Source: an uncultured Flavobacteriales bacterium (lineage in GTDB: Bacteria > Bacteroidota > Bacteroidia > Flavobacteriales_D > Crocinitomicaceae). From it: DNA of 64,000 nucleotides. The stretch lies in the NCBI GenBank assembly GCA_903945495.1, contig CAJAVU010000006.1:1-64000 (forward strand), read 5' to 3'. A model generated the notes under the pieces. That model had not been told where the DNA came from, made no database searches, and worked only from the letters and a program-made list of their open reading frames with translations. The position numbers were made by a program, and so were the translations under genes. Positions 1 through 64,000 of this stretch are shown in pieces. Within the stretch, counting starts at the first letter, position 1; each line of letters begins with the position of its first letter.

Positions 1-153
1 AATGGTTTCTTACCCTCGATCAACCATTCAATTAGAACACATTAAAAGAGCAACTTCAGCCACTTTCTATTTTTAGAAAAAGCGAGGTCTGACACAGGCT
101 TACCTCTATTCCGCTTTGCTTCACTCGGTATAAAAATCTCGCATAAACAATGC

Positions 154-185
154 AAAAAAAAAGACAGCTTAAAAAGCTGTCTTTT
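154..185 (-). terminator. Rho-independent terminator after tRNA
   Basis: A perfect 12-bp stem (AAAAGACAGCTT / AAGCTGTCTTTT) closes a 3-base loop. Read on the minus strand it is followed by a T-run. It starts 5 bases past the 3' end of the CAU tRNA and so ends that transcript. Confidence 0.85.
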
Positions 186-190
186 AAAGG

Positions 191-264
191 TGGTCCCACA
201 CAGGCTCGAACTGTGGACCCACAGATTATGAGTCTGTTGCTCTAACCAACTGAGCTATAGGACC
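191..264 (-). tRNA. tRNA with CAU anticodon (elongator Met, or Ile2)
   Basis: A complete 74-nt cloverleaf is visible on the minus strand. It has a GGTCCTA/TGGGACC acceptor stem, a D-arm with AGCTCAG, a 5-bp anticodon stem ACAGA/TCTGT around the loop CTCATAA, and a TTCGAGC T-loop. The discriminator is A and the CCA tail is not encoded. The anticodon is CAU. The normal 1-72 pair excludes initiator tRNA, so this is elongator Met or the lysidine-modified Ile2 species. I favour Met, but the two cannot be separated by eye. Confidence 0.93.
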
Positions 265-302
265 GTGAAAAGATTATACATCGTATAAATCTGTTCGGGT
301 TG

Positions 303-333
303 CAAATATAGTATTCTATCCGCAAATTTCAAG
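303..333 (-). promoter_or_regulatory. Promoter for the CAU tRNA
   Basis: On the minus strand a CTTG at 333-330 is followed after 19 bases by TATATTTG at 310-303. This fits the Bacteroidota housekeeping consensus TTTG-N(17-23)-TAnnTTTG. The predicted start lies about 30 bases before the mature tRNA 5' end. Confidence 0.55.
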
Positions 334-346
334 AGGAAAGTTAAAA

Positions 347-1363
347 TTATCCGCGCATACGTTCAGATTTCATTCTAAATACGAGCATTGTCAAAACACC
401 AAATAAAATTGCTGCAAATACTAAATGACTTGTTTGCACCAATCCAGGCATGTTCGCATACGCCAACAAGATTCCAGAAATTAATTCCAAGGCCAAAATA
501 ACATAGGCTGAACGAATGATGGTTAATTTTGAAGTCTTCTCATTTTTCCAAATCATATAAGTCATCAAAATTAAAACCAACCAAGAAAAACTGCGGTGAA
601 TGAGGAATGCCCATCCCAAATGTTCGGTCCAAGCTTCTCTTCCATAACCAGCTTTAGTTAATTCGTCAATAAACTCGCGCACTTGTGTACCTAAGAACAT
701 TTGGTAGAACGTAATTCCTAGAACAACGATTGCAAGCCATTTCATCGTTTTAGTTAACTCAATTTTCTTTTGCTGAACTGGACTAATTTCACGAATGACA
801 TACAATTGTATTGCAATAATCACCAATGCCAAGAACATGTGAATCGTAATTGTCCAAGGAACTAAATTCGATGCAACAACGATAGATCCAAACCAAGCCT
901 CTAAGAACATTAATACCAAATTGAAAAGCGTAATCAATACCAACCTGCGTTTACGGTACTTAATCAAAATCCAAATGAACATCGCCAACATGAAATTTCC
1001 TGCTAAGAAACCAACCAAGCGATTTCCATATTCTGTCCAAGTGCGTTTCCAATTGAATGATTCTTCTACACGCAATGTTGGATCATTCATGATTTGATCT
1101 GCAGTTGCTTTTAATCCAATTTTAGATAAAAACTTCGCAAACTTTTCAATTTTCTTCGCGCGTTTTTCCGAATAAACTTCTTTGTAATTTGAAGGTAATT
1201 CACTAGCTTCCGTCGGTGGAACCCATTGTCCAAAACACTTAGGCCAGTCTGGACAACCCATTCCACTTCCTGTGATTCGAACAAAACTTCCAGCTACAAC
1301 AACCAGATAAATTAGGACAAGCGTGACCCAATTAAAACGTACGAAGGATTTTGAATAATTCAT
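347..1363 (-). CDS. ctaA: Heme A synthase, CtaA/COX15 family
   Basis: This inner-membrane enzyme oxidises heme O to heme A for cytochrome c oxidase. The 338-residue protein has about eight hydrophobic segments. It carries the family signature GSGMGCPDWPKC near residues 32-43, which includes a cysteine pair in the first extracytoplasmic loop. The conserved glutamate region EYGNRLVG lies near residue 110. Heme-ligand histidines sit in HMFLALV, HLGWAFLIHR and SHLVF. The length matches the family. No protoheme IX farnesyltransferase gene is adjacent, so the gene appears monocistronic. A TAATTTTA box lies exactly 4 bases before the ATG, which hints at a leaderless message. Confidence 0.93.
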   Translation of the reverse strand: MNYSKSFVRFNWVTLVLIYLVVVAGSFVRITGSGMGCPDWPKCFGQWVPPTEASELPSNYKEVYSEKRAKKIEKFAKFLSKIGLKATADQIMNDPTLRVEESFNWKRTWTEYGNRLVGFLAGNFMLAMFIWILIKYRKRRLVLITLFNLVLMFLEAWFGSIVVASNLVPWTITIHMFLALVIIAIQLYVIREISPVQQKKIELTKTMKWLAIVVLGITFYQMFLGTQVREFIDELTKAGYGREAWTEHLGWAFLIHRSFSWLVLILMTYMIWKNEKTSKLTIIRSAYVILALELISGILLAYANMPGLVQTSHLVFAAILFGVLTMLVFRMKSERMRG

Positions 1364-1675
1364 ACCGTAAAATTACTGAATTGGTCATGATACGATTCAA
1401 AAAGAGCGAATAAAATGTATTATTTTTTTTCACCATTAAATGAATCTAGAGACAGCTATGGCTAAACTAAATTGATAATGTAATAGTGGATAGAATGAGC
1501 GACGCGTATAGTTATAAATTCTTGCGGATAAAATGGGTTCATTTCAAAAAAAATCAATACTTTTTGCCTGAAAATAAAGTTGTTTAGCATAAAGTAAAAG
1601 GTTAACATTGGCTTGTACATCAGCTCATATGTCTCAAAAAAATGAAGGCCAATTAATTAAAAACGATTATTACAC
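1364..1675. other. Intergenic region between divergent ctaA and MFS genes
   Basis: This 312-bp A+T-rich spacer separates two divergently read genes and must hold both promoters. A TAATTTTA box abuts ctaA at 1375-1368. I see no convincing -33/-7 pair for the transporter, and no ORF or strong hairpin. Confidence 0.5.
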
Positions 1676-3217
1676 ATGAGCGAAAAATCAACTAAAGGTA
1701 TTTGGAAGGTCATTTCAGCTTCTTCAGTAGGAACACTGATCGAATGGTATGACTTTTACATTTTTGGTAGTTTGGCGGTAGTCATCTCTACTAAGTTCTT
1801 CCCTGCTGACAATCCTGTCGCAGCATTTTTATCAACGCTAGCAACCTTTGCTGCTGGATTCGTGGTTCGACCATTTGGAGCATTGTTCTTCGGACGATTA
1901 GGCGATTTAATTGGACGTAAATACACCTTCATGGTTACACTTCTATTAATGGGTGGTGCAACTTTCTTAATTGGTTGTATTCCAAGTTATGAATCCATTG
2001 GGTATTTAGCACCTATATTGGTGTTGTTACTGCGCTTATTACAAGGTTTAGCGCTTGGTGGTGAATATGGTGGTGCAGCAACGTATGTAGCAGAACACGC
2101 TCCATCAAATCAACGTGGATATTGGACATCGTGGATTCAAACAACCGCGACAGTTGGTTTATTTGTTTCCTTAATGGTGATTTTGCTAACGAAAACAATG
2201 TTGACAAAAGAATCATTCGATAGCTGGGGATGGCGTGTTCCATTCTGGGTTTCAATCTTGATGGTACTTGTATCGTACTTGATCCGTAAGAAAATGCACG
2301 AATCTCCTGTCTTCCAAAAAGCGAAAGACGAAGGAAAAGTGAGTAAAAATCCATTGAAAGAAAGTTTTGGAAATCGCTACAATTTCAAATATGTCTTGTT
2401 GGCATTGTTCGGTGTTGCAATGGGTCAAGGTGTTGTCTGGTACACTGGCCAATTCTACGCCATGAGCTTCTTGAAAACCGTAATGGGAATTGATTCCAAT
2501 CAAGTTGATACACTTTTAGGAATCTCGCTCCTAATCGGTACACCATTCTTTGTAGTATTTGGTTGGTTGAGTGATAAAATTGGACGTAAAAAAATCATGT
2601 TGGCAGGTATGCTCTTCGCGATTGTATTGTACCGCCCGATTTACAAATCAATGTACGAAACAACGAATGTGAAGAACAAAACTGAACTCACAGAAAAAAC
2701 AACGCTTGCTGTTAGTGAAGTAAAAGCAAAAAGTGGAGGAATTGATTCTGTATACGTTACAAACAAAGTTTATTCAGACGGAACTAAATTCACGGAAGAA
2801 AAAACAGTTCACTTAACAAAAGACAAAATTCGCGTTGTTGGTGACGATAAAAAAGAGAAAATTGATACAAAGAAAACTGTTTTAGCTAATAGCTCCGATC
2901 GTTTGTGGTTAGGATTCATGGTCTTGATTCAAGTATTATTCGTAACAATGGTTTACGGTCCAATTGCTGCCTTCTTGGTTGAGTTGTTCCCAGTTCAGAT
3001 TCGCTACACATCGATGTCATTGCCATATCACATTGGAAACGGAATCTTCGGTGGATTGCTTCCTGCAATTGCAACCTATTTGGTGACACAATCAAAAGAC
3101 AACGGCGATGCAGAATTTTATTTGAGCGGATTATGGTATCCAATTATTATTGCTGGAATTAGTTTCTTGATTGGTTTGATTTACATCAACGAAAAGAAAC
3201 ACCGTTACCAAGATTAA
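1676..3217 (+). CDS. MFS transporter, metabolite:H+ symporter (MHS) type
   Basis: A 12-helix major facilitator of the ProP/ShiA/KgtP branch that imports carboxylates or osmolytes with protons. The first helix carries the MHS signature SVGTLIEWYDFYIFG (residues 17-31). The two loop motifs are GRLGDLIGRK near residue 74 and GWLSDKIGRK near 297. RLLQGLALGGEYGG is the MHS helix-4 motif. At 513 residues it is longer than the typical 430-460, because a charged, lysine-rich segment of about 80 residues (roughly 325-408) sits between the eighth and ninth helices. It is followed 29 bp later by a small membrane protein and faces acs, so acetate or another short carboxylate is a reasonable substrate guess. 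The sequence does not prove the substrate. Confidence 0.88.
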   Translation: MSEKSTKGIWKVISASSVGTLIEWYDFYIFGSLAVVISTKFFPADNPVAAFLSTLATFAAGFVVRPFGALFFGRLGDLIGRKYTFMVTLLLMGGATFLIGCIPSYESIGYLAPILVLLLRLLQGLALGGEYGGAATYVAEHAPSNQRGYWTSWIQTTATVGLFVSLMVILLTKTMLTKESFDSWGWRVPFWVSILMVLVSYLIRKKMHESPVFQKAKDEGKVSKNPLKESFGNRYNFKYVLLALFGVAMGQGVVWYTGQFYAMSFLKTVMGIDSNQVDTLLGISLLIGTPFFVVFGWLSDKIGRKKIMLAGMLFAIVLYRPIYKSMYETTNVKNKTELTEKTTLAVSEVKAKSGGIDSVYVTNKVYSDGTKFTEEKTVHLTKDKIRVVGDDKKEKIDTKKTVLANSSDRLWLGFMVLIQVLFVTMVYGPIAAFLVELFPVQIRYTSMSLPYHIGNGIFGGLLPAIATYLVTQSKDNGDAEFYLSGLWYPIIIAGISFLIGLIYINEKKHRYQD

Positions 3218-3246
3218 TTAGATCATTCACAGAAAAAACTAATAAT

Positions 3247-3465
3247 ATGAAACAAGTAAGACGCCTTTTAGGCATAGTTTGGATGGCATTGGCTGTATTA
3301 GCTGCCTACTTCTGTATCGTTGAATTCGGACTTCCAAAATTTAACACAGGCAAACAAGACGATTTAGTGTTTGGGATTATCATCCTGTTCATTTTAACAC
3401 CATTGATCGTATTTGGACTAGCAATTTTCGGATACTATTCCGTGATTGGCGAATATGATGAATAA
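3247..3465 (+). CDS. Small two-helix membrane protein, DUF6814-like
   Basis: This 72-residue protein has two hydrophobic segments (about residues 8-26 and 43-66) joined by a short polar loop with GKQDD, and ends in an acidic tail. It resembles the small DUF6814 proteins that I recall beside MHS-type transporters in this phylum. That family call is from memory. The gene is 29 bp downstream of the transporter and followed by a terminator, so the two are almost certainly one operon. A role as accessory subunit or stabiliser of the transporter is an inference. Confidence 0.8.
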   Translation: MKQVRRLLGIVWMALAVLAAYFCIVEFGLPKFNTGKQDDLVFGIIILFILTPLIVFGLAIFGYYSVIGEYDE

Positions 3466-3490
3466 CCTAAGTTAAGTTAACAATTGAATT

Positions 3491-3517
3491 AAGGAGTCTT
3501 TCGAGGCTCCTTTTTTT
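3491..3517 (+). terminator. Terminator of the transporter operon
   Basis: The stem AAGGAG/CTCCTT is followed by seven T residues, 25 bp after the stop of the small membrane protein. Confidence 0.75.
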
Positions 3518-3559
3518 GTGCCCACTAATTTAGTTCTTGGCTATTTTGGCTGCGATTCC

Positions 3560-3665
3560 TGTCTACGGCTGCTAGTGCTTCGCATGTGTTTTGGCTTCAA
3601 TAGCTTGCTCAACTGTGAGACAAGCGTTTCAGGTGATCAAAACACATTGCTTGCAGCTATTCACC
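3560..3665. repeat. Large imperfect inverted repeat / structured element
   Basis: Between two terminators lies a stretch visibly richer in G+C than its surroundings. It contains a perfect 10-bp inverted pair, ATGTGTTTTG at 3584-3593 and its complement at 3638-3647. Inside is a second stem (GCTTG at 3603-3607, CAAGC at 3621-3625). Outside, weaker pairing continues (GGCTGC against GCAGCT). The open frame crossing it has no protein-like character. It could be a small folded RNA or a decayed MITE-like element. Confidence 0.5.
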
Positions 3666-3762
3666 TCCGCCAGCCCAGAAGTTTCGTTGAAGCAATTCAA
3701 TTATTCGATAAGCAGAGGATTTGATCATGAGAAAACCTAGCGTATCTTGAAAATTGAAGAAC

Positions 3763-3794
3763 AAAAAAACGCCCACTCCGAAGAATGGGCGTTT
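3763..3794 (-). terminator. Terminator of acs
   Basis: A 9-bp stem AAACGCCCA/TGGGCGTTT around a 10-base loop is followed by a T-run on the minus strand. It lies about 20 bp beyond the acs stop codon. Confidence 0.82.
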
Positions 3795-3815
3795 CAATAT
3801 TATAGTTGATACTAA

Positions 3816-5714
3816 TTACAAAGCATTCTCTACAATTTCTTCCACAACTAATGGATCTAGCAATGTTGAAGTGTCACCAAGATTTGAAACATCACCTTCT
3901 GCTATTTTACGCAAAATACGACGCATAATTTTACCCGAACGCGTTTTTGGTAAACCAGACACAAACTGAATTTTTTCTGGTAAGGCAATTTTTCCAATTT
4001 CAGCAACAACCGTTTCCACGATTTCACCTTTTGCCATATCTTGATCTTCAACACTCGAATCCAACACAACAAAGGCATAAATCGATTGACCTTTCACTGG
4101 ATGTGGATAACCCACAACTGCAGATTCAATCACATGACCATTTGTATTGATCGCATTTTCAATTTCAGCCGTTCCAAAGCGGTGACCAGAAACGTTAATT
4201 ACATCATCAACTCTTCCAAGTAGTCTGTACATACCGTTTTCATCTCTTTTTGCTGCATCACCTGTGAAATAATACCCTTTATAATGGGAGAAATATGTCA
4301 ATTTACATCTTTCGTGGTCCCCCCAAGTTGTACGCAGTATTGAAGGCCAAGGAAATTTAATACATAAATATCCTTCCGTTTCATTATCAGCAATTTCTTT
4401 GCCCTCTTGATCGAGCAAAACAGGTTGTATACCGGGTATAGGATAGCCAGCGTAAGAGGGTTTCATTGGAGATATGTTTCCTAAACCAGATATCATAATT
4501 CCTCCTGTTTCTGTTTGCCACCAATTATCTGCAATTGAACAACGCTCTTTTCCAACGTGTAAATAATACCATTTCCATGCTTCCTCATTGATTGGTTCGC
4601 CAACCGTTCCAAGCACTTTCAATGAATCCAAACTATAGGACAAAACATGTTCATCTCCAAACGCCATTAATGAACGAATGGCTGTTGGTGCTGTTAAAAA
4701 CTGATTGACATTGTGTTTGTCAATAATTTGCCAGAAACGTCCTGGATCTGGATACGTCGGAATTCCTTCAAACATAACCGTTGTCGCACCCGATAATAAT
4801 GGTCCGTAAACGATATAAGAATGTCCTGTAATCCAACCAATATCCGCTGTACACCAATAAACATCCGATTCTTGGTATTGATACACATTTTGAAAGGTGT
4901 AAGCTGTGTAAACCATGTAACCGCCACACGTATGCACAACACCTTTTGGTTTTCCCGTCGAACCAGATGTGTACAAAATAAATAACATATCTTCCGCATC
5001 CATTTGTTCTGCAGGACACGATTTCGATTGCCCTGAAATGGCATCATGCCACCAATAATCGCGATTCTCTGTCATTGTAGGCATCCACCCCAAACAATCA
5101 AAAACAATTACCGATTCAACAGATGTACAATGTTCCAATGCCTCATCAATTAAACGTTTCAATGGAATTTGTTTCGCTCCACGGTTTAAACCATCAGCTG
5201 TAATCACCATTTTCGCTTGTGCATCATTCACACGATCAGCAACTGACGTAGCAGAGAATCCAGCAAAAATAACAGAATGAATTGCCCCTATTCGAGCACA
5301 TGCTAAAACAGCTATCGTTAGTTCCGGAATCATTGGCATATATATACAAACGCGATCACCTTTTTGAATACCTTTTGCTTTCAGTGCATTTGCAAACTGA
5401 CACACTTGTTCGTATAATTCACGATATGTGTAACGCACAAAGCGTTGTTTCGGATCATTCGGCTCCCAAATCAATGCCAATTTATCACCTCTTTTTTCAA
5501 GGTGACGATCAAGCGCATTCTCCGTAATGTTCAATTTCGCTCCTTTGAACCATTCAATCTTTGGCTCATCAAAATTCCATTCAAGAACTGAATCCCACTT
5601 TTTCTGCCAATAAAACTCTTCTGCTATTTCTTCCCAAAATTTTTCTGGGTTTTCGACACTTTGCGAATACTTTTGTTGGTACTCTTCAAATGATTTGATT
5701 TGTAATTTACTCAT
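3816..5714 (-). CDS. acs: Acetate--CoA ligase (AMP-forming)
   Basis: The enzyme activates acetate with ATP and CoA to acetyl-CoA and AMP in the cytoplasm, through an acetyl-adenylate. The 632-residue protein has the N-terminal ACS domain (FEEYQQKY...), the adenylate-binding motif YTSGSTGKPKG near residue 247, and the WWQTETGG motif near 398. The C-terminal lysine motif PKTRSGKIMRR lies near residue 595. That lysine is essential for adenylation and is the acetylation-control site in the family. Length and motif order are standard. The gene converges with the MHS transporter operon, which supports an acetate uptake and activation locus. Confidence 0.96.
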   Translation of the reverse strand: MSKLQIKSFEEYQQKYSQSVENPEKFWEEIAEEFYWQKKWDSVLEWNFDEPKIEWFKGAKLNITENALDRHLEKRGDKLALIWEPNDPKQRFVRYTYRELYEQVCQFANALKAKGIQKGDRVCIYMPMIPELTIAVLACARIGAIHSVIFAGFSATSVADRVNDAQAKMVITADGLNRGAKQIPLKRLIDEALEHCTSVESVIVFDCLGWMPTMTENRDYWWHDAISGQSKSCPAEQMDAEDMLFILYTSGSTGKPKGVVHTCGGYMVYTAYTFQNVYQYQESDVYWCTADIGWITGHSYIVYGPLLSGATTVMFEGIPTYPDPGRFWQIIDKHNVNQFLTAPTAIRSLMAFGDEHVLSYSLDSLKVLGTVGEPINEEAWKWYYLHVGKERCSIADNWWQTETGGIMISGLGNISPMKPSYAGYPIPGIQPVLLDQEGKEIADNETEGYLCIKFPWPSILRTTWGDHERCKLTYFSHYKGYYFTGDAAKRDENGMYRLLGRVDDVINVSGHRFGTAEIENAINTNGHVIESAVVGYPHPVKGQSIYAFVVLDSSVEDQDMAKGEIVETVVAEIGKIALPEKIQFVSGLPKTRSGKIMRRILRKIAEGDVSNLGDTSTLLDPLVVEEIVENAL

Positions 5715-5864
5715 TGAAAAAAAATTAATTATAAAACACTCTCATCAATCAAATGATGAAAAAACTAAACCGTGAATTTCAATGCCAACGGTTAAAAGTA
5801 CATTTTTTGATTTAAAATTTAAACAAGTGGTGACTAATTTTTCAATATTCCGGTTAATTTTATC

Positions 5865-6623
5865 ATGATGGTAATAACAGTTATTGGTTGCGGATGGCTT
5901 GGACTTCCCTTGGGAATCAGCTTGATAGAAAAAGGACACGTGGTATTTGGTTCAGCACAGACAATCGAAAAAGTTGAATCGTTGACCAATTTAGGGTTAA
6001 ATGGATTTTTATATTCAGAAGATAATTTAGCGAATATTCCAAATGAAGCTAAACTTTCGGAAATTCTGATCATCAATTTTCCACCTTCGAAATCGAGTAA
6101 TTACGCGAAACAAATCCACAATTTAATTGACCAATTTTCATCAGATACAAAAGTTATATTCACGAGTTCAACAAGTGTTTATAAAGACATCGATGGACAA
6201 ATTGGCGAAAACGGTGAGCTCAACGATTCGCATACCGTCTGTAAAGCAGAACAAAGTATTATCAATTCAACACATGCTTATTGCATCTTTCGCTTAGCTG
6301 GATTAATAGATGAAAATCGCCATCCTATTAAATTTCTCAGTGGCCGAGAAACGCAAAACGCGTTAGGAAAAGTAAATCTCGTCCATAAAATTGATGTAAT
6401 TTCTGCCATTGAAACGCAGCTAGCTTCAACAAAATGGAATACTGTCTATAATGTTTGTTCTCCTGAACATCCAACGCGTATTGATTATTATTCAAAAAGT
6501 GCCGATTTTAAAGGATTACCTCATCCAATATTCAATTCAGAAGGAACAACTGGGAAAGAAATTTCTAGTCAAAAATTGATTGAATCTCTTGGTTTTCAAT
6601 TCACTCAATCAATCTTTTTTTGA
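5865..6623 (+). CDS. NAD(P)-binding Rossmann protein, YeeZ-like extended SDR
   Basis: A 252-residue cytoplasmic protein starting with the dinucleotide-binding motif VIGCGWLGLPLG (residues 6-17). An SSTSVY segment (about residues 103-108) is typical of NAD-dependent epimerase/dehydratase-like proteins such as YeeZ. The usual YxxxK catalytic pair is not evident: TVCKAEQ occupies that place, so enzymatic activity is uncertain. Two adjacent ATG codons (5865 and 5868) compete as start. A TAATTTTA box lies just upstream, so the mRNA may be almost leaderless. The substrate is unknown. Confidence 0.72.
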   Translation: MMVITVIGCGWLGLPLGISLIEKGHVVFGSAQTIEKVESLTNLGLNGFLYSEDNLANIPNEAKLSEILIINFPPSKSSNYAKQIHNLIDQFSSDTKVIFTSSTSVYKDIDGQIGENGELNDSHTVCKAEQSIINSTHAYCIFRLAGLIDENRHPIKFLSGRETQNALGKVNLVHKIDVISAIETQLASTKWNTVYNVCSPEHPTRIDYYSKSADFKGLPHPIFNSEGTTGKEISSQKLIESLGFQFTQSIFF

Positions 6624-6685
6624 TTGATTAACAATTTAACAACTTTTTGGAACAACATTTGCCGTAATTTCGCGTCTTAGAAAAA

Positions 6686-9361
6686 ATGAAATACTTAAGT
6701 ACTCTTATAATTATTCTCTCGCTGTTCTCGGCTAAAGCTTCACACATTGTGGGAGGAGATATTTATTATGACTATTTAGGAAACAACAATTACCGTTTTT
6801 ATATTTCTGTTTATCGCGATTGTAACTCATCTGGAGCAGCCTACGATGATCCGCTATTATTAGCTGTTTATACTTCTAATAATGTATTGGTAGATAATGT
6901 AGCCGTTCCTTTCCCAGGAAGTACAATTCTTCCCGTTATATTTAATAATCCCTGCGTAACACCGCCAAACAATATTTGTGTGGAGAAAGCAGTTTACACA
7001 ACCGTAATAAACCTTCCTCCAACACCTGGTGGTTATACCATTTCCTACCAACGTTGTTGTCGTGGGCCGAATATCACCAATCTTATTAATCCTGATGACA
7101 CAGGACTCACCTTAACGACTCATGTTCCTGGAAGTGAAACAAACGCTACTGTTAATAGCAGTCCGCGTTTCACTAATTATCCGCCATTGTTGTTATGTAA
7201 CAACGACGATTTAATTTTCAATCATTCGGCTACAGATCCCGATGGTGATCAATTGGTGTATTCATTGGTTACGCCTTTTAGCGGTGGTTCGTCAGGAGCA
7301 CCTCTTCCAAATCCCGCAGCTCCGCCAAACTATTTTCCTGTAAATTGGGCAGGTGGATTTTCTGCTGCGAATCCTTTGGGACCTGGAGCAACCATCAATA
7401 TCAATCCAACAACTGGAGTTTTAACTGCTTCACCACAAATGTTAGGTCTCTTTGTAGTTGGAATTCGCGTTCAAGAATACAGAAACGGCGTATTGATTGG
7501 AGAAACAGTCAGAGACTTTTTGTTTAAAGTTTTCAATTGTGACATTAGTATGCAAGCACTACTTCCTGACCAGGAAGACCTTCCAACTTTTGTTTCTTTT
7601 TGTCAAGGTCTTACAGTCGTTTTTGAAAACAACTCGTTTGGTGGAACAAATTATTCTTGGAATTTCGGTGTAAGTGGGATTACAACCGATGTGAGTGCAG
7701 CATTTGAACCAACATACACTTATCCAGCACCAGGAACCTATCAGGCAATGCTAGTTGTAAATCCTGGTTGGCCATGTACAGATACGGCATACATGGATTT
7801 AACGTTGAACAATCAACTTTCTGCAGATTTTTCTGTTCAGGATTCTGTATGCATTCTAAACAATAGTCTCGATTTCACCGGAATTACAGATGGTCCACCT
7901 TCAACAACTTTTGTTTGGGACTTTGGCCCTAATGCCAATCCATCATCTGCAACGAGTCAAAATGTTAACAATGTGAGTTTTAACACAAGTGGATTTATTC
8001 CAGTTTCCATTAGTACAAGCAATGGAACCTGTGAAGCCACCTATGAAGATTCTATTTATATTTTCCCAATGCCCAATGCAGGAATTGAGCTACCTGTAAA
8101 TTATGAATGCACTGGCTTAACTGTTCCTTTTGGAAACAACTCTACAGGAACATTTAATTATCAATGGGATTTTGGAGTTAGTGGCACAACAACTGATGTT
8201 AGCACATTAACAACTCCATCATTTACTTTCCCAAGTGGTGGAACATATACAATAACGCTGATCGGAAGTTCATCCGCATCCTGTTCAGATACCACAACTG
8301 AAACAATTACTGTCAACGAACTACTTACGGTTGATTTCACCAATAATGATTCACTATGTATTTTGGATAATAGTTTCAATTTTGATGGATCAATGACAGG
8401 ACCAGGAATCACCACATTCTTATGGGATTTTGGACCTAATGCTTCCATCCCATCATCAACCAATTTAGATGTTAACGGGGTTGTATTTAATACGTACGGT
8501 TCCATCCCAATTACATTAACTGGTTCATTTGGTAATTGTTCTGAATCAGTTACACATTCCATCTTCATATTTAGAGAACCAACAATTAATTTCAGAGTTG
8601 AGCCAGGCCCTCGATGCGCTCCTGCAATTGTAGATTTTACAGACTTGAGTGTGGCTGATTCTCCAATTTTTTATTCATGGAATTTTGGTGACGGCGGAAC
8701 CTCTACTTTATCTGATCCTAGTCATTTATATACAACAACTGGAAGTTATAGCGTTGGATTAACTATTTACACAACAGAAGGTTGTATTGATACTTTGAAT
8801 AAGTTCCTACAAGATACGGTCGTCATCCATCCTTCGCCGGTTTCAAAATTCGATGTTGATCCGAAGAAAACAGATATTTGTCATGCCGATATAACTTTCA
8901 ATGATTTATCGACAGGAGCAAGTAGCATTTTCTATTGGTTTGACGATAGTACTGCTTTTTCAAATGAAGCAAACGTCATTCACAATTACACAACGAGCGG
9001 ATGGCAACGTCCAATGCAAATTGCTACGAATGAATTTGGATGTAAAGACACGAGTTATCAAGAATTATACATTGAACCATTTATCATTTATGCGCCTAAC
9101 ACCTTCACGCCAGATGGGAATGAGTTTAACAATGACTTTAATGCCTTATTCGCATTAGAAGTGTACGAATGGGAATTGCGGATTTATAATCGATGGGGAC
9201 AAATGGTGTACGAATCACTTGACCCAAATTTTGGATGGGACGGAAGTTATCTTGGTAAGTTAGTTCAAGAAGGGACCTATGCGTACACGATACGTTACGT
9301 GTCTTGTGAAAAACCTGACGCCTGGCAAATAATTACTGGACATGTCAACTTACTAAAGTAA
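6686..9361 (+). CDS. Secreted PKD-repeat protein with T9SS type B (CHU_C) tail
   Basis: An 891-residue cell-surface protein. A signal peptide (about residues 1-18) precedes the mature start SHIVGGDIYYDY. The N-terminal half holds a region with RCCRG and a cadherin/PKD-like segment (DPDGDQLVYSL). At least four PKD-type repeats follow, recognisable by SWNFGVSGITTDVS, QWDFGVSGTTTDVS, TFVWDFGPN and SWNFGDGGTST. The last 90 residues form the gliding-motility-associated C-terminal domain (NTFTPDGNEFNNDF, IYNRWGQMVYES, GTYAYTIRY), which directs T9SS export and surface attachment. It converges with the DUF5686 gene, leaving only 10 bp between stops. Its role is probably adhesion or matrix. Confidence 0.9.
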   Translation: MKYLSTLIIILSLFSAKASHIVGGDIYYDYLGNNNYRFYISVYRDCNSSGAAYDDPLLLAVYTSNNVLVDNVAVPFPGSTILPVIFNNPCVTPPNNICVEKAVYTTVINLPPTPGGYTISYQRCCRGPNITNLINPDDTGLTLTTHVPGSETNATVNSSPRFTNYPPLLLCNNDDLIFNHSATDPDGDQLVYSLVTPFSGGSSGAPLPNPAAPPNYFPVNWAGGFSAANPLGPGATININPTTGVLTASPQMLGLFVVGIRVQEYRNGVLIGETVRDFLFKVFNCDISMQALLPDQEDLPTFVSFCQGLTVVFENNSFGGTNYSWNFGVSGITTDVSAAFEPTYTYPAPGTYQAMLVVNPGWPCTDTAYMDLTLNNQLSADFSVQDSVCILNNSLDFTGITDGPPSTTFVWDFGPNANPSSATSQNVNNVSFNTSGFIPVSISTSNGTCEATYEDSIYIFPMPNAGIELPVNYECTGLTVPFGNNSTGTFNYQWDFGVSGTTTDVSTLTTPSFTFPSGGTYTITLIGSSSASCSDTTTETITVNELLTVDFTNNDSLCILDNSFNFDGSMTGPGITTFLWDFGPNASIPSSTNLDVNGVVFNTYGSIPITLTGSFGNCSESVTHSIFIFREPTINFRVEPGPRCAPAIVDFTDLSVADSPIFYSWNFGDGGTSTLSDPSHLYTTTGSYSVGLTIYTTEGCIDTLNKFLQDTVVIHPSPVSKFDVDPKKTDICHADITFNDLSTGASSIFYWFDDSTAFSNEANVIHNYTTSGWQRPMQIATNEFGCKDTSYQELYIEPFIIYAPNTFTPDGNEFNNDFNALFALEVYEWELRIYNRWGQMVYESLDPNFGWDGSYLGKLVQEGTYAYTIRYVSCEKPDAWQIITGHVNLLK

Positions 9362-9371
9362 TTCGTGAACC

Positions 9372-11774
9372 CTATAAATTGAATGAAATCGTAATTTTAG
9401 GAACAAAATTCTTTAATTCATTCAATTCAGCATAAGGACCATAGCGGTAAAACAATCCAATTCCGATGCCTGAAACACCTGATACCAAAACATTATTAAT
9501 AATCAATCCTCCTTCAAAATATCCTTTTTCCATTGTTTTAAATTGCTGCGAATGCTGAATGATTGAACTTGTATTCATCGTACCAAATCCAACTGCATGA
9601 TGAAAACCAATTTGTGGTTCATTCCATTTCTTTTTTGTTTTAAATGCATTCAACATCCATTGTGTGTAAAAAGCAATTTGAGAAGTACTATAAAAATCAG
9701 ATGGCGCAATCGTTTGAAATGTATTGGAAACAGACAAGTTCCAATTTCTACCAGTTGCATTTCCTACTTGACTTAAAAACAAAGGAACATCTCCTTCAGT
9801 GGTTGAACCCGCCAAAGTCCAATTGATTTTACCCGCGCCTCGGAGCAAAATGTCTTGTTGTATTTCTGCATTCAATCGAAGATAATCCAAGCTAGAGGTT
9901 GCAATATCTTTCCAACCTTTGGCAACTTTCACGCGTAATTTTGGAAATTTCGTTCCTTTTGAAATGCGATTATCCCCAACCATCATCACACGTTCACGAA
10001 TGTTCCACGTGAACTCCAAAGCTGTTTCTGCTATGTCGAATTTCGTTTCAGGTAGCGCACCAATAGCAGGATAATAGGTGTAATTTGACATTGTATGAAT
10101 ACGTTGAAAATTCCCCAAAACCGTAATCTTCATGTTCGAACGAATATTTCCAGAAAATGCAATTTCAGCCAAACGCTGTTGTTCCATATTTTGAATGAAA
10201 AAGTGGCGATACAAGGATGTTGATGTTAAGGAAAAAGCATCTTTTTGAAAATCTGTTCCTCCTCGTTCAAGTAAATCTTGTTGAAAACGCAAGTTCATTT
10301 TTACGCCGTTTTTCTTGTTGATATGAATGGTTGCGTAGCCTCCATATTTCGACTGTTTGTCGCGTGTTGCCCAACCATAATATCCACCAAATGTTGCCCA
10401 GCGCATGAGTTTCTTTGACGTTTCTAATCCAATTCCGAATCGATAGCCTTCATACAAATTGTAATCTATTACGCGAGTAAGATCCAAATTTAAATACCCC
10501 ATTGGCACTTTACCTTGTAACAGTGATGAAAGCATTAAGGCTTTTTCCTCTAGCTTCTCAGCACTTGATAAACTATCAATCATTTCATAGGTTCGCTTTT
10601 CCTTTGCATTTATTTGATAAACGCGCATGGTGTCCCAATCTTTGTCTTTTACAAAACCAGCATCCTCATTCGTAACAACAGACACATTGTCAAAATCACG
10701 TTTTCTGAGATCTGTTGGATTCAATTGAATATTTTTGATGTAGGTATTTCCTTTTCCTTGAATTCTGGCTTCAGGAACTTTAGGAATCAAGGTAACATTT
10801 CCAAAAATTATTTCAGTACTTAGTTTCGAAGGGAACCATTTTTCATTGTCAATCAAGGTATATTCTTGAACAATTTGAACTTTCATTCCTGTTGTATCTT
10901 CATACGGAGATGCCGTAACTTTTTCAATTGCCCAGCCATTCGTGTTAATGTATAATCGACCTGTCATACCTTCAAAATTTCTTCCTTTCCGCGGACGGTA
11001 GAAAATCGTAAACGTAGAATCTTGACCAACAATCGTCGTGTCTTCTAAAATAAACAAGTAGCGTTTTGTTCCTCCGAATGCAATTGGGTTGATATAGGTT
11101 TTTCCTAGAAGTTGAAATTGATTTTCATAGAAACTAAAGCTTTGCATTTCATTCGCGAACGTTGAAAACATTGGATCAGTAAAACCAGAAACTTTATAGG
11201 CTGTAATCTCTTCCTTGTCTCTTGATGGCGGCATAAATGTTCGGATAGAAGCACTTTCGATCATGAACAAATACTGCTCAGTAAAAAACTTCTTCAAACG
11301 CAATAAAGTTGTGTCACTCGTCGAATCTGAAATGGAAGCCACAGCATCTTCATTTACATCAAAAATGAATTTCGAATAACTTTCATAACGAAAAGCATCA
11401 TTGTCTACTGGATTGTTCTTTTTTCTGTTTTCAATGGCATGTTCAATAATTCGATGCGCTGGATTGATACCTGGAACAACGCTCACTTCATTCAAACTTC
11501 TAAGCATTCCAACTAAATAAATCTCTCCATTTACAATGTCAGCAACATTCACAAGTGTATCTGTATACCCATAAACACGAATATCTAAGCGCGTTTCATT
11601 TCCTTTCAATAGTATTTTTCCATCGATATCCGCTAACGCTGGTTCCCCTACATCCGGTCGAACCTTTGCAAACGGAATTGGATCCTTGGTGAAATCATCT
11701 TTGATAAAAACGGTCGTTTGGGAAAATGAATCTATCGCAAAAAAGCACAGAAAGAGTACGAGTAAGTGTTTCAT
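9372..11774 (-). CDS. DUF5686 / carboxypeptidase-regulatory-like outer-membrane protein
   Basis: An 800-residue exported protein with a signal peptide (residues 1-18, ending SFSQ). It is followed by a carboxypeptidase-D-regulatory-like fold (TTVFIKDDFTKDPIPFAKV...) with a SLNEVSVVPG junction, as in TonB-receptor-like proteins of the phylum. The body is a beta-rich DUF5686 region, and the C-terminal third alternates hydrophobic and polar residues like a 16-stranded-type barrel, ending in ITISFNL. There is no TonB box or plug domain, so it is probably not a classical receptor. The function is unknown. The call rests on architecture and remembered family resemblance. Confidence 0.82.
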   Translation of the reverse strand: MKHLLVLFLCFFAIDSFSQTTVFIKDDFTKDPIPFAKVRPDVGEPALADIDGKILLKGNETRLDIRVYGYTDTLVNVADIVNGEIYLVGMLRSLNEVSVVPGINPAHRIIEHAIENRKKNNPVDNDAFRYESYSKFIFDVNEDAVASISDSTSDTTLLRLKKFFTEQYLFMIESASIRTFMPPSRDKEEITAYKVSGFTDPMFSTFANEMQSFSFYENQFQLLGKTYINPIAFGGTKRYLFILEDTTIVGQDSTFTIFYRPRKGRNFEGMTGRLYINTNGWAIEKVTASPYEDTTGMKVQIVQEYTLIDNEKWFPSKLSTEIIFGNVTLIPKVPEARIQGKGNTYIKNIQLNPTDLRKRDFDNVSVVTNEDAGFVKDKDWDTMRVYQINAKEKRTYEMIDSLSSAEKLEEKALMLSSLLQGKVPMGYLNLDLTRVIDYNLYEGYRFGIGLETSKKLMRWATFGGYYGWATRDKQSKYGGYATIHINKKNGVKMNLRFQQDLLERGGTDFQKDAFSLTSTSLYRHFFIQNMEQQRLAEIAFSGNIRSNMKITVLGNFQRIHTMSNYTYYPAIGALPETKFDIAETALEFTWNIRERVMMVGDNRISKGTKFPKLRVKVAKGWKDIATSSLDYLRLNAEIQQDILLRGAGKINWTLAGSTTEGDVPLFLSQVGNATGRNWNLSVSNTFQTIAPSDFYSTSQIAFYTQWMLNAFKTKKKWNEPQIGFHHAVGFGTMNTSSIIQHSQQFKTMEKGYFEGGLIINNVLVSGVSGIGIGLFYRYGPYAELNELKNFVPKITISFNL

Positions 11775-11858
11775 GAACTAAAAATAAGCTTTTCTGAACA
11801 ATTTGTACTTTTTAACATCCAAACTATGCTCCATGTTCTATGTTCCAAGCTCTTTTAG

Positions 11859-11866
11859 TATCTTTG
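11859..11866 (+). promoter_or_regulatory. -7 box TATCTTTG directly before the radical SAM gene
   Basis: A perfect TAnnTTTG box ends 4 bases before the ATG at 11871. A -33 element is not clear. If functional, transcription would start at or beside the A of the start codon. Confidence 0.45.
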
Positions 11867-11870
11867 ATTC

Positions 11871-12890
11871 ATGTCGCAATTCACCGATTCGTGGAACATC
11901 TTCAAACACTTGACTTTTCGGAGAGCATGGAATCTCGTTTTGCTAAAATTATCCTATTGGTTTTCTCGATTAACACGAAAAGCAAACACGTGGGGAAAGC
12001 CTTTTTCACTTTCAATTGAACCAACTACAGCCTGTAATTTAGGTTGCCCTGAATGTCCAAGTGGTTTGAAACAATTTACGCGTCCAACCGGGAAATTGAA
12101 CCGCGATTTACACGAAAAAATTCTTTCGCAAGTCTGTTCTTCCGTTTTCTACATCAATTACTATTTTCAAGGAGAACCTTTTTTACATCCACAATTTTTA
12201 GACTTGATTCGACAAGCAAAAAAGCACAAGATTTATACGGCAACTTCAACCAACGCGCATTTCATCGACCAAAAGAAAGCGGAAGAAATCATCGATTCTG
12301 GCTTGGATCGTTTGATTATTTCGATTGATGGTTTAACACAAGAAACCTATGAAAATTATCGTGTTCACGGAAATTTGGCAAAGGTAATTGAAGCGAGTAA
12401 ATTATTGATTGCAGCCAAGAAAGCAAAAGCATCAGCTACACCGCATTTAATCTTTCAGTTTTTAGCCGTGAAGCCAAATGAGCATGAAATTCCAGCCATT
12501 TTCACCTTAGGAAATGAAATGGGAATTGACGAAGTGCGCATCAAAACGGCTCAAGTGTACGATTATGAAAATGGAAATCCGTTGATTCCAGAAAACGAAA
12601 AATATTCACGCTACAAACGCCAAGCCGACGGGACGTATAAATTGAAATATGCAACTGGAAATCACTGCTGGCGCATGTGGTCGGGAAGTGTGTTGACGTG
12701 GGACGGAAAAGTTGTTCCTTGTTGTTTCGATAAAGATGCACAACACGTTCTCGGATCAATCGAAACAAGTAATTTCCAAACGATCTGGAAAGACAAAAAA
12801 TACCACAATTTCAGACAGGCGATTCTAACGGGCCGCAATCAAATTGATATTTGCCAAAACTGCTCAGAAGGCGCTAAAGTTTTTCAATAA
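11871..12890 (+). CDS. Radical SAM/SPASM domain enzyme
   Basis: A 339-residue protein with the radical SAM cluster motif ACNLGCPECPSG near residues 57-68. This is a CxxxCxxC arrangement that binds the [4Fe-4S] cluster used to split S-adenosylmethionine. A C-terminal SPASM-like domain has cysteines in NHCWRMWSG, VVPCCFD and DICQNCSEG and would carry auxiliary Fe-S clusters. The middle has the family glycine and serine segments (FQGEPFLHP, STNAHFI, LIISIDG). It stands alone between secreted-protein genes, and no precursor peptide gene is visible nearby, so the substrate is unknown. Peptide modification, or a dehydrogenase role of the MoaA/PqqE type, are both possible. Confidence 0.9.
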   Translation: MSQFTDSWNIFKHLTFRRAWNLVLLKLSYWFSRLTRKANTWGKPFSLSIEPTTACNLGCPECPSGLKQFTRPTGKLNRDLHEKILSQVCSSVFYINYYFQGEPFLHPQFLDLIRQAKKHKIYTATSTNAHFIDQKKAEEIIDSGLDRLIISIDGLTQETYENYRVHGNLAKVIEASKLLIAAKKAKASATPHLIFQFLAVKPNEHEIPAIFTLGNEMGIDEVRIKTAQVYDYENGNPLIPENEKYSRYKRQADGTYKLKYATGNHCWRMWSGSVLTWDGKVVPCCFDKDAQHVLGSIETSNFQTIWKDKKYHNFRQAILTGRNQIDICQNCSEGAKVFQ

Positions 12891-12988
12891 ATTGGATTCA
12901 TAAATTTACAAAACACCGCTCGTGTTAAAATCCTTAAAATGAATCTTTTGAATTATTTTTTGTTATTTTAGATGCATAAATTACTACT

Positions 12989-15556
12989 ATGCGTTATTTT
13001 CTATTCGTTGCTTTCATCGTTAATTGCTCATTTTATTTCAGTCAAAGTACATTTCAACTAGCACTTGGTGGTGCTCAGGAAGAATTTTCTTACTCATTTC
13101 AACAAACCGATGATAATGGTTTTATTGTGGCTGGAAGAACCTTCAGTTTCGGTACCGGCGGCTGGGAATGTTATATGTCACGATTCAATGCGAATGGTGA
13201 TACATTATGGACAAGGACGTATGGCAACGTGTTGTATGACGAACTTCAAGACGTTGATACAACGAGCGATGGTGGTTTTATTGCTGTTGGACACACCACT
13301 ACAACAGATTGGGATGGAAATGTTTATCTAATCAGAACGAATGGAAACGGGGTTGTTCTATGGTCAAAAGAATATGGCGGTTCAATCGGATTGTCTGATA
13401 AAGGTTATTCTGTTCGAGAAACTTCCGATGGTGGTTTTATTATAACAGGGACAACCGAAACGTATGGATCCGGTGGTGACGATGTGTATGTGTTAAAGGT
13501 TAATTCTCTTGGTGCAGTTCAGTGGACAACCACAATTGGTTCTGCTGGTACCGTTAGTGTTATGGATGCTGGTAGAGAAGTTCAAGAAACAAATGACGGG
13601 GGTTTCATTGTTGTTGGATACACAAGTGCAATAGATATTAATTTTTCTGACATATATCTAATAAAGTTAAACGCAGCAGGAGTTGTACAATGGAAAAAAA
13701 CCTATGGAGGAAGTTCATATGACATTGGATACACCGTACAGCAAACTACGGATAATGGTTTTATTATAGGTGCCACAACGAATAGCTTTGGAGCAGGAAA
13801 TTGGGATGCCTACCTCATAAAAACAGATGTGAACGGAAATGTTCAATGGAGCAAAACATATGGTAAATCTGGCGAAGACCGAGCGCAATGTGCACGACAA
13901 ACTGCTGATGGTGGTTACATCCTTTGTGGAAGATCTACAAGTTTTGGGGCAGGTAGTTTTGATTTGGCCTTGTATCGAACAGATGCCAATGGTACATTAT
14001 TGTGGACAAAAGGATATGGTGGAGCCGGAGATGATCAAGGATTTTACGTACGACCAATTGGAACCTCACTTGTTTTTTGTGGATATACTGTCAGTTTTGG
14101 TGCCGGAAGCAAAGACGTATTTTTTGCAAAATCTGATGCTAGCGGCAATGTAGGCTGTAATGAACTAACGGGAACAGGTTTTACAACAACAAGCCCCTCA
14201 ACGCTAACAAGCACAGCAGGAAACAACTCAACAGGCGGGACAGCCATTACACCAGCAACAGCAACACGCTTTCCACTTTCAATAAAATCGGTTTTATGTG
14301 CCGCTGGAGGTTGCTCTGTTAATTCAAACTTTACAGCATCCACAACAGCTATCTGTTTAAATGGTACCATTAATTTCACGAATACCTCAAGTGGTGCAAC
14401 AAGTCAAAATTGGTTGTCTAATGGCGTAAGTTTCAGCACATCAATAAATGCCGCTAAAACGTTTACTAGCGCTGGAACATATGAAATAAAACTAATCAGT
14501 TACAATGGCGCTTGCTCTGACACGCATAGCCTATATGTCTTCGTTTCATCACCCTCTTCATCCTCTATCTCAACTACTGCTTGTCAAAGTTTTACATGGT
14601 CAGTCAATAATCAAACCTATACACAAACTGGTAACTATTCCACAACTATTCCAACCGTTGCAGGATGTGACTCTGTCATTACCTTAAATCTAACAATCAA
14701 TCAAGCAACAAATTCTTCGGAAACCGTTAGCAACTGTGGAAGTTATACCTGGCCTGCCAATGGACAAACCTACGCGCAAAGTGGAACCTATACCTCAACT
14801 TTTACGAATGGCTCAGGTTGTTTATCGACTCAGACACTTTATCTAACAATCAATCAACCAACAAATTCGTCGGAAACCGTTAGTAACTGTGGAAATTATA
14901 CATGGGTTGCAAACGGACAAACCTACGCACAAAGTGGAACCTATACTTCAACTTTTACGAATGCTTCAGGTTGTTTATCGACTCAGACACTTTATCTAAC
15001 GATCAATCAACCAACAAATTCTTCGGAAACCGTTAGCAACTGTGGAAATTATACATGGGCAGCAAACGGACAAACCTACACGCAAAGTGGAACCTATACC
15101 TCAACTTTTACGAATGCCTCAGGTTGTTTGTCGACTCAGACACTTTATTTAACCGTCAATCTGCCAAGTTCTTCCACCTTAACTGAAGCGGCCTTAGACA
15201 CATACCTTCTAAACGGCCAATCCTATACGCAATCAGGAACATATACGCAAGTTATTCCAAATGCTGCGGGCTGCGATAGTACAATAACGTTGAATTTGAC
15301 ATTGAATTATACGGGAATAACAGAGCTCAAGGATGGTATTCGAATTTATCCGAATCCTATTTTTGATAATTTGACAATTGAAAGTACATCCTGCCTAAAT
15401 TGCAGGTATGTCATAGTTGACAACCAAGGAAGATTGGTACTTCAAGGTAAATTAACCGAAACGATTACATTCCTTTCATTGGGGGAATTGAAAAGTGGAA
15501 ATTATCTACTTCTACTAGAACAGCAAAGTGTACCAGTTCGAATTGTGAAACACTAA
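12989..15556 (+). CDS. T9SS type A surface protein with propeller repeats and triplicated 51-residue module
   Basis: An 855-residue exported protein with a signal peptide (residues 1-19). Residues about 20-390 are six to seven repeats of roughly 58 residues with the core DGGFIV.G.T...D.YLIK.N..G..QW.K.YGG, probably a beta-propeller. The same repeat makes up the protein at 49768-51291. A PKD-like stretch follows (VNSNFTASTTAICLNG). Then come cysteine-bearing modules of the type SNCG.YTW.ANGQTY, three of them nearly identical. The tail IRIYPNPIFDNLTIES... is a T9SS type A sorting domain. Its likely role is adhesion or display on the cell surface. Confidence 0.88.
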   Translation: MRYFLFVAFIVNCSFYFSQSTFQLALGGAQEEFSYSFQQTDDNGFIVAGRTFSFGTGGWECYMSRFNANGDTLWTRTYGNVLYDELQDVDTTSDGGFIAVGHTTTTDWDGNVYLIRTNGNGVVLWSKEYGGSIGLSDKGYSVRETSDGGFIITGTTETYGSGGDDVYVLKVNSLGAVQWTTTIGSAGTVSVMDAGREVQETNDGGFIVVGYTSAIDINFSDIYLIKLNAAGVVQWKKTYGGSSYDIGYTVQQTTDNGFIIGATTNSFGAGNWDAYLIKTDVNGNVQWSKTYGKSGEDRAQCARQTADGGYILCGRSTSFGAGSFDLALYRTDANGTLLWTKGYGGAGDDQGFYVRPIGTSLVFCGYTVSFGAGSKDVFFAKSDASGNVGCNELTGTGFTTTSPSTLTSTAGNNSTGGTAITPATATRFPLSIKSVLCAAGGCSVNSNFTASTTAICLNGTINFTNTSSGATSQNWLSNGVSFSTSINAAKTFTSAGTYEIKLISYNGACSDTHSLYVFVSSPSSSSISTTACQSFTWSVNNQTYTQTGNYSTTIPTVAGCDSVITLNLTINQATNSSETVSNCGSYTWPANGQTYAQSGTYTSTFTNGSGCLSTQTLYLTINQPTNSSETVSNCGNYTWVANGQTYAQSGTYTSTFTNASGCLSTQTLYLTINQPTNSSETVSNCGNYTWAANGQTYTQSGTYTSTFTNASGCLSTQTLYLTVNLPSSSTLTEAALDTYLLNGQSYTQSGTYTQVIPNAAGCDSTITLNLTLNYTGITELKDGIRIYPNPIFDNLTIESTSCLNCRYVIVDNQGRLVLQGKLTETITFLSLGELKSGNYLLLLEQQSVPVRIVKH
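14708..15166 (+). repeat. Three tandem 153-bp coding repeats
   Basis: Units at 14708-14860, 14861-15013 and 15014-15166 are in register at exactly 153 bp (51 codons) and nearly identical in DNA. Each begins with ACAAATTC. More diverged copies flank them on both sides in the same protein. High identity between units points to recent duplication or gene conversion and a chance of length variation. Confidence 0.93.
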
Positions 15557-15586
15557 AATTCTTACATTTCAAGTTGGTTCTCAAGT

Positions 15587-16588
15587 ATGAAAAAATCCAA
15601 AAAAATAATAGTTGGTGTTCTGATTATTATTTGTGTAAGTTTCGTCTGGTATCGAATTGTTTCAGATAATCAAAAGAAAATTAACGCTGATGCGAGCGCT
15701 GTACACGATACTGAACGTGGCGGAACTGTTTCGATTGAACATAAAGATACAAACGAAAAAAATGAGTCGCTCGATTACACGCAAGTAGAACTTCCAACAA
15801 TTTCTCAGAAGGATGTTATTATCCGACATTTTGCGTACACACTGTGTTACAATGAAAAGTATGAACAAGCTTCATGGGTCGCATACGAGCTCACAGCAAA
15901 TGAAATAATAAAACGATATGATCGAACAAATCGCTTTTTAGTTGACCATGCGATTCAATCCAATTCGGCGGATGATCAAGATTACAAAAAATCGGGTTTT
16001 GATAGAGGTCATCTTGCGCCTGCGGGTGACATGTCATGGTCGGCAACTGCCATGGAAGAATCTTTCTATTATAGCAATATGAGTCCACAAGACCCAAGTT
16101 TTAATCGTGGAATTTGGAAAAAACTGGAAGAGCAAGTGCGTTCTTGGGCTGGTGAACTTGGGACTGTTTATGTTGTTACAGGTCCTGTGTTAAAAGGAAA
16201 AATGGCAAGCATCGGTCACAATGACGTAGCGGTTCCAAACTACTATTATAAAGTGATTTTAGACACTAATGAGAAGAATCCCAAAGCCATAGGTTTTATA
16301 CTACGAAATGAAGGTTCCAAAAGTTCATTGAGCACTTTTGCTGTTTCCATCGATAGCGTTGAAAACTTTACAGGAATTGATTTCTTTCCTGGTTTATCTG
16401 ACAAACTAGAACAACAAATAGAACAAACTATTTGCAGTTCTTGCTGGAATTGGAGTGTTCATAAAAACAGGAAGAATAACTCTAACACTAATTCTACCGC
16501 TGTTCAATGTTCTGGAACTACTAAAAAAGGGCTTCGTTGTAAACGTATGACAAAAGATGCCAGTGGAAAGTGTTATCAGCATGATTGA
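15587..16588 (+). CDS. DNA/RNA non-specific endonuclease (NUC1 family) with C-terminal Cys/His motif
   Basis: A 333-residue protein with an N-terminal membrane-anchor or signal segment (residues 5-24). The nuclease domain carries the catalytic motif DRGHLAPAGD near residue 142, followed by the conserved asparagine region SNMSPQDPSFNRGIW. In this family the histidine is the general base and the asparagine holds Mg2+. The enzyme would cut DNA and RNA outside the cytoplasm, for defence or nutrient recovery. An unusual last 30 residues (CSGTTKKGLRCKRMT...CYQHD) form a C-C-C-H pattern like a small zinc motif. The gene lies 30 bp after the preceding T9SS gene and may be co-transcribed with it. Confidence 0.9.
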   Translation: MKKSKKIIVGVLIIICVSFVWYRIVSDNQKKINADASAVHDTERGGTVSIEHKDTNEKNESLDYTQVELPTISQKDVIIRHFAYTLCYNEKYEQASWVAYELTANEIIKRYDRTNRFLVDHAIQSNSADDQDYKKSGFDRGHLAPAGDMSWSATAMEESFYYSNMSPQDPSFNRGIWKKLEEQVRSWAGELGTVYVVTGPVLKGKMASIGHNDVAVPNYYYKVILDTNEKNPKAIGFILRNEGSKSSLSTFAVSIDSVENFTGIDFFPGLSDKLEQQIEQTICSSCWNWSVHKNRKNNSNTNSTAVQCSGTTKKGLRCKRMTKDASGKCYQHD

Positions 16589-16611
16589 AAAAGTAGTTTT
16601 GTAACAGTACC

Positions 16612-16629
16612 GTCAGGTCACGACCTGAC
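16612..16629. repeat. Perfect short palindrome
   Basis: GTCAGGTC and GACCTGAC are separated by two bases. The element lies 23 bp after the nuclease stop and just before a separate terminator. It has no T-run of its own. Confidence 0.6.
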
Positions 16630-16646
16630 CCTTCCAATACCAACAA

Positions 16647-16675
16647 AAAAACGCCGCTATTTCTAGCGGCGTTTT
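16647..16675. terminator. Bidirectional terminator
   Basis: A 13-bp stem with core ACGCCGCTA/TAGCGGCGT, a 4-base loop, and A- and T-runs on both sides. It can serve the nuclease gene on the plus strand and the small membrane protein on the minus strand. Confidence 0.88.
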
Positions 16676-16698
16676 TATAAATCTATATGAATTACAAC

Positions 16699-16857
16699 TT
16701 AATGCTCTTCTGCTTCTTCAAAAATTCTTTTCGGGCGTAATTTTTCGAAAACTCCTAATGTAATCCAGAAAGGAAGGACGAAACCCATTAAAAATAATAG
16801 CATCCAGAATGCCATTCCAAAAATCAAAAGAAATAATACGATACCGAAAACGCTCAT
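16699..16857 (-). CDS. Small hydrophobic protein of unknown function
   Basis: A 52-residue protein with one long or two closely spaced hydrophobic segments (MSVFGIVLFLLIFGMAFWML... and FVLPFWITLGVF) and a charged C-terminus KRIFEEAEEH. I chose the start at 16857. An in-frame start at 16920 would add 21 residues that look less protein-like. The gene is followed by a strong terminator. I do not recognise the family, and its membrane location is inferred only from hydrophobicity. Confidence 0.6.
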   Translation of the reverse strand: MSVFGIVLFLLIFGMAFWMLLFLMGFVLPFWITLGVFEKLRPKRIFEEAEEH

Positions 16858-17102
16858 TTTGTACTTATTTAATGTTCGAATACGGGGTAAAAATACTAAA
16901 ATATTCAAATATGCAAGCAAAAATTCAGCGCTTTCACTTAAAAAGTTTCATTCCAAATAAGTCCATCTTTCGAAAATGAAAGATTTTCAAGGTCTTAAGC
17001 AAATTGGCTTGTTTTAAAAATCTTAGGGTGGTCGAAATGTTACGTTAACATCAATTTTACTTTAGCAATCCCTTTTTCGGTATCACATGGCTAAAAAATA
17101 AC

Positions 17103-17110
17103 TACTTTTG
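17103..17110 (+). promoter_or_regulatory. -7 box for the IPExxxVDY-pyk operon
   Basis: TACTTTTG matches TAnnTTTG, 19 bases before the ATG at 17130. A T-rich TTTTTCGG lies about 22 bases upstream as a weak -33. A purine stretch GAAAGGA precedes the start codon. Confidence 0.45.
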
Positions 17111-17129
17111 AGCTGCACTTGAAAGGACA

Positions 17130-17561
17130 ATGTCTAAAGTTAAAAAGCATACATTATACGTCGACCAAGCATACGATTTTGATATGATCGGAATCTTATC
17201 GCATCACAACGATTATCGATTAGCGTGGGGACTAAATGAACAGCTTTCGATTCAATTGGTGAAAACAGACGAAGAGTTTGTGGTAGTCAACAAAAAAGGT
17301 GTTAAAGTTTCAAGCCATTCGATGTACGAATTCAAAGACCACGAAAACCTCATCGAATATTATTTAATTAAAAACAAGAGTCAAGGAAAATTCTTAATTC
17401 CAGAGAAACCAGCTGTCGATTACTTCTTATTTTTATATGAAAATCACATTTGGGACTTGGAGGACATTGTTTCAGAATTGAGACAAACACCAAGTGTTTT
17501 AGGAGTTTACACCTTCGACCCAGAAGAATTCGATTCAACCGAAAATTTAGTTTTCAATTGA
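17130..17561 (+). CDS. IPExxxVDY family protein
   Basis: A 143-residue soluble protein of a family found in Bacteroidota, often next to pyruvate kinase. The family-naming motif appears as IPEKPAVDYFLFLYE near residues 90-104. The rest is acidic with no signal peptide. It is 37 bp upstream of pyk and shares its promoter. The biochemical role is not known. The conserved position suggests a link to pyk expression or central metabolism, which is inference. Confidence 0.85.
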   Translation: MSKVKKHTLYVDQAYDFDMIGILSHHNDYRLAWGLNEQLSIQLVKTDEEFVVVNKKGVKVSSHSMYEFKDHENLIEYYLIKNKSQGKFLIPEKPAVDYFLFLYENHIWDLEDIVSELRQTPSVLGVYTFDPEEFDSTENLVFN

Positions 17562-17598
17562 GTTCAATTCAAACAAACCTGAAAAGGAAAATTAGAAT

Positions 17599-19017
17599 AT
17601 GAAAAAAACAAAAATAGTTGCAACACTCGGTCCCGCATCAAGCGACAAAGAAGTGTTACGTCAAATGTTTTACGCAGGATTAAACGTTTGTCGTTTAAAT
17701 TTTAGTCATGGTTCTCACGAAGACCATGCAGCTGTTGTGAAAACAATTCGTGAATTGAACGAAGAAACAGGATTGAATGTGGCGATTTTAGCCGATTTGC
17801 AAGGTCCTAAAATTCGTACAAATGAAATGGAAAACAATGGCGTTGAATTAATCAACGGTTCAATTGTAACCATTGGAACTGAAAAAATTCTAGGAACAGC
17901 TGATCGTTTCTCTATCAACTACGCAAAATTGCCTCAAGATGTGCAGGCAGGTGAACGTATTTTGTTGGATGATGGTAAACTTGCATTGGAAGTCGTTTCA
18001 ACAGATGGTGTGTCTGAATTCAAAGCGAAAGTGATTCACGGTGGAATTTTATCTTCTAAAAAAGGAGTGAATTTTCCAAACACACGTATTTCAATGCCAT
18101 CGTTGACAGAGAAGGATTTAATTGATTTAGATTTCGCTTTAGAACAAAATGTGGATTGGATTGGTTTGTCGTTTGTTCGCTCAGGACGCGATATCATCGA
18201 ATTGAAACACATCATTGCAAATAAAAAATGTAAAGCGAAAGTAATCGCAAAAATTGAAAAACCAGAAGCGATTGACGATATCGATGCGATTATCAAAGAA
18301 AGTGATGGTTTAATGGTTGCACGTGGAGATCTTGGGGTGGAAATTCCTTACCAAAATGTTCCAATCATCCAAAAAATGTTGATTAACAAATGTATCATTC
18401 ATGCAAAACCAATTATTGTGGCAACACAAATGATGGAAAGCATGATTACGAACATTACGCCAACACGTGCAGAAGTGAATGATGTTGCGAATGCAGTTTT
18501 AGATGGTGCAGATGCTGTTATGTTATCAGGCGAAACTTCCGTTGGTAAATTTCCAATTGATGTAATCAAAACAATGACAAACATTGTAACTGAAATGGAG
18601 AAATTTGATGGGATTTACAATAAAGAAGAAATTCCAGATAAAAATCAAGCGCGTTTCATCACAGATTCGATTTGTTTTAATGCATGCCGTTTGTCTCAAC
18701 GTGTTGAAGCAGATGCCATTTTAACAATGTCATTCTCGGGTTATACGGCTTATAAAATTGCTTCTCAACGTCCGAAATCAACGATTTACGTCTTCACAAG
18801 TAACAAACAAATTCTAACACAATTGAACCTTGTTTGGGGTGTGAAAGCCTTTTTCTACAACAAACAAATCAGTACCGATCATACGATTGCGGACATCAAG
18901 TATTTGTTAAAAAAGGAAGAATTGTTGAAAGAAGGAGATTTAGTTATTAATATTGCATCTATTCCTTTAGAAGATTTAGGAAGCTCTAACATGTTAAAAC
19001 TGAGTTACGTAGAATAA
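17599..19017 (+). CDS. pyk: Pyruvate kinase
   Basis: This enzyme catalyses the last step of glycolysis: phosphoenolpyruvate plus ADP to pyruvate plus ATP, in the cytoplasm. The 472-residue protein has the N-terminal KIVATLGPAS and NFSHGSHEDH motifs, the active-site lysine region VIAKIEKPEA near residue 220, MVARGDLGVEIP, and the substrate loop GADAVMLSGETSVGK near residue 310. The length equals the short bacterial form without the extra C-terminal PEP-synthase-like domain. It sits second in an operon. The next gene begins 2 bp after its stop. Confidence 0.97.
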   Translation: MKKTKIVATLGPASSDKEVLRQMFYAGLNVCRLNFSHGSHEDHAAVVKTIRELNEETGLNVAILADLQGPKIRTNEMENNGVELINGSIVTIGTEKILGTADRFSINYAKLPQDVQAGERILLDDGKLALEVVSTDGVSEFKAKVIHGGILSSKKGVNFPNTRISMPSLTEKDLIDLDFALEQNVDWIGLSFVRSGRDIIELKHIIANKKCKAKVIAKIEKPEAIDDIDAIIKESDGLMVARGDLGVEIPYQNVPIIQKMLINKCIIHAKPIIVATQMMESMITNITPTRAEVNDVANAVLDGADAVMLSGETSVGKFPIDVIKTMTNIVTEMEKFDGIYNKEEIPDKNQARFITDSICFNACRLSQRVEADAILTMSFSGYTAYKIASQRPKSTIYVFTSNKQILTQLNLVWGVKAFFYNKQISTDHTIADIKYLLKKEELLKEGDLVINIASIPLEDLGSSNMLKLSYVE

Positions 19018-19019
19018 CA

Positions 19020-20231
19020 ATGACCAAAACCTTAATTGTAAACTTATTCACTGTTTTCTTTTCATTCGTTTCATTTGCCTGCACGGTAGATGTAACGATT
19101 TTGGAAGGATCATCTGTCTCTTTTTGCCAAGAAACAGGCGGAACGATTCATGCAAGTCCTGGTTTTTTAGCTTATGCTTGGACCGGTCCTCAAACTGGTG
19201 GAACAGCAACTTTGACGCCAACTGTATCTGGACAGTATGTTGTGACTGCAGTTGACGGGGTTGGATGTGTGTCAACAGCCACAATCGATGTGATTGTCTA
19301 TCCTACAGCTTCTGGAACAATTGCCTCAAGCGAGGGATTACTTTTATGTCCTGGTAGTGCGGGGTCAACACTTAGTACAACACCAAGTTTCGCTTCCTAT
19401 TTATGGAGCACAGGAGCTTCTTCACCAAGTATTTTAGTTAACCAAGGCGGAACATATTCGTGTCAATTTATAGATGGAAACGGTTGTACTGGAAATGCTC
19501 AAATTACAATTAGCGTTCCGAACTTCAGCTTAAATCCAACTGGAACAGTGAATGTTTGTGAAGGTTCAGCGGCGACCTTAATAGCAACTGGTGGTGGATC
19601 CTATTTATGGTCAACTGGTGAAACGGGTTCAACGATTGTTGTATCTCCAACTCTAACAACCAATTATTCTGTAACCATAACAAATGGAAGTTGCGTTGAG
19701 ACATTAAGTCAAATGGTAACATTTTTAGATATGCCAATTGACACAATTAAAAATGTGTTCTACATTGCTCCAGGGGAAGTTGTTTTCATTAATGGCCCTG
19801 ACGATTATGAATCGTACACATGGTCTCCACAAGATTATTTATCGACTCCAACTTCTCAAGGAACGGTTTACAATGGAATGCAGACTGCAACTTACAATGT
19901 AGCTTCTATCAGTGAAAATGGCTGTATGCGCAATGATATGATTTCAATTTATTTGATTGAATTGACGATTCCGAATGCATTTTCACCGAACGGCGATGGT
20001 TATAACGATTTATTCGTAGTTCCAGAACTTGAACTTTACAAAGGAAAAATTGCCGTTTTCAATCGTTGGGGCGATAAGGTTTTTGAAAGCGATCATTACA
20101 TGAATGATTGGGATGGAAGATGTCGCTCTTCGTTTTGCATGGGACAAGGTGATTTACCAGAAGGAACCTATTTTTATTCAATAGATGTCGAACAAATTCA
20201 TTTCGATGGATACATTACATTAAAACGTTAA
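19020..20231 (+). CDS. T9SS type B (CHU_C) surface protein
   Basis: A 403-residue exported protein with a signal peptide (residues 1-21, ending SFACT). It has immunoglobulin/PKD-like repeats marked by SYLWSTGASSPS and SYLWSTGETGST, with paired cysteines. The C-terminal domain is typical CHU_C: IPNAFSPNGDGYNDLF, VFNRWGDKVFES and GTYFYSID. The gene starts 2 bp after pyk and ends 3 bp before a PorP/SprF gene. The pairing of a CHU_C cargo with a PorP-type outer-membrane protein is well known in the phylum and suggests the latter anchors the former on the surface. Confidence 0.9.
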   Translation: MTKTLIVNLFTVFFSFVSFACTVDVTILEGSSVSFCQETGGTIHASPGFLAYAWTGPQTGGTATLTPTVSGQYVVTAVDGVGCVSTATIDVIVYPTASGTIASSEGLLLCPGSAGSTLSTTPSFASYLWSTGASSPSILVNQGGTYSCQFIDGNGCTGNAQITISVPNFSLNPTGTVNVCEGSAATLIATGGGSYLWSTGETGSTIVVSPTLTTNYSVTITNGSCVETLSQMVTFLDMPIDTIKNVFYIAPGEVVFINGPDDYESYTWSPQDYLSTPTSQGTVYNGMQTATYNVASISENGCMRNDMISIYLIELTIPNAFSPNGDGYNDLFVVPELELYKGKIAVFNRWGDKVFESDHYMNDWDGRCRSSFCMGQGDLPEGTYFYSIDVEQIHFDGYITLKR

Positions 20232-20234
20232 TCC

Positions 20235-21197
20235 ATGAAAAGAATTCTCATCATTTGTTTAGTATTGAGTGGCTTTTCATATAGCCAAAATGTTATTCGT
20301 TTCTCGCAATTCAATTTAGCAAAATCACTCTACAATCCTGGAGCGTTGGCTACAGATGCAAAATATTCTGCAGATTTAGTTTACAGAAATCAATGGGCGG
20401 GCGTTGAAGGTTCTCCAACAACGGTTGCGTTCAATGCTTCTGCTGAATTGATGGATGACATGGCTGTTGGTATCAATTTTTACAACGATCGAATTGGCGC
20501 AACACAGGTGAATTCTGTTTCGGCTATGTATGCGTATCGTCTTTTGTTTGACCGTAGAAATTATCTAGCATTTGGATTAGGTTTAGGAGTCGACAACATC
20601 TCAAGCAACTTGGCCGGAGCGATAACAACGACTCCAAACGATCCAGCATTCAGCGCAAGCTATTCAACGTTTCAGTTCAATACATCATTTGGATTGTATT
20701 ACCGTAATTCGAATTTCTATATCGGGGCATCTATTCCTCAAATGTTTCAAGATATTGTGAGCGGTCCTTCAAAAGGAATGCGTCCTCCACTTTGGCATTA
20801 TATGTTAGCAACTGGCTATTACTGGGAAATATCCGATCGTTTTGTATTAAATCCAAACCTTCAACTAAAAGCCGTTTTTAACGCACCAATTCAAGGCGAT
20901 TTTGTACTTCGTGGAATTACCAATAATCTTGGAATTAGTGCCGGATACAGAAGTGAAAATTCGTTGATTTTTGGAATTGATTATACCTTCATTGATAAAA
21001 TACGTGTTGGATATTCATTCAATTACGATGCAGGCAAGTTGGCACGTACGAAAGGAATGTCGCATGAAGTGTACCTTGGATTAGGGCTTCCGTATTATTT
21101 CAACAAGGACAATTTTAGTACACGCCAATACATTGGACGAAAATCTGGCTTTCAACGAAATTACAAGCGAAGATATCACCGCAGTAAAAAGCGATAA
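20235..21197 (+). CDS. PorP/SprF family T9SS outer-membrane protein
   Basis: A 320-residue protein with a signal peptide (residues 1-17, ending SYSQ) and the family opening VIRFSQFNLAKSLYNPGALA, then RNQWAGVEGSP. Alternating beta strands throughout suggest a 14-stranded-like barrel. PorP/SprF proteins help export, or hold, CHU_C-tailed cargo at the outer membrane. The C-terminus carries an unusually basic tail (RKSGFQRNYKRRYHRSKKR) after the barrel. It is the last gene of the operon beginning at 17130. No clear terminator follows. Confidence 0.92.
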   Translation: MKRILIICLVLSGFSYSQNVIRFSQFNLAKSLYNPGALATDAKYSADLVYRNQWAGVEGSPTTVAFNASAELMDDMAVGINFYNDRIGATQVNSVSAMYAYRLLFDRRNYLAFGLGLGVDNISSNLAGAITTTPNDPAFSASYSTFQFNTSFGLYYRNSNFYIGASIPQMFQDIVSGPSKGMRPPLWHYMLATGYYWEISDRFVLNPNLQLKAVFNAPIQGDFVLRGITNNLGISAGYRSENSLIFGIDYTFIDKIRVGYSFNYDAGKLARTKGMSHEVYLGLGLPYYFNKDNFSTRQYIGRKSGFQRNYKRRYHRSKKR

Positions 21198-21316
21198 ATC
21201 GTTTAAAATCATCGCTCAAACAACTATTCAATAGGTTAAATTTTAGATTTTTCTTCGTTGTTAGTAAACCGTTTTAATTTTCACATGTTATTCCTTAAAA
21301 ATACGTCGATTCGATG

Positions 21317-21324
21317 TATATTTG
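21317..21324 (+). promoter_or_regulatory. -7 box for gcvP
   Basis: TATATTTG matches TAnnTTTG and lies 25 bases before the gcvP ATG. The -33 element is weak. No glycine riboswitch is apparent in the roughly 150 bp upstream. Confidence 0.4.
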
Positions 21325-21349
21325 TAACCTCAAATTCAAATTGTAAGGA

Positions 21350-24211
21350 ATGAGCGCTTTCTCTAAAAGACACATCGGTCCAAACGAAGCTGAAAAAGCT
21401 ACCATGTTGGCAAAAATCGGAGTACATTCAGTAGCCGAATTAATTGACAAAACTATCCCCGCACATATCCGCCTGAACCGTGAATTACACGTTTCTGACG
21501 CGATGAGCGAACAGGAATATTTAAACCACGTAAACAATCTTGCGAACAAGAACAAAGTATTTAAATCATTCATTGGTTTAGGTTACAATGAAACAATTGT
21601 TCCTTCTGTTATTTTGCGCAACGTTTTAGAAAATCCAGGATGGTACACGGCATACACGCCATACCAAGCTGAAATTTCTCAAGGTCGTTTGGAAGCACTT
21701 TTGAATTTCCAAACAATGATTTTGGAATTAACAGGAATGGAAATCGCAAACGCTTCTTTGTTAGATGAATCGACTGCAGCAGCTGAAGCGATGATCATGT
21801 TCTGGAATTCACGTTCTAGAAGTGATGTGAAAGAAGGGAAAAATAAATTCTTTATTGCTGAGACTGCTTTCCCTCAAACAATTGATGTTGTTGAAGGCCG
21901 TGCTAAAAACCTTGGAATTGAATTAGTTATTGGAAATCCAGATACGTATGCATTTGACGGAATGTTCTTCGGAGCGTTAGTTCAATATCCAGATGCAAAA
22001 GGAACGATTACGGATATCAAAACATTTATCACACGTGCTAAAGAACAAGCTATTCAAGTTGCAGTTGCAGCGGACATTCTTTCTTTGGTTATCTTAAATT
22101 CTCCAGGATCTCTTGGTGCTGATTGTGTGTTGGGTTCATCTCAACGCTTCGGTGTACCAATGGGTTATGGTGGTCCTCACGCTGCTTTTTTCGCAGTGAA
22201 AGAAGATTACAAGCGTAATATTCCAGGTCGTATTATTGGTGTTTCGAAAGATGCTGATGACAACATGGCATTGCGTATGGCGCTTCAAACACGTGAACAA
22301 CATATTAAAAGAGATAAAGCAACATCAAATATTTGTACTGCTCAAGCATTATTAGCTGTAATGGCAAGTATGTACGCAGTATATCATGGTCCAGCTGGAA
22401 TGCGTGAAATTGCATTGCATGTTCATTCGTTAGCAGCAAAAACTGCAGATGGATTAAAAGCAATGGGAATCGAATTAGGTTCTGAAAATTACTTTGATAC
22501 ATTGCATGTCAAAGGAATTCAAGCTTCTGCAATTCAATCAATTGCAGAAGATAATCACTTGAATTTCCATTACCTGAATGATCATGAGCTAACAATCAGT
22601 TTTGGTGAGCCTCATACAATTGCAGATGTAGAAACAATTTTGGCAGTATTTGCAAAAGTGAATGCTAAATCGGCTCCAGCTGTAACCACTGAATTACATG
22701 CTAACTTGAGTGGTTCATACATGCGTTCAGATGCTGTATTTACACACCCAACGTTCAACAGCTTCCATTCAGAGTCAAAAATGATGCGTTATTTGAAGCG
22801 TTTGGAAAACAAAGATTTATCATTGGTTCACAGTATGATTCCACTTGGATCTTGTACAATGAAATTGAATGCTGCATCTGAGTTAATGCCAATCACAAAT
22901 CCTCAATTCGCAAACATGCACCCATTTGCTCCGTTAAATCAAGCAGATGGTTACCACGAAATGTTCCGTGAATTAGAAGCTGATTTATGTGCTTGTACAG
23001 GATTTGCTGCAATGTCATTGCAACCAAACTCTGGAGCTCAAGGAGAATACGCTGGATTGATGGTTATCAAAGCATACCATGAATCACGTGGCGATTTCCA
23101 ACGCACAAAAATGATTATTCCTTCATCTGCTCACGGTACAAACCCTGCATCTGCTGTTATGGCTGGATTCGAAGTGGTTGTTACTGGATGTGATGAAAAC
23201 GGAAATATCGATATCGAAGAATTAAGAAAAGTAGCAACTGAATTGAAAGATTCTTTAGCTGGTTTAATGGTTACATATCCATCAACACACGGTGTTTACG
23301 AAGAAGGAATTCGCGAGATTACTTCAATCGTTCACGACAATGGTGGACAAGTTTACATGGATGGAGCAAACATGAATGCACAAGTTGGATTAACAAATCC
23401 AGGAAACATTGGAGCAGACGTTTGTCATTTGAACTTACACAAAACATTTGCAATTCCTCACGGTGGTGGTGGGCCTGGAATGGGGCCAATCGGTGTTGCA
23501 GCGCATTTAGCACCTTTCTTACCAGGAAGTCCATTGGTGAAAGCTGGTGGTGAGCAAGCGATTCATGCAATTTCAGCAGCACCATACGGTAGTGCTTTGA
23601 TTTTATTGATTTCATTCGGATACATCAAAATGCTTGGAGCAGTTGGTTTACGTGAATCAACAGAAAACGCAATCATGAATGCAAACTACATTGCAGCAGA
23701 ATTGAAAGGTGACTACGACATTCTTTACACAGGTAAAAATGGAACAGTTGCACATGAATTGATCTTGGATTGTCGTGAAATCAAGAAAACATCAGATGTT
23801 GAAGTAGCAGATATTGCGAAACGTTTGATTGATTATGGATTCCACGCTCCTACTGTATCGTTCCCAGTTGCTGGAACATTGATGATTGAACCAACTGAAT
23901 CTGAAGACAAAGAAGAATTAGATCGTTTCATTTTAGCGATGAAAACAATTCGTAAAGAAATTGCTGAAATCGAAAATGGCCATGCAGATAAAGAAAATAA
24001 CTTAATCAAAAATGCGCCTCACACAGCAGATTGTATCATCAACAAAGATTGGAATTACCCATACACTCCGCAAGAAGCTGTTTATCCAGTTCCTTACTTA
24101 AAAGAGTTCAAATACTGGGTTCCAGTTCGTCGTGTTGACAATGCATACGGAGATAGAAACTTAGTTTGTTCTTGTCCAAGTGTTGAGAGTTATAAGACGA
24201 TTGAAGCATAA
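21350..24211 (+). CDS. gcvP: Glycine dehydrogenase (decarboxylating), P-protein
   Basis: The PLP-dependent P-protein of the glycine cleavage system removes CO2 from glycine and passes the aminomethyl group to the lipoyl H-protein. The 953-residue single-chain form fuses the two homologous halves found as gcvPA and gcvPB in other bacteria. It opens with FSKRHIGPNEAE. The PLP-binding lysine is in NLHKTFAIPHGGGGPG (about residue 705), with the conserved GSCTMKLNAASEL and SSAHGTNPASA upstream. gcvT and gcvH are not in this window. A strong terminator follows at 24232. Confidence 0.97.
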   Translation: MSAFSKRHIGPNEAEKATMLAKIGVHSVAELIDKTIPAHIRLNRELHVSDAMSEQEYLNHVNNLANKNKVFKSFIGLGYNETIVPSVILRNVLENPGWYTAYTPYQAEISQGRLEALLNFQTMILELTGMEIANASLLDESTAAAEAMIMFWNSRSRSDVKEGKNKFFIAETAFPQTIDVVEGRAKNLGIELVIGNPDTYAFDGMFFGALVQYPDAKGTITDIKTFITRAKEQAIQVAVAADILSLVILNSPGSLGADCVLGSSQRFGVPMGYGGPHAAFFAVKEDYKRNIPGRIIGVSKDADDNMALRMALQTREQHIKRDKATSNICTAQALLAVMASMYAVYHGPAGMREIALHVHSLAAKTADGLKAMGIELGSENYFDTLHVKGIQASAIQSIAEDNHLNFHYLNDHELTISFGEPHTIADVETILAVFAKVNAKSAPAVTTELHANLSGSYMRSDAVFTHPTFNSFHSESKMMRYLKRLENKDLSLVHSMIPLGSCTMKLNAASELMPITNPQFANMHPFAPLNQADGYHEMFRELEADLCACTGFAAMSLQPNSGAQGEYAGLMVIKAYHESRGDFQRTKMIIPSSAHGTNPASAVMAGFEVVVTGCDENGNIDIEELRKVATELKDSLAGLMVTYPSTHGVYEEGIREITSIVHDNGGQVYMDGANMNAQVGLTNPGNIGADVCHLNLHKTFAIPHGGGGPGMGPIGVAAHLAPFLPGSPLVKAGGEQAIHAISAAPYGSALILLISFGYIKMLGAVGLRESTENAIMNANYIAAELKGDYDILYTGKNGTVAHELILDCREIKKTSDVEVADIAKRLIDYGFHAPTVSFPVAGTLMIEPTESEDKEELDRFILAMKTIRKEIAEIENGHADKENNLIKNAPHTADCIINKDWNYPYTPQEAVYPVPYLKEFKYWVPVRRVDNAYGDRNLVCSCPSVESYKTIEA

Positions 24212-24231
24212 TAAAGCTTAAATATTATAGT

Positions 24232-24263
24232 AAATCCCCGCCAAATGGTGGGGATTTTTTTTT
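24232..24263 (+). terminator. Terminator of gcvP
   Basis: AAATCCCC and its complement form the outer stem, CCA/TGG the inner stem, and nine T residues follow. It begins about 20 bp after the gcvP stop. It lies inside the longest open frame of the next gene, which argues for the later start there. Confidence 0.88.
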
Positions 24264-24316
24264 CAAGGCAACGAAGCAGTTTCAACCATCGTCATTGTAC
24301 TATAAAAACTACTACT

Positions 24317-26743
24317 ATGAAAAATTATCTTTTCAAATCATTGGCTTTCACTATAAGCTGTTTACTAACTTCTGTTTCCTTCTCGCAAGGATTTCAAATA
24401 TCCTCGGTTACCGCTGTTCAAAATGGGAACTTCATTTGCGATTCAACCGTTGAAATATCAATTGCTGCAATCAACTCAGCTACAAATACCGGTTTTGATT
24501 ATGATTTAGCTATTGTCGGTTCGAATTTCACTGCATCACAATTTCAAGTGATCATCGATTGGGGAGACGGAAACACCTCTACGCATTACGGTGGAACATC
24601 CACAAGCGGAACTCCAATTGCATTCAATCCACCCATTACTCATGATTATTCCACTATTGGTTCTCATACCGTTATTGTTCAAGTGATCAATCTACAGAAT
24701 ACTTCAAGTGCGTTTGTAACCTTAACACCAAATACACAAACGTGTACTTCATACATCTACTCACCTGTTGGCGTAGATTGCAACAATGATGGAACAATTG
24801 AATCTCAGCTTTCAAGTGGAGTTCCGTTAATTATTTCAGATGGAACAAATACGTACACCGGAATAACGTCTGGTAATATGGCGCAAATTTCTGGGATGCC
24901 ACAAGGGACTTACACAATTTCAGTCGATCCATTTTGGTTAAATACGAACAACTATACAATTTCAAGTATCTCGCCTTCAACGATGGTCGTAGTGTCAAAT
25001 ATGACAACCTACACGACGCAAATTGTTCTTGGTTGTGCAACTCCTAGTGGAACAAGCCAATGTATTTCTGGAACCGTTTTTTGTGATTTGAACGGCAACA
25101 ACGTAATGGATGGAGCCGAGCAAGGTTTTCCAAATGCACCTATTAACATTCAAGCAAATGGCCAAAACTATTCTGCAGTAACGGATCCAAATGGTTATTA
25201 TTCAATTTCCTATTCAGCTCCTGCATCGACAGCTGCCATTGTTCAAATTAACCCAAATTGGTTAACGGCAAACGGTTTAACAACTACACAGCCGATTTAT
25301 TGTTTGATTTCAACTGATTGTTCTCAAACACAAGTGCCAGCAAATTTCCCAATCAATTGTAATGTTACACCAACAACAGGTTGTGTTTCTGGATTTGTTT
25401 GGTGCGACGCAAATGCCGACGGAGATTTTGACGCGAATGAAATTCCATTAATTGGTGCACCTGTTATGCTTCAAGGCTCTCAAATTAATGTAACAGTTTA
25501 TTCTGATTCAACAGGTTTTTATTCTTATTGTGGAACGCTCATTAATCAATCGTACGCAATTGGATCTATCAATTCAAACTGGCTCTCATCTCACGGATAT
25601 ACGATTACAAATAACAATTATACGATGTTGTTTATGCCTTCTTTAAATACCCAACCTTTAGGTTTAGGTGTTAATTGTGGTGGAACACCAACTACTTGTT
25701 CTGATCTATGGACAACAGTTACACCATGGATTGGCTATTTCCAAAATCAAACGAATTACATTCATTTAAACTATGGTAATTATGGTCCTGGTGCTCCTGG
25801 AAATTATACAGTTTCTTTGACTTACCCAGCAGGTGTTACTCCAATTACTAGTTCAATTAATAATCCGAATTACACGATCAGTGGAAATACAATTACGTGG
25901 ACTTTAAGTAATTCGAACACATGGTTTTCGTTTGATGATGTGATTTACTTTAACACGCCAAGCGGGATTCCATCTGGAACTGCTCATTATTTTACAAGTG
26001 CAATCACACCAACAGGTTCGCTTACTGATTGTTGCACTGCCAACAATGCTGGCTCATTGCTTCAATTGGTTGGAAACAGTTATGATCCAAATGATAAGTC
26101 AGTTAACAAAGAAGAAGGTATTGCAACAGCAATTCAAGATGAACTTACTTATACGATTCGCTTCCAAAATACAGGAACGGCACCAGCTCAAGATGTTTAC
26201 ATAATTGATACATTGAGTGCTAATTTAGATTGGTCAACTTTACGCGTTTTAAACACTAGTCATACAATGCAATTGATTGATCTTGGAAATGGAGTGATAC
26301 GCTTTGATTTTCCACAAATTTGGTTACCAGATAGCACAACCAACGAGCCAATGAGCCACGGCCAAGTTGTTTTCAGTATCGAAGAAAATGCAGGGAACTT
26401 AAATGGAAGTGAAATTTTCAATACAGGATATATTTATTTTGATTGGAATCCAGCTATTATCACAAATACTACTTACAATATCAATGGTACTTTGGGACTT
26501 AACTCTCTGGATAAAAACAACTTATTGATTTATCCAAATCCAGTTGCAGATGAGTTGACAATCAAAGGAAATTCTATCATTCAATCGATTCAAGTGGTTA
26601 GTATTTCGGGACAATTGATTGCAAGCTATTCCCCTCATTCTTTGTCAACTAACATTAACACTGCTGATTTGACAAATGGGATTTATTTGCTTCAGATTCA
26701 AACAGAAAATGGAACAACTACAAAAAAAATAAGTAAGAAATAA
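24317..26743 (+). CDS. Secreted SdrD B-like repeat protein with T9SS type A tail
   Basis: An 808-residue surface protein. The ATG at 24317 is chosen because it gives a clean signal peptide (MKNYLFKSLAFTISC..., cut near residue 24), whereas the frame upstream passes through the gcvP terminator. It has a PKD-like first domain (WGDGNTSTHYGG). Two or three SdrD B/Cna B-like domains follow (SGTVFCDLNGNNVMDGAE, SGFVWCDANADGDFDANE). Next is a conserved-repeat domain (NSYDPNDKSV...YTIRFQNTGTAPAQDV) seen in many T9SS cargos. The tail YPNPVADELTI is the type A sorting domain. Its likely role is an adhesin or stalk. Confidence 0.88.
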   Translation: MKNYLFKSLAFTISCLLTSVSFSQGFQISSVTAVQNGNFICDSTVEISIAAINSATNTGFDYDLAIVGSNFTASQFQVIIDWGDGNTSTHYGGTSTSGTPIAFNPPITHDYSTIGSHTVIVQVINLQNTSSAFVTLTPNTQTCTSYIYSPVGVDCNNDGTIESQLSSGVPLIISDGTNTYTGITSGNMAQISGMPQGTYTISVDPFWLNTNNYTISSISPSTMVVVSNMTTYTTQIVLGCATPSGTSQCISGTVFCDLNGNNVMDGAEQGFPNAPINIQANGQNYSAVTDPNGYYSISYSAPASTAAIVQINPNWLTANGLTTTQPIYCLISTDCSQTQVPANFPINCNVTPTTGCVSGFVWCDANADGDFDANEIPLIGAPVMLQGSQINVTVYSDSTGFYSYCGTLINQSYAIGSINSNWLSSHGYTITNNNYTMLFMPSLNTQPLGLGVNCGGTPTTCSDLWTTVTPWIGYFQNQTNYIHLNYGNYGPGAPGNYTVSLTYPAGVTPITSSINNPNYTISGNTITWTLSNSNTWFSFDDVIYFNTPSGIPSGTAHYFTSAITPTGSLTDCCTANNAGSLLQLVGNSYDPNDKSVNKEEGIATAIQDELTYTIRFQNTGTAPAQDVYIIDTLSANLDWSTLRVLNTSHTMQLIDLGNGVIRFDFPQIWLPDSTTNEPMSHGQVVFSIEENAGNLNGSEIFNTGYIYFDWNPAIITNTTYNINGTLGLNSLDKNNLLIYPNPVADELTIKGNSIIQSIQVVSISGQLIASYSPHSLSTNINTADLTNGIYLLQIQTENGTTTKKISKK

Positions 26744-26756
26744 ATACAGAAATCTT

Positions 26757-26788
26757 AAAAATCCCTTCCGTATGTGCGGAGGGGATTT
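26757..26788. terminator. Bidirectional terminator between convergent genes
   Basis: AAATCCC and GGGATTT form the stem with inner TCCG/CGGA, flanked by an A-run and T-run. It separates the SdrD-like gene from the MBL hydrolase gene. Confidence 0.82.
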
Positions 26789-26789
26789 T

Positions 26790-27500
26790 TTATTCGAAAA
26801 GGTAATTCTCACCGACGGAAATTTCAACCAATCGTGAGTCATCAGTAATCGTTAAACGTTCAGTTCGTTGAGCCAATTTCGCCACAAGACCCTTTCCGCT
26901 CTTCGGTTCATCATGTGTTGGTAAAATTGTTTTCGCTCCACATAATTCGGCATTTTTAAGTGCTCTTTCCCAGCCTAAATTCACCGTTCCTCCCAACCAA
27001 AACGGAAGGTAAAAACGAACAGTTGTTGTTATCAATACATCCGCTTGAGGCAACGAACTAAATTGACTTCCATGAGGAGAATAAATCAATGATTTACCTG
27101 TCTTTTCAGTAAGCACAAATGCACCATGAACAAGATCAACGAACGACCTTGGTTTCAGATAAGCAAGTTGAAAAGGTGCCTTATCAAAGGAAACAAACTG
27201 TTTAAAATGATTCCATTTACGGATTTTTTGTTGAACAGACGGCAGAGCGATAATCGGAATGGATGAATCAAATTGCAGAAGTGTCTCTTTATTGCAATGA
27301 TCTGTAAAAGGATGCGAGACAAAAAGGAAATCCGGTTTCGGTAGTTCACGAACAATTGGTTGGGGTGTAACATGAAACTGCTCACTGAACCAACCCGCTA
27401 AATCGACTTGAGAAGGACTGAACCATGGATCAACCATCACGGTGTATCCATCAATCTCCCACCACCAAGAGGAATCTTCATTTAATCGTTTGATAATCAT
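26790..27500 (-). CDS. MBL-fold metallo-hydrolase-like protein
   Basis: A 236-residue cytoplasmic protein with the metallo-beta-lactamase layout: a short strand pair (WWWEIDGYTVMVDPWF), a metal-motif equivalent SHPFTDHCN near residue 67, a central PHG and a late PTHDEPKSG. The canonical HxHxDH is degenerate (first histidine kept, second replaced by threonine or phenylalanine, DH kept), as in UlaG-like relatives, so full dinuclear metal binding is doubtful. The start codon abuts, or overlaps, a phosphatase remnant on the other strand. The function is unknown. Confidence 0.75.
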   Translation of the reverse strand: MIIKRLNEDSSWWWEIDGYTVMVDPWFSPSQVDLAGWFSEQFHVTPQPIVRELPKPDFLFVSHPFTDHCNKETLLQFDSSIPIIALPSVQQKIRKWNHFKQFVSFDKAPFQLAYLKPRSFVDLVHGAFVLTEKTGKSLIYSPHGSQFSSLPQADVLITTTVRFYLPFWLGGTVNLGWERALKNAELCGAKTILPTHDEPKSGKGLVAKLAQRTERLTITDDSRLVEISVGENYLFE

Positions 27501-27884
27501 CTCTGTTTAACAATCTTGTGGGTGAAAGGTTCGTTTTGTGGGGCAGGAAAAACATTGGTCTTAATTCGAGAAGGACAATTGGTTGAATTTAAAAAGTGTA
27601 GCTACTCAATCGGCTATTGGTTAAACTGTGAAAAAGAATTTAAGACCGTACACTTCAATCTTCACAAAGGCGATATTTTTTATTTATTTTCAGATGGATA
27701 TACAGCTCAATTTGTAGGTGAAAATGTGAAAAAATTCAATCGTCAGCGTTTGTGAAACCTTCTGCTTTCAATCAATGGTATGCCAGTGGATAAGCAGAAA
27801 AAAGAACTTGAATTATTGTTTAGCAATTGGATAGGAAACCAAGAACAAATTGACGATGTCTGTTTAATAGGTGTTAGCAGTTGA
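27492..27884 (+). pseudogene. Broken C-terminal fragment of a SpoIIE/PP2C-type serine phosphatase
   Basis: In one frame from about 27492 the translation reads DNHLCLTILWVKGSFCGAGK, then LVLIREGQLVEF, then KGDIFYLFSDGYTAQFVG. The last piece is the hallmark motif of SpoIIE/RsbU-type phosphatases (FSDGY with metal-binding aspartate). An in-frame TGA at 27753-27755 interrupts it. The same frame then continues with LLLSINGMPVDKQKKELE and QIDDVCLIGVSS before the true stop at 27882. No frameshift is needed. The N-terminal sensor region and first half of the catalytic domain are absent, replaced by the divergent MBL gene. It is a relic of a signalling phosphatase and unlikely to be active. Confidence 0.82.
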
Positions 27885-27893
27885 CAAGAATAA

Positions 27894-27919
27894 AAAAGGC
27901 TCCTATCAAGGAGCCTTTT
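27894..27919. terminator. Bidirectional terminator
   Basis: A 10-bp stem AAAAGGCTCC/GGAGCCTTTT with a 6-base loop. It lies just past the phosphatase relic and serves the sortilin-like gene on the minus strand. Confidence 0.85.
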
Positions 27920-27937
27920 AAATGTATTCGTTCAATT

Positions 27938-30900
27938 TCAATCTTTCTTTACAAATTCTTCAAATGTTTTTAGAACAACAGGGGGAATTCCCGCTTTTTC
28001 AGTTGCCGCTTTATATTTGGTAAATTGTGCGTCTTTAATTGCTTGAAATTTCTTCTTGCCATCAGCTAATTTTTCCTGAAGCATTTTCAATGTTTCAAGT
28101 TGAGAAGATGAAGGCGCACCATAATAAGAACCAATAGTACTGTATAAATCACCTATTTTCTCTCTTAACTGTGGTTCTCCAGCGCCTACATAATTGTCAC
28201 CTTTGGTAACTACCAAGACATCCTGCAAGGCATTCAGATCTGTATTTAACTTTTGGGCTTGTTTTTTTAAACTTGTGTTTTCCTTTATCACCTTATCGGT
28301 ATGTAAAATGTATTCATCCATTTCATAAACAAGGTACGCCAACTCTTCTGTCATATCGTATAACACTTTTGTTGTGCTTTCTTGAAGTTTTCGCTCTTCA
28401 AGTGTAAATACCGTTTTTGTTGGATAACGCAAGTCAAGTGAACTTTCAAATTTCTCATTCCCCTTTGTGATTACAACCTTATAAATTCCAGCTGAAACAC
28501 GAGGAGCAAACATGGAATTTCCTGCAATTGTTTTCCCCGAAGCAACTTTTGGTGACATGGAATTATAACCCCATTCCACAATGTTAATTCCTTTTTGTTT
28601 TCCTGGAGAAATTGTTGTAATCCACTTGTTATTACTATCGTAAATATCAAGGCTCATTTTACCAAACGTATGTCTTTTGGATAAATAATATTTGATTTGT
28701 GCTGATGAGGAAGGATTTGAACCAATAAATTGTGTTTCTGAACTTGCTCCACCAAAAGAACTCGATTCATCCATTTCGATCGGTTTTGAAGTGAAAAAAT
28801 AAAGTGGTTTTGCAAGTACATCTGCATTCAATTCACGCAACGGACTGATATCATCAATAATAACGATTCCACGTCCGTGTGTTCCCAAAATCAAGTCGTT
28901 TGTTTTGCGGTGTAATTCAATGTAATGAACTGCAGCAGCTGGCACTCCGTTCGTGAATTTCGACCAACTTAAACCTCCGTCAATTGTAATAAACAAACCT
29001 AATTCTGTACCTAGAAAAAGAAGGTTTGGATTTTTATAATCTTCTTGAATATTTCTTACAAATCCTGTAATATCAGCCGTAACAATAGATTTCCATGTGA
29101 GACCACTATCCGTCGTTTTATAAACGTAAGCATTTTTATCATTTTTCGTGTGGCCATCAAAAACTGCATAGGCCGTTGATTTGTCAAATGAACTAGCCTC
29201 AATATGGTAACACCACGTGTTTACTGGAAGTCCTTTAATATTTACCGTCAAGTTTGACCAAGTCTTACCACCATCTTTTGTTAGTTGTACATTACCATCG
29301 TCTGTACCAATCCAAATAATATTTTCATCCAAAGGTGATTCAGCAATAGTGAAAATAGTACAATGATTTTCAGCTCCTGAATTATCTGCTGATAAACCTC
29401 CAGATTGAGATTGCTGCTGCTTTGCTGGATTATTTGTTGTAAGATCGGGGGAAATTTTAGTCCAATTATTCCCCATATCATCAGATTTGTGTAGAAATTG
29501 ACTTCCAATATAAAGTCGATCTGGTTTATGAGAACTCGTAGTTATTGCAGCATTCCAATTAAAACGATATTTTGGATCTCCAGCAATTGGAAATGGTTTA
29601 ATTGTTTTTACTTGTTGTTTTTCACTATCAAATCTCCAAACTGCTTCTGCACCTTGCATTTCAGAATACATTATTTTCGGATTTGTTGGATGTGGATACA
29701 CTCTGAATCCATCTCCCATTCCAATTGATTCCCAATCTCTAGCCTCGATTCCACCAGGGCTTGCAGAAGGACCAAACCAAGAACCATTATCTTGTAATCC
29801 TCCATAAATATTATACGGCGTTTGATTGTCTACACTAACATGATAGAACATACAAATAGGTAAATTTTCAATAATTTCCATTGTAATTCCACCATTCAAC
29901 GAACGATACAATCCACCATCAGTTGCTGCAAACAGTTTATCTGAATCCTTTACGTCAAACCAGATATCATGTATATCGGAATGCATATAGCCGAGACTTT
30001 TAAATGTTTTACCTCCATCATGACTTATTGAACCAGACAATCCAGCTTTAACAACCGTTTGAGGATCTTTCGGATCAACAACGATGCGTGAAAAGTAAAA
30101 AGGACGAACCGTCAAACCAAAATCACTATTTAAATGCTTCCAAGTCGCTCCTGCATCATCAGAACGATAGAGCCCTTTTTCTGTATCTTTTTCGGCTTCG
30201 ACAACAGCATATAGAATTGAAGAATTAGAAGGAGCCACTGTTACTGCAATTCTTCCCAAAACTCCCGTTGGAAAACCATTCTGAATCTTCACCCAGGTTT
30301 TACCTCCGTCAATACTTTTGTGCAATGAACTATTTAAACCACCTGAATTAAACGACCAAGCTGTACGTCTAAATTCCCAAAAAGAAGCATATAAAATTTC
30401 TGGATTTGACGGATCCATTACAAGGTCTGAACAACCTGTAAACGCATTTAAGTAAAGGATTTTCGTCCACGTTTTACCACCATCAACCGTTTTAAATACT
30501 CCACGGTCTTCATTATCACCCCACAAAGCGCCCATCGCACCAACATATACAGTGTTGTTATCTTTCGGATGGATTTCTATAGCACTAATTCTTTCCGTTT
30601 TTTCAAGACCCATTTTCTGCCAGTTCTTGCCACTGTCATTGGTTTTGTAAATACCATCTCCAATTGAAACACTATTTCTAGTCCAAACTTCACCTGTTCC
30701 AACCCAAACTGTATTGTCTGGATCAATAGGATCAACTGCGACTGCACCAATAGATTGACAATAATCATCAAAGATTGAATTGAACATTACTCCACCATCT
30801 TGTGATTTCCAAACACCACCACCAGCTGTACCGATATAAATCGTGCGTGAGTTAGTTGGATGTCCTTCAATATCAGAAACTCTACCACTCATCAATGCTG

Positions 30901-31021
30901 GACCAATTTGGCGCGCTTTCAAATCACCAAAGAGTTCTTTTCCTTCAATTTTCAAAAGATCTTGGGCGCTCAATGTTGAAACAACAAAGATGAACGCTAA
31001 AGAAAACAGACTTTTTTTCAT
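27938..31021 (-). CDS. Sortilin/VPS10-like beta-propeller exported protein
   Basis: A 1027-residue protein with a signal peptide (residues 1-19, ending LSAQ). A long run of BNR/Asp-box repeats follows, including YIGTAGGGVWKSQDGGVMF, YKTNDSGKNW, FKTVDGGKTW, HKSIDGGKTW, YRSDDAGATW and LTKDGGKTW. These belong to the sortilin N-terminal/VPS10-type ten-bladed propeller family common in the phylum. The last 150 residues are helical and charged, with a coiled-coil-like stretch (KVIKENTSLKKQAQKLNTDL). No T9SS tail is seen, so it is probably periplasmic. It is 27 bp downstream of a LolA-like gene on the same strand. The enzymatic role is not established. Confidence 0.88.
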   Translation of the reverse strand: MKKSLFSLAFIFVVSTLSAQDLLKIEGKELFGDLKARQIGPALMSGRVSDIEGHPTNSRTIYIGTAGGGVWKSQDGGVMFNSIFDDYCQSIGAVAVDPIDPDNTVWVGTGEVWTRNSVSIGDGIYKTNDSGKNWQKMGLEKTERISAIEIHPKDNNTVYVGAMGALWGDNEDRGVFKTVDGGKTWTKILYLNAFTGCSDLVMDPSNPEILYASFWEFRRTAWSFNSGGLNSSLHKSIDGGKTWVKIQNGFPTGVLGRIAVTVAPSNSSILYAVVEAEKDTEKGLYRSDDAGATWKHLNSDFGLTVRPFYFSRIVVDPKDPQTVVKAGLSGSISHDGGKTFKSLGYMHSDIHDIWFDVKDSDKLFAATDGGLYRSLNGGITMEIIENLPICMFYHVSVDNQTPYNIYGGLQDNGSWFGPSASPGGIEARDWESIGMGDGFRVYPHPTNPKIMYSEMQGAEAVWRFDSEKQQVKTIKPFPIAGDPKYRFNWNAAITTSSHKPDRLYIGSQFLHKSDDMGNNWTKISPDLTTNNPAKQQQSQSGGLSADNSGAENHCTIFTIAESPLDENIIWIGTDDGNVQLTKDGGKTWSNLTVNIKGLPVNTWCYHIEASSFDKSTAYAVFDGHTKNDKNAYVYKTTDSGLTWKSIVTADITGFVRNIQEDYKNPNLLFLGTELGLFITIDGGLSWSKFTNGVPAAAVHYIELHRKTNDLILGTHGRGIVIIDDISPLRELNADVLAKPLYFFTSKPIEMDESSSFGGASSETQFIGSNPSSSAQIKYYLSKRHTFGKMSLDIYDSNNKWITTISPGKQKGINIVEWGYNSMSPKVASGKTIAGNSMFAPRVSAGIYKVVITKGNEKFESSLDLRYPTKTVFTLEERKLQESTTKVLYDMTEELAYLVYEMDEYILHTDKVIKENTSLKKQAQKLNTDLNALQDVLVVTKGDNYVGAGEPQLREKIGDLYSTIGSYYGAPSSSQLETLKMLQEKLADGKKKFQAIKDAQFTKYKAATEKAGIPPVVLKTFEEFVKKD

Positions 31022-31048
31022 AATTCGTGCTATTGCTATAGGGAAAAA

Positions 31049-31792
31049 TTATTCTCCTGGAAATTTAAAAATCGAGCTTTCAAATTCTTTATTCAATTCT
31101 ACAGATTCGAAAACTATCGTTTGTCCCATTCCATCTTTTATTTTTTGTGTCATTGAAAAGGCAAAGTAAATACCATTCACTTCTTGATAGTCAGAATAAA
31201 GAGTTTGTGAAATTTGTCCCTTCATTTCGCCTGAAGAAATTTCCTGTTCCACTACAATTGGAACATAATTTTCTTTATCAAAGTAATAGTATTCGACGTT
31301 TGGAATTTCTTTTTCTTCAGAAAGCATTGTCTTCTTAGTCAATTTGATTTTGAAGCACTCAACTCCTTCGATAGTTTCATTCGGTAACAATTCAATTGAG
31401 TAACCCTTTCCTTTATAGTCTAGTAACGGGGAAATAAAATCTCCTACTGCTCTTTTAACGTTTTCCGTGTTTTCCGAGTCGTCTTTTTCTGCCTTCATGG
31501 TCATAAAATTCGTGCTCCAAGATGTTTCACCGTCAAATGCCATTTGCGTGATTTCTTTTCCTTGAAAATTAATTTTCAAAAGTGTTTTACCATCTTTTAG
31601 ATTAATCATTTCAATTGGAATACTCATTCCGCTATAATCTACTTTTGCCTTCATGTGGATACTTGTGACGGCATTTATTTTTTCTGTTCCACCAATGGTT
31701 TCAATATACTTGGTAATGATTTCATCCGCAGACTGACCAAAAGAACAAATTGCAAATCCGATGAACGCAATTAAAAGGGCTGTTTTTTTCAT
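31049..31792 (-). CDS. LolA-like outer-membrane lipoprotein-sorting-type protein
   Basis: A 247-residue exported protein with a signal peptide (residues 1-19, cut near CSFGQ). It begins with the family-like helix SADEIITKYIETIGGTEKIN, followed by many beta strands forming an open half-barrel typical of LolA/LolB-fold proteins of this phylum (YYYFDKENYVPIVVEQE, YSDYQEVNGIYFAFSM). LolA-fold proteins carry lipid or hydrophobic ligands across the periplasm. Whether this one carries lipoproteins is not shown. It is the first gene of a two-gene unit with the sortilin-like propeller protein. Confidence 0.82.
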   Translation of the reverse strand: MKKTALLIAFIGFAICSFGQSADEIITKYIETIGGTEKINAVTSIHMKAKVDYSGMSIPIEMINLKDGKTLLKINFQGKEITQMAFDGETSWSTNFMTMKAEKDDSENTENVKRAVGDFISPLLDYKGKGYSIELLPNETIEGVECFKIKLTKKTMLSEEKEIPNVEYYYFDKENYVPIVVEQEISSGEMKGQISQTLYSDYQEVNGIYFAFSMTQKIKDGMGQTIVFESVELNKEFESSIFKFPGE

Positions 31793-31892
31793 ATGCTAAA
31801 TTTTAAAAATAAATGTAATGAACTCGTTTTGTTAATCTTCAAAAGAATGATAAACGGTAATCAAGCGGTATTATTTGTTGGAATTCTGCCAT

Positions 31893-31927
31893 AAAAAAAT
31901 CCTGCTTCAATGAAACAGGATTTTTTT
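31893..31927. terminator. Terminator of metK
   Basis: A 12-bp stem, AAAAAAATCCTG with CAGGATTTTTTT, and an 11-base loop 20 bp beyond the metK stop. The A/T runs make it usable in either direction. Confidence 0.85.
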
Positions 31928-31946
31928 ATCAATATATTATGAGCTG

Positions 31947-33227
31947 TTATAAACCGAAAGCTGCTTTTACTTTGTCTACAAAGTCAAGTTTCTCCCACGT
32001 AAATAATTCTACTTCAATATTTTTAACTGTACCGTCTGGCGATTTGAAAGTTTTAGTAACCACTTCATTTTTGCGACCCATGTGACCATAAGCAGCAGTT
32101 TCAGAATACATTGGGTTACGTAATTTCAAACGTTGCTCAATTGCGTATGGACGCATATCGAAAATCGCTTCAACTTTACGTGCAATTTCACCATCTGTCA
32201 TGTCAACTTTCGCTGTTCCAGAAGTATTGATGAATAAACCACATGGTTTAGCAACACCAATCGCATAAGAAACTTGAACCAATACCTCATCACACAATCC
32301 AGCTGCGACCAAGTTTTTAGCAATATGACGCGTTGCATACGCTGCAGAACGGTCAACTTTTGAAGGATCTTTTCCAGAGAATGCACCACCACCGTGAGCT
32401 CCTTTTCCACCGTATGTATCAACGATAATTTTACGACCTGTTAATCCAGTATCTCCGTGAGGACCACCGATTACAAATTTCCCTGTTGGGTTAATGTGAT
32501 ACGTAATTTGATCGTTGAATAATCCTTGTAATTCTGGTTTCAATTTCGCTTTCACACGTGGAATAACGATTGAAATGATATCCGCTTTAATTTTCGCTAA
32601 CATTTCTGCTTCAGCAGCGAAATCGTCGTGTTGTGTAGAAACTACAATTGTATCGATACGTTGAGGAACATTGTCATCAGAGTATTCAATTGTAACTTGT
32701 GATTTAGCATCTGGACGTAAATAAGCAATCAATTCAGGCTCATTGTTACGAATATCAGAAAGCTCTTGTAAGATTTTATGTGCTAAATCCAATGCCAATG
32801 GCATGTAATTATCTGTTTCAATTGTTGCATAACCAAACATCATTCCTTGGTCACCAGCACCTTGAGCATTCGCTTTTGATTCAAAATCGTTGTTTGCTAC
32901 TGCACGGTCAACACCTTGGTTGATATCTTCTGATTGATCATGTAAAGCTGAAATGATTCCACAAGAATTTGCATCAAACATATATTCAGACTTCGTATAA
33001 CCGATTTTTTTAATCGTCTCACGAGCAATTGATTGAACATCCAAATACGTAGTAGTTTTGATTTCTCCAGCCAAAACAACCAATCCTGTAGTAACCAACG
33101 TCTCACATGCAACTTTTGATTCTGGATCAAAGGCCATGAAATTGTCAATTAATGCATCTGAAATTTGGTCAGAAACTTTGTCAGGATGCCCTTCTGAAAC
33201 TGACTCTGATGTAAACAAATATGACAT
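31947..33227 (-). CDS. metK: S-adenosylmethionine synthase
   Basis: This enzyme makes S-adenosylmethionine from methionine and ATP, with release of phosphate and pyrophosphate. The 426-residue cytoplasmic protein has [18 protein letters not shown] near residue 8, the hexapeptide [11 protein letters not shown] near residue 121, and [19 protein letters not shown] near residue 275, which holds the phosphate-binding and catalytic residues. It is slightly longer than the E. coli enzyme, as is usual in Bacteroidota. The upstream space to the next gene is under 90 bp and shows no SAM riboswitch. A TAATTTCG at 33260-33253 may serve as the -7 box. Confidence 0.97.
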
Positions 33228-33313
33228 TTTATTATCTTTTAATTTAGAGGTGCGAAATTAGTAAAAAAAGATTGGAACATAAAACGAATTAACGAATTAT
33301 CTCAACCTTTCAT

Positions 33314-33661
33314 TTAATGCTTCATTCCTCCTGGTTGACAACAGCTTGGTAATTTTTGTTGAGCTTCTGGATTTGCTTTCATTTCATCAGCGTCATAACC
33401 CAATTCAACCAATTTTTGCTTAATTGTTTCCAAACTAATTTTAGCTGGCTGAAATTTAACGGTTAACTTTTTTGACTCAATGTCTAATTCAGAAAATTTT
33501 ACCCCTTTTGTGTAATTCAACATGTTTGTAATTCGCTCTTCACAATCACCACATTCTGCTGAGGTTTGAATCACAACTGTTTCATACTTCGCCTTTTTTT
33601 CTTGTGCATGTGCAAATTGAACGAACAATACTGCAAATACTATCATTACTACATTTTTCAT
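33314..33661 (-). CDS. Exported heavy-metal-associated (HMA) domain protein
   Basis: A 115-residue protein with a signal peptide (residues 1-19, ending AHAQ) and a single ferredoxin-like HMA domain. The metal site is CGDC (residues 37-40), a CxxC that binds Cu(I) or a similar ion. A second cysteine-rich tail, LPSCCQPGGMKH, may add a metal ligand. The gene is 4 bp downstream of a TonB-dependent receptor and third in a run with HYC_CC_PP. A periplasmic metal-carrier role fits, with copper the best guess. Confidence 0.88.
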   Translation of the reverse strand: MKNVVMIVFAVLFVQFAHAQEKKAKYETVVIQTSAECGDCEERITNMLNYTKGVKFSELDIESKKLTVKFQPAKISLETIKQKLVELGYDADEMKANPEAQQKLPSCCQPGGMKH

Positions 33662-33665
33662 CTAT

Positions 33666-35876
33666 TTATTTTTTTGATTTGTTTTTAATTGAATATCGAA
33701 AGCCTGCATAAACATTTACCCCCATAATTGGTCCCCAAATACGCGTTGCATCAAAGGAATTCCCAAATGGATTTGTTGCATCTATAATCGCATTTTTTTG
33801 AATGAAATTAGTCAAATTCTCACCACCAACGTAAAAATCCCAACGCTTGAAAACATGCGTAATTTGCGCATTTAAAATAGGGTAAACTTCGCTTTCTGAC
33901 GGCAAATTCGAAACCCCGATATCTGGCAATCTAGAAGTTCCAAATACTGATAATGTTGTATTAAATTCCCAACGCTTGTTACGAGTGATATAGCCAAGAT
34001 TCATAAATCCACGGTGTTTTGGAATCATCACTTGTTGTTGCATTTCTCCCGCATATTCGGCTTTAACATCTAGGTATTTGTAGGCTAAACGAATTTCAAA
34101 ATTCTTCAAGGGTTCAATACTCAATTCAGTTTGAAAACTATTGGAGTACGATTTGCCACTTAGGTTCGTGAAAATAATCTGATTAAAATTCGCATCTCGA
34201 TCCACCACCAATTGGTTCTCGAAAAGCGTGTGATAAAAATCTGTTGAAATGGTTCCTTTTCGCTTGAAAAGTTTGAATTCATGCACGATTGATCCTCCAA
34301 AATTCCAAGAAATCTCGGGCAACAATTCAGCGGGAACAATCCATGTTTTAGCATTGGCCAATAAAGAAACATTGTCAATCATGAAATTCGGAACGCGCCA
34401 ACCTTTCCCGGCCGTTAAACGTAAATCCGTGAATTCGCTCAACAAGAACTTCGTGTGAACACGCGGTGAAAATTGAAATCCAAACAAATTGTGGTAGTCT
34501 CCTCGAGCGCCAATAACAGCTGACATCCGTGGTCCTGAATATGTATATTCTCCAAATATCCCTGGAATGACTTCAACCCGATTACTTTCAAGCGAATCTG
34601 CTTTTTGTTGCATATCAACATAGATACCACTCGCTCCAAGTTTTATTCCATGCATCGTGGTGCCAATATAACCATCGTAAATCGCATTGATATAACCGCG
34701 TTTTTCCAATCCGTCAAACGTTCGATTACCAAATTGCGCATTCACTTCTTGGTACTTTACATTGTAAACAATTCCCAAAGAAGTGCGTGGTTTTTTTAAA
34801 AAGAATCCCGTTTTTGCAAATAAATCAGCATGTTTTGAATCGATTTGAACTCCATATTTACCATCATTTGCAGAACGATCAAAGCCTATTTGACCTCCAT
34901 TTTTGATATCCAAATAACTATTGATTCCAAATTGCGCTTCCATCTTTTTCCCTTGATACGCCCAACGATTTAAGAACGCAAGGTTATTTCCTTTTGGCAC
35001 ATCACGGAAACCGTCACGATTGTTATCCATTTCTCCGAACATTCCGGATCCATGAACAAACCAACCAGTACTCCATTTATCATTTAAAATATGTCCTGCA
35101 TTCATGTTCAATTCCGCTCGACCATAAATACTTCCGAAACCATTCAGATAGAATCGTTCCATTTCACTTGGCTTTTTCAATTCTAAATTGACCAAGCCTG
35201 CCATGGATTCGTAGCCATTAACAACGTTTCCAGTTCCTTTCGTAATCTGAATCGATTCTATCCATGTTCCTGGAATCGAATTCAAGCCAAATGAACTTTC
35301 CAATCCTCTCAGATAAGGAATGTTCTCCAACTGGATTTGGGTATAAACGCCATCCAAGCCCATCATTTGGATTTTCTTCGCACCTGATACTGCATCCGTA
35401 ATATTTACGTCAACAGATGCATTCGTTTCAAACGATTCAGATAAATTGCAACAAGCCGCTTTGCGCAGTTCCCCTTCTCCGATTTCCTCTACATGCAAGG
35501 TTTTTAGTCGAGAAATGGAATGCGTTCCTTTTTTATAGGTTACGATGACTTCATCCATCATTTTATCAGAAAACAAATTGATTTCCAAGGCAATGAATCG
35601 ATCTTCTTTCGTAACAATGGTTGTGTCTGGATTGTAGCCAAACGCTGTAACCACCATAGTATCTGGTAATTCTTTTGGAAGAATCAATTCAAATTGACCT
35701 TCCTCATTTGTTGTTACACCAATTTTTGCGTGCAACAAACGTATTTTTGCTCCAATGAGCACATCTTGCTTTTCATTCGTAACTCCATGCACTACACCTT
35801 TCATTTGCGAAAAACTGCATGTACTAATGAAAAGAAAGAATAAAAAACTTATTTTTTCAATCATATTAAATACCAT
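33666..35876 (-). CDS. TonB-dependent outer-membrane receptor (metal-type)
   Basis: A 736-residue receptor with a signal peptide (ending CSFS) and a carboxypeptidase-regulatory-like N-terminal domain (KGVVHGVTNEKQDVLIGAKI). The TonB-dependent plug has KAACCNLSESFETNASVDVN and the conserved QMMGLDGVYTQIQLENIP. A long barrel ends in a short hydrophobic strand (GFRYSIKNKSKK). The plug cysteine pair and the operon with HYC_CC_PP and HMA proteins point to a metal or metal-chelate ligand such as copper, not an iron-siderophore. The start may be at 35864 (MIEKISF), which gives a cleaner signal peptide. Confidence 0.92.
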   Translation of the reverse strand: MVFNMIEKISFLFFLFISTCSFSQMKGVVHGVTNEKQDVLIGAKIRLLHAKIGVTTNEEGQFELILPKELPDTMVVTAFGYNPDTTIVTKEDRFIALEINLFSDKMMDEVIVTYKKGTHSISRLKTLHVEEIGEGELRKAACCNLSESFETNASVDVNITDAVSGAKKIQMMGLDGVYTQIQLENIPYLRGLESSFGLNSIPGTWIESIQITKGTGNVVNGYESMAGLVNLELKKPSEMERFYLNGFGSIYGRAELNMNAGHILNDKWSTGWFVHGSGMFGEMDNNRDGFRDVPKGNNLAFLNRWAYQGKKMEAQFGINSYLDIKNGGQIGFDRSANDGKYGVQIDSKHADLFAKTGFFLKKPRTSLGIVYNVKYQEVNAQFGNRTFDGLEKRGYINAIYDGYIGTTMHGIKLGASGIYVDMQQKADSLESNRVEVIPGIFGEYTYSGPRMSAVIGARGDYHNLFGFQFSPRVHTKFLLSEFTDLRLTAGKGWRVPNFMIDNVSLLANAKTWIVPAELLPEISWNFGGSIVHEFKLFKRKGTISTDFYHTLFENQLVVDRDANFNQIIFTNLSGKSYSNSFQTELSIEPLKNFEIRLAYKYLDVKAEYAGEMQQQVMIPKHRGFMNLGYITRNKRWEFNTTLSVFGTSRLPDIGVSNLPSESEVYPILNAQITHVFKRWDFYVGGENLTNFIQKNAIIDATNPFGNSFDATRIWGPIMGVNVYAGFRYSIKNKSKK

Positions 35877-35909
35877 TAAATGAATAACTTGTGTTACTAC
35901 ATTTTGGTA

Positions 35910-36347
35910 CTATATGCGAAAGACTTGATGTTTGATTAGTAGATCCCTACCACTGAGAACTGGAGGTGGATTGATGGTTTTTGGAAGTTCAATTGAACGA
36001 ATTGGTAAAGCTTCGATAAATTGAAATTCTACAGCATGAGAAACTGCTGCAGCGCTGATGTAGAAATCCTGAGAGAATTCTGAGAAATAAGAGAAATTAA
36101 CTTGATAAACAGCAATATCATCTGAGCAACAATCATCCTTTTCTATAGAAGAATTTGCACCTTCTTTTTTACAACATGGTGGAACTTTTTCTTCTTCGTG
36201 ATCCTCACAATGATCATCTAATTTCACGAAATAAGATCTAAAAACTCCATCTTCTTCACACGAATGTGTAAACACGCTCATCCCAATGTTGCCCACAAAT
36301 GTGAAGACAATTAATAGCGATACAAGAAGTGTTTTTATCAATTTCAC
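35910..36347 (-). CDS. HYC_CC_PP family exported protein
   Basis: A 145-residue exported protein of a Bacteroidota family named for its His/Cys, Cys-Cys and Pro-Pro motifs. A signal-like helix (residues 4-24) is followed by FTHSCEEDGVFRSYF, a His/Glu/Asp-rich run (DDHCEDHEEEKVPPCCKK), DDCCSDD and a final proline motif TINPPPVLSG. The thiols and acidic residues suggest metal binding. It is first in the operon with the TonB receptor (34 bp apart) and the HMA protein, and divergent from nfuA. A TACATTTG box lies 4 bases before its ATG. Confidence 0.85.
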   Translation of the reverse strand: MKLIKTLLVSLLIVFTFVGNIGMSVFTHSCEEDGVFRSYFVKLDDHCEDHEEEKVPPCCKKEGANSSIEKDDCCSDDIAVYQVNFSYFSEFSQDFYISAAAVSHAVEFQFIEALPIRSIELPKTINPPPVLSGRDLLIKHQVFRI

Positions 36348-36351
36348 GAAA

Positions 36352-36359
36352 CAAATGTA
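36352..36359 (-). promoter_or_regulatory. -7 box TACATTTG before the HYC_CC_PP gene
   Basis: This is a perfect TAnnTTTG match read on the minus strand, ending 4 bases before the ATG. No clear -33 element is present. The metal operon may start as a leaderless mRNA. Confidence 0.42.
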
Positions 36360-36389
36360 AGCCTTTAATTGTCTTAATAAAAAAGAATG

Positions 36390-36423
36390 TTTGACTTATT
36401 ATTGGAAGTTTAACGTAATTTTG
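36390..36423 (+). promoter_or_regulatory. Promoter of the Nfu gene
   Basis: TTTG (36390-36393), 22 bases, then TAATTTTG (36416-36423), with the start codon 17 bases on. It fits the Bacteroidota consensus and is back to back with the HYC_CC_PP box. Confidence 0.6.
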
Positions 36424-36439
36424 TAAAAAACACAGACAA

Positions 36440-37045
36440 ATGAATAATGTACCAGTAACAGTTTACGTCGAAATGACTCCCAATCCATCAACAATGAAAT
36501 TTGTTGCGAATAAATACTTACTTATAACGGGAGAATCAGTTGAATTTTTATCGAAAGCCGAAGCAAAAGGATATTCACCAATGGCGGAAGAATTATTTAA
36601 CTTCCCATTTGTGAAGAAGATTTTTATGGCTGCCAATTTCATTACAATCACCAAAACAGACAATGTTCCTTGGGATTTCATTACAATGGAATTGCGTGAA
36701 TTTGTTAAAGGATGGATAGCAGATGGTAAAGATGTGTTAATTCAAATGCCAGCTGCAAAACCAGCAGAAGCTACTACAGAAGATAGTGCTCCGAAAAAAG
36801 TGTATGCTGTGTCGGAATACGATGATGCAATTCGCAGTTTATTGGATGAATATGTTCGTCCTGCAGTTGAAAATGATGGTGGAGCAATTGAATTCCGCGG
36901 ATTTGAAAATGGAGTTGTTTCCGTTTTAATGAAAGGTTCATGTGCTGGATGTCCATCTTCCACAGCAACCTTAAAAGGTGGAATTGAGAATTTACTAAAA
37001 CAACACTTACCTGAAGTCACCGAGGTAGTTGCTGAAAACGAATAA
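36440..37045 (+). CDS. Nfu-type iron-sulfur cluster carrier
   Basis: A 201-residue cytoplasmic protein with an N-terminal Nfu_N domain (TPNPSTMKFVANK, residues 13-25) and a C-terminal NifU-like domain. The latter carries the cluster-binding CxxC in GSCAGCPSSTATLKGG near residue 174. Such proteins receive [4Fe-4S] clusters and pass them to apo-enzymes. The two-domain layout is that of mitochondrial NFU1 and Bacteroidota homologues. A perfect terminator follows 6 bp after the stop. Confidence 0.93.
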   Translation: MNNVPVTVYVEMTPNPSTMKFVANKYLLITGESVEFLSKAEAKGYSPMAEELFNFPFVKKIFMAANFITITKTDNVPWDFITMELREFVKGWIADGKDVLIQMPAAKPAEATTEDSAPKKVYAVSEYDDAIRSLLDEYVRPAVENDGGAIEFRGFENGVVSVLMKGSCAGCPSSTATLKGGIENLLKQHLPEVTEVVAENE

Positions 37046-37050
37046 ACAAA

Positions 37051-37078
37051 AAAAGTCCAATTTCTCAATTGGACTTTT
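37051..37078. terminator. Bidirectional terminator
   Basis: A perfect 12-bp stem AAAAGTCCAATT/AATTGGACTTTT with loop TCTC lies between the convergent Nfu and GLPGLI genes. Confidence 0.9.
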
Positions 37079-37100
37079 TTTTATGCATCAATTTTAATTT

Positions 37101-37841
37101 CTATAGCCAGGAGAACATCGCCTCTAAATCCTGCGGTTTCATCCATTGTTTCATTCGTTCAGCCAAAATAGCCTTCAAAGCGTCTTCCGTATACACATCT
37201 TTTCCTTTTTCATCGTAATTCAACACATTAACAGGTAATACAACTGCTTCAACCGTTTTTGCAAAATAGATAACACTTCCGTCTTCAGTCGCCAATCCTA
37301 AAATTGCACCTGGCAATCCACCAAATCCTTCTGGACCTATTGAAGGAACTACTTCAACAGAAAACCAAGCATAAATGCGTGTTGAATCGTTCATATTCCA
37401 AATGGCTTTACGACAATTATAACCGCTAATTACACGCTTACTTTCGGTAATTTTCCAATCGCGTTTATCAATCGTGTCTTTAATATATGCAGGATTTCCC
37501 CACAAATCCATTACGATAAATTTCTCACGTTGATTAACATTTTGATAAACAGTATTGTGCGTTGTGAAATACTTCATCATTCCTTGTTCAGGTTCATCAC
37601 TTTCAATTGGACGAAAAATCGACATTGAATCATTGAAATACAATTCAAAATTTTCAATTCTGTATTTATTCTCTTCCGTGATGAAATTCTTCATGCGCGG
37701 ATTATCACCTAAACGTTTCTTCAAATTTGTTTTACGTTCAAAAACAATTTTCCCAGAACTCATTTGTCCAAATGAATTCAAAGAAAGCAGAGCAACAACT
37801 ACAACTGCTAATATTTTCTTAGTGCATGCCTCTAAAGTCAT
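37101..37841 (-). CDS. GLPGLI family exported protein
   Basis: A 246-residue protein with a signal-like segment (KKILAVVVVALLSLNSFGQ, residues 8-26) and the family motif as GFGGLPGAILGL near residue 178. GLPGLI proteins occur in the Bacteroidota, usually right beside an outer-membrane barrel protein, as here. The conserved pairing suggests a shared envelope task, possibly peptide or metal handling, but no activity is proven. Its first 23 bp overlap the end of the barrel gene, so translation is likely coupled. Confidence 0.9.
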   Translation of the reverse strand: MTLEACTKKILAVVVVALLSLNSFGQMSSGKIVFERKTNLKKRLGDNPRMKNFITEENKYRIENFELYFNDSMSIFRPIESDEPEQGMMKYFTTHNTVYQNVNQREKFIVMDLWGNPAYIKDTIDKRDWKITESKRVISGYNCRKAIWNMNDSTRIYAWFSVEVVPSIGPEGFGGLPGAILGLATEDGSVIYFAKTVEAVVLPVNVLNYDEKGKDVYTEDALKAILAERMKQWMKPQDLEAMFSWL

Positions 37842-40596
37842 CTTCTTTTGTTTTTCTGTTATTGAATCGATACGTTAATTTCAATAAGAAATAACGTGAA
37901 ATAATGGTTGTTCTAAAATCAGTAACAGCGTTTCCACTTACTGTTCTTCGTGCATTAATGTTTTGATTGAGGATATCATTTCCTGTGATTGCAACAATGA
38001 AATTTTGTGTTTTGAGGAATTTCTTACTTACCTCACCATTTAAGACAAAATATTCGGTATCATAAAATCCTTCTCCCGGTTGTGCATTCTTCGTGTATTT
38101 ACCATCCACTTTAATCGTAAACCCAAGTGGTAATCTCCAATCAAAACCAGCTGAATACACCTGAATTGTAAAAGGAGTATTTGAAACGGAACTCAAGGAA
38201 CTGATTGGATTATTGTAGGAATAACTACCTGATAAATTGATGTCCAACGAATCCCACTGAAAATCAATTTGCATTTCTGGTGTTACAGCATAATTGTCCG
38301 TCACGTTTTCTAACGAACCAATCATACTTTTGAAACGATTAAATGAAGCAGAAACAGAAGGTTGGAATTCAATCATTCTGTTTAAAATTGGGTAACCACC
38401 ACCTGCCCAAACAGAAGAAGTGATATTACCATCTACATTGATTGTCATCGTATTTGTTCTACCATATACATCATAGCTTGTTTGCGTTCCAAAAGCATTG
38501 TTTGTTAATGCCACCATACCACCAGTCCATATATATTTTCCAGAAAGTGCATTCCATGTATTGAAATTCACCATTACATTATGAACGTAATTCGGTTTTA
38601 AATTTTGATTCCCAATCTGAATACGATTCGGATTCGAGTTATCCTGAATCGGTTGTAAATCATTAATTGTAGGTTGAGAAGAACTTGTCGTATAATTCAA
38701 CGTGAAACGTTTACTCATACTTGGTTTATACTCATACTTGAATTTTGGCAATATATTGTTGATGTTTTGATTTACGATAGAATCAGTTATTAAGTTGTGA
38801 TTATCTATGTTGATGTTTCTTACATAAGCACCAGCAGAAACCATGTGTTTACCTGTTTCATAAATCAATTCCGTACCAGCTCTATTTTGAATACGTGTGT
38901 TATCGAATGTATTCGATAAATCTGCTCGGAAAGAAGTATAATCGGTTCCAACTTTATCAAATGTTTCTTTCGCTTGCTTAGAAATTCCGTATTCAAACAA
39001 ATAATTGAAATTGATTTTCCATTTTTTCGAAAGCGGCTCAAAATAACTCACTGTTCCGTAGTGACTTGTTGATGAATTATTGTTTGTTTTCTTTTGGTCC
39101 GTCGTATCAGCAGTAGAAAGTATTTTGTAATCAGACAATGAATACAATTGACCATCTGTTTTGTTATTCGTTAGATTTAAATCGTATCGAACTTCTAATT
39201 CACGTCTTTTCTTCATGAACTTACGGTACAAACGAACTGTATTATTACTTTGTAGTCCTTTTGAATCGTTCGTGTTTCTAATTTCTGTTGATAACGATTC
39301 TGTTCCTGTTTCACCGATGAACGATGAAAAATCAGCATTATCCGACAGAGCAGTACTAAATGAAACAGATGGTTTAAATTCCAACAAAGTCAATGAATCC
39401 AATTGACTAGAAAGCGTCAAGTTCAACTTGTGTGCTTCATTTGTTGAATAATTGCGCGTTGAATCATTTGTAAAGTAAGTTGTGTCAGATAAGAAATATT
39501 GAGATTGACTTGATGAACGTGCATCTAATCTGTCATTGTAATAAGAGTAGTTAAACAACAATTCAGTGTTTTGTTTCTCACCATACTTGTCTGAAAAATA
39601 AACTCCCGCTTTAAATGTTTGGGGAATACCATTTGTATTTGAAGTGTTATTTGGCTCCCAGAAATTTCTGTTTGCACCGTCTTCGTTTGATAGTCCAAAT
39701 TTATTCAAATCACCACGACCAAAATTTGAACGAGGTGTGTTCGATCCCAAAGCAAAAACAGATATTTTTTGTTTTGAATTGAATTTGTTCAACAACAATT
39801 CTCCTTCATAAAATGGAACAGTACCAGCATAATCAGCGCTTAGTGGCGTTAATGCCATGTCGGATGCTCCCGAAACCCTTCCGAAATAACCTTTCTTAGC
39901 CTCATCTTTCAGTTTTAAGTCGAGGACTTTTATCTTCTCTTCTGATCCACCAATCGTTTCATTGTCGGTTTTTTCGTAAATCTGAACCGTTTTAATTCCA
40001 TCTGCACCAAGATTTTTTGTTGCAATTGTTGGATCAGTTCCAAAAAACTCATCTCCATCCACCAACACTTTATTGATTTCTTGACCTTGTGATGTGATTT
40101 TTCCATCACTGTCGATCTTTATTCCAGGAAGCTTTTTTAGCAAATCTTCAACAACAGCTCCTTCAGCCACTTTGAATGAATCGGCCACGTACACCAAGGT
40201 GTCACCTTTGTAGTATATTGGATTTTTATTCGCATAAATCACAACTTCTTGCAATTCTTTTGACATTGGAGCCATTCGAACATTTGGAATGTTGATTTCG
40301 TAATTGTCTTTGCTTCCGAAGATGTAATACGTGCGATCATCAAATTTTGGATGAGCAACTACCAAAGAAAACGTATCCGGTGGAAAACCTGTTAAGGTGA
40401 AAATCCCTTGCTTGTCAGAACGTGTAAAACCCAATAAAAGCGAATCTTTTACACGAACTGCCATCACCATTGAATTGTGTAAAGGCGCACCTGTTGAATC
40501 GTTGACAACACCTGAAACTTTCATTGTTTGTGCGAAGCTATTCTGCACCGCAACAATGAAAAAAAAGGCGACAAAAAGTTGAAATAATTTTTTCAT
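37819..40596 (-). CDS. Outer-membrane beta-barrel protein, TonB-receptor-like
   Basis: A 925-residue exported protein with a signal peptide (residues 1-22, ending SFAQ) and a carboxypeptidase-regulatory-like domain (KVSGVVNDSTGAPLHNSMVM). A plug-like domain has LLKKLPGIKIDSDGKI and KVLVDGDEFFGTDPTIA. A long outer-membrane barrel of the OMP_b-brl_3 type follows. This class usually pairs with GLPGLI proteins. It lacks an obvious TonB box, so energy coupling is unsure. It is the first gene of the pair, with a 23-bp overlap into the GLPGLI gene. Confidence 0.9.
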   Translation of the reverse strand: MKKLFQLFVAFFFIVAVQNSFAQTMKVSGVVNDSTGAPLHNSMVMAVRVKDSLLLGFTRSDKQGIFTLTGFPPDTFSLVVAHPKFDDRTYYIFGSKDNYEINIPNVRMAPMSKELQEVVIYANKNPIYYKGDTLVYVADSFKVAEGAVVEDLLKKLPGIKIDSDGKITSQGQEINKVLVDGDEFFGTDPTIATKNLGADGIKTVQIYEKTDNETIGGSEEKIKVLDLKLKDEAKKGYFGRVSGASDMALTPLSADYAGTVPFYEGELLLNKFNSKQKISVFALGSNTPRSNFGRGDLNKFGLSNEDGANRNFWEPNNTSNTNGIPQTFKAGVYFSDKYGEKQNTELLFNYSYYNDRLDARSSSQSQYFLSDTTYFTNDSTRNYSTNEAHKLNLTLSSQLDSLTLLEFKPSVSFSTALSDNADFSSFIGETGTESLSTEIRNTNDSKGLQSNNTVRLYRKFMKKRRELEVRYDLNLTNNKTDGQLYSLSDYKILSTADTTDQKKTNNNSSTSHYGTVSYFEPLSKKWKINFNYLFEYGISKQAKETFDKVGTDYTSFRADLSNTFDNTRIQNRAGTELIYETGKHMVSAGAYVRNINIDNHNLITDSIVNQNINNILPKFKYEYKPSMSKRFTLNYTTSSSQPTINDLQPIQDNSNPNRIQIGNQNLKPNYVHNVMVNFNTWNALSGKYIWTGGMVALTNNAFGTQTSYDVYGRTNTMTINVDGNITSSVWAGGGYPILNRMIEFQPSVSASFNRFKSMIGSLENVTDNYAVTPEMQIDFQWDSLDINLSGSYSYNNPISSLSSVSNTPFTIQVYSAGFDWRLPLGFTIKVDGKYTKNAQPGEGFYDTEYFVLNGEVSKKFLKTQNFIVAITGNDILNQNINARRTVSGNAVTDFRTTIISRYFLLKLTYRFNNRKTKEDDFRGMH

Positions 40597-40705
40597 AATG
40601 TTGATTCTCTATCGAACAGCAAGTTTAGCTATTTCATTCGACGAGAAAACATTAAAAATGTCAAACGGCACGAATCTTTGCTTAGTGGTTATGTTGGTAG
40701 ATATA

Positions 40706-40739
40706 AAAAACGCCTTGTTAATTGATAACAAAGCGTTTT
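40706..40739 (-). terminator. Terminator overlapping the end of the 119-residue gene
   Basis: The stem AAAACGC and TTGTTA with their complements, around loop ATTG, covers the last codons and stop of the gene at 40718. An A-run gives a T-run on the minus strand. Confidence 0.7.
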
Positions 40740-41077
40740 ATTCGAATTTCGTCATTGGTATTGAGTACTAAGAAGTAAGACCCTTGTTCTAATTGAGAGA
40801 GATCAAAAGTCATCAATCCTTGTTCGTTAGGAATAAATTGAAAAAAGTATTCGGAACCTCTTGTGTTTGTAACAGAAACCGAAGAATATTTATCGAAATT
40901 TCCGGTGACTTCCACAAGTAATTCATCTGTTTCAGGATTCATTTTCATGGTGAAAATTGTTTCTTTTACAACAGCTGTATCTTCTTTTGATTTCTCTTTC
41001 TTTTCGTCAATTGAATTAGCGAATAATGTGTTCACACTTAATAATAGTATGACTAGGCTAAGCATTTTTGTTTTCAT
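40718..41077 (-). CDS. Small exported protein with T9SS-tail-like C-terminus
   Basis: A 119-residue protein with a signal peptide (residues 1-20, ending LFANS) and a lysine/glutamate-rich linker. A C-terminal half (DKYSSVSVTNTRGSEYFFQF...GSYFLVLNTNDEIRIKRFVIN) resembles a type A sorting domain without the YPNP opening. It could be a truncated sorting-domain protein or a DUF3244-like small periplasmic protein. I cannot decide, and the function is unknown. The terminator hairpin lies within its last codons. Confidence 0.65.
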   Translation of the reverse strand: MKTKMLSLVILLLSVNTLFANSIDEKKEKSKEDTAVVKETIFTMKMNPETDELLVEVTGNFDKYSSVSVTNTRGSEYFFQFIPNEQGLMTFDLSQLEQGSYFLVLNTNDEIRIKRFVIN

Positions 41078-41378
41078 CTTTTTTACTTTTTAATTTTTGA
41101 ATTAATCAGTGTTTAAAAGTGAGACTGCTTGTGACCGAATTTGTTACTTTATTTCCAAAACAATTGTCGAATGGTTTCTATTGCTTTTTGAACGGTACAA
41201 ATCCTGTTCAGTTGAATCGCTTTCAAACTGTTAAGATGACACTACTCGCGCGCTGCAGGTCATTTTTGACACCACAAAATTGATAACTATTTGCTTTTAA
41301 AAAACGTGAAAAAAAAGATTTAACAAAAGCTTAATTACACAATTCCGAATTAAACTTTTGCCAATGTGCGATTGGTTC
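41078..41378. other. Intergenic region with no recognised content
   Basis: About 300 bp of A+T-rich sequence lies between two minus-strand genes. It must hold the promoter of the 119-residue gene, but I see no consensus box, hairpin or credible short ORF. Confidence 0.4.
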
Positions 41379-42161
41379 TTATTTAATTTTAACCGTGATT
41401 AGCACTTGAAATGTTAGTCCTGTATTATCAGTCATAACTTCATGATTCACGACAAGTGGAGTACCAATCATTTTCTTTTCATTCTTCATTAACTTGACAA
41501 TGTCGCCTTCTTGATATTGAATGGCCAATGATGAAGCATAACCTTCGGCAGAATTTTCTCCAACCAATATATATTTCATCCCTCCACCTTCAGCAAAACC
41601 TTGGAACGTTGTTTCGAACGGACCTTGTTGATTGATAATTTGCATTGCGCGATCTACCGATAAGGCCTTTGCAGGAACCACTTGAAATGTCGTGTTAATC
41701 AAATCCTCTTCAACATCTGCTTTACGTTCTTTTGTAAAGATAACCTTGCCTTTTTCATAAAAGGAAATACGCTCAATAAATAAGGGTTTCGCTCCTGTGT
41801 TATCATAATACACTTCTTTGGAAGCGAATTGCGTTCCGTTTTCTACATAAAAGGTATTCGTTCCATAGTTACCCGTTTCGGCGTACGAGAATTTCTCTTC
41901 GATTTTTACTTCTTTTTGATTTTTATCCAAATAACCAATTGCTTCAGCAGTTGAACCTGCATTATTGTTATACGACAAACTTCTAACTGGAATTAGTTCT
42001 GGATTATTTTCAATCGCGGCAATACGATTTTCAAATTCAGTTTCATTATCAATGGTTTGAACTTTTTCAACCTTTGCTTTTTGTCCTTCTTCTTTATTTG
42101 ATTGACATGCTGAAAATACTCCCAAAAGGATTACTGCGGAAAAAAATATCTGTCTGTTCAT
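41379..42161 (-). CDS. Putative lipoprotein of unknown function
   Basis: A 260-residue protein. The start at 42161 gives a clean lipoprotein signal, MNRQIFFSAVILLGVFSAC, with the lipobox FSAC at residues 16-19. The longer frame from 42206 adds a poor N-terminus, and a TACTTTTG box lies inside that extension. The mature part is rich in Lys/Glu, then beta strands (KEVYYDNTGAKPLFIERISFY). No family is recognised. Its final segment LTFQVLITVKIK may be a buried strand. It is probably anchored in the envelope. Confidence 0.65.
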   Translation of the reverse strand: MNRQIFFSAVILLGVFSACQSNKEEGQKAKVEKVQTIDNETEFENRIAAIENNPELIPVRSLSYNNNAGSTAEAIGYLDKNQKEVKIEEKFSYAETGNYGTNTFYVENGTQFASKEVYYDNTGAKPLFIERISFYEKGKVIFTKERKADVEEDLINTTFQVVPAKALSVDRAMQIINQQGPFETTFQGFAEGGGMKYILVGENSAEGYASSLAIQYQEGDIVKLMKNEKKMIGTPLVVNHEVMTDNTGLTFQVLITVKIK

Positions 42162-42194
42162 AGCTTCTTGTTTTGACGATAATGAATCGAGCCA

Positions 42195-42202
42195 CAAAAG
42201 TA
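42195..42202 (-). promoter_or_regulatory. -7 box for the putative lipoprotein gene
   Basis: TACTTTTG on the minus strand matches TAnnTTTG, 33 bases before the chosen ATG at 42161. It supports that start over the one at 42206. Confidence 0.4.
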
Positions 42203-42360
42203 ACAAGTTTCAGCAAAAAAAAATGAAACTTCCAAAAATCAAAAAGGATTCATGGACAATGAAAAAAATGCCTTTGATAGAATTGTGCTATCAATTGATT
42301 TTTTAGTGCTACTCACTATCTCTTGATTCTCATTCATTTGTAACATAAAACTTTAAAACT

Positions 42361-43866
42361 ATGAGTACAGAATCACAAAAACCGACTTTTAAGTCGCATT
42401 ACGACAACTTCATTGGTGGAAAATTTGTTGCACCAGTTGGAGGAGAGTACTTTGAGAACACTTCGCCTATCGATGGAAAAGTATTTACAAAAGCTGCTCG
42501 TTCAGGTAAAGAAGATATTGAATTAGCATTGGATGCAGCTGAAGAAGCGTTCAAAACATGGAGTAAAACTTCACCAACATATCGTTCGAGTATTTTAAAT
42601 AAAATCGCAGACGCTTTAGAAGCAAATTTAAATGATTTAGCGGTGATCGAAACGATTGACAACGGTAAACCAATTCGCGAAACTGTTAATGTTGATTTAC
42701 CTTTGTGTATTGATCACTTCCGTTATTTTGCTGGTGTTATTCGTGCAGAAGAAGGAACAATTTCAGAACATGATGAAAACACAGTGAGCATTTGTATCAA
42801 TGAGCCATTAGGTGTTGTTGGACAAATCATTCCTTGGAACTTCCCATTATTAATGGCTACATGGAAATTAGCTCCGGCTTTAGCTGCTGGTTGTACAGTT
42901 GTTATGAAACCAGCTGAGCAAACACCAACATCAATCATGTGTTTCATGGAATTGATAAAAGATATCGTTCCTGCAGGTGTGATTAACGTTGTTTCAGGGT
43001 TCGGTCCAGAAGCTGGTAAACCATTGGCGCAATCACCACGTATTTCGAAAGTGTCATTTACAGGTGAAACTACAACTGGTCGATTGATCATGCAATATGC
43101 TTCTGAGAATTTAATTCCTGTTACTATGGAGTTAGGTGGTAAATCACCAAATATTTTCTTCCCATCCGTTTGTGATGCTGATGATGAATATTTTGACAAA
43201 GCTGTTGAGGGAGCAGTATTATTTGCTGTTAACCAAGGTGAAGTTTGTACGTGTCCATCACGTATTTTGGTACACGAAAGCATCTACGACAAATTCATGA
43301 GCAAAGTTGTTGAACGTACGAAAGCAATTAAAATGGGGAATCCATTGGATAGCACAACAATGATGGGAGCACAAGCATCGAATGATCAATACGAGAAAAT
43401 TCAATCTTACTTGAAATTAGGTGTTGAAGAAGGAGCCGAATTATTATGCGGTGGAGATGTTCAACACTTGGACGGAGACTTAGCGGGAGGATATTACATT
43501 CAGCCAACGTTGTTCAAAGGACACAACAAAATGCGCATTTTCCAAGAAGAAATTTTTGGACCGGTTGTATGTGTTACGACGTTCAAAACAACCGAAGAAG
43601 CCATTGCTATTGCAAACGATACAATGTATGGTTTAGGTGCTGGTGTTTGGACACGTGATGCACATGAGTTGTACCAAGTTCCACGTGCGATTCAAGCAGG
43701 ACGCGTTTGGGTAAACTGTTACCACGCTTATCCAGCTCACGCACCATTTGGAGGATATAAAAAATCTGGATTCGGAAGAGAAAACCACTTGATGATGTTA
43801 GGTCATTACCGTCAAACAAAAAACATGTTAGTTTCTTACGATAAAAACAAATTAGGATTCTTTTGA
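42361..43866 (+). CDS. Aldehyde dehydrogenase (NAD-dependent), ExaC/AldB-like
   Basis: The enzyme oxidises aldehydes to acids with NAD(P)+ in the cytoplasm. The 501-residue protein has the [12 protein letters not shown] segment, the glutamate motif [13 protein letters not shown] near residue 258, and the catalytic-cysteine motif [11 protein letters not shown] near residue 290, which is characteristic of acetaldehyde-type ALDHs. The C-terminal motif [17 protein letters not shown] is intact. DUF779 follows and an AraC regulator converges, an arrangement seen with acetaldehyde or alcohol oxidation. Acetaldehyde to acetate would feed the acs enzyme at 3816-5714. Confidence 0.92.
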
Positions 43867-43872
43867 TTACGC

Positions 43873-43907
43873 TCGTCGGGAGTCTTGTCGTTGAGTGATC
43901 CCGACGA
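43873..43907 (+). other. Hairpin between ALDH and DUF779
   Basis: A perfect 9-bp stem TCGTCGGGA/TCCCGACGA has a 17-base loop and lies 7 bases after the ALDH stop. It has no T-run, so it is not a simple terminator. It could protect the 3' end or act in post-transcriptional control. Confidence 0.55.
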
Positions 43908-43931
43908 ATGTGAATTTCAAATTATCCAACC

Positions 43932-43966
43932 AAAGCCTGCGAGATGCCAACATCGCAGGCTTTTTA
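43932..43966 (+). terminator. Terminator-like hairpin before DUF779
   Basis: AAAGCCTGCG/CGCAGGCTTT with an inner ATG/CAT pair and five T residues. It lies just before the DUF779 ATG, so it probably attenuates read-through from ALDH. Confidence 0.75.
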
Positions 43967-43978
43967 AAACAAAAAAAT

Positions 43979-44359
43979 ATGCTATACCGAAGAATTGATA
44001 TTACACCCGAAGCCGAATTGTTTCTAGATGAATTAAAGAAAAAACATGGCGAATTAATGTTTCATCAAAGTGGTGGTTGTTGTGATGGTTCTCAACCAAT
44101 GTGCTTTGAAAAAGGAGACTTTATTGTTGGATCGAGCGATGTTTGTTTGGGCGATGTTGCTGGATGCGAATTTTGGATGAGCAAAGACCAATTTGAGTAT
44201 TGGAAGTACACGCATTTAACAATACATGTAACAAAAGGACGCGGCTCAAGTTTTTCACTCGAAATCCCAATGGGGATTCGATTCATCGTACAATCTCGAT
44301 TGTTTACGCACAATGAATTAATCAGCTTAGAACCTATTCGCGTTTTAGAGGATTATTAA
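43979..44359 (+). CDS. DUF779 family protein
   Basis: A 126-residue soluble protein of the DUF779 family, a small protein usually next to aldehyde or alcohol dehydrogenase genes. The start at 43979 (MLYRRIDITPEAE) is used because an upstream frame start would run through the terminator hairpin. The motif HQSGGCCDGSQPMC (residues about 24-37) has three cysteines that could hold a metal, with another in VAGC. Its activity is unknown. It overlaps the stop of the convergent AraC gene by 4 bp. A chaperone or maturation role for ALDH is a guess from context. Confidence 0.85.
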   Translation: MLYRRIDITPEAELFLDELKKKHGELMFHQSGGCCDGSQPMCFEKGDFIVGSSDVCLGDVAGCEFWMSKDQFEYWKYTHLTIHVTKGRGSSFSLEIPMGIRFIVQSRLFTHNELISLEPIRVLEDY

Positions 44360-45291
44360 CTTTTAAGAAAACATTGCTGGTATTGTTTTGGAGTAATACC
44401 TTCTATCTTTTTGAATACACGTGTAAAATAATTGGCATCCTCAAAACCAGCTTCGTAGCACACTTGATTTATCTGAATCAATGGGTTTTTCAACAAGGAC
44501 TTTGCATATTTTACGCGTTCCTTTAATACAAATTCAATCGGGCTCATCCCCATTTCGCGTTTGAAATAGCGGTAAAACGATGCCTGACTCATACACGCCG
44601 TATCCGTTAATTCCTTCATGGTCAAACGATCCGACAAACGCTCACGAATATACGTTACAACATGACTCAGTGATGCATTTCCATCTGCATACGTACCACC
44701 TTCAATGGCTTTTACAGTTTGGGATTGTATAATGTAAACTAGCAATTCTTGAAGCGTCAAATCTGCCAGAATATCTTTGGTGAGTTGTTCGCTCATACAG
44801 ACTTGAATTAACTTATTAATTGTCAAAGCCATATCTGCATTGTTGTAGAAGAAATAATCGTTGTGATTTAGATTCCAATAGTTGGAAGCTCCTTCTTTTG
44901 GATAGCGTTCATTTAAAAAATCAAGCGTTTCTTTGATCTTTTGATGGTCGATTGCCAAGGCTAAACATTGCGTTGGGTTATCCAATGCCGCTTCTGGAAA
45001 ATCAATTTTCATTTCCACTTGTGACGGAATGACAACGGTTTCACCTGGCAAATAATCAAATTCGGGATCATCAAACAAATGCATCACCTTTTTTCCACGC
45101 AACATACTTGTTACAACCAAATCATTGAATTTCAATGGGACCAAGTGCGATTCTTGATACGTTTCAAACAAATTCAATTCGCAGTTATTGAGCGAATGCA
45201 CGGTACGATTTTCCACCAAGGTTTTCAACGAATGTTCTTTCGTTAAACCTGGCTTAATCAACTTCATACCTGATTGTTTATTGAACTGCAT
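44356..45291 (-). CDS. AraC-type transcriptional regulator, probably of the ALDH locus
   Basis: A 311-residue activator with an N-terminal AraC-type ligand domain (LFETYQESHLVPLKFND...). The C-terminal double helix-turn-helix has SLSHVVTYIRERLSDRLTMKELTDTACMSQASFYRYFKREMG and the second helix signature QVCYEAGFEDANYFTRVFKKIEG. The start at 45291 is preferred because the alternative ATG at 45321 lies inside an inverted repeat that looks like an operator. Tail-to-tail with DUF779, it likely responds to an aldehyde or alcohol and controls ALDH and DUF779. Confidence 0.85.
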   Translation of the reverse strand: MQFNKQSGMKLIKPGLTKEHSLKTLVENRTVHSLNNCELNLFETYQESHLVPLKFNDLVVTSMLRGKKVMHLFDDPEFDYLPGETVVIPSQVEMKIDFPEAALDNPTQCLALAIDHQKIKETLDFLNERYPKEGASNYWNLNHNDYFFYNNADMALTINKLIQVCMSEQLTKDILADLTLQELLVYIIQSQTVKAIEGGTYADGNASLSHVVTYIRERLSDRLTMKELTDTACMSQASFYRYFKREMGMSPIEFVLKERVKYAKSLLKNPLIQINQVCYEAGFEDANYFTRVFKKIEGITPKQYQQCFLKS

Positions 45292-45319
45292 AATACTAAG
45301 ATAGGAAAAAAAATTAAAC

Positions 45320-45335
45320 ATACTTAGGCAAGTAT
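45320..45335 (-). promoter_or_regulatory. Inverted repeat, candidate operator before the AraC gene
   Basis: ATACTT and AAGTAT with a 4-base spacer. It lies 28 bp upstream of the chosen start codon. Autoregulation is plausible but unproven. Confidence 0.35.
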
Positions 45336-45407
45336 AATAGTTAAGCCAAAACTGTTTGAATACAATCGAAAATGAATTCGTTGTAGATCAAACTATATAG
45401 CACATTT

Positions 45408-47096
45408 TTATTCAATTAAAATTTTGCATCTACGGTTTTGAAGGGTAATGAAATAAATTCCATTGGTTAGGTTATCATTCAATTTGACACTATCCAATAG
45501 ACTACCTTCTTGAACAATTCTTCCTTGTAAATTGATAATTTCAAAATGAATCGGAGTGCTAATACCTTCAATATAAATCATTTTCGATGCGCCAATTGGA
45601 TTCGGGAAAAGCGTCAATTCTAAATTATTCTCTTCAATTCCGCTACTTTGAATTGTAAGATTAATTGATACTGAACTATCGCAACCAAATGAAGAAGTGA
45701 AAAATTGGGTAAATGTTCCAGAAGTCGTATAGACTGTTCCATTCCAGTTAAAACTGTCAAAAACAGTTGAATCTATTGAAATTGCGTCAATTGGATGAAT
45801 AGTTAAATCTAACGTCACGATTGAATCACATCCATTGACGGATGGAAAAGTGTCCACATATATTCCACTTGAAAAATAGTTTTGATTATTCCAAGCATAC
45901 GAGCCACATGACTCATCTGATAAGTTTTGGATGATTGGAGTACCATAATCCAAGTTGAGTACAATCGTAGAGTCACATCCCCAAATGGTCGTTCCTTGAT
46001 AATTGTATGTGCCAGATTGTGTTAAGTTTTGACCATTAAAAAAGTAGGGACTGCATGTTGTCACATTCAACGTTTGAGACGATTGTAAATGCTGGTTGAT
46101 TGAAATTGTCGTATTGGCACTTTGCCCACAACTGTTTACAGATTTCACCGATAATGTTCCCGTTTGAAAGCTAGGTGTGAAAAGAAGATTAATCGTTGTT
46201 CCTGTGCTAGAACCAGTTGATCCCAGAGGAGTCGTCCAAACATATGACGTTGCTCCGGAAACACTGCTGATCGAATATTGCTGACTAGTTCCGCTAAAAC
46301 AAAAATCTAACGAACCATTTACAGCAGATGGAGCTGCTGGAATCGTATTGAGTGAAACTGTGACAGCTAACCGAGTTGTCGATTCAACTCCATTGACAGT
46401 TTGAGAAGCATAATAGGTCGTACCACTTACTAAAACAGTATTCGTTGGAAGTGGACTTCCGCCGCTCGAAGCAGAATACCATTGAATTGAATTTCCCGTG
46501 GCATTCAGTTGTACTACTGTTGCTCCGTTACAAAGCGTTTGCGATGCAGAACCTGTAGGAGCTGCGGGAGGTGTAACTTGCGTAAAATTGGCAGTTGTTA
46601 TTCCACGATTTGTATTTCCGTGATAAGCATAACTAAACGATGCTGAATTTGAACGTGCCCAAATTAAACCGATGGTTGAAGGCGTTGTAGGAAAAATATA
46701 ATCATTTGCATCTCCTGTATTCAACGCCCGTGTAGCAACAACAGTACGAACGCCTGCATTTACCGCATCCGAAGTTATTGTCCAATTTTGTTGAGCGTCT
46801 GTAGAAGGAGCTGAAAAACCGGTAAGATTGCAATCAAAAGCCGACAAAGTACCTGACGCATGAACGCCAACAACATCCGTTCCATTCGTCATTGAACTAG
46901 CATTAAATCCAACTGCAAACCATCTTCCTGCAGGGCCTGTTAACGTTAATGTTACTTGCGTATTTATATCAATTTTTGCTGTCATGGCAAGGCCCGCTGT
47001 ATTGGTCAACGAGACGACTCCAGTCGTGTATGTTTGACTAAAGCCAACTTTTAAAAAACCAATTAATAAAAGAAGTAGAAGATAACTATTTTTCAT
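45408..47096 (-). CDS. DOMON-domain surface protein with T9SS type A tail
   Basis: A 562-residue exported protein. The start at 47096 gives the signal peptide MKNSYLLLLLLIGFLKVGFSQ. The longer frame has no such peptide. A DOMON domain (about residues 22-170; WFAVGFNASSMTNGTDVVGV, YAYHGNTNRGI) would bind heme or a sugar. Ig-like/PKD segments and repeats with SNCG-type cysteine motifs follow. The tail LFPNPIGASKMIYIEG is type A. Its start codon lies within the last codons of the upstream ankyrin gene, so translation is coupled. Confidence 0.85.
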   Translation of the reverse strand: MKNSYLLLLLLIGFLKVGFSQTYTTGVVSLTNTAGLAMTAKIDINTQVTLTLTGPAGRWFAVGFNASSMTNGTDVVGVHASGTLSAFDCNLTGFSAPSTDAQQNWTITSDAVNAGVRTVVATRALNTGDANDYIFPTTPSTIGLIWARSNSASFSYAYHGNTNRGITTANFTQVTPPAAPTGSASQTLCNGATVVQLNATGNSIQWYSASSGGSPLPTNTVLVSGTTYYASQTVNGVESTTRLAVTVSLNTIPAAPSAVNGSLDFCFSGTSQQYSISSVSGATSYVWTTPLGSTGSSTGTTINLLFTPSFQTGTLSVKSVNSCGQSANTTISINQHLQSSQTLNVTTCSPYFFNGQNLTQSGTYNYQGTTIWGCDSTIVLNLDYGTPIIQNLSDESCGSYAWNNQNYFSSGIYVDTFPSVNGCDSIVTLDLTIHPIDAISIDSTVFDSFNWNGTVYTTSGTFTQFFTSSFGCDSSVSINLTIQSSGIEENNLELTLFPNPIGASKMIYIEGISTPIHFEIINLQGRIVQEGSLLDSVKLNDNLTNGIYFITLQNRRCKILIE

Positions 47097-47649
47097 ATTG
47101 TTTAAAGATTTCATAATATTTTGGGTCATTGTATAATACGAGTAATTGTTCAATAGTTCGGCCTTGTTGATCTTTAATACTTAAATTAAGGTCCTGAAGG
47201 AAGAGACGTTCAACTATCTCATAACGTTGCAATGCAAGGGCAAAATGAATAGGATAGCCAAATTGGCTAAAATTACATGTATCATTAACATTCACCCCTT
47301 TTGCTATGATTGTATCCAGAAGAGCAAGGTTATTTTTATAAATCAAAGCATACAAAACAGAACCTTCAGGGTAACATTGTTTAATATCTGCTCCTTTTTC
47401 TATCAACAGCATTGCAACTTCATTGTTTCCCTTGTAGGCCGCTAATAAAAAGGGGCTGGCACCCTGCTCTGAAACTCTGTTTAAATCATCCGGATGTTTT
47501 TTAAGGTGTTTCGTCATTTGTTGAACGGAACCGGTCCGTGCAAGATCAAAAACTTCTTGAGCATTACAACGATTATTCAAAAGAAGATTGAATATCAGAA
47601 ATAAGACTATCGTGCAAATTGTTTTGTAAGGTGAATTATTTCGAACCAT
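47086..47649 (-). CDS. Exported ankyrin-repeat protein
   Basis: A 187-residue protein with the start at 47649 (MVRNNSPYK) rather than 47673. A TATCTTTG box sits 4 bases upstream of this ATG. An N-terminal signal or anchor (TICTIVLFLIFNLLLNNRC) precedes about four ankyrin repeats (GASPFLLAAYKGNNEVAMLLIEKGAD, GSVLYALIYKNNLALLDTIIAKG, GYPIHFALALQRYEIVERLFL). Ankyrin repeats bind proteins. Its stop overlaps the DOMON start by 11 bp, so the two products probably act together in the envelope. Confidence 0.82.
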   Translation of the reverse strand: MVRNNSPYKTICTIVLFLIFNLLLNNRCNAQEVFDLARTGSVQQMTKHLKKHPDDLNRVSEQGASPFLLAAYKGNNEVAMLLIEKGADIKQCYPEGSVLYALIYKNNLALLDTIIAKGVNVNDTCNFSQFGYPIHFALALQRYEIVERLFLQDLNLSIKDQQGRTIEQLLVLYNDPKYYEIFKQYEK

Positions 47650-47653
47650 GCCC

Positions 47654-47661
47654 CAAAGATA
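47654..47661 (-). promoter_or_regulatory. -7 box TATCTTTG before the ankyrin gene
   Basis: A perfect TAnnTTTG match on the minus strand, 4 bases before the ATG at 47649. The -33 element is not clear. Confidence 0.42.
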
Positions 47662-47786
47662 AAGGATTGTCAATAAACTTATTTATAAATGGTTAGAAAC
47701 ATTTTATCAGTTGTTAAATAGTACACAAAAAACCTAAAAAATCCGGAGTGTATCCAATGAAAATCTAAACCATCCTCTGCGGCGGA

Positions 47787-47810
47787 CGAACCTGATTTGG
47801 GAGGGGTTGG
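47787..47810 (+). repeat. 24-bp direct repeat, copy 1
   Basis: Starts CGAACCT and contains TTTGGGAGGGGTTGG. It matches copy 2 at 49732-49755 in 23 of 24 positions. A CCATCCTC upstream partly pairs with the G-rich part, as in REP-like elements. Confidence 0.8.
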
Positions 47811-47877
47811 TAAACTTGAATTCAATATGACCTTGCTTTAAATTCCATATTACGTATACATCTACCCTTATTTTGTG

Positions 47878-47910
47878 TTGTTCTCTTTATTAAGTACAAA
47901 TCTACTTTTG
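47878..47910 (+). promoter_or_regulatory. Promoter of the SDR-AraC operon
   Basis: A TTG at 47878-47880, 22 bases, then TACTTTTG at 47903-47910, with the start codon 14 bases further on. Confidence 0.5.
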
Positions 47911-47923
47911 TGAAAAAAAGAAA

Positions 47924-48739
47924 ATGAAAAAAACAATTTTAATTACAGGAGCTAGCAGCGGTATTGGAAAAGACACAGCGAAATATTTTCAGTCAAAAGG
48001 CTGGAATGTTGTTGCGACAATGAGAAGTCCAGAAAATGAAAAAGAACTAACCACATTAGACAATGTGTTTGTTACTAAATTGGATGTGTTGGATTTAGAT
48101 TCAATCGATAGCGCAATTGCAAATGGAATTCAACGCTTCGGAAAAATTGATGTATTGTTAAATAATGCAGGATATGGCGCTTATGGACCGCTTGAATCTT
48201 TTCCAAGGGAGAAAATCCTTCGTCAGTTCAATACCAATGTGATTGGTTTAATGGATGTTACGCGTGCAATGCTCCCACATTTTCGACAAAATAAAAACGG
48301 AGTCGTTATTAATATTTCATCCATGGGAGGTAAAATGACTTTCCCATTGGGTTCATTGTATCATGGGACAAAGTTTGCGGTTGAAGGTATTTCGGAATCG
48401 TTTCGTTATGAAATGGAGCAAATTGGCTGTAAAGTTAAAATCGTTGAACCAGGAGCAATTGCCACCGACTTTGCAGGCCGTTCATTTGATTTTAACTACG
48501 ATGAAAATTTGAAAGAATATCAGAATGTTGTAAACAAAATAATGACTGTATTTCCAAAAATGATTAAAAGCGCTTCACCAGTAAACATTGTTTCGAAAGT
48601 GATTTTTGAGGCGGCAACCGATGGCAAAAGAAAATTAAGATATATGGCAGGAAATGATGCTAAGATGTATAATTTTATGAATAAAGTTTTTGGTTATAAT
48701 TTTATAGTTTACATGAATAAAAAGTTTTTCAAATTGTAA
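47924..48739 (+). CDS. Short-chain dehydrogenase/reductase
   Basis: A 271-residue classical SDR. It has the cofactor motif TGASSGIG near residue 7, the NNAGYGAYG motif near residue 85, the serine in INISSMGGKM near residue 136, and the catalytic pair in LYHGTKFAVEG near residue 148. In families of this shape NAD(P)H reduces carbonyls. The substrate is unknown. It is followed 3 bp later by an AraC-type regulator, which suggests the regulator controls this enzyme. Confidence 0.9.
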   Translation: MKKTILITGASSGIGKDTAKYFQSKGWNVVATMRSPENEKELTTLDNVFVTKLDVLDLDSIDSAIANGIQRFGKIDVLLNNAGYGAYGPLESFPREKILRQFNTNVIGLMDVTRAMLPHFRQNKNGVVINISSMGGKMTFPLGSLYHGTKFAVEGISESFRYEMEQIGCKVKIVEPGAIATDFAGRSFDFNYDENLKEYQNVVNKIMTVFPKMIKSASPVNIVSKVIFEAATDGKRKLRYMAGNDAKMYNFMNKVFGYNFIVYMNKKFFKL

Positions 48740-48742
48740 CAG

Positions 48743-49645
48743 ATGAGTCAATTAATCCATTTAAAATCAATCGCTGACTTGTCACGGTTACTCAATGAAA
48801 ACCAATCTCATCCGTTGGTTGCTGTGGTCGATTTTAGTCAAACTACCGACCATATTCAAGAGGAATCTAGAATTACGACTGATTTTTATTCTGTGATGTT
48901 TAAGAATTATTGTAAAAGTTATGTTACATATGGACGAAAAGCCATTGATTTTAATGAAGGAAGTTTGATATGTATGGCACCTAATCAGGTCATAACTATA
49001 GATACTGAAATTGAGCCCCGAGAGAATCCGATGGGTTGGGGCTTGTTTTTTCATCCTGATTTGATCCGCAATACCTCCCTCAATGCGAAAATGAAAGATT
49101 ATTCGTTCTTTTCCTACGAAATAACTGAAGCGTTGCATTTATCAGAAAAAGAGAAACAATTACTTTTTGAGTGCATTGTAAAAATACAAACTGAATTGAA
49201 GGAAAACATTGACGATTACAGCCAAACAATCATTGTTTCAACGATTGAACTTTTATTGAACTATTGTAATCGATTCTACGGAAGGCAATTCATTACACGT
49301 AAAGCAACAAACAGAGATGTTTTTGTAAAAGTGGAGGCTTTATTGAAGCAACATTTTTCAATTAAAACACTTCCTAATGGATTACCTACCGTAAAATACC
49401 TTGCCGATGCCGTCAATTTGTCGCCGGGATATTTGGGTGATTTGCTCAAAAAAGAAACTGGTTTGAATGCGCAGGAACATATTCATCATTATGTAATTGA
49501 AGAAGCAAAGAACATCTTATTAAATTCAAATCAATCGGTTAGCGAAATTGCCTATCATTTGGGTTTTGACTACCCACAATATTTCAGTCGTTTGTTCAAA
49601 CAGAAAACAGGAACAACTCCGTTGGAATTTCGAAATTTGAATTGA
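48743..49645 (+). CDS. AraC-type transcriptional regulator
   Basis: A 300-residue protein with an N-terminal cupin-like or ligand region (FSQTTDHIQEESRITTDFYSVMFK) and a C-terminal double helix-turn-helix: LPTVKYLADAVNLSPGYLGDLLKKETGLN, then SVSEIAYHLGFDYPQYFSRLFKQKTG. It starts 3 bp after the SDR stop and so is the second gene of that operon. It is a different lineage from the AraC gene at 44356, as the N-terminal halves do not resemble each other. It is followed by a terminator at 49677. Confidence 0.88.
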   Translation: MSQLIHLKSIADLSRLLNENQSHPLVAVVDFSQTTDHIQEESRITTDFYSVMFKNYCKSYVTYGRKAIDFNEGSLICMAPNQVITIDTEIEPRENPMGWGLFFHPDLIRNTSLNAKMKDYSFFSYEITEALHLSEKEKQLLFECIVKIQTELKENIDDYSQTIIVSTIELLLNYCNRFYGRQFITRKATNRDVFVKVEALLKQHFSIKTLPNGLPTVKYLADAVNLSPGYLGDLLKKETGLNAQEHIHHYVIEEAKNILLNSNQSVSEIAYHLGFDYPQYFSRLFKQKTGTTPLEFRNLN

Positions 49646-49676
49646 ACAAAAAAGCTCAAAATGTTCCAGAAATGCA

Positions 49677-49705
49677 AAAAGCCAGTCAAATTTTGACTGG
49701 CTTTT
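49677..49705 (+). terminator. Terminator of the SDR-AraC operon
   Basis: A long stem AAAAGCCAGTCAAA/TTTTGACTGGCTTTT with almost no loop, followed by pyrimidines, 31 bp after the stop. Confidence 0.78.
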
Positions 49706-49731
49706 CCTTGTAGAGAGGAGTATCGAATTAT

Positions 49732-49755
49732 CGAACCTTATTTGGGAGGGGTTGG
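49732..49755 (+). repeat. 24-bp direct repeat, copy 2
   Basis: The same orientation as copy 1 (47787-47810) with one mismatch. The two copies bracket the SDR-AraC operon. Confidence 0.8.
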
Positions 49756-49767
49756 GGGAGTTGGAAT

Positions 49768-51291
49768 TTATTCCTTAACTACGTTAAAGGGTTGATTCCA
49801 TTTTTCACCAAGGCTGAATAAATATAAACCTGCTGATAAACCACTTAACTCAATAGTTGTGTTTTCAGAATTTATTTTACCCGACAGTGCTAATCTACCT
49901 CGGTTGTCATAAATCACATATGAATTGCCAATTGTTTCTTTGGATACCATAATATTGAGAATATCCTTTACTGGATTAGGGTAAACACTCAGAATGGAAT
50001 TATCAAATTCTTCAGAACCTGTCGTCGGATTATTGAGTTTCAAAATCCAATAATCTCCTAAACCATAGGAACCGGTTAAATCACCATCATTCGATACCGA
50101 CCATCCGGCAATAATAAAACCACCATCCGCAGTTTGTTGAATAGAGGTAGGGGTTTCATCTAAAGTTCCTCCGAAGGATTTTTCCCAAATAAGATTACCT
50201 AAGCTATTTATTTTTACAATCCAATAATCGAGTGATCCGATATTCATTATTACGTCTCCATCATTTGAATTCGAACCTCCGGCAATAATGTAACACCCAT
50301 CTGCTGTTTCTTGAACAGAATATGCTCCATCATTAGCTGTTCCACCAAAAGGCTTTTCCCATTGAAGTAATCCCAAACTGTCTAATTTTAAAACCCAATA
50401 ATTTCCTTCATCATCATCAGCGGTTAAAAAGGAAACTCCAGCTATGATGTAACCGTTATCTGATGTTTGTTGGATAGAGTAGGCCTGGTCATCATGAAGT
50501 GAACCAAAGGATCTTTGCCATTGTATAATTCCTGAGTTATCCAGTTTTACAATCCAATAATCGTATTCACCATAATTTACCGTTACATCGCCATCAACTG
50601 AACCTGTCCATCCACCAACAATATATCCACCATCAGTTGTTTGTCGAATCGAAGAAACATATTCACAACCTGATCCTCCAAAAGATTTTTGCCATTGTAT
50701 AATTCCTGTATTATTTAATTTCACAATCCAATAATCAAAGCATCCATTATTCGAGCTTACATCAATATCATTGGAACTTGAAATTCCGGCAATAATGTAA
50801 CCACCATCTGTTGTTTGTTGAATATCATAAGATTGGTCATTACCAGTTCCACCAAATGATTTTTGCCACTGAATATTACCAATGTTGTCCAATTTTACCA
50901 CCCAGACATCCTCAAATCCGAAATTACCTGTTACATCCCCATCAATTGAATTCGACCATCCAGTAAAAATATAACCTCCATCTACGGTTTGTTGTATTGC
51001 ATTCGAAAGATCAATGCCAGTGCCCCCAAATGATTTTTTCCATTCAGGAACTCCTGAACCGTTCATTTTCACAATCCATGAATCACAAAGACCATGATTG
51101 CTAGCAACATCATTATCAAGAGAGTAGGTGTTACCGACAACAACAAAGCCACCGTCGCTCGTTTGTTGAATGGATTTTGCCTCATCAGAATCTGTTCCGC
51201 CGAAATTTTTTTGCCATTGGATTGTTGGTTGTGCAACTAAGAACATGGAGAAATGGGAAATTAATATCGAGACTGGAAGTAGTTTTTTCAT
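49768..51291 (-). CDS. T9SS type A propeller-repeat surface protein
   Basis: A 507-residue exported protein with a signal peptide (residues 1-21, ending LVAQ). About seven repeats of 55-60 residues carry the core TTDGGYIIAG.S...D.DYWIVKLNN.G.IQWQKSFGG and almost fill the protein, consistent with a seven-bladed propeller. The same repeat occurs in the first half of the protein at 12989-15556. A type A sorting tail (SVYPNPVKDILNIMV) follows. Its role is unknown. Surface display or matrix binding is likely. Confidence 0.88.
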   Translation of the reverse strand: MKKLLPVSILISHFSMFLVAQPTIQWQKNFGGTDSDEAKSIQQTSDGGFVVVGNTYSLDNDVASNHGLCDSWIVKMNGSGVPEWKKSFGGTGIDLSNAIQQTVDGGYIFTGWSNSIDGDVTGNFGFEDVWVVKLDNIGNIQWQKSFGGTGNDQSYDIQQTTDGGYIIAGISSSNDIDVSSNNGCFDYWIVKLNNTGIIQWQKSFGGSGCEYVSSIRQTTDGGYIVGGWTGSVDGDVTVNYGEYDYWIVKLDNSGIIQWQRSFGSLHDDQAYSIQQTSDNGYIIAGVSFLTADDDEGNYWVLKLDSLGLLQWEKPFGGTANDGAYSVQETADGCYIIAGGSNSNDGDVIMNIGSLDYWIVKINSLGNLIWEKSFGGTLDETPTSIQQTADGGFIIAGWSVSNDGDLTGSYGLGDYWILKLNNPTTGSEEFDNSILSVYPNPVKDILNIMVSKETIGNSYVIYDNRGRLALSGKINSENTTIELSGLSAGLYLFSLGEKWNQPFNVVKE

Positions 51292-51328
51292 ATTGTTACG
51301 TCATTTGATTTAAAGGAAAAGTAAACGT

Positions 51329-52441
51329 TTACCTGACTAAATGTATGAATCCATGAAATACATAGTTAGCTTGGGTTTTAATTTTGTAGGTGTAAACCCC
51401 ATCTGCCAGCTCGTTACCGGAATTGTCAGTTCCTTCCCAATTATTTTGGTAATTATCAGAGGAAAAAACGACATTCCCCCATCTGTTGAGAATGATAAGC
51501 TCCGTGTTTTCTGATAGATTTTCAATTTCAAAAAAATCATTAACATCATCAGCATTAGGCGATATGACATTTGGAATAATTAACTCCAAATTACAATCTT
51601 CTGGATTGATTTCATACAGTGCTGCATTATCCAATACAAAGTAAGGATCAAAAGTCTCACCATTGGCATCTGTGAATGTGAAATCATTGGGTGGAGAACA
51701 CGGACCGCCAATCATGATGGATTGAATTGAATGTAAAGCGGTGAATGGCATGTTGAGTGTTTGCCATGTACCATCCGCTTGGTAAGTGGCGTGACCAAGT
51801 TTAACCCAATCAGTGGAGCCTACAGGACAACCATCAGTGTGAATAGCCGATTGAGTGCAATTAGAGCTGCCGAATAGCGTAATATCTATAGGTCCAAACC
51901 AAATGGTTGTTAATGAGTTTCCAAATGATGACATTCCCATTCCATTCAAGTTCAATTGAAAGTTATATGAATTTCCAGGTTGTAAGGGTTGAGTCAAACA
52001 GGTTTTTAAATATTCTAAATATATTCCGTCTTCAATATTACCATCAAAACCAGGTACATCTGGAAGATTAATAATGAAAAAACCTGCAGCAGCTTGTCCA
52101 TTGGGTAGTGGCGTTGGTATGTTTGGCCAAAAAGAACCAGGTGTATTAATGAAATAATCCGATGAACCCCATGTTCCTGCTTGCCAGTTGCTAACGCAAA
52201 AAATACCATCAGATCCGAGCGCTAATTGTGTAAAGTCGCTTGGTAGACAACTATATTCTTCAAAAGATGGGTTAGGTATAAAATTGTTCCCAGGATTCAT
52301 CGAGTTGATGCCATTGCATGTGCAATCTATATTATCAATAAGGTCTACCAAACCATCGTTATCATCGTCCAATCCATTATTGCAAATCTCTTGGGCTGAA
52401 ATATAAGAGGAAAACAAAAGAAAAATGAGCAAGTATTTCAT
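51329..52441 (-). CDS. T9SS type B (CHU_C) surface protein
   Basis: A 370-residue exported protein with a signal peptide (residues 1-16, ending YISAQ). It starts with a calcium-type motif EICNNGLDDDNDGLVDLIDN, then a carbohydrate-binding-like region (NPSFEEYSCLPSD...). The tail IPNVISPNADDVNDFF, ILNRWGNVVFSSD and GVYTYKIK form a CHU_C domain. It is in line with the genes on both sides, 24 bp from the CotH gene and 37 bp from the propeller gene, so the three may form one surface-protein operon. Confidence 0.87.
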   Translation of the reverse strand: MKYLLIFLLFSSYISAQEICNNGLDDDNDGLVDLIDNIDCTCNGINSMNPGNNFIPNPSFEEYSCLPSDFTQLALGSDGIFCVSNWQAGTWGSSDYFINTPGSFWPNIPTPLPNGQAAAGFFIINLPDVPGFDGNIEDGIYLEYLKTCLTQPLQPGNSYNFQLNLNGMGMSSFGNSLTTIWFGPIDITLFGSSNCTQSAIHTDGCPVGSTDWVKLGHATYQADGTWQTLNMPFTALHSIQSIMIGGPCSPPNDFTFTDANGETFDPYFVLDNAALYEINPEDCNLELIIPNVISPNADDVNDFFEIENLSENTELIILNRWGNVVFSSDNYQNNWEGTDNSGNELADGVYTYKIKTQANYVFHGFIHLVR

Positions 52442-52465
52442 GTCATATTTATTTAGGGCTTTTGA

Positions 52466-55459
52466 TCACTCTTTGATGAATTTCGTTTTATAAGTAATTC
52501 CTCGGTCTTCAATGGTTAAGATGTACCAACCCTTGGCCAAATTTCCAACATTGATTTCGTTTGCTGTTATACCTGAATAGACCAATTGACCAAGCGGATT
52601 AAAAACCTTTATTTCGCTATCGATATTTTCAGACAACCCTGTAATATGAAGTATATCTTTCGTTGGATTAGGGTATATTAGAATAGAACTATTAGGAATT
52701 TCAACAAGGTCAACAGTTGAAATAAAATGCGCGATAAAATTTACCGAATTGTTTGTTAATGTATCGAGAAAAATAGCATTTGTAGTATCTGAAATAAGAT
52801 TGTTTGCCTCCCAATGTGAAAATTGATAACCTGGTTCTGCTTGCGCCTCTAATTGAATTGGAACCCCATCGAAATAAATCCCATTCCAGGGATAGATGTT
52901 GGGTGTAATGGTACTGATTTCTATTTTTCCTGCATTTTGTGGATATACATTCAATTGCACATTCACTTGTTGTGGTAAATTAAAATTAGTTTGAATATGG
53001 TTGCGCATGTTTTCTGGACGGCAAACTAAGTCTTCTTGAAAAATGAGGTGGTACTGGTAAAAGGCATCCACTTGTGCCTGAACATTGTTCGGATCTCCCC
53101 AACGTTCGTATTCGTTTGCCATTTCACTGACGGTTCTGTTGAACATGTCATTTTCTATCTCAAGTAACCTTGAGGGAAGATATACGGTGTTCATTTGATC
53201 TGCGAAACGATTGATAAAGTAGTTTTTGAAGCGATCGTTTTGAAGTCCTTTCCAAAAAATGTTGAAATGGGGATTTCCTGGGTCTGTTGATGGCCAATTT
53301 ATAAGTTGTCCCAATAGGTCGTACCCACAACTGAAATCATTACTCGGATTAGGTAAAAGCCCATATTCCAAATCCATCAAAATGTATCGCCAACTGTAGT
53401 TTGTGGCATTTGACCGATATATTTTTAAATTATTGTAATTAAAACCCCAATCGGCATTATTCATCCAAAGCTCACCTATGATGTAATCGTTGTAATAAAT
53501 CATATCAAAATATTGGTCGGCTTGCGTCCAAAAGTTTGTGTCCAATGGGTTTATTTGCGAGAATAAATTATAGGAATTATAAAAATTTTGAACATCTCCT
53601 TCAATTGCCCTTAACTGGAAACCATACTGCGCGCTCGAACCCAGTATCTCAATTGTATTTTCGATTGCGCCATCGTAAATCTCAAACATTTCAGTATTAA
53701 ACTTTTCTCTTAACTCGTAAAGTCCCCAATATTCTCCATTTATGTAAACGCTTGCAGGACGCCATGCTGAATAGTAATTGTTTGTGCCATCACCCATCAT
53801 TTTAGTTTGTGCCGCATCCTTATGTGGTAGGATTAAATATTGATTGCTGCCATTACGTAACATAAAATCGCTGTATTGATTGCGGTTGGTGCGGTCAGGT
53901 ATAATAAATCCTGAAATAGGTCCTTGTCCTAACACACCATCATCGAACTTGATTCGAAATGGACGTTGCGGAAGTCCTCTTGATCCCCAACCACCGTCCA
54001 TAATGATTCCTGCCCTTCGAGAAAAAAGAAGGTTATGGTTCAGCGTTGAGTCAAAATAATCAATGGATGCATTCTTCAACAAATCGAGAGAAGGATTATC
54101 AAACATCCCTGAGGGGCCGAATAAGTTTTGTGGGTCACTGATAACTGAAATGATTGGCGTAGTGTGGTGAACATTGAATAAATAGCTAGAGGAGCTTATT
54201 GTACTCGGAATCAATCCATTCACATACGATCTAGCTCGGAGAATTTTTGATTGAAAAATATAAATCGGAGTTCCGTTCCAAAGAGTTGAATTTTCATTTG
54301 GATCACTTCCGTCAAGCGTGTAATAAATTGTGGCTGTGGGATTATTTAGGTCAGTAATTGATACTGAAATTGGACTTGTGTAAATCCCACTGGTTATTGA
54401 AAAAACAGGAGCAGCAGCGTAGCCATCTGAAGGAATGGAGTTGTTGTTACTGACACCAGGTGTTGGAGAACTAAATCGTTTCAGGGTTCCTGAACCGTCT
54501 AAAAAATGTCCAACACTAATATCGTATCCAGGCCCACAATTTAGATTTAAAGCACTAACCACTGTTCCGGATGGATTATACAATTTAATTGTTTCGCCTG
54601 TAGAACTAATTTTAAAATTGGTGTGATGAAAATTTCCTGTTGCAGGAACAAAATTTGGTGATAGTGAATTAATCCCAGTATTTGACATGCTTAATTCAAT
54701 AAATTGTAAGCTTGTCGGACAAGTTGCAATTACGTCAAATGATAAAGAATCAATATTTCCAGGAGAAAGCCCTGCTGATATCAACTCACTTGCCGAATAA
54801 AGGTATTGTTGGCGAGCACCTTCGTACCAGTTACTGTAAGCTGAAGGATAGTCATAATAACCATTCTGAATGGTGCCAGTTCCAATAATCGAGGAGTTAA
54901 AGCGAATATTGGGACGCTGTTGGGCATTGCTTCCACCACTGAATCCGCATGCCGAGCCTGGATAATTTAATGCAATAGTTGCCGAATTGAAGTTTGTGGT
55001 GCTTTGCGAATGAATAGAATTACATTCATAAAATGAGTTATAAGTGCACAGATTTAAAACAATGTTAGAAACACCATCCCAATAGAAGGGTGTTGTAAAA
55101 TAATGGGTATTCCAACCTGGCTGTGGTTGGAAAGTACTATCAATTAATACATTTGTAAATGGTGTGGATGCAAAACGATTTTTTTCACTGCAAAAAACAA
55201 TTATATATTCATTGGGTTGAATAATTTGATGGGGGAAAAACCATTCCCCTGGCGTTGAATTGTCGCTTAAACTGTAATTGAACAAATCAATGGCAGTTGT
55301 GCCTGAATTATAGATCTCAATCCAATCCTCGTAGTCGCCATCTTCATCAGCTAAAACGGAGTAATTTTTATTACTGCCTTCATTGATAACTAGTTGACCG
55401 AAGGAAAAAGATGAAATAAATAAAATTAATAAGCTAAAAAAGGAATTCAAGTGACTCAA
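52466..55459 (-). CDS. CotH kinase-family, lamin-tail T9SS surface protein
   Basis: A 997-residue exported protein with a signal peptide (residues 1-21, ending FSFGQ) and a lamin-tail domain near residues 22-160 (VINEGSNKNYSVLADEDGDYED). Next is a chitobiase-like FN3 piece (YYTLDGSDPNENSTLW). A CotH-type kinase domain covers about residues 440-740, with FMLRNGSNQY, VYINGEYWGLYELREKFN and RYILMDLEYGL. An Ig-like domain follows, then the type A tail (YPNPTKDILHI). CotH relatives are atypical protein kinases. Whether the DxD metal site is active cannot be judged here. It is the first gene of the putative three-gene surface operon. Confidence 0.87.
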   Translation of the reverse strand: MSHLNSFFSLLILFISSFSFGQLVINEGSNKNYSVLADEDGDYEDWIEIYNSGTTAIDLFNYSLSDNSTPGEWFFPHQIIQPNEYIIVFCSEKNRFASTPFTNVLIDSTFQPQPGWNTHYFTTPFYWDGVSNIVLNLCTYNSFYECNSIHSQSTTNFNSATIALNYPGSACGFSGGSNAQQRPNIRFNSSIIGTGTIQNGYYDYPSAYSNWYEGARQQYLYSASELISAGLSPGNIDSLSFDVIATCPTSLQFIELSMSNTGINSLSPNFVPATGNFHHTNFKISSTGETIKLYNPSGTVVSALNLNCGPGYDISVGHFLDGSGTLKRFSSPTPGVSNNNSIPSDGYAAAPVFSITSGIYTSPISVSITDLNNPTATIYYTLDGSDPNENSTLWNGTPIYIFQSKILRARSYVNGLIPSTISSSSYLFNVHHTTPIISVISDPQNLFGPSGMFDNPSLDLLKNASIDYFDSTLNHNLLFSRRAGIIMDGGWGSRGLPQRPFRIKFDDGVLGQGPISGFIIPDRTNRNQYSDFMLRNGSNQYLILPHKDAAQTKMMGDGTNNYYSAWRPASVYINGEYWGLYELREKFNTEMFEIYDGAIENTIEILGSSAQYGFQLRAIEGDVQNFYNSYNLFSQINPLDTNFWTQADQYFDMIYYNDYIIGELWMNNADWGFNYNNLKIYRSNATNYSWRYILMDLEYGLLPNPSNDFSCGYDLLGQLINWPSTDPGNPHFNIFWKGLQNDRFKNYFINRFADQMNTVYLPSRLLEIENDMFNRTVSEMANEYERWGDPNNVQAQVDAFYQYHLIFQEDLVCRPENMRNHIQTNFNLPQQVNVQLNVYPQNAGKIEISTITPNIYPWNGIYFDGVPIQLEAQAEPGYQFSHWEANNLISDTTNAIFLDTLTNNSVNFIAHFISTVDLVEIPNSSILIYPNPTKDILHITGLSENIDSEIKVFNPLGQLVYSGITANEINVGNLAKGWYILTIEDRGITYKTKFIKE

Positions 55460-55469
55460 TTTTGATATT

Positions 55470-55477
55470 CAAATATA
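55470..55477 (-). promoter_or_regulatory. -7 box TATATTTG before the CotH gene
   Basis: A perfect TAnnTTTG match on the minus strand, ending 10 bases before the ATG at 55459. The -33 element is weak. Confidence 0.42.
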
Positions 55478-55654
55478 GTACATTTTACGAAAAGTAAGAG
55501 CGGGTTCATTTTTAATGAAAAGGAATTGAATTTCACAAGACCTTGAATCATTTCATTGGAATCATTTGGGAAATTTAAATTTAATTTACACTTTGGACTT
55601 GATTCAGGACAATATTTATAATTGCCGTTGTGCTTAATCATCCTATTGTCCAAC

Positions 55655-55832
55655 TATTTTTGCATCAACAAAAAATTCAGAATGTATATCAATGTGATGG
55701 TCTGAAGTCAATAATTCATCGGTCTTAATGAAGCTCAGACCGCTTCGCGTTCTTCATCGCTCTCGTTTTCATTCTGTTTCTGAAAGAAAAGCGCCCGGAA
55801 TTTCAGAGCGAGAAACAGAACGAGAATGAGTG
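55655..55832. other. Intergenic region with inverted repeats
   Basis: About 180 bp, uneven in base composition. A segment near 55760-55781 (with ATTCTGTTTCT) is roughly complementary to 55810-55830 (with AGAAACAGAA), and a CTGAAA/TTTCAG pair lies between. No ORF is convincing. It may be a folded RNA or a degenerate repeat. Confidence 0.4.
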
Positions 55833-55877
55833 AAAAAGAAAAAGCGCCATTACTTTCGTAACAGCGCTTTTCTTTTT
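55833..55877. terminator. Long bidirectional terminator-like hairpin
   Basis: AAAGAAAAAGCGC pairs with GCGCTTTTCTTTT, with an inner TTAC/GTAA pair closing loop TTTC. The next eight bases GTAGCGAG copy the encoded 3' end of the nearby initiator tRNA. Confidence 0.7.
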
Positions 55878-56018
55878 GTAGCGAGCCGAATATCCTCCAT
55901 TTCATTTCGGATGGACGTTAATGGAGCTTAACAAAGAAAACCTGATTTGCTTCGCAACTCTTTTTTATGCCTTAATCTTTCATTCAACTCTTCGGCTTGA
56001 TTCAGTTCACGGCATAAA

Positions 56019-56046
56019 AAAACCTGAGTCAAATGACTCAGGTTTT
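56019..56046 (-). terminator. Terminator of tRNA-fMet
   Basis: A perfect 13-bp stem with core CCTGAGTCA/TGACTCAGG and a 2-base loop. The flanking A-run gives a T-run on the minus strand, just past the tRNA 3' end. Confidence 0.85.
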
Positions 56047-56051
56047 CTTTG

Positions 56052-56124
<73 letters not shown>

Positions 56125-56161
56125 CTCTATTCAATCGATACACGAATGTTCGAATGCGCTG

Positions 56162-56191
56162 CAAAGATACGCCTTTTTTATTGTTTTCAAA
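56162..56191 (-). promoter_or_regulatory. Promoter of tRNA-fMet
   Basis: On the minus strand TTTG (56191-56188), 18 bases, then TATCTTTG (56169-56162). Both boxes match the consensus exactly. The start site is expected about 30 bases before the tRNA. Confidence 0.72.
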
Positions 56192-56279
56192 CAAAATCAC
56201 TAAATAATTTTAAATTTTCCCGTTTAAAATCGGGAACCTCCGCTTTTTTCTACCTTTACTCCTTCCTTAAAATCAAACA

Positions 56280-57020
56280 ATGCTCATTTTTGTAAATGGA
56301 TATACATTAGGCTGTCAGCCGTTTAGACCCTACTGGTCTTCTTCCAAGAATCCAAACGAATTTTTAGAGGAGGCTAGTGTGTATTTCAATGATAATACAA
56401 TCAACAATGAAAGTTTTGTCAATGGATCGGGAAAATGGTTTGGTTCTCTAGCTTCATTCCGTTATTCGGCAGGAAAAAAATATGCACAAGAAAGGATCAA
56501 CACTTACAAATCACTACTACAAAAAAATGAAAAAATCAACCTTCTTTCACATAGCATGGGAGCCGCTTTTGCCGAAGGTATGATTGAAGTATTTTGTCAA
56601 AATAATCTACCAATTGGGAAAATCGTTCACTTTTCTCCTGCTCATGCACGAAAAATTAAAGTCTTTCAGGCAAGCCAACAGTTGTTCAGAATTCAAATAA
56701 ACGCGAGTGACGATACCATTCTTGAGCGTTTCGCAGATCCTTTTGTTCGAGGTGAAAAATGGATGATTCCTGGAATTAAACTCTATGGGAAAGTGCATTG
56801 GAATCCGTGGGTATATCATCCAAAACACATGGCTTACGTACAAAAAATGAAACGCAAGCATCAACAACATCCACATTTTGATTTAAAAACCTATGCCTTC
56901 GTATTCGATTGGTTGCGCGATCTTGAAGTACTTTCACAAAAAAACAAACCTGATCAAGGTTCCATCAAAACAAAGTTCGAAGCTGTCTACATGCACGGAA
57001 AGTATTTTGAATTTATGTGA
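56280..57020 (+). CDS. Putative alpha/beta-hydrolase-fold protein
   Basis: A 246-residue protein with no signal peptide. The nucleophile-elbow motif is LLSHSMGAAFAEG near residue 88 (Ser in HSMGA), with a preceding strand (KINLLSH). A late acid (ASDDTILERF) and a histidine region (KVHWNPWVYHPKHM) could complete a triad. The first residues (MLIFVNGYTLG) look like an oxyanion-hole segment of a lipase/esterase. The substrate is unknown. It is 57 bp upstream of a T9SS protein gene on the same strand and may be co-transcribed. Confidence 0.72.
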   Translation: MLIFVNGYTLGCQPFRPYWSSSKNPNEFLEEASVYFNDNTINNESFVNGSGKWFGSLASFRYSAGKKYAQERINTYKSLLQKNEKINLLSHSMGAAFAEGMIEVFCQNNLPIGKIVHFSPAHARKIKVFQASQQLFRIQINASDDTILERFADPFVRGEKWMIPGIKLYGKVHWNPWVYHPKHMAYVQKMKRKHQQHPHFDLKTYAFVFDWLRDLEVLSQKNKPDQGSIKTKFEAVYMHGKYFEFM

Positions 57021-57077
57021 CTTATGTCATACTTCAACCGAAGAATTTCCTCTTATTTTGCACCCAAATTCGATAGT

Positions 57078-58667
57078 ATGAAACTGTTTCTGTTCGCATT
57101 AACTATATTTTTGGGCTTGTATGCTCAAGCACAATCTTTTCCTTACAATCTAAAAATTGATTCGATTTCCATTCCGCAATTGGGTGGATTACAATCCTTT
57201 GGAGTTGGACAAGCAAATGGAAAATGGTTGGTTGTTGGTGGTCGATTGGATGGTTTACACCGTCGTCAGCCATGGGCAACGTTTGATTCAGCTGGACACA
57301 ATACGCAATTAGTTGTCATTGATCCGATTCTGAAAAAACGCTGGGTAGCTCCTTTGACAGCACTTTCAACAAGTTTACAAGAACAATTGAGCTCAACCAA
57401 TATGGAATTCATCCAAAAAGGTGAATACCTTTATTTGATGGGTGGATACGGTATTTCGAAAACGGCCGACGACCATATTACTTTTCCCTATTTAACTGCC
57501 ATTCACTTACCAAGTGTTATTGAAGCGATAGTCAACAAAACAGATTTTTCAGCACATATTTTACAAGTGAAAGATGAACTTTTTGCGCTGACCGGTGGAC
57601 AATTACTCATCTTGAATGATGCTTTTTATTTAACAGGAGGTCATCGCTTTGATGGATTATATAACCCTATGGGAAATGGAACCTTCACTCAAACGTATTT
57701 AAGTGGTATTCGAAAATTCACTTTTTCCGTTAGTAACAGCACACTTAACTACAAACACCTTGGCGATGTGATCAGTGAAGATCATTTGCACAGAAGAGAT
57801 TTCAATGTACTGCCACAAATTCTTCCAAACGGTAAAGATGGACTGATTGCTTTTTCAGGAGTTTTTCAAAAAGAAGTGAATCTTCCCTACTTAAATGCTG
57901 TTGTGATTGATAAAGATTCATTTACCGTTGTTCCAGATTTCGCTCAATACTACAATCATTATCATTGTGCAACTGTCTCTCTTTATGGAAACGAAACCAT
58001 GCATAATTTGTTTTTTGGAGGAATTGCCCAATATTATGATAGTTCAACATATTTAGTGCAAGACAATGATGTTCCATTTGTAAAAACGGTTGCACGTGTT
58101 GCTTTTGATAAAAACGGAAGATTAGCTGAATACAAAATGCCCGTGAGTATGCCTGCTTATTTAGGCGCTGCTTCCGAATTCATCATCAATCCATCACTTT
58201 CAATTCTTCCGAATGAAGTTATTCCAATGGATAAATTAATTGGTGATACTGTACTTTTAGGTTACATCTATGGTGGAATTCAAAGTCCAGCAGCAAATAT
58301 TTTCTGGATCAATACAGGCGTTGAAAGCAAAGCAAGTGAAATGATTTACCCAGTTTATTTAATAAAAACTAACAATGATCAGGGTGTATTGAATGACCAA
58401 AGCATCAACGGTGTTCAATTACAGTTGTATCCGGATCCAATTGAAGATCGATTAAGCTTAAATTTTAATCTTAAAAATGCTGGAGATGTGCTTGTAGAAG
58501 TCAGTAACATGGATGGAACTTTGCGTTTGAAAAAAACCTTGAAAAAACTAACCATTGGTCAACATGCCGAAACCATCAAGTTCCGAAAATTAAACCGTGG
58601 CGATGTTTATTTTGTTTACTTGACAATTGGAGATGTGAAAGTGGCGCAAAAGATGATTGTGAATTGA
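57078..58667 (+). CDS. Kelch-like T9SS surface protein
   Basis: A 529-residue exported protein. The start at 57078 gives the signal peptide MKLFLFALTIFLGLYAQAQ. Kelch-like propeller motifs recur (KWLVVGGRLDG, YLYLMGGYGI, AFYLTGGHRFDG), giving five or six blades. A sorting-like tail (LYPDPIEDRLSLNFNL...KMIVN) resembles type A but with DP where the usual motif has NP. Kelch propellers bind proteins or sugars. The function here is unknown. Confidence 0.82.
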   Translation: MKLFLFALTIFLGLYAQAQSFPYNLKIDSISIPQLGGLQSFGVGQANGKWLVVGGRLDGLHRRQPWATFDSAGHNTQLVVIDPILKKRWVAPLTALSTSLQEQLSSTNMEFIQKGEYLYLMGGYGISKTADDHITFPYLTAIHLPSVIEAIVNKTDFSAHILQVKDELFALTGGQLLILNDAFYLTGGHRFDGLYNPMGNGTFTQTYLSGIRKFTFSVSNSTLNYKHLGDVISEDHLHRRDFNVLPQILPNGKDGLIAFSGVFQKEVNLPYLNAVVIDKDSFTVVPDFAQYYNHYHCATVSLYGNETMHNLFFGGIAQYYDSSTYLVQDNDVPFVKTVARVAFDKNGRLAEYKMPVSMPAYLGAASEFIINPSLSILPNEVIPMDKLIGDTVLLGYIYGGIQSPAANIFWINTGVESKASEMIYPVYLIKTNNDQGVLNDQSINGVQLQLYPDPIEDRLSLNFNLKNAGDVLVEVSNMDGTLRLKKTLKKLTIGQHAETIKFRKLNRGDVYFVYLTIGDVKVAQKMIVN

Positions 58668-58774
58668 TTGGAGCAAGGAGCAAAGAACAAGGACCGCTGA
58701 GCTGAAAGACAAAAGACCGCTTCGCTTAAGGACTTATTAGTGTTAAATCACTGAAATTATTCTTTCTAAAATCC

Positions 58775-58895
58775 TAAAGTCTTATTGTCTTGCCGTCCTA
58801 TTGTCTTAACATCCTGAAGTCTTAAAGTCCAAAAGTCCTTTGTCTTTCGTCTTATTGTCTTAAAGTCCTAACATCCTAAAGTCTTAAAGTCATTT
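58775..58895 (+). repeat. Low-complexity array of 8-9-base units
   Basis: Variants of AAAGTCTT, ATTGTCTT and AACATCCT follow one another about twelve times, roughly every 8-9 bases, just upstream of the era promoter. Unit sequences are degenerate. The role is unknown. Confidence 0.8.
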
Positions 58896-58919
58896 GTCTA
58901 CCGAAAGCTTTCTGCATCC

Positions 58920-58950
58920 TTTGATACTAGTTGCATTTTATCTACCTTTG
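58920..58950 (+). promoter_or_regulatory. Promoter of era
   Basis: TTTG (58920-58923), exactly 19 bases, then TACCTTTG (58943-58950), the best match to the Bacteroidota consensus in this window. The ATG follows 18 bases on. Confidence 0.75.
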
Positions 58951-58968
58951 CAAATTAATTTCAGTGTA

Positions 58969-59844
58969 ATGTCTCACAAATCAGGTTTCGTAAATATCGT
59001 TGGTAGTCCAAATGTTGGTAAATCCACATTAATGAATCGTTTAGTTGGCGAAAAGTTATCCATTGTAACTTCCAAAGCACAAACGACGCGCCATCGTATT
59101 CTCGGAATCGTAAATGATGAGAATTATCAAATTGTTTTTTCCGATACTCCTGGAGTTGTAAATGCAGCCTACAAACTGCACGAAGCAATGATGGATTACG
59201 TGAACGCTTCGTTGAAAGATGCGGATGTACTTATCTTCATCACCGACACGAAAGAAAACGACATGAATCACAAGGAAACATTGGAGAAAATCCAGAAGTT
59301 GCGTGTTCCTGTGATTTGTTTGATCAACAAAATCGACTTAAGCGACCAAGCGAAAGTGTTCGAACGAATCCAATTTTGGCAAGAAAAATTACCAAATGCA
59401 TTGGTATATCCAGTTTCTGCCTTACACGATTTTAACGTTCAAGCAGTTTGGGAAAAAATTCTTGAATTGGTTCCTGAAAGTCCTGCCTACTTTGATAAAG
59501 AAGAATTATCGGATCGACCAATGCGATTCTTTGTTTCGGAAATTATCCGCGAGAAAATCTTCTTGCACTGCGATAAAGAGGTTCCGTACAGTTGTCAAGT
59601 AGAAATTGAAGAATACAAAGACGAAATCAACTTGACGCGTATTCGTGCTGTGATCATTGTGGAACGCGATTCGCAAAAAGGAATTGTAATCGGAAAAGGT
59701 GGGGAAATGTTGAAGAAAATTGGTCGCGAAGCACGCATTGAAATTGAAAAATTCATTGATCACCGCGTATTCATGGAAACATTTGTGAAAGTGGATAAAG
59801 ACTGGAGATCAACAGAAAATAAATTAAAGAAATACGGATATTAA
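58969..59844 (+). CDS. era: GTPase Era
   Basis: This GTPase acts in 30S ribosome assembly by binding the 3' end of 16S rRNA. The 291-residue protein has G1 GSPNVGKST near residue 11, DTPG (G3) and NKID (G4). A C-terminal KH domain has VIGKGGEMLKKIGREARIEIEKF near residue 242. The start at 58969 is chosen because an ATG upstream (58894) would add 25 unrelated residues and lies before the promoter. It is followed by der 90 bp later, a usual pairing of ribosome-assembly GTPases. Confidence 0.96.
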   Translation: MSHKSGFVNIVGSPNVGKSTLMNRLVGEKLSIVTSKAQTTRHRILGIVNDENYQIVFSDTPGVVNAAYKLHEAMMDYVNASLKDADVLIFITDTKENDMNHKETLEKIQKLRVPVICLINKIDLSDQAKVFERIQFWQEKLPNALVYPVSALHDFNVQAVWEKILELVPESPAYFDKEELSDRPMRFFVSEIIREKIFLHCDKEVPYSCQVEIEEYKDEINLTRIRAVIIVERDSQKGIVIGKGGEMLKKIGREARIEIEKFIDHRVFMETFVKVDKDWRSTENKLKKYGY

Positions 59845-59926
59845 TGAGATCTGAGATTCGAGACCCGAGATGCGAGACAATAATTCTTGATTCAATCTCG
59901 GATCACGACTCTAGGCTCTCGGTTCT
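59845..59926. repeat. Self-complementary low-complexity hairpin between era and der
   Basis: The first part is GAGATTCGAGACCC-like purine-rich units; the second part (CTCGG, GACTCTAGGCTCTCGG) is roughly its complement, so the RNA could fold back on itself. No T-run follows. It may regulate read-through into der, or be a decayed repeat. Confidence 0.6.
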
Positions 59927-59934
59927 AAAAAAAT

Positions 59935-61245
59935 ATGGGAAATATAGTTGCAATAGTAGGTCGCCCGAATGTGGGAAAATCGACCTTGTTTAATCGCCTG
60001 ACGGAGTCACGCAATGCGATTGTAAAAGAGATTAGTGGTGTAACACGCGACCGTTTATACGGAAAAGGTGAATGGAACGGTGCACAATTTTCTGTAATTG
60101 ATACTGGAGGTTATGTGAAAGGTTCGGATGATATTTTTGAAGGTGAAATCCGCAAGCAAGTGGAAATCGCTATTCAAGAGGCAAACGTCATTGTGTTCAT
60201 GGTGGATGTTACCACAGGAATTGTTGATTTAGATGAGAAAGTTGCGGCTTTGTTGCGCAAATCTAAAAAACCAGTTTTTATTGCTGCGAATAAAGTGGAC
60301 AGTAATGATCGCATCGGTTTATCGGCTGAATTCTACCAATTTGGATTGGGTGATGTGTTCGATTTATCTGCAACAAACGGAACTGGAACAGGAGAATTAT
60401 TGGATGAAGTGGTTAAACACTTTGACAAAGAAGACGAAAGTGTAAACGAAAAAGATCACTTGCCGCGTATTGCGATTGTTGGACGTCCAAATGTTGGAAA
60501 ATCGTCCTTGGTAAATGCTTTAACAGGCGAAGAACGCAACATTGTTACGAACATTTCTGGAACAACACGCGATTCAATCAATACACGTTACAATGCGTTT
60601 GGATTCGATTTCATGTTAATTGATACCGCAGGAATTCGTAAGAAAGCGAAAGTACAAGAAGACATCGAATATTATTCTGTCTTGCGTTCAGTGCGTACCA
60701 TAGAGGAAGCAGACGTTTGTATTTTCATGATTGATGCTGAAGAAGGACTTCAAAAGCAAGATTTGAGTATTTATTACATGATTGAGAAAAACTCAAAAGG
60801 AGTTGTTGTCTTGGTGAATAAATGGGATTTGGTTGAAAAAGATCAAAATACCATGAATGAATACGAAGAAAAACTACGTGAACAATTGGCTCCGTTCAAC
60901 GATGTTCCCATCATTTTTACATCGACAATAACGAAGCAACGTATTCACAAAGCCTTAGAAGCAACAATGATGGTGCATGATAACAGAACGAAGAAAATTT
61001 CAACGTCTGTTTTGAATGAGGTGATGCAAGAAATTATTTTAGCAACACCACCGCCAGCTTTAAAAGGAAAATACATACGCATTAAATACATTCAACAATT
61101 GCCAACGCATTCACCGGCATTTGCATTTTTCTGTAATTTACCGCAATATGTTCCTGAGTCGTATAAGCGTTTCTTAGAAAATCGTTTGAGAGAAAAATTC
61201 GATTTCTGTGGAGTTCCTATTCGTATTTACTTCAGAAAGAAATAA
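59935..61245 (+). CDS. der: GTPase Der (EngA)
   Basis: A double-GTPase needed for 50S ribosome assembly. The 436-residue protein has two G domains, with G1 motifs [14 protein letters not shown] near residue 8 and [15 protein letters not shown] near residue 182. DTGG (first domain) and DTAG (second) are the G3 motifs, and NKVD/NKWD the G4 motifs. The C-terminal KH-like domain (about residues 355-436) binds rRNA. The length matches the family. The stop is 6 bp from the start of the phosphatase gene that follows. Confidence 0.97.
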
Positions 61246-61251
61246 GTATTC

Positions 61252-62133
61252 ATGAAATTCGGTGCAATCGATATTGGAACCAATGCCGCTCGACTACTCG
61301 TTGGAGAAGTTGAAAAGGAAGGAGAACATTCGTTTGTAAAGAAAATATCTTATACACGTGTTCCTTTGCGCTTGGGTGAAGAAGTGTTTGATGACGGAAA
61401 AATTTCAAAAAAGAAAACTGAAGATTTTGTAAAAACGATTCAAGCGTTTAAGTTGATTTCTGAGATTTTTGATGTGAAAAAATTGCGTGCTGTTGCCACT
61501 TCAGCCATGCGTGAAGCCGTTAATTCCGAAAAAATAATTGAAAAAATTCTGGAAGAATCAGGTGTTCAAATTGAAGTGATCAGTGGAGATGAAGAAGCTG
61601 AATTAATTTTTGGAACCTTCTTCTTGCTCGATTTTGATAAAACGCATCCTTTCATTGTCATTGATGTTGGTGGAGGTAGCACCGAAGTCAGCGTGTTTGA
61701 AAGTGGTGAACGTGTGGCCTCAAAATCATTTGAAATTGGGACGATTCGTTTGCTAAAGGAAAAAGTAAAGAAAGATATATGGACGGAAATTCATGATTGG
61801 ATTGCTTCTCATGTTGATTTGAAATCACCACATCGCTTATTTGGAACTGGTGGAAACATCAATAAAGTTCACAAAATGCTGGGTGCTGGACAATTGGAAG
61901 CGTTATCAGTGAAGGCCATTTCAACATTGCGTAACGAATTAGCTGAACTAAGTGTTTCGCAACGTGTCGATCAATTTCAATTAAAACCAGACCGTGCAGA
62001 CGTAATTGTTCCTGCGATGGACATTTATTTATATATCCTGAAAGAGCTCAAAGCAAAAGATATTCTCGTTCCAAAAATCGGCTTATCTGATGGAATGATT
62101 TATCAAATGCATTTAAATAGTAAGAAGAAATAG
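61252..62133 (+). CDS. Ppx/GppA-type exopolyphosphatase/pppGpp phosphatase
   Basis: A 293-residue phosphatase of the actin-like ATPase fold with N-terminal GAIDIGTNAARLLVG (phosphate-1) and IDVGGGSTEVSVFESG near residue 135 (phosphate-2). It is short for the family because the C-terminal HD domain is missing, as in many Bacteroidota. It would cut polyphosphate, or pppGpp in the stringent response; the sequence does not tell which. It is 6 bp after der and likely in one operon with it. It converges with the TonB genes. Confidence 0.92.
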   Translation: MKFGAIDIGTNAARLLVGEVEKEGEHSFVKKISYTRVPLRLGEEVFDDGKISKKKTEDFVKTIQAFKLISEIFDVKKLRAVATSAMREAVNSEKIIEKILEESGVQIEVISGDEEAELIFGTFFLLDFDKTHPFIVIDVGGGSTEVSVFESGERVASKSFEIGTIRLLKEKVKKDIWTEIHDWIASHVDLKSPHRLFGTGGNINKVHKMLGAGQLEALSVKAISTLRNELAELSVSQRVDQFQLKPDRADVIVPAMDIYLYILKELKAKDILVPKIGLSDGMIYQMHLNSKKK

Positions 62134-62136
62134 GAA

Positions 62137-62844
62137 TCAAACCAGTTTGAACGCAATTGGCAAAGTAAAATACATTTTCACATCTTTACCATTCATTCTT
62201 CCTGGTTTCCAATTTGGCATATTTTTAACCACACGCATCGCTTCCTTGTCACACTCTAGACAGTCTACAACGCCACGTACAACGCGTACATTTGAAATCG
62301 AGCCATCGGTATTTACAATGAAGCGCAAATAACATTTGCCTTGTATCCCTGCCTCTTTCGCACTCATGGGATACATCATATTTTTTTTGAGATATTCACG
62401 CATGGCATCCATTCCGCCGGGGAACTCTGCAGGTTCGTCAACAATTTCTAAAATATCACTTTCGACACGAATTTCTGGTATTGGAGCTGGTTCCACGTCT
62501 CCATAATAATCATCACTGCCTTTCTGTGTTTTAGCCGACCAATCAATATCCGTAATGTCCTGAACAGTTGGAGGATATTCATCGTCATACTCAACGATTT
62601 TTGGAGGTGTAAATTGAATTACACGTTTTTGCTTTGGAACATTGATCGTTTTTGCAGTTGCAGTGGATCGAGCATTGGAAGAAGATGTCTGAGCTGGTGA
62701 CTTAGTAGTTGTTTTCCCCTCAGATACTTCTTTTGCGGTTGTTTCAGCTTTGATATCTTTTTGCTCTTTTACACTATCCGCACATGCACTTGACAATCCG
62801 ACAAGCACAACACCCAAAAACAAGCTTACTCTTTTAACAACCAT
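62137..62844 (-). CDS. TonB C-terminal domain lipoprotein
   Basis: A 235-residue protein with a lipoprotein signal (MVVKRVSLFLGVVLVGLSSAC, lipobox SSAC, Cys21), a long low-complexity linker, and a C-terminal TonB domain (EFPGGMDAMREYLKKNMMYP, YLRFIVNTDGSISNVRVVRG, CDKEAMRVVKNMPNWKPGRM). Classical TonB has an N-terminal transmembrane helix that contacts ExbB/D; a lipid anchor cannot do this, so it is probably a regulator or scaffold instead of an energy transducer. It ends 3 bp before the convergent Ppx/GppA gene. Confidence 0.85.
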   Translation of the reverse strand: MVVKRVSLFLGVVLVGLSSACADSVKEQKDIKAETTAKEVSEGKTTTKSPAQTSSSNARSTATAKTINVPKQKRVIQFTPPKIVEYDDEYPPTVQDITDIDWSAKTQKGSDDYYGDVEPAPIPEIRVESDILEIVDEPAEFPGGMDAMREYLKKNMMYPMSAKEAGIQGKCYLRFIVNTDGSISNVRVVRGVVDCLECDKEAMRVVKNMPNWKPGRMNGKDVKMYFTLPIAFKLV

Positions 62845-62862
62845 TCTTTTACTTTTGAACCA

Positions 62863-63753
62863 CTAATTTAAACGAAAAACAACGGGAATTGTCATATAAA
62901 CCTTACACGCCTTGCCATTGTTCATTCCTGGTTTCCAATCTGGCATTGCTTGAACTACTCTTCTCGCCTCTTTATCACAGCCTGGTCCTCCATTTACACC
63001 TCGTAGCACTTTAACATCAGAAAGCTTGCCAAGCTCATCCACAACAAAACGAAGATATACCTTTCCTTCGATGCCATTTTCGAATTCCATCTCTGGATAC
63101 TTGATGTTGTCCGCAAGGTACTTTTTCATCGCTTCCATACCTCCTGGAAATTCGGGCATTACTTCTGCATAGCCTAAAATTTCATCCTCAGCTTTTTGTT
63201 TAAGCTCTGGAACTGGTTCAATAATCGGTTCACCTAAAAAATAAGGCTCTGGATAGGGTTCTGGCATCGGTCCAGGATTATAATACGGTGGTACCACTTC
63301 TGGAATTATCATTTTTTTAACTGGTTTTGTTGATGCTTCGTCATCTGTTGATTTTTTGTTGGTTGGTTCAATTGCAACTTCACCCATCGTTCGTTCGCCA
63401 GTTAATTCAACTTTTGGCTTATCCTTCACCGAATTCTTTTGCGGAGCCTCGCTACACGCAGCCAAACTCAAGCATAACAAAGAAAGTACTAAAAACGAAC
63501 TGTTCCCTCCTTTTTTACTCAGTGTATCAACAATTAATGGTACATCTTCATGTTGGAAATCAAATTGCTTGTAATTCATTCTACCACAGATTTTTTTATC
63601 AGAATTTTCCATTATATAGGTAATTATTTCGACGCGATTCATTTGTGTAAAATCCATCACAGATTTCTCACAAGCGGCACAATGACGTGATTTCAAACCG
63701 ATGCGCATGTTGTTCCAATCTTCTGAACACGGTTCATTTATTTTTACTTGCAT
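62863..63753 (-). CDS. TonB C-terminal domain protein with N-terminal Cys motif and lipobox
   Basis: A 296-residue protein with an unusual N-terminus. An 80-residue Cys-containing segment (INEPCSEDWNNM, RHCAACEKSVMDF) of a type seen on Bacteroidota TonB-like proteins precedes a single hydrophobic helix (residues 85-99) that ends in the lipobox-like LAAC with Cys100. The C-terminal TonB domain (EFPGGMEAMKKYLADNIKYP, GCDKEARRVVQAMPDWKPG) is closely like that of its downstream neighbour, 18 bp away. The N-terminal part should face the cytoplasm. Whether the internal lipobox is used is unclear. Confidence 0.85.
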   Translation of the reverse strand: MQVKINEPCSEDWNNMRIGLKSRHCAACEKSVMDFTQMNRVEIITYIMENSDKKICGRMNYKQFDFQHEDVPLIVDTLSKKGGNSSFLVLSLLCLSLAACSEAPQKNSVKDKPKVELTGERTMGEVAIEPTNKKSTDDEASTKPVKKMIIPEVVPPYYNPGPMPEPYPEPYFLGEPIIEPVPELKQKAEDEILGYAEVMPEFPGGMEAMKKYLADNIKYPEMEFENGIEGKVYLRFVVDELGKLSDVKVLRGVNGGPGCDKEARRVVQAMPDWKPGMNNGKACKVYMTIPVVFRLN

Positions 63754-63889
63754 ACTTTCAAATTTACGTAAGCTGTTACATGTATCAAGTAGATTGGTTC
63801 ACTGGGAATAGATCGAAATTAAAAAAGAAAGTAGAATCAACTTAGGATTTCCTGTCAATCTTATACCAAACTATACAAGTCTATCTGAA

Positions 63890-63914
63890 ATTGATGATTG
63901 ATGATTGATGATTG
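63890..63914. repeat. Short tandem repeat (ATTGATG)
   Basis: About 3.6 copies of the 7-base unit ATTGATG. It is just downstream of the stop codon of a possible partial gene on the minus strand. Confidence 0.85.
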
Positions 63915-63917
63915 AAG

Positions 63918-64000
63918 TTAAAAAAATGCTCTTACTTCCATTCCACCGCTATGAATCATTTTCGAGGTTTCAGATTTTCGGCCGTTGTATTGAATTGAAA
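63918..64000 (-). CDS. Possible 3' end of an unrecognised gene
   Basis: On the minus strand a frame is open from the window edge to TAA at 63918-63920, encoding about 26 residues (NGRKSETSKMIHSGGMEVRA). It looks protein-like, but it is too short to assign. The product and true start are outside the window. Confidence 0.35.
   Translation of the reverse strand, partial: SIQYNGRKSETSKMIHSGGMEVRAFF

Follow-up and report, generated by a model that had tools for sequence, protein, structure and literature searches.

A conserved four-cysteine domain ahead of an apparent internal lipoprotein signal in a TonB_C protein of a Crocinitomicaceae bacterium

TonB is taught as an anchored rod that is powered by ExbB and ExbD, and the Bacteroidota are rich in TonB-dependent receptors. 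In SusC, the domain PF13715 is described as preceding a TonB box with the sequence VDEVVV (PMC7782687). A literature search covering titles and the beginnings of abstracts yielded no item describing lipid-anchored TonB proteins or the four-cysteine domain considered below. Here, we analyse two adjoining genes, referred to as A and B, from an uncultured member of the Crocinitomicaceae; the window is the whole stretch of 64,000 nucleotides in which they lie.

Two TonB_C genes and their setting

A sequence-only reading of this DNA had placed two TonB-domain genes at positions 62137-63753, and both open reading frames indeed exist and match the Pfam model TonB_C. Gene A (62863..63753, minus strand) encodes 296 aa, comprising an N-domain, a proposed internal lipoprotein signal, a linker and a TonB_C domain, whereas gene B (62137..62844, minus strand) encodes 235 aa with a predicted lipoprotein signal, a linker and a TonB_C domain. 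According to the list of open reading frames, B lies downstream of A on the same strand, separated by 18 bp. The TonB_C domains, located at residues 216-295 of A (62869..63108, minus strand) and 155-234 of B (62143..62382, minus strand), are far above the Pfam cut-off (E 7e-16 for A and 5.4e-17 for B), and the last ~118 residues of A share 50% identity with B (over 118 aa), in agreement with the earlier description of the C-terminal halves as close paralogues. In a structural model of A derived from 21 sequences, the blocks from residue 191 on reach pLDDT values of 84-93, and a Foldseek comparison with TonB C-terminal structures gave a best E of 2.6e-6; judged by this model, the TonB_C fold of A appears intact. 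The closest named relative is a Crocinitomicaceae MAG, with 80% identity to A.

The sequence-only reading had described the downstream gene as a TonB-domain lipoprotein, and B does carry what appears to be a lipoprotein-type signal. Its N-terminus, MVVKRVSLFLGVVLVGLSSAC, includes Cys21 (62782..62784, minus strand), the proposed lipidated +1 cysteine of the motif LSSAC, which fits the looser, SPII-like lipoprotein pattern and, with its Ser at position -3, does not fit the strict lipobox [LVI][ASTVI][GAS]C. Only six codons separate an in-frame stop from the ATG of B. Selection was assessed by pairwise dN/dS against G134, the genome most closely related to this one. By this measure, residues 1-21 of B are poorly conserved (dN 0.67, dS saturated; 17 codons), with values of dN 0.68 and dS 1.69 for the linker and dN 0.136 and dS 1.70 for the TonB_C domain. 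The signal of B retains its type, with the G134 copy ending in ISC, and not its sequence.

A second TonB_C gene adjoins A in 3/40 family loci, the one in the window counted (among the matches listed), and the tandem arrangement of A and B is a local feature. A possible Bacteroidota-type promoter (TTG N19 TANNTTTG; 63759..63788, minus strand) lies just ahead of the ATG of A, but the pattern occurs three times in the window against 2.25 expected, so that the candidate does not rise above chance. The gene at 61252-62133, identified by eye as encoding a Ppx/GppA-type protein, converges on B and A. Such a gene lies near A in 10/30 nearer and 0/10 more distant family loci (short flanks; among the matches listed). 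Moreover, three genomes from a different family, f41 (L165, L166 and L170), have an N-domain gene that converges on an immediately adjoining Ppx/GppA-like gene, either because an ancient gene order was kept while the exported part was exchanged or by coincidence. The next gene upstream of A, in the same orientation and mostly beyond the window (contig C6, 63918-67361, minus strand; L114:919-4362), encodes a protein of 1147 aa whose N-terminus looks signal-like and for which Pfam gives no match. A homologue is found beside A in 19/30 nearer and 0/10 more distant family loci (among the matches listed), and the protein is a possible operon partner of A. Gene neighbours point to no binding partner for A or B.

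It had also been argued that A and B are hard to fit to the normal TonB model. This view stands in so far as, by sequence, neither protein shows a standard ExbB-type transmembrane anchor and neither gene lies beside exbB or exbD, but the implied paradox finds no support: anchor-less TonB_C proteins are common in the class, and a canonical tonB is encoded elsewhere in the genome. Five TonB_C domains in this genome exceed the Pfam cut-off, located in A, in B and in proteins encoded on contigs C102, C22 and C107. On C102, what we identify by eye as the canonical tonB stands behind an ExbB-family gene and two exbD-like genes (also by eye); C22 carries another TonB with a transmembrane (TM) anchor (by eye), and the C107 protein has TonB_C together with a weak match to CarboxypepD_reg and an N-terminus that looks like a signal. 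Matches to the ExbB family (MotA_ExbB) occur in this genome on C102 and C94 only, with none on C6.

Among 64 TonB_C reading frames of the class, taken from 50 loci (30 among the matches listed and 20 hand-chosen for short frames, a choice that favours anchor-less proteins), a rough script called 31 TM, 10 SPI-like and one SPII-like and left 22 unassigned; many of the unassigned show a visible SPI signal, and the SPII-like one is a miscalled TM TonB by eye. It is thus common for TonB_C proteins of the class to lack an ExbB-type anchor. Within the home family, by comparison, the script finds an SPII signal in 13/24 TonB_C reading frames without the N-domain (B included), and four more have a likely cysteine by eye. 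Lipid-anchored TonB_C proteins thus seem to be a trait of this family that is rare in the wider sample. In three family genomes, runs of TonB_C lipoproteins stand beside a TM-anchored TonB, as judged by eye (L053:1738-4406, L054:1870-4677 and L061:17-2248).

The front domain and the apparent internal signal of A

The N-terminal Cys-rich segment and the LAAC motif noted earlier in A both proved to be conserved. Residues 1-80 (63514..63753) form the N-domain with its four cysteines (Cys9, Cys25, Cys28 and Cys56); it is followed by the KK-flanked short hydrophobic region of the proposed internal signal peptide (residues 81-99; 63457..63513), by Cys100 (63454..63456), the proposed lipidated +1 cysteine of the lipobox L-A-A-C, which is supported by family conservation, and by a proline-rich, fast-evolving linker (residues 101-195; 63169..63453), all on the minus strand. 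A search of 200 genomes of the family returned at least 38 matches that span nearly all of A and at least two more that match its front, with the N-domain and TonB_C both present in 40/40 (among the matches listed). The family set of 42 proteins, A included, unites these 40 matches with L008 and L009, two paralogues from the same genome that lack TonB_C. Cys9, Cys25, Cys28, Cys56 and Cys100 are kept in all 42, more than expected by chance; position -1 to Cys100 is Ser, Ala or Gly in 42/42, and position -3 is Leu in 35 and Phe in seven (among the matches listed). The looser lipoprotein-signal pattern fits 41/42 of these proteins and the strict lipobox only 29/42 (among the matches listed), and the proposed lipobox assignment is based on conservation and on these sequence patterns.

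The helix said to end at LAAC is present, although it is better described as a short stretch that is signal-like in length, with a median of 15 residues (range 1-17; script, 41 proteins) compared to 23 in the canonical TonB of this genome. Relative to G134, dN is 0.00 at a dS of 1.08 over residues 81-100, 0.076 at 0.97 over residues 1-80 and 0.048 at 0.82 over residues 191-296, as opposed to 0.369 at 1.18 over linker residues 101-190. A is thus kept as protein in its front domain and signal, while its linker drifts. The reading frame of A is open for 15 codons ahead of its ATG, and the chosen start agrees with that of relatives.

Relatives in the wider class are informative about the site at which the hydrophobic stretch ends. 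The class loci comprise 30 among the matches listed, A being one of them, and 40 hand-picked regions, so that the class fractions are not unbiased estimates. The 79 proteins collected were reduced to 74 by dropping those of up to 110 aa or with a hydrophobic segment starting before residue 60, whereas 75 of 76 rows were kept for family scans and Cys counts, one containing an X being dropped; this row was retained in the Q-site test, where it is among the 26 sites reported here. In 34 of the 74 proteins, a lipobox ends the hydrophobic stretch. Of the 40 without it, 26 show an SPI-like small-x-small-Q site at the same place, compared to a shuffle expectation of 7.5 (the shuffles preserve composition only, and the relatives are not independent), and 14 have no Q-site. 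Such sites accord with the Q-rule published for signal peptidase I of Bacteroidetes (PMC5837995). The tandem sisters L076 and L077 carry both versions, FGCAQ and FGHAQ. The earlier suggestion of an internal lipobox in A is thus strengthened by family-wide conservation and by the SPI-like sites in relatives. Since a lipobox or an SPI-like Q-site follows the N-domain in most of these class proteins, we take Cys100 to be, most likely, part of a cleavable signal peptide in the interior of the protein rather than of a transducer anchor, and the N-domain would represent the enlarged n-region of this signal. Lipoprotein signals are not usually preceded by a domain of 80 residues, which might hinder processing. 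The genome contains one Lgt and one LspA match, each above cut-off, as well as M50-family proteases. The surface-lipoprotein export signal (LES), described as K-(D/E)2 or Q-A-(D/E)2 near the cysteine (PMC5080379), is not seen in A (CSEAPQK) or B (CADSVKE), while some relatives fit it, such as L015 (CKEDN).

The N-domain itself is widespread. A profile that includes the signal stretch matches 97/295 sampled class genomes and 62/156 genera, with up to 16 candidates scored per genome, and the cysteines are retained class-wide (Cys25, Cys28 and Cys56 in 75/75 proteins, Cys9 in 74/75). Pfam and NCBIfam scans found no model for it. Its AlphaFold2 model has medium confidence (pLDDT 74); a Foldseek search against the PDB gave no match (best E 3.6), and VIA-align over 143 chains gave no lead (best Z 2.4, rmsd 2.9, 50 aligned), which does not show that the modelled fold is new. 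Sub-threshold matches inside N-domains to a RING-type zinc finger (L156, E 0.035) and to DUF7808 (L009, E 0.05) hint at metal binding at best, and, judged by the Cys pattern only, the domain may hold a metal. Stand-alone N-domain proteins were considered and set aside: in the short ones (L154, L066 and L141), coding continues behind a stop or frame change, so that they are probably broken genes or assembly (MAG) errors. The tally of 288/296 obtained when the phylum was searched with the class alignment at full length was likewise set aside, as it mostly reflects CarboxypepD_reg matches in large receptors.

Exported parts of N-domain proteins

What follows the signal varies across the class. 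Pfam scans of the 75 class proteins returned 12 families, led by CarbopepD_reg_2 (26), CarboxypepD_reg (20), TonB_C (11) and Por_Secre_tail (11), with the remaining eight represented by one to three members each, and NCBIfam returned 18, led by SusC/RagA (19) and the T9SS sorting domain (11); no family name in either list suggests an N-domain model. Upon rescanning of ten proteins, six matched positions 1-85 of the SusC/RagA model, its N-terminal extension, at 33-66 bits (curated cut-off 368), and the other four gave no SusC/RagA match. The T9SS tails, found in 11/75 class proteins as well as in L071 and in L008 from the same genome as A, imply that the C-terminal part of these proteins is meant to leave the cell. 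L008 (L008:1495-2403) displays LFSC after its hydrophobic stretch together with its T9SS Por_Secre_tail and is a possible lipidated T9SS cargo.

PF13715 was found in 8/8 proteins without a lipobox that were hand-chosen for Pfam, and in several no-lipobox proteins this domain is followed by [ML]GEVV[IV] close to the C-terminus. A itself contains TMGEVAI at residues 122-128 (63370..63390, minus strand), a copy of the family-enriched motif [ML]G[EDK][VI] that resembles in sequence the Bacteroidota TonB box as given for SusC (VDEVVV, PMC7782687). We counted 32 copies of this motif across the 74 class proteins, with 2.2 expected from shuffles, and likewise 32 across the family set of 42 (among the matches listed), with 2.0 expected, counts that are to be read with the motif having been picked after viewing the same sequences, the relatives not being independent and the shuffles keeping composition only. 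It is present in 18/34 lipobox and 9/40 other class proteins. These observations lead us to suggest that the N-domain family often exports one or the other side of the TonB/TonB-box contact. In the SPI-type proteins L125, L127, L145 and L134, short basic, aromatic C-terminal tails (e.g. WWKFWK) follow the TonB-box-like motif.

Interpretation and comparison with known systems

We consider it probable that A and B are periplasmic TonB_C modules that are tethered to the membrane and unpowered, as opposed to energy transducers, and that the N-domain of A stays in the cytosol and is cut off on export, a reading derived from their architecture, its conservation, the selection acting on it and the signal statistics of relatives. 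B would be a conventional lipoprotein cleaved before Cys21. In the precursor of A, the four-Cys domain would remain in the cytosol while the internal type II signal (residues ~81-99) inserts in an N-in orientation; processing by Lgt and LspA at Cys100 would yield a 197-residue lipoprotein, consisting of a flexible proline-rich linker and TonB_C, and the N-domain would be left on the cytosolic side, joined to the signal remnant. M50-family proteases could clear this remnant, as described for RseP in E. coli (PMC8144685). At the outer membrane, mature A and B would then bind partners that carry a TonB box or CarboxypepD_reg, acting as adaptors, competitors or tethers that draw no power from ExbB/ExbD. 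While we infer the lipidation, cleavage, topology and binding partners of A and B, the job of the N-domain is a matter of guesswork. It is tempting to speculate, although we regard it as rather unlikely, that a Bacteroidota-wide, uncatalogued four-Cys domain splits off on export and stays in the cytosol, where it would report on the TonB-dependent envelope or regulate it in step with export. This domain would hold a metal site and be fused in front of an internal cleavable SPI or SPII signal, and the exported part would often be half of a TonB/receptor contact (TonB_C, or a SusC-type extension with a TonB-box-like strand).

Three other explanations were weighed. The periplasmic part of A could sense the state of TonB or of a receptor, as in FecR-like signalling, with proteolysis freeing the N-domain for transcription. 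The topology is alike, M50 proteases are present in the genome, and E. coli RseP is reported both to clear signal peptides and to generate a cytoplasmic FecR fragment (PMC8144685). However, the Pfam and NCBIfam lists contain neither FecR nor an anti-sigma family, and sigma-70 domains were detected in only 3/91 scanned neighbours at 20 class loci from 18 genomes (91 of 127 neighbour reading frames, those below 700 aa, were given to Pfam). Two of them, at L169 and L178, are not adjacent to the N-domain gene, each lying one gene away from it. An anti-sigma role was set aside on these grounds, and we judge FecR-like signalling as a whole to be improbable.

It is likewise improbable, in our estimate, that A is a bitopic signal-anchor protein whose stretch stays uncleaved; as such, it would be TonB-like, bear a cytosolic sensor domain and might still touch ExbB. 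Purifying selection on the front domain agrees with this notion, as does the net charge of 0 to +4 ahead of the stretch in the 42 family proteins (among the matches listed), which fits an N-in topology. Yet the stretch is short, the invariant cysteine has lipobox-like neighbours, SPI-like Q-sites replace the lipobox in relatives, T9SS tails occur on relatives, and the ExbB-family genes sit on other contigs. Finally, an internal start (e.g. Met59) that would turn A into a second ordinary TonB_C lipoprotein is hardly credible, for although codon 59 is ATG in 28/42 family members, an ATG lies 14-40 residues ahead of the Cys in only 7/42 (both among the matches listed), purifying selection acts on the N-domain (dN 0.076, dS 0.97), and its cysteines are conserved class-wide (75, 75, 75 and 74 of 75).

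If A and B are tethered, unpowered TonB_C modules, the receptor-binding end of TonB would be offered by lipid-anchored-looking proteins as opposed to an anchored, powered rod. Moreover, a Cys4 domain that precedes an apparently cleavable signal in 97/295 class genomes is hard to explain by targeting alone, and what it does after export becomes a testable question in tractable Bacteroidota.

With canonical TonB (PF03544, the energy transducer acting with ExbB/ExbD), A and B share the TonB_C domain and fold and a proline-rich spacer, but they have a lipobox in place of the ExbB-type transmembrane anchor and do not lie beside exbB/exbD. They resemble the stand-alone periplasmic TonB_C proteins of Bacteroidota, which have SPI signals, in lacking an ExbB-type anchor and differ from them in being predicted to be lipid-anchored and, in the case of A, in the additional N-domain. 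Sister N-domain proteins recall the N-terminal extension of SusC, since they contain PF13715, in some cases followed by [ML]GEVV[IV], much as SusC is described to have PF13715 and then VDEVVV (PMC7782687). Unlike SusC, these sisters have no plug or barrel, and A and B carry the partner side of the contact (TonB_C). The long signal sequences described for autotransporters (PMC2805444) similarly place extra sequence ahead of a cleavable Sec signal, whereas that of the A family spans ~80 residues, has four invariant cysteines and exists in SPI-like and SPII-like versions. FecR, as described in PMC8144685, resembles A in its cytosolic N-terminal domain, single hydrophobic segment and periplasmic part, and its link to TonB-dependent uptake (PMC8144685) counts as a further likeness; A, however, has no FecR match, and its hydrophobic segment looks like a cleavable signal. 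Among these features the apparent lipid anchor is unusual, and still more so is the conserved domain that precedes the signal of A; it is this internal-signal architecture that is the new part.
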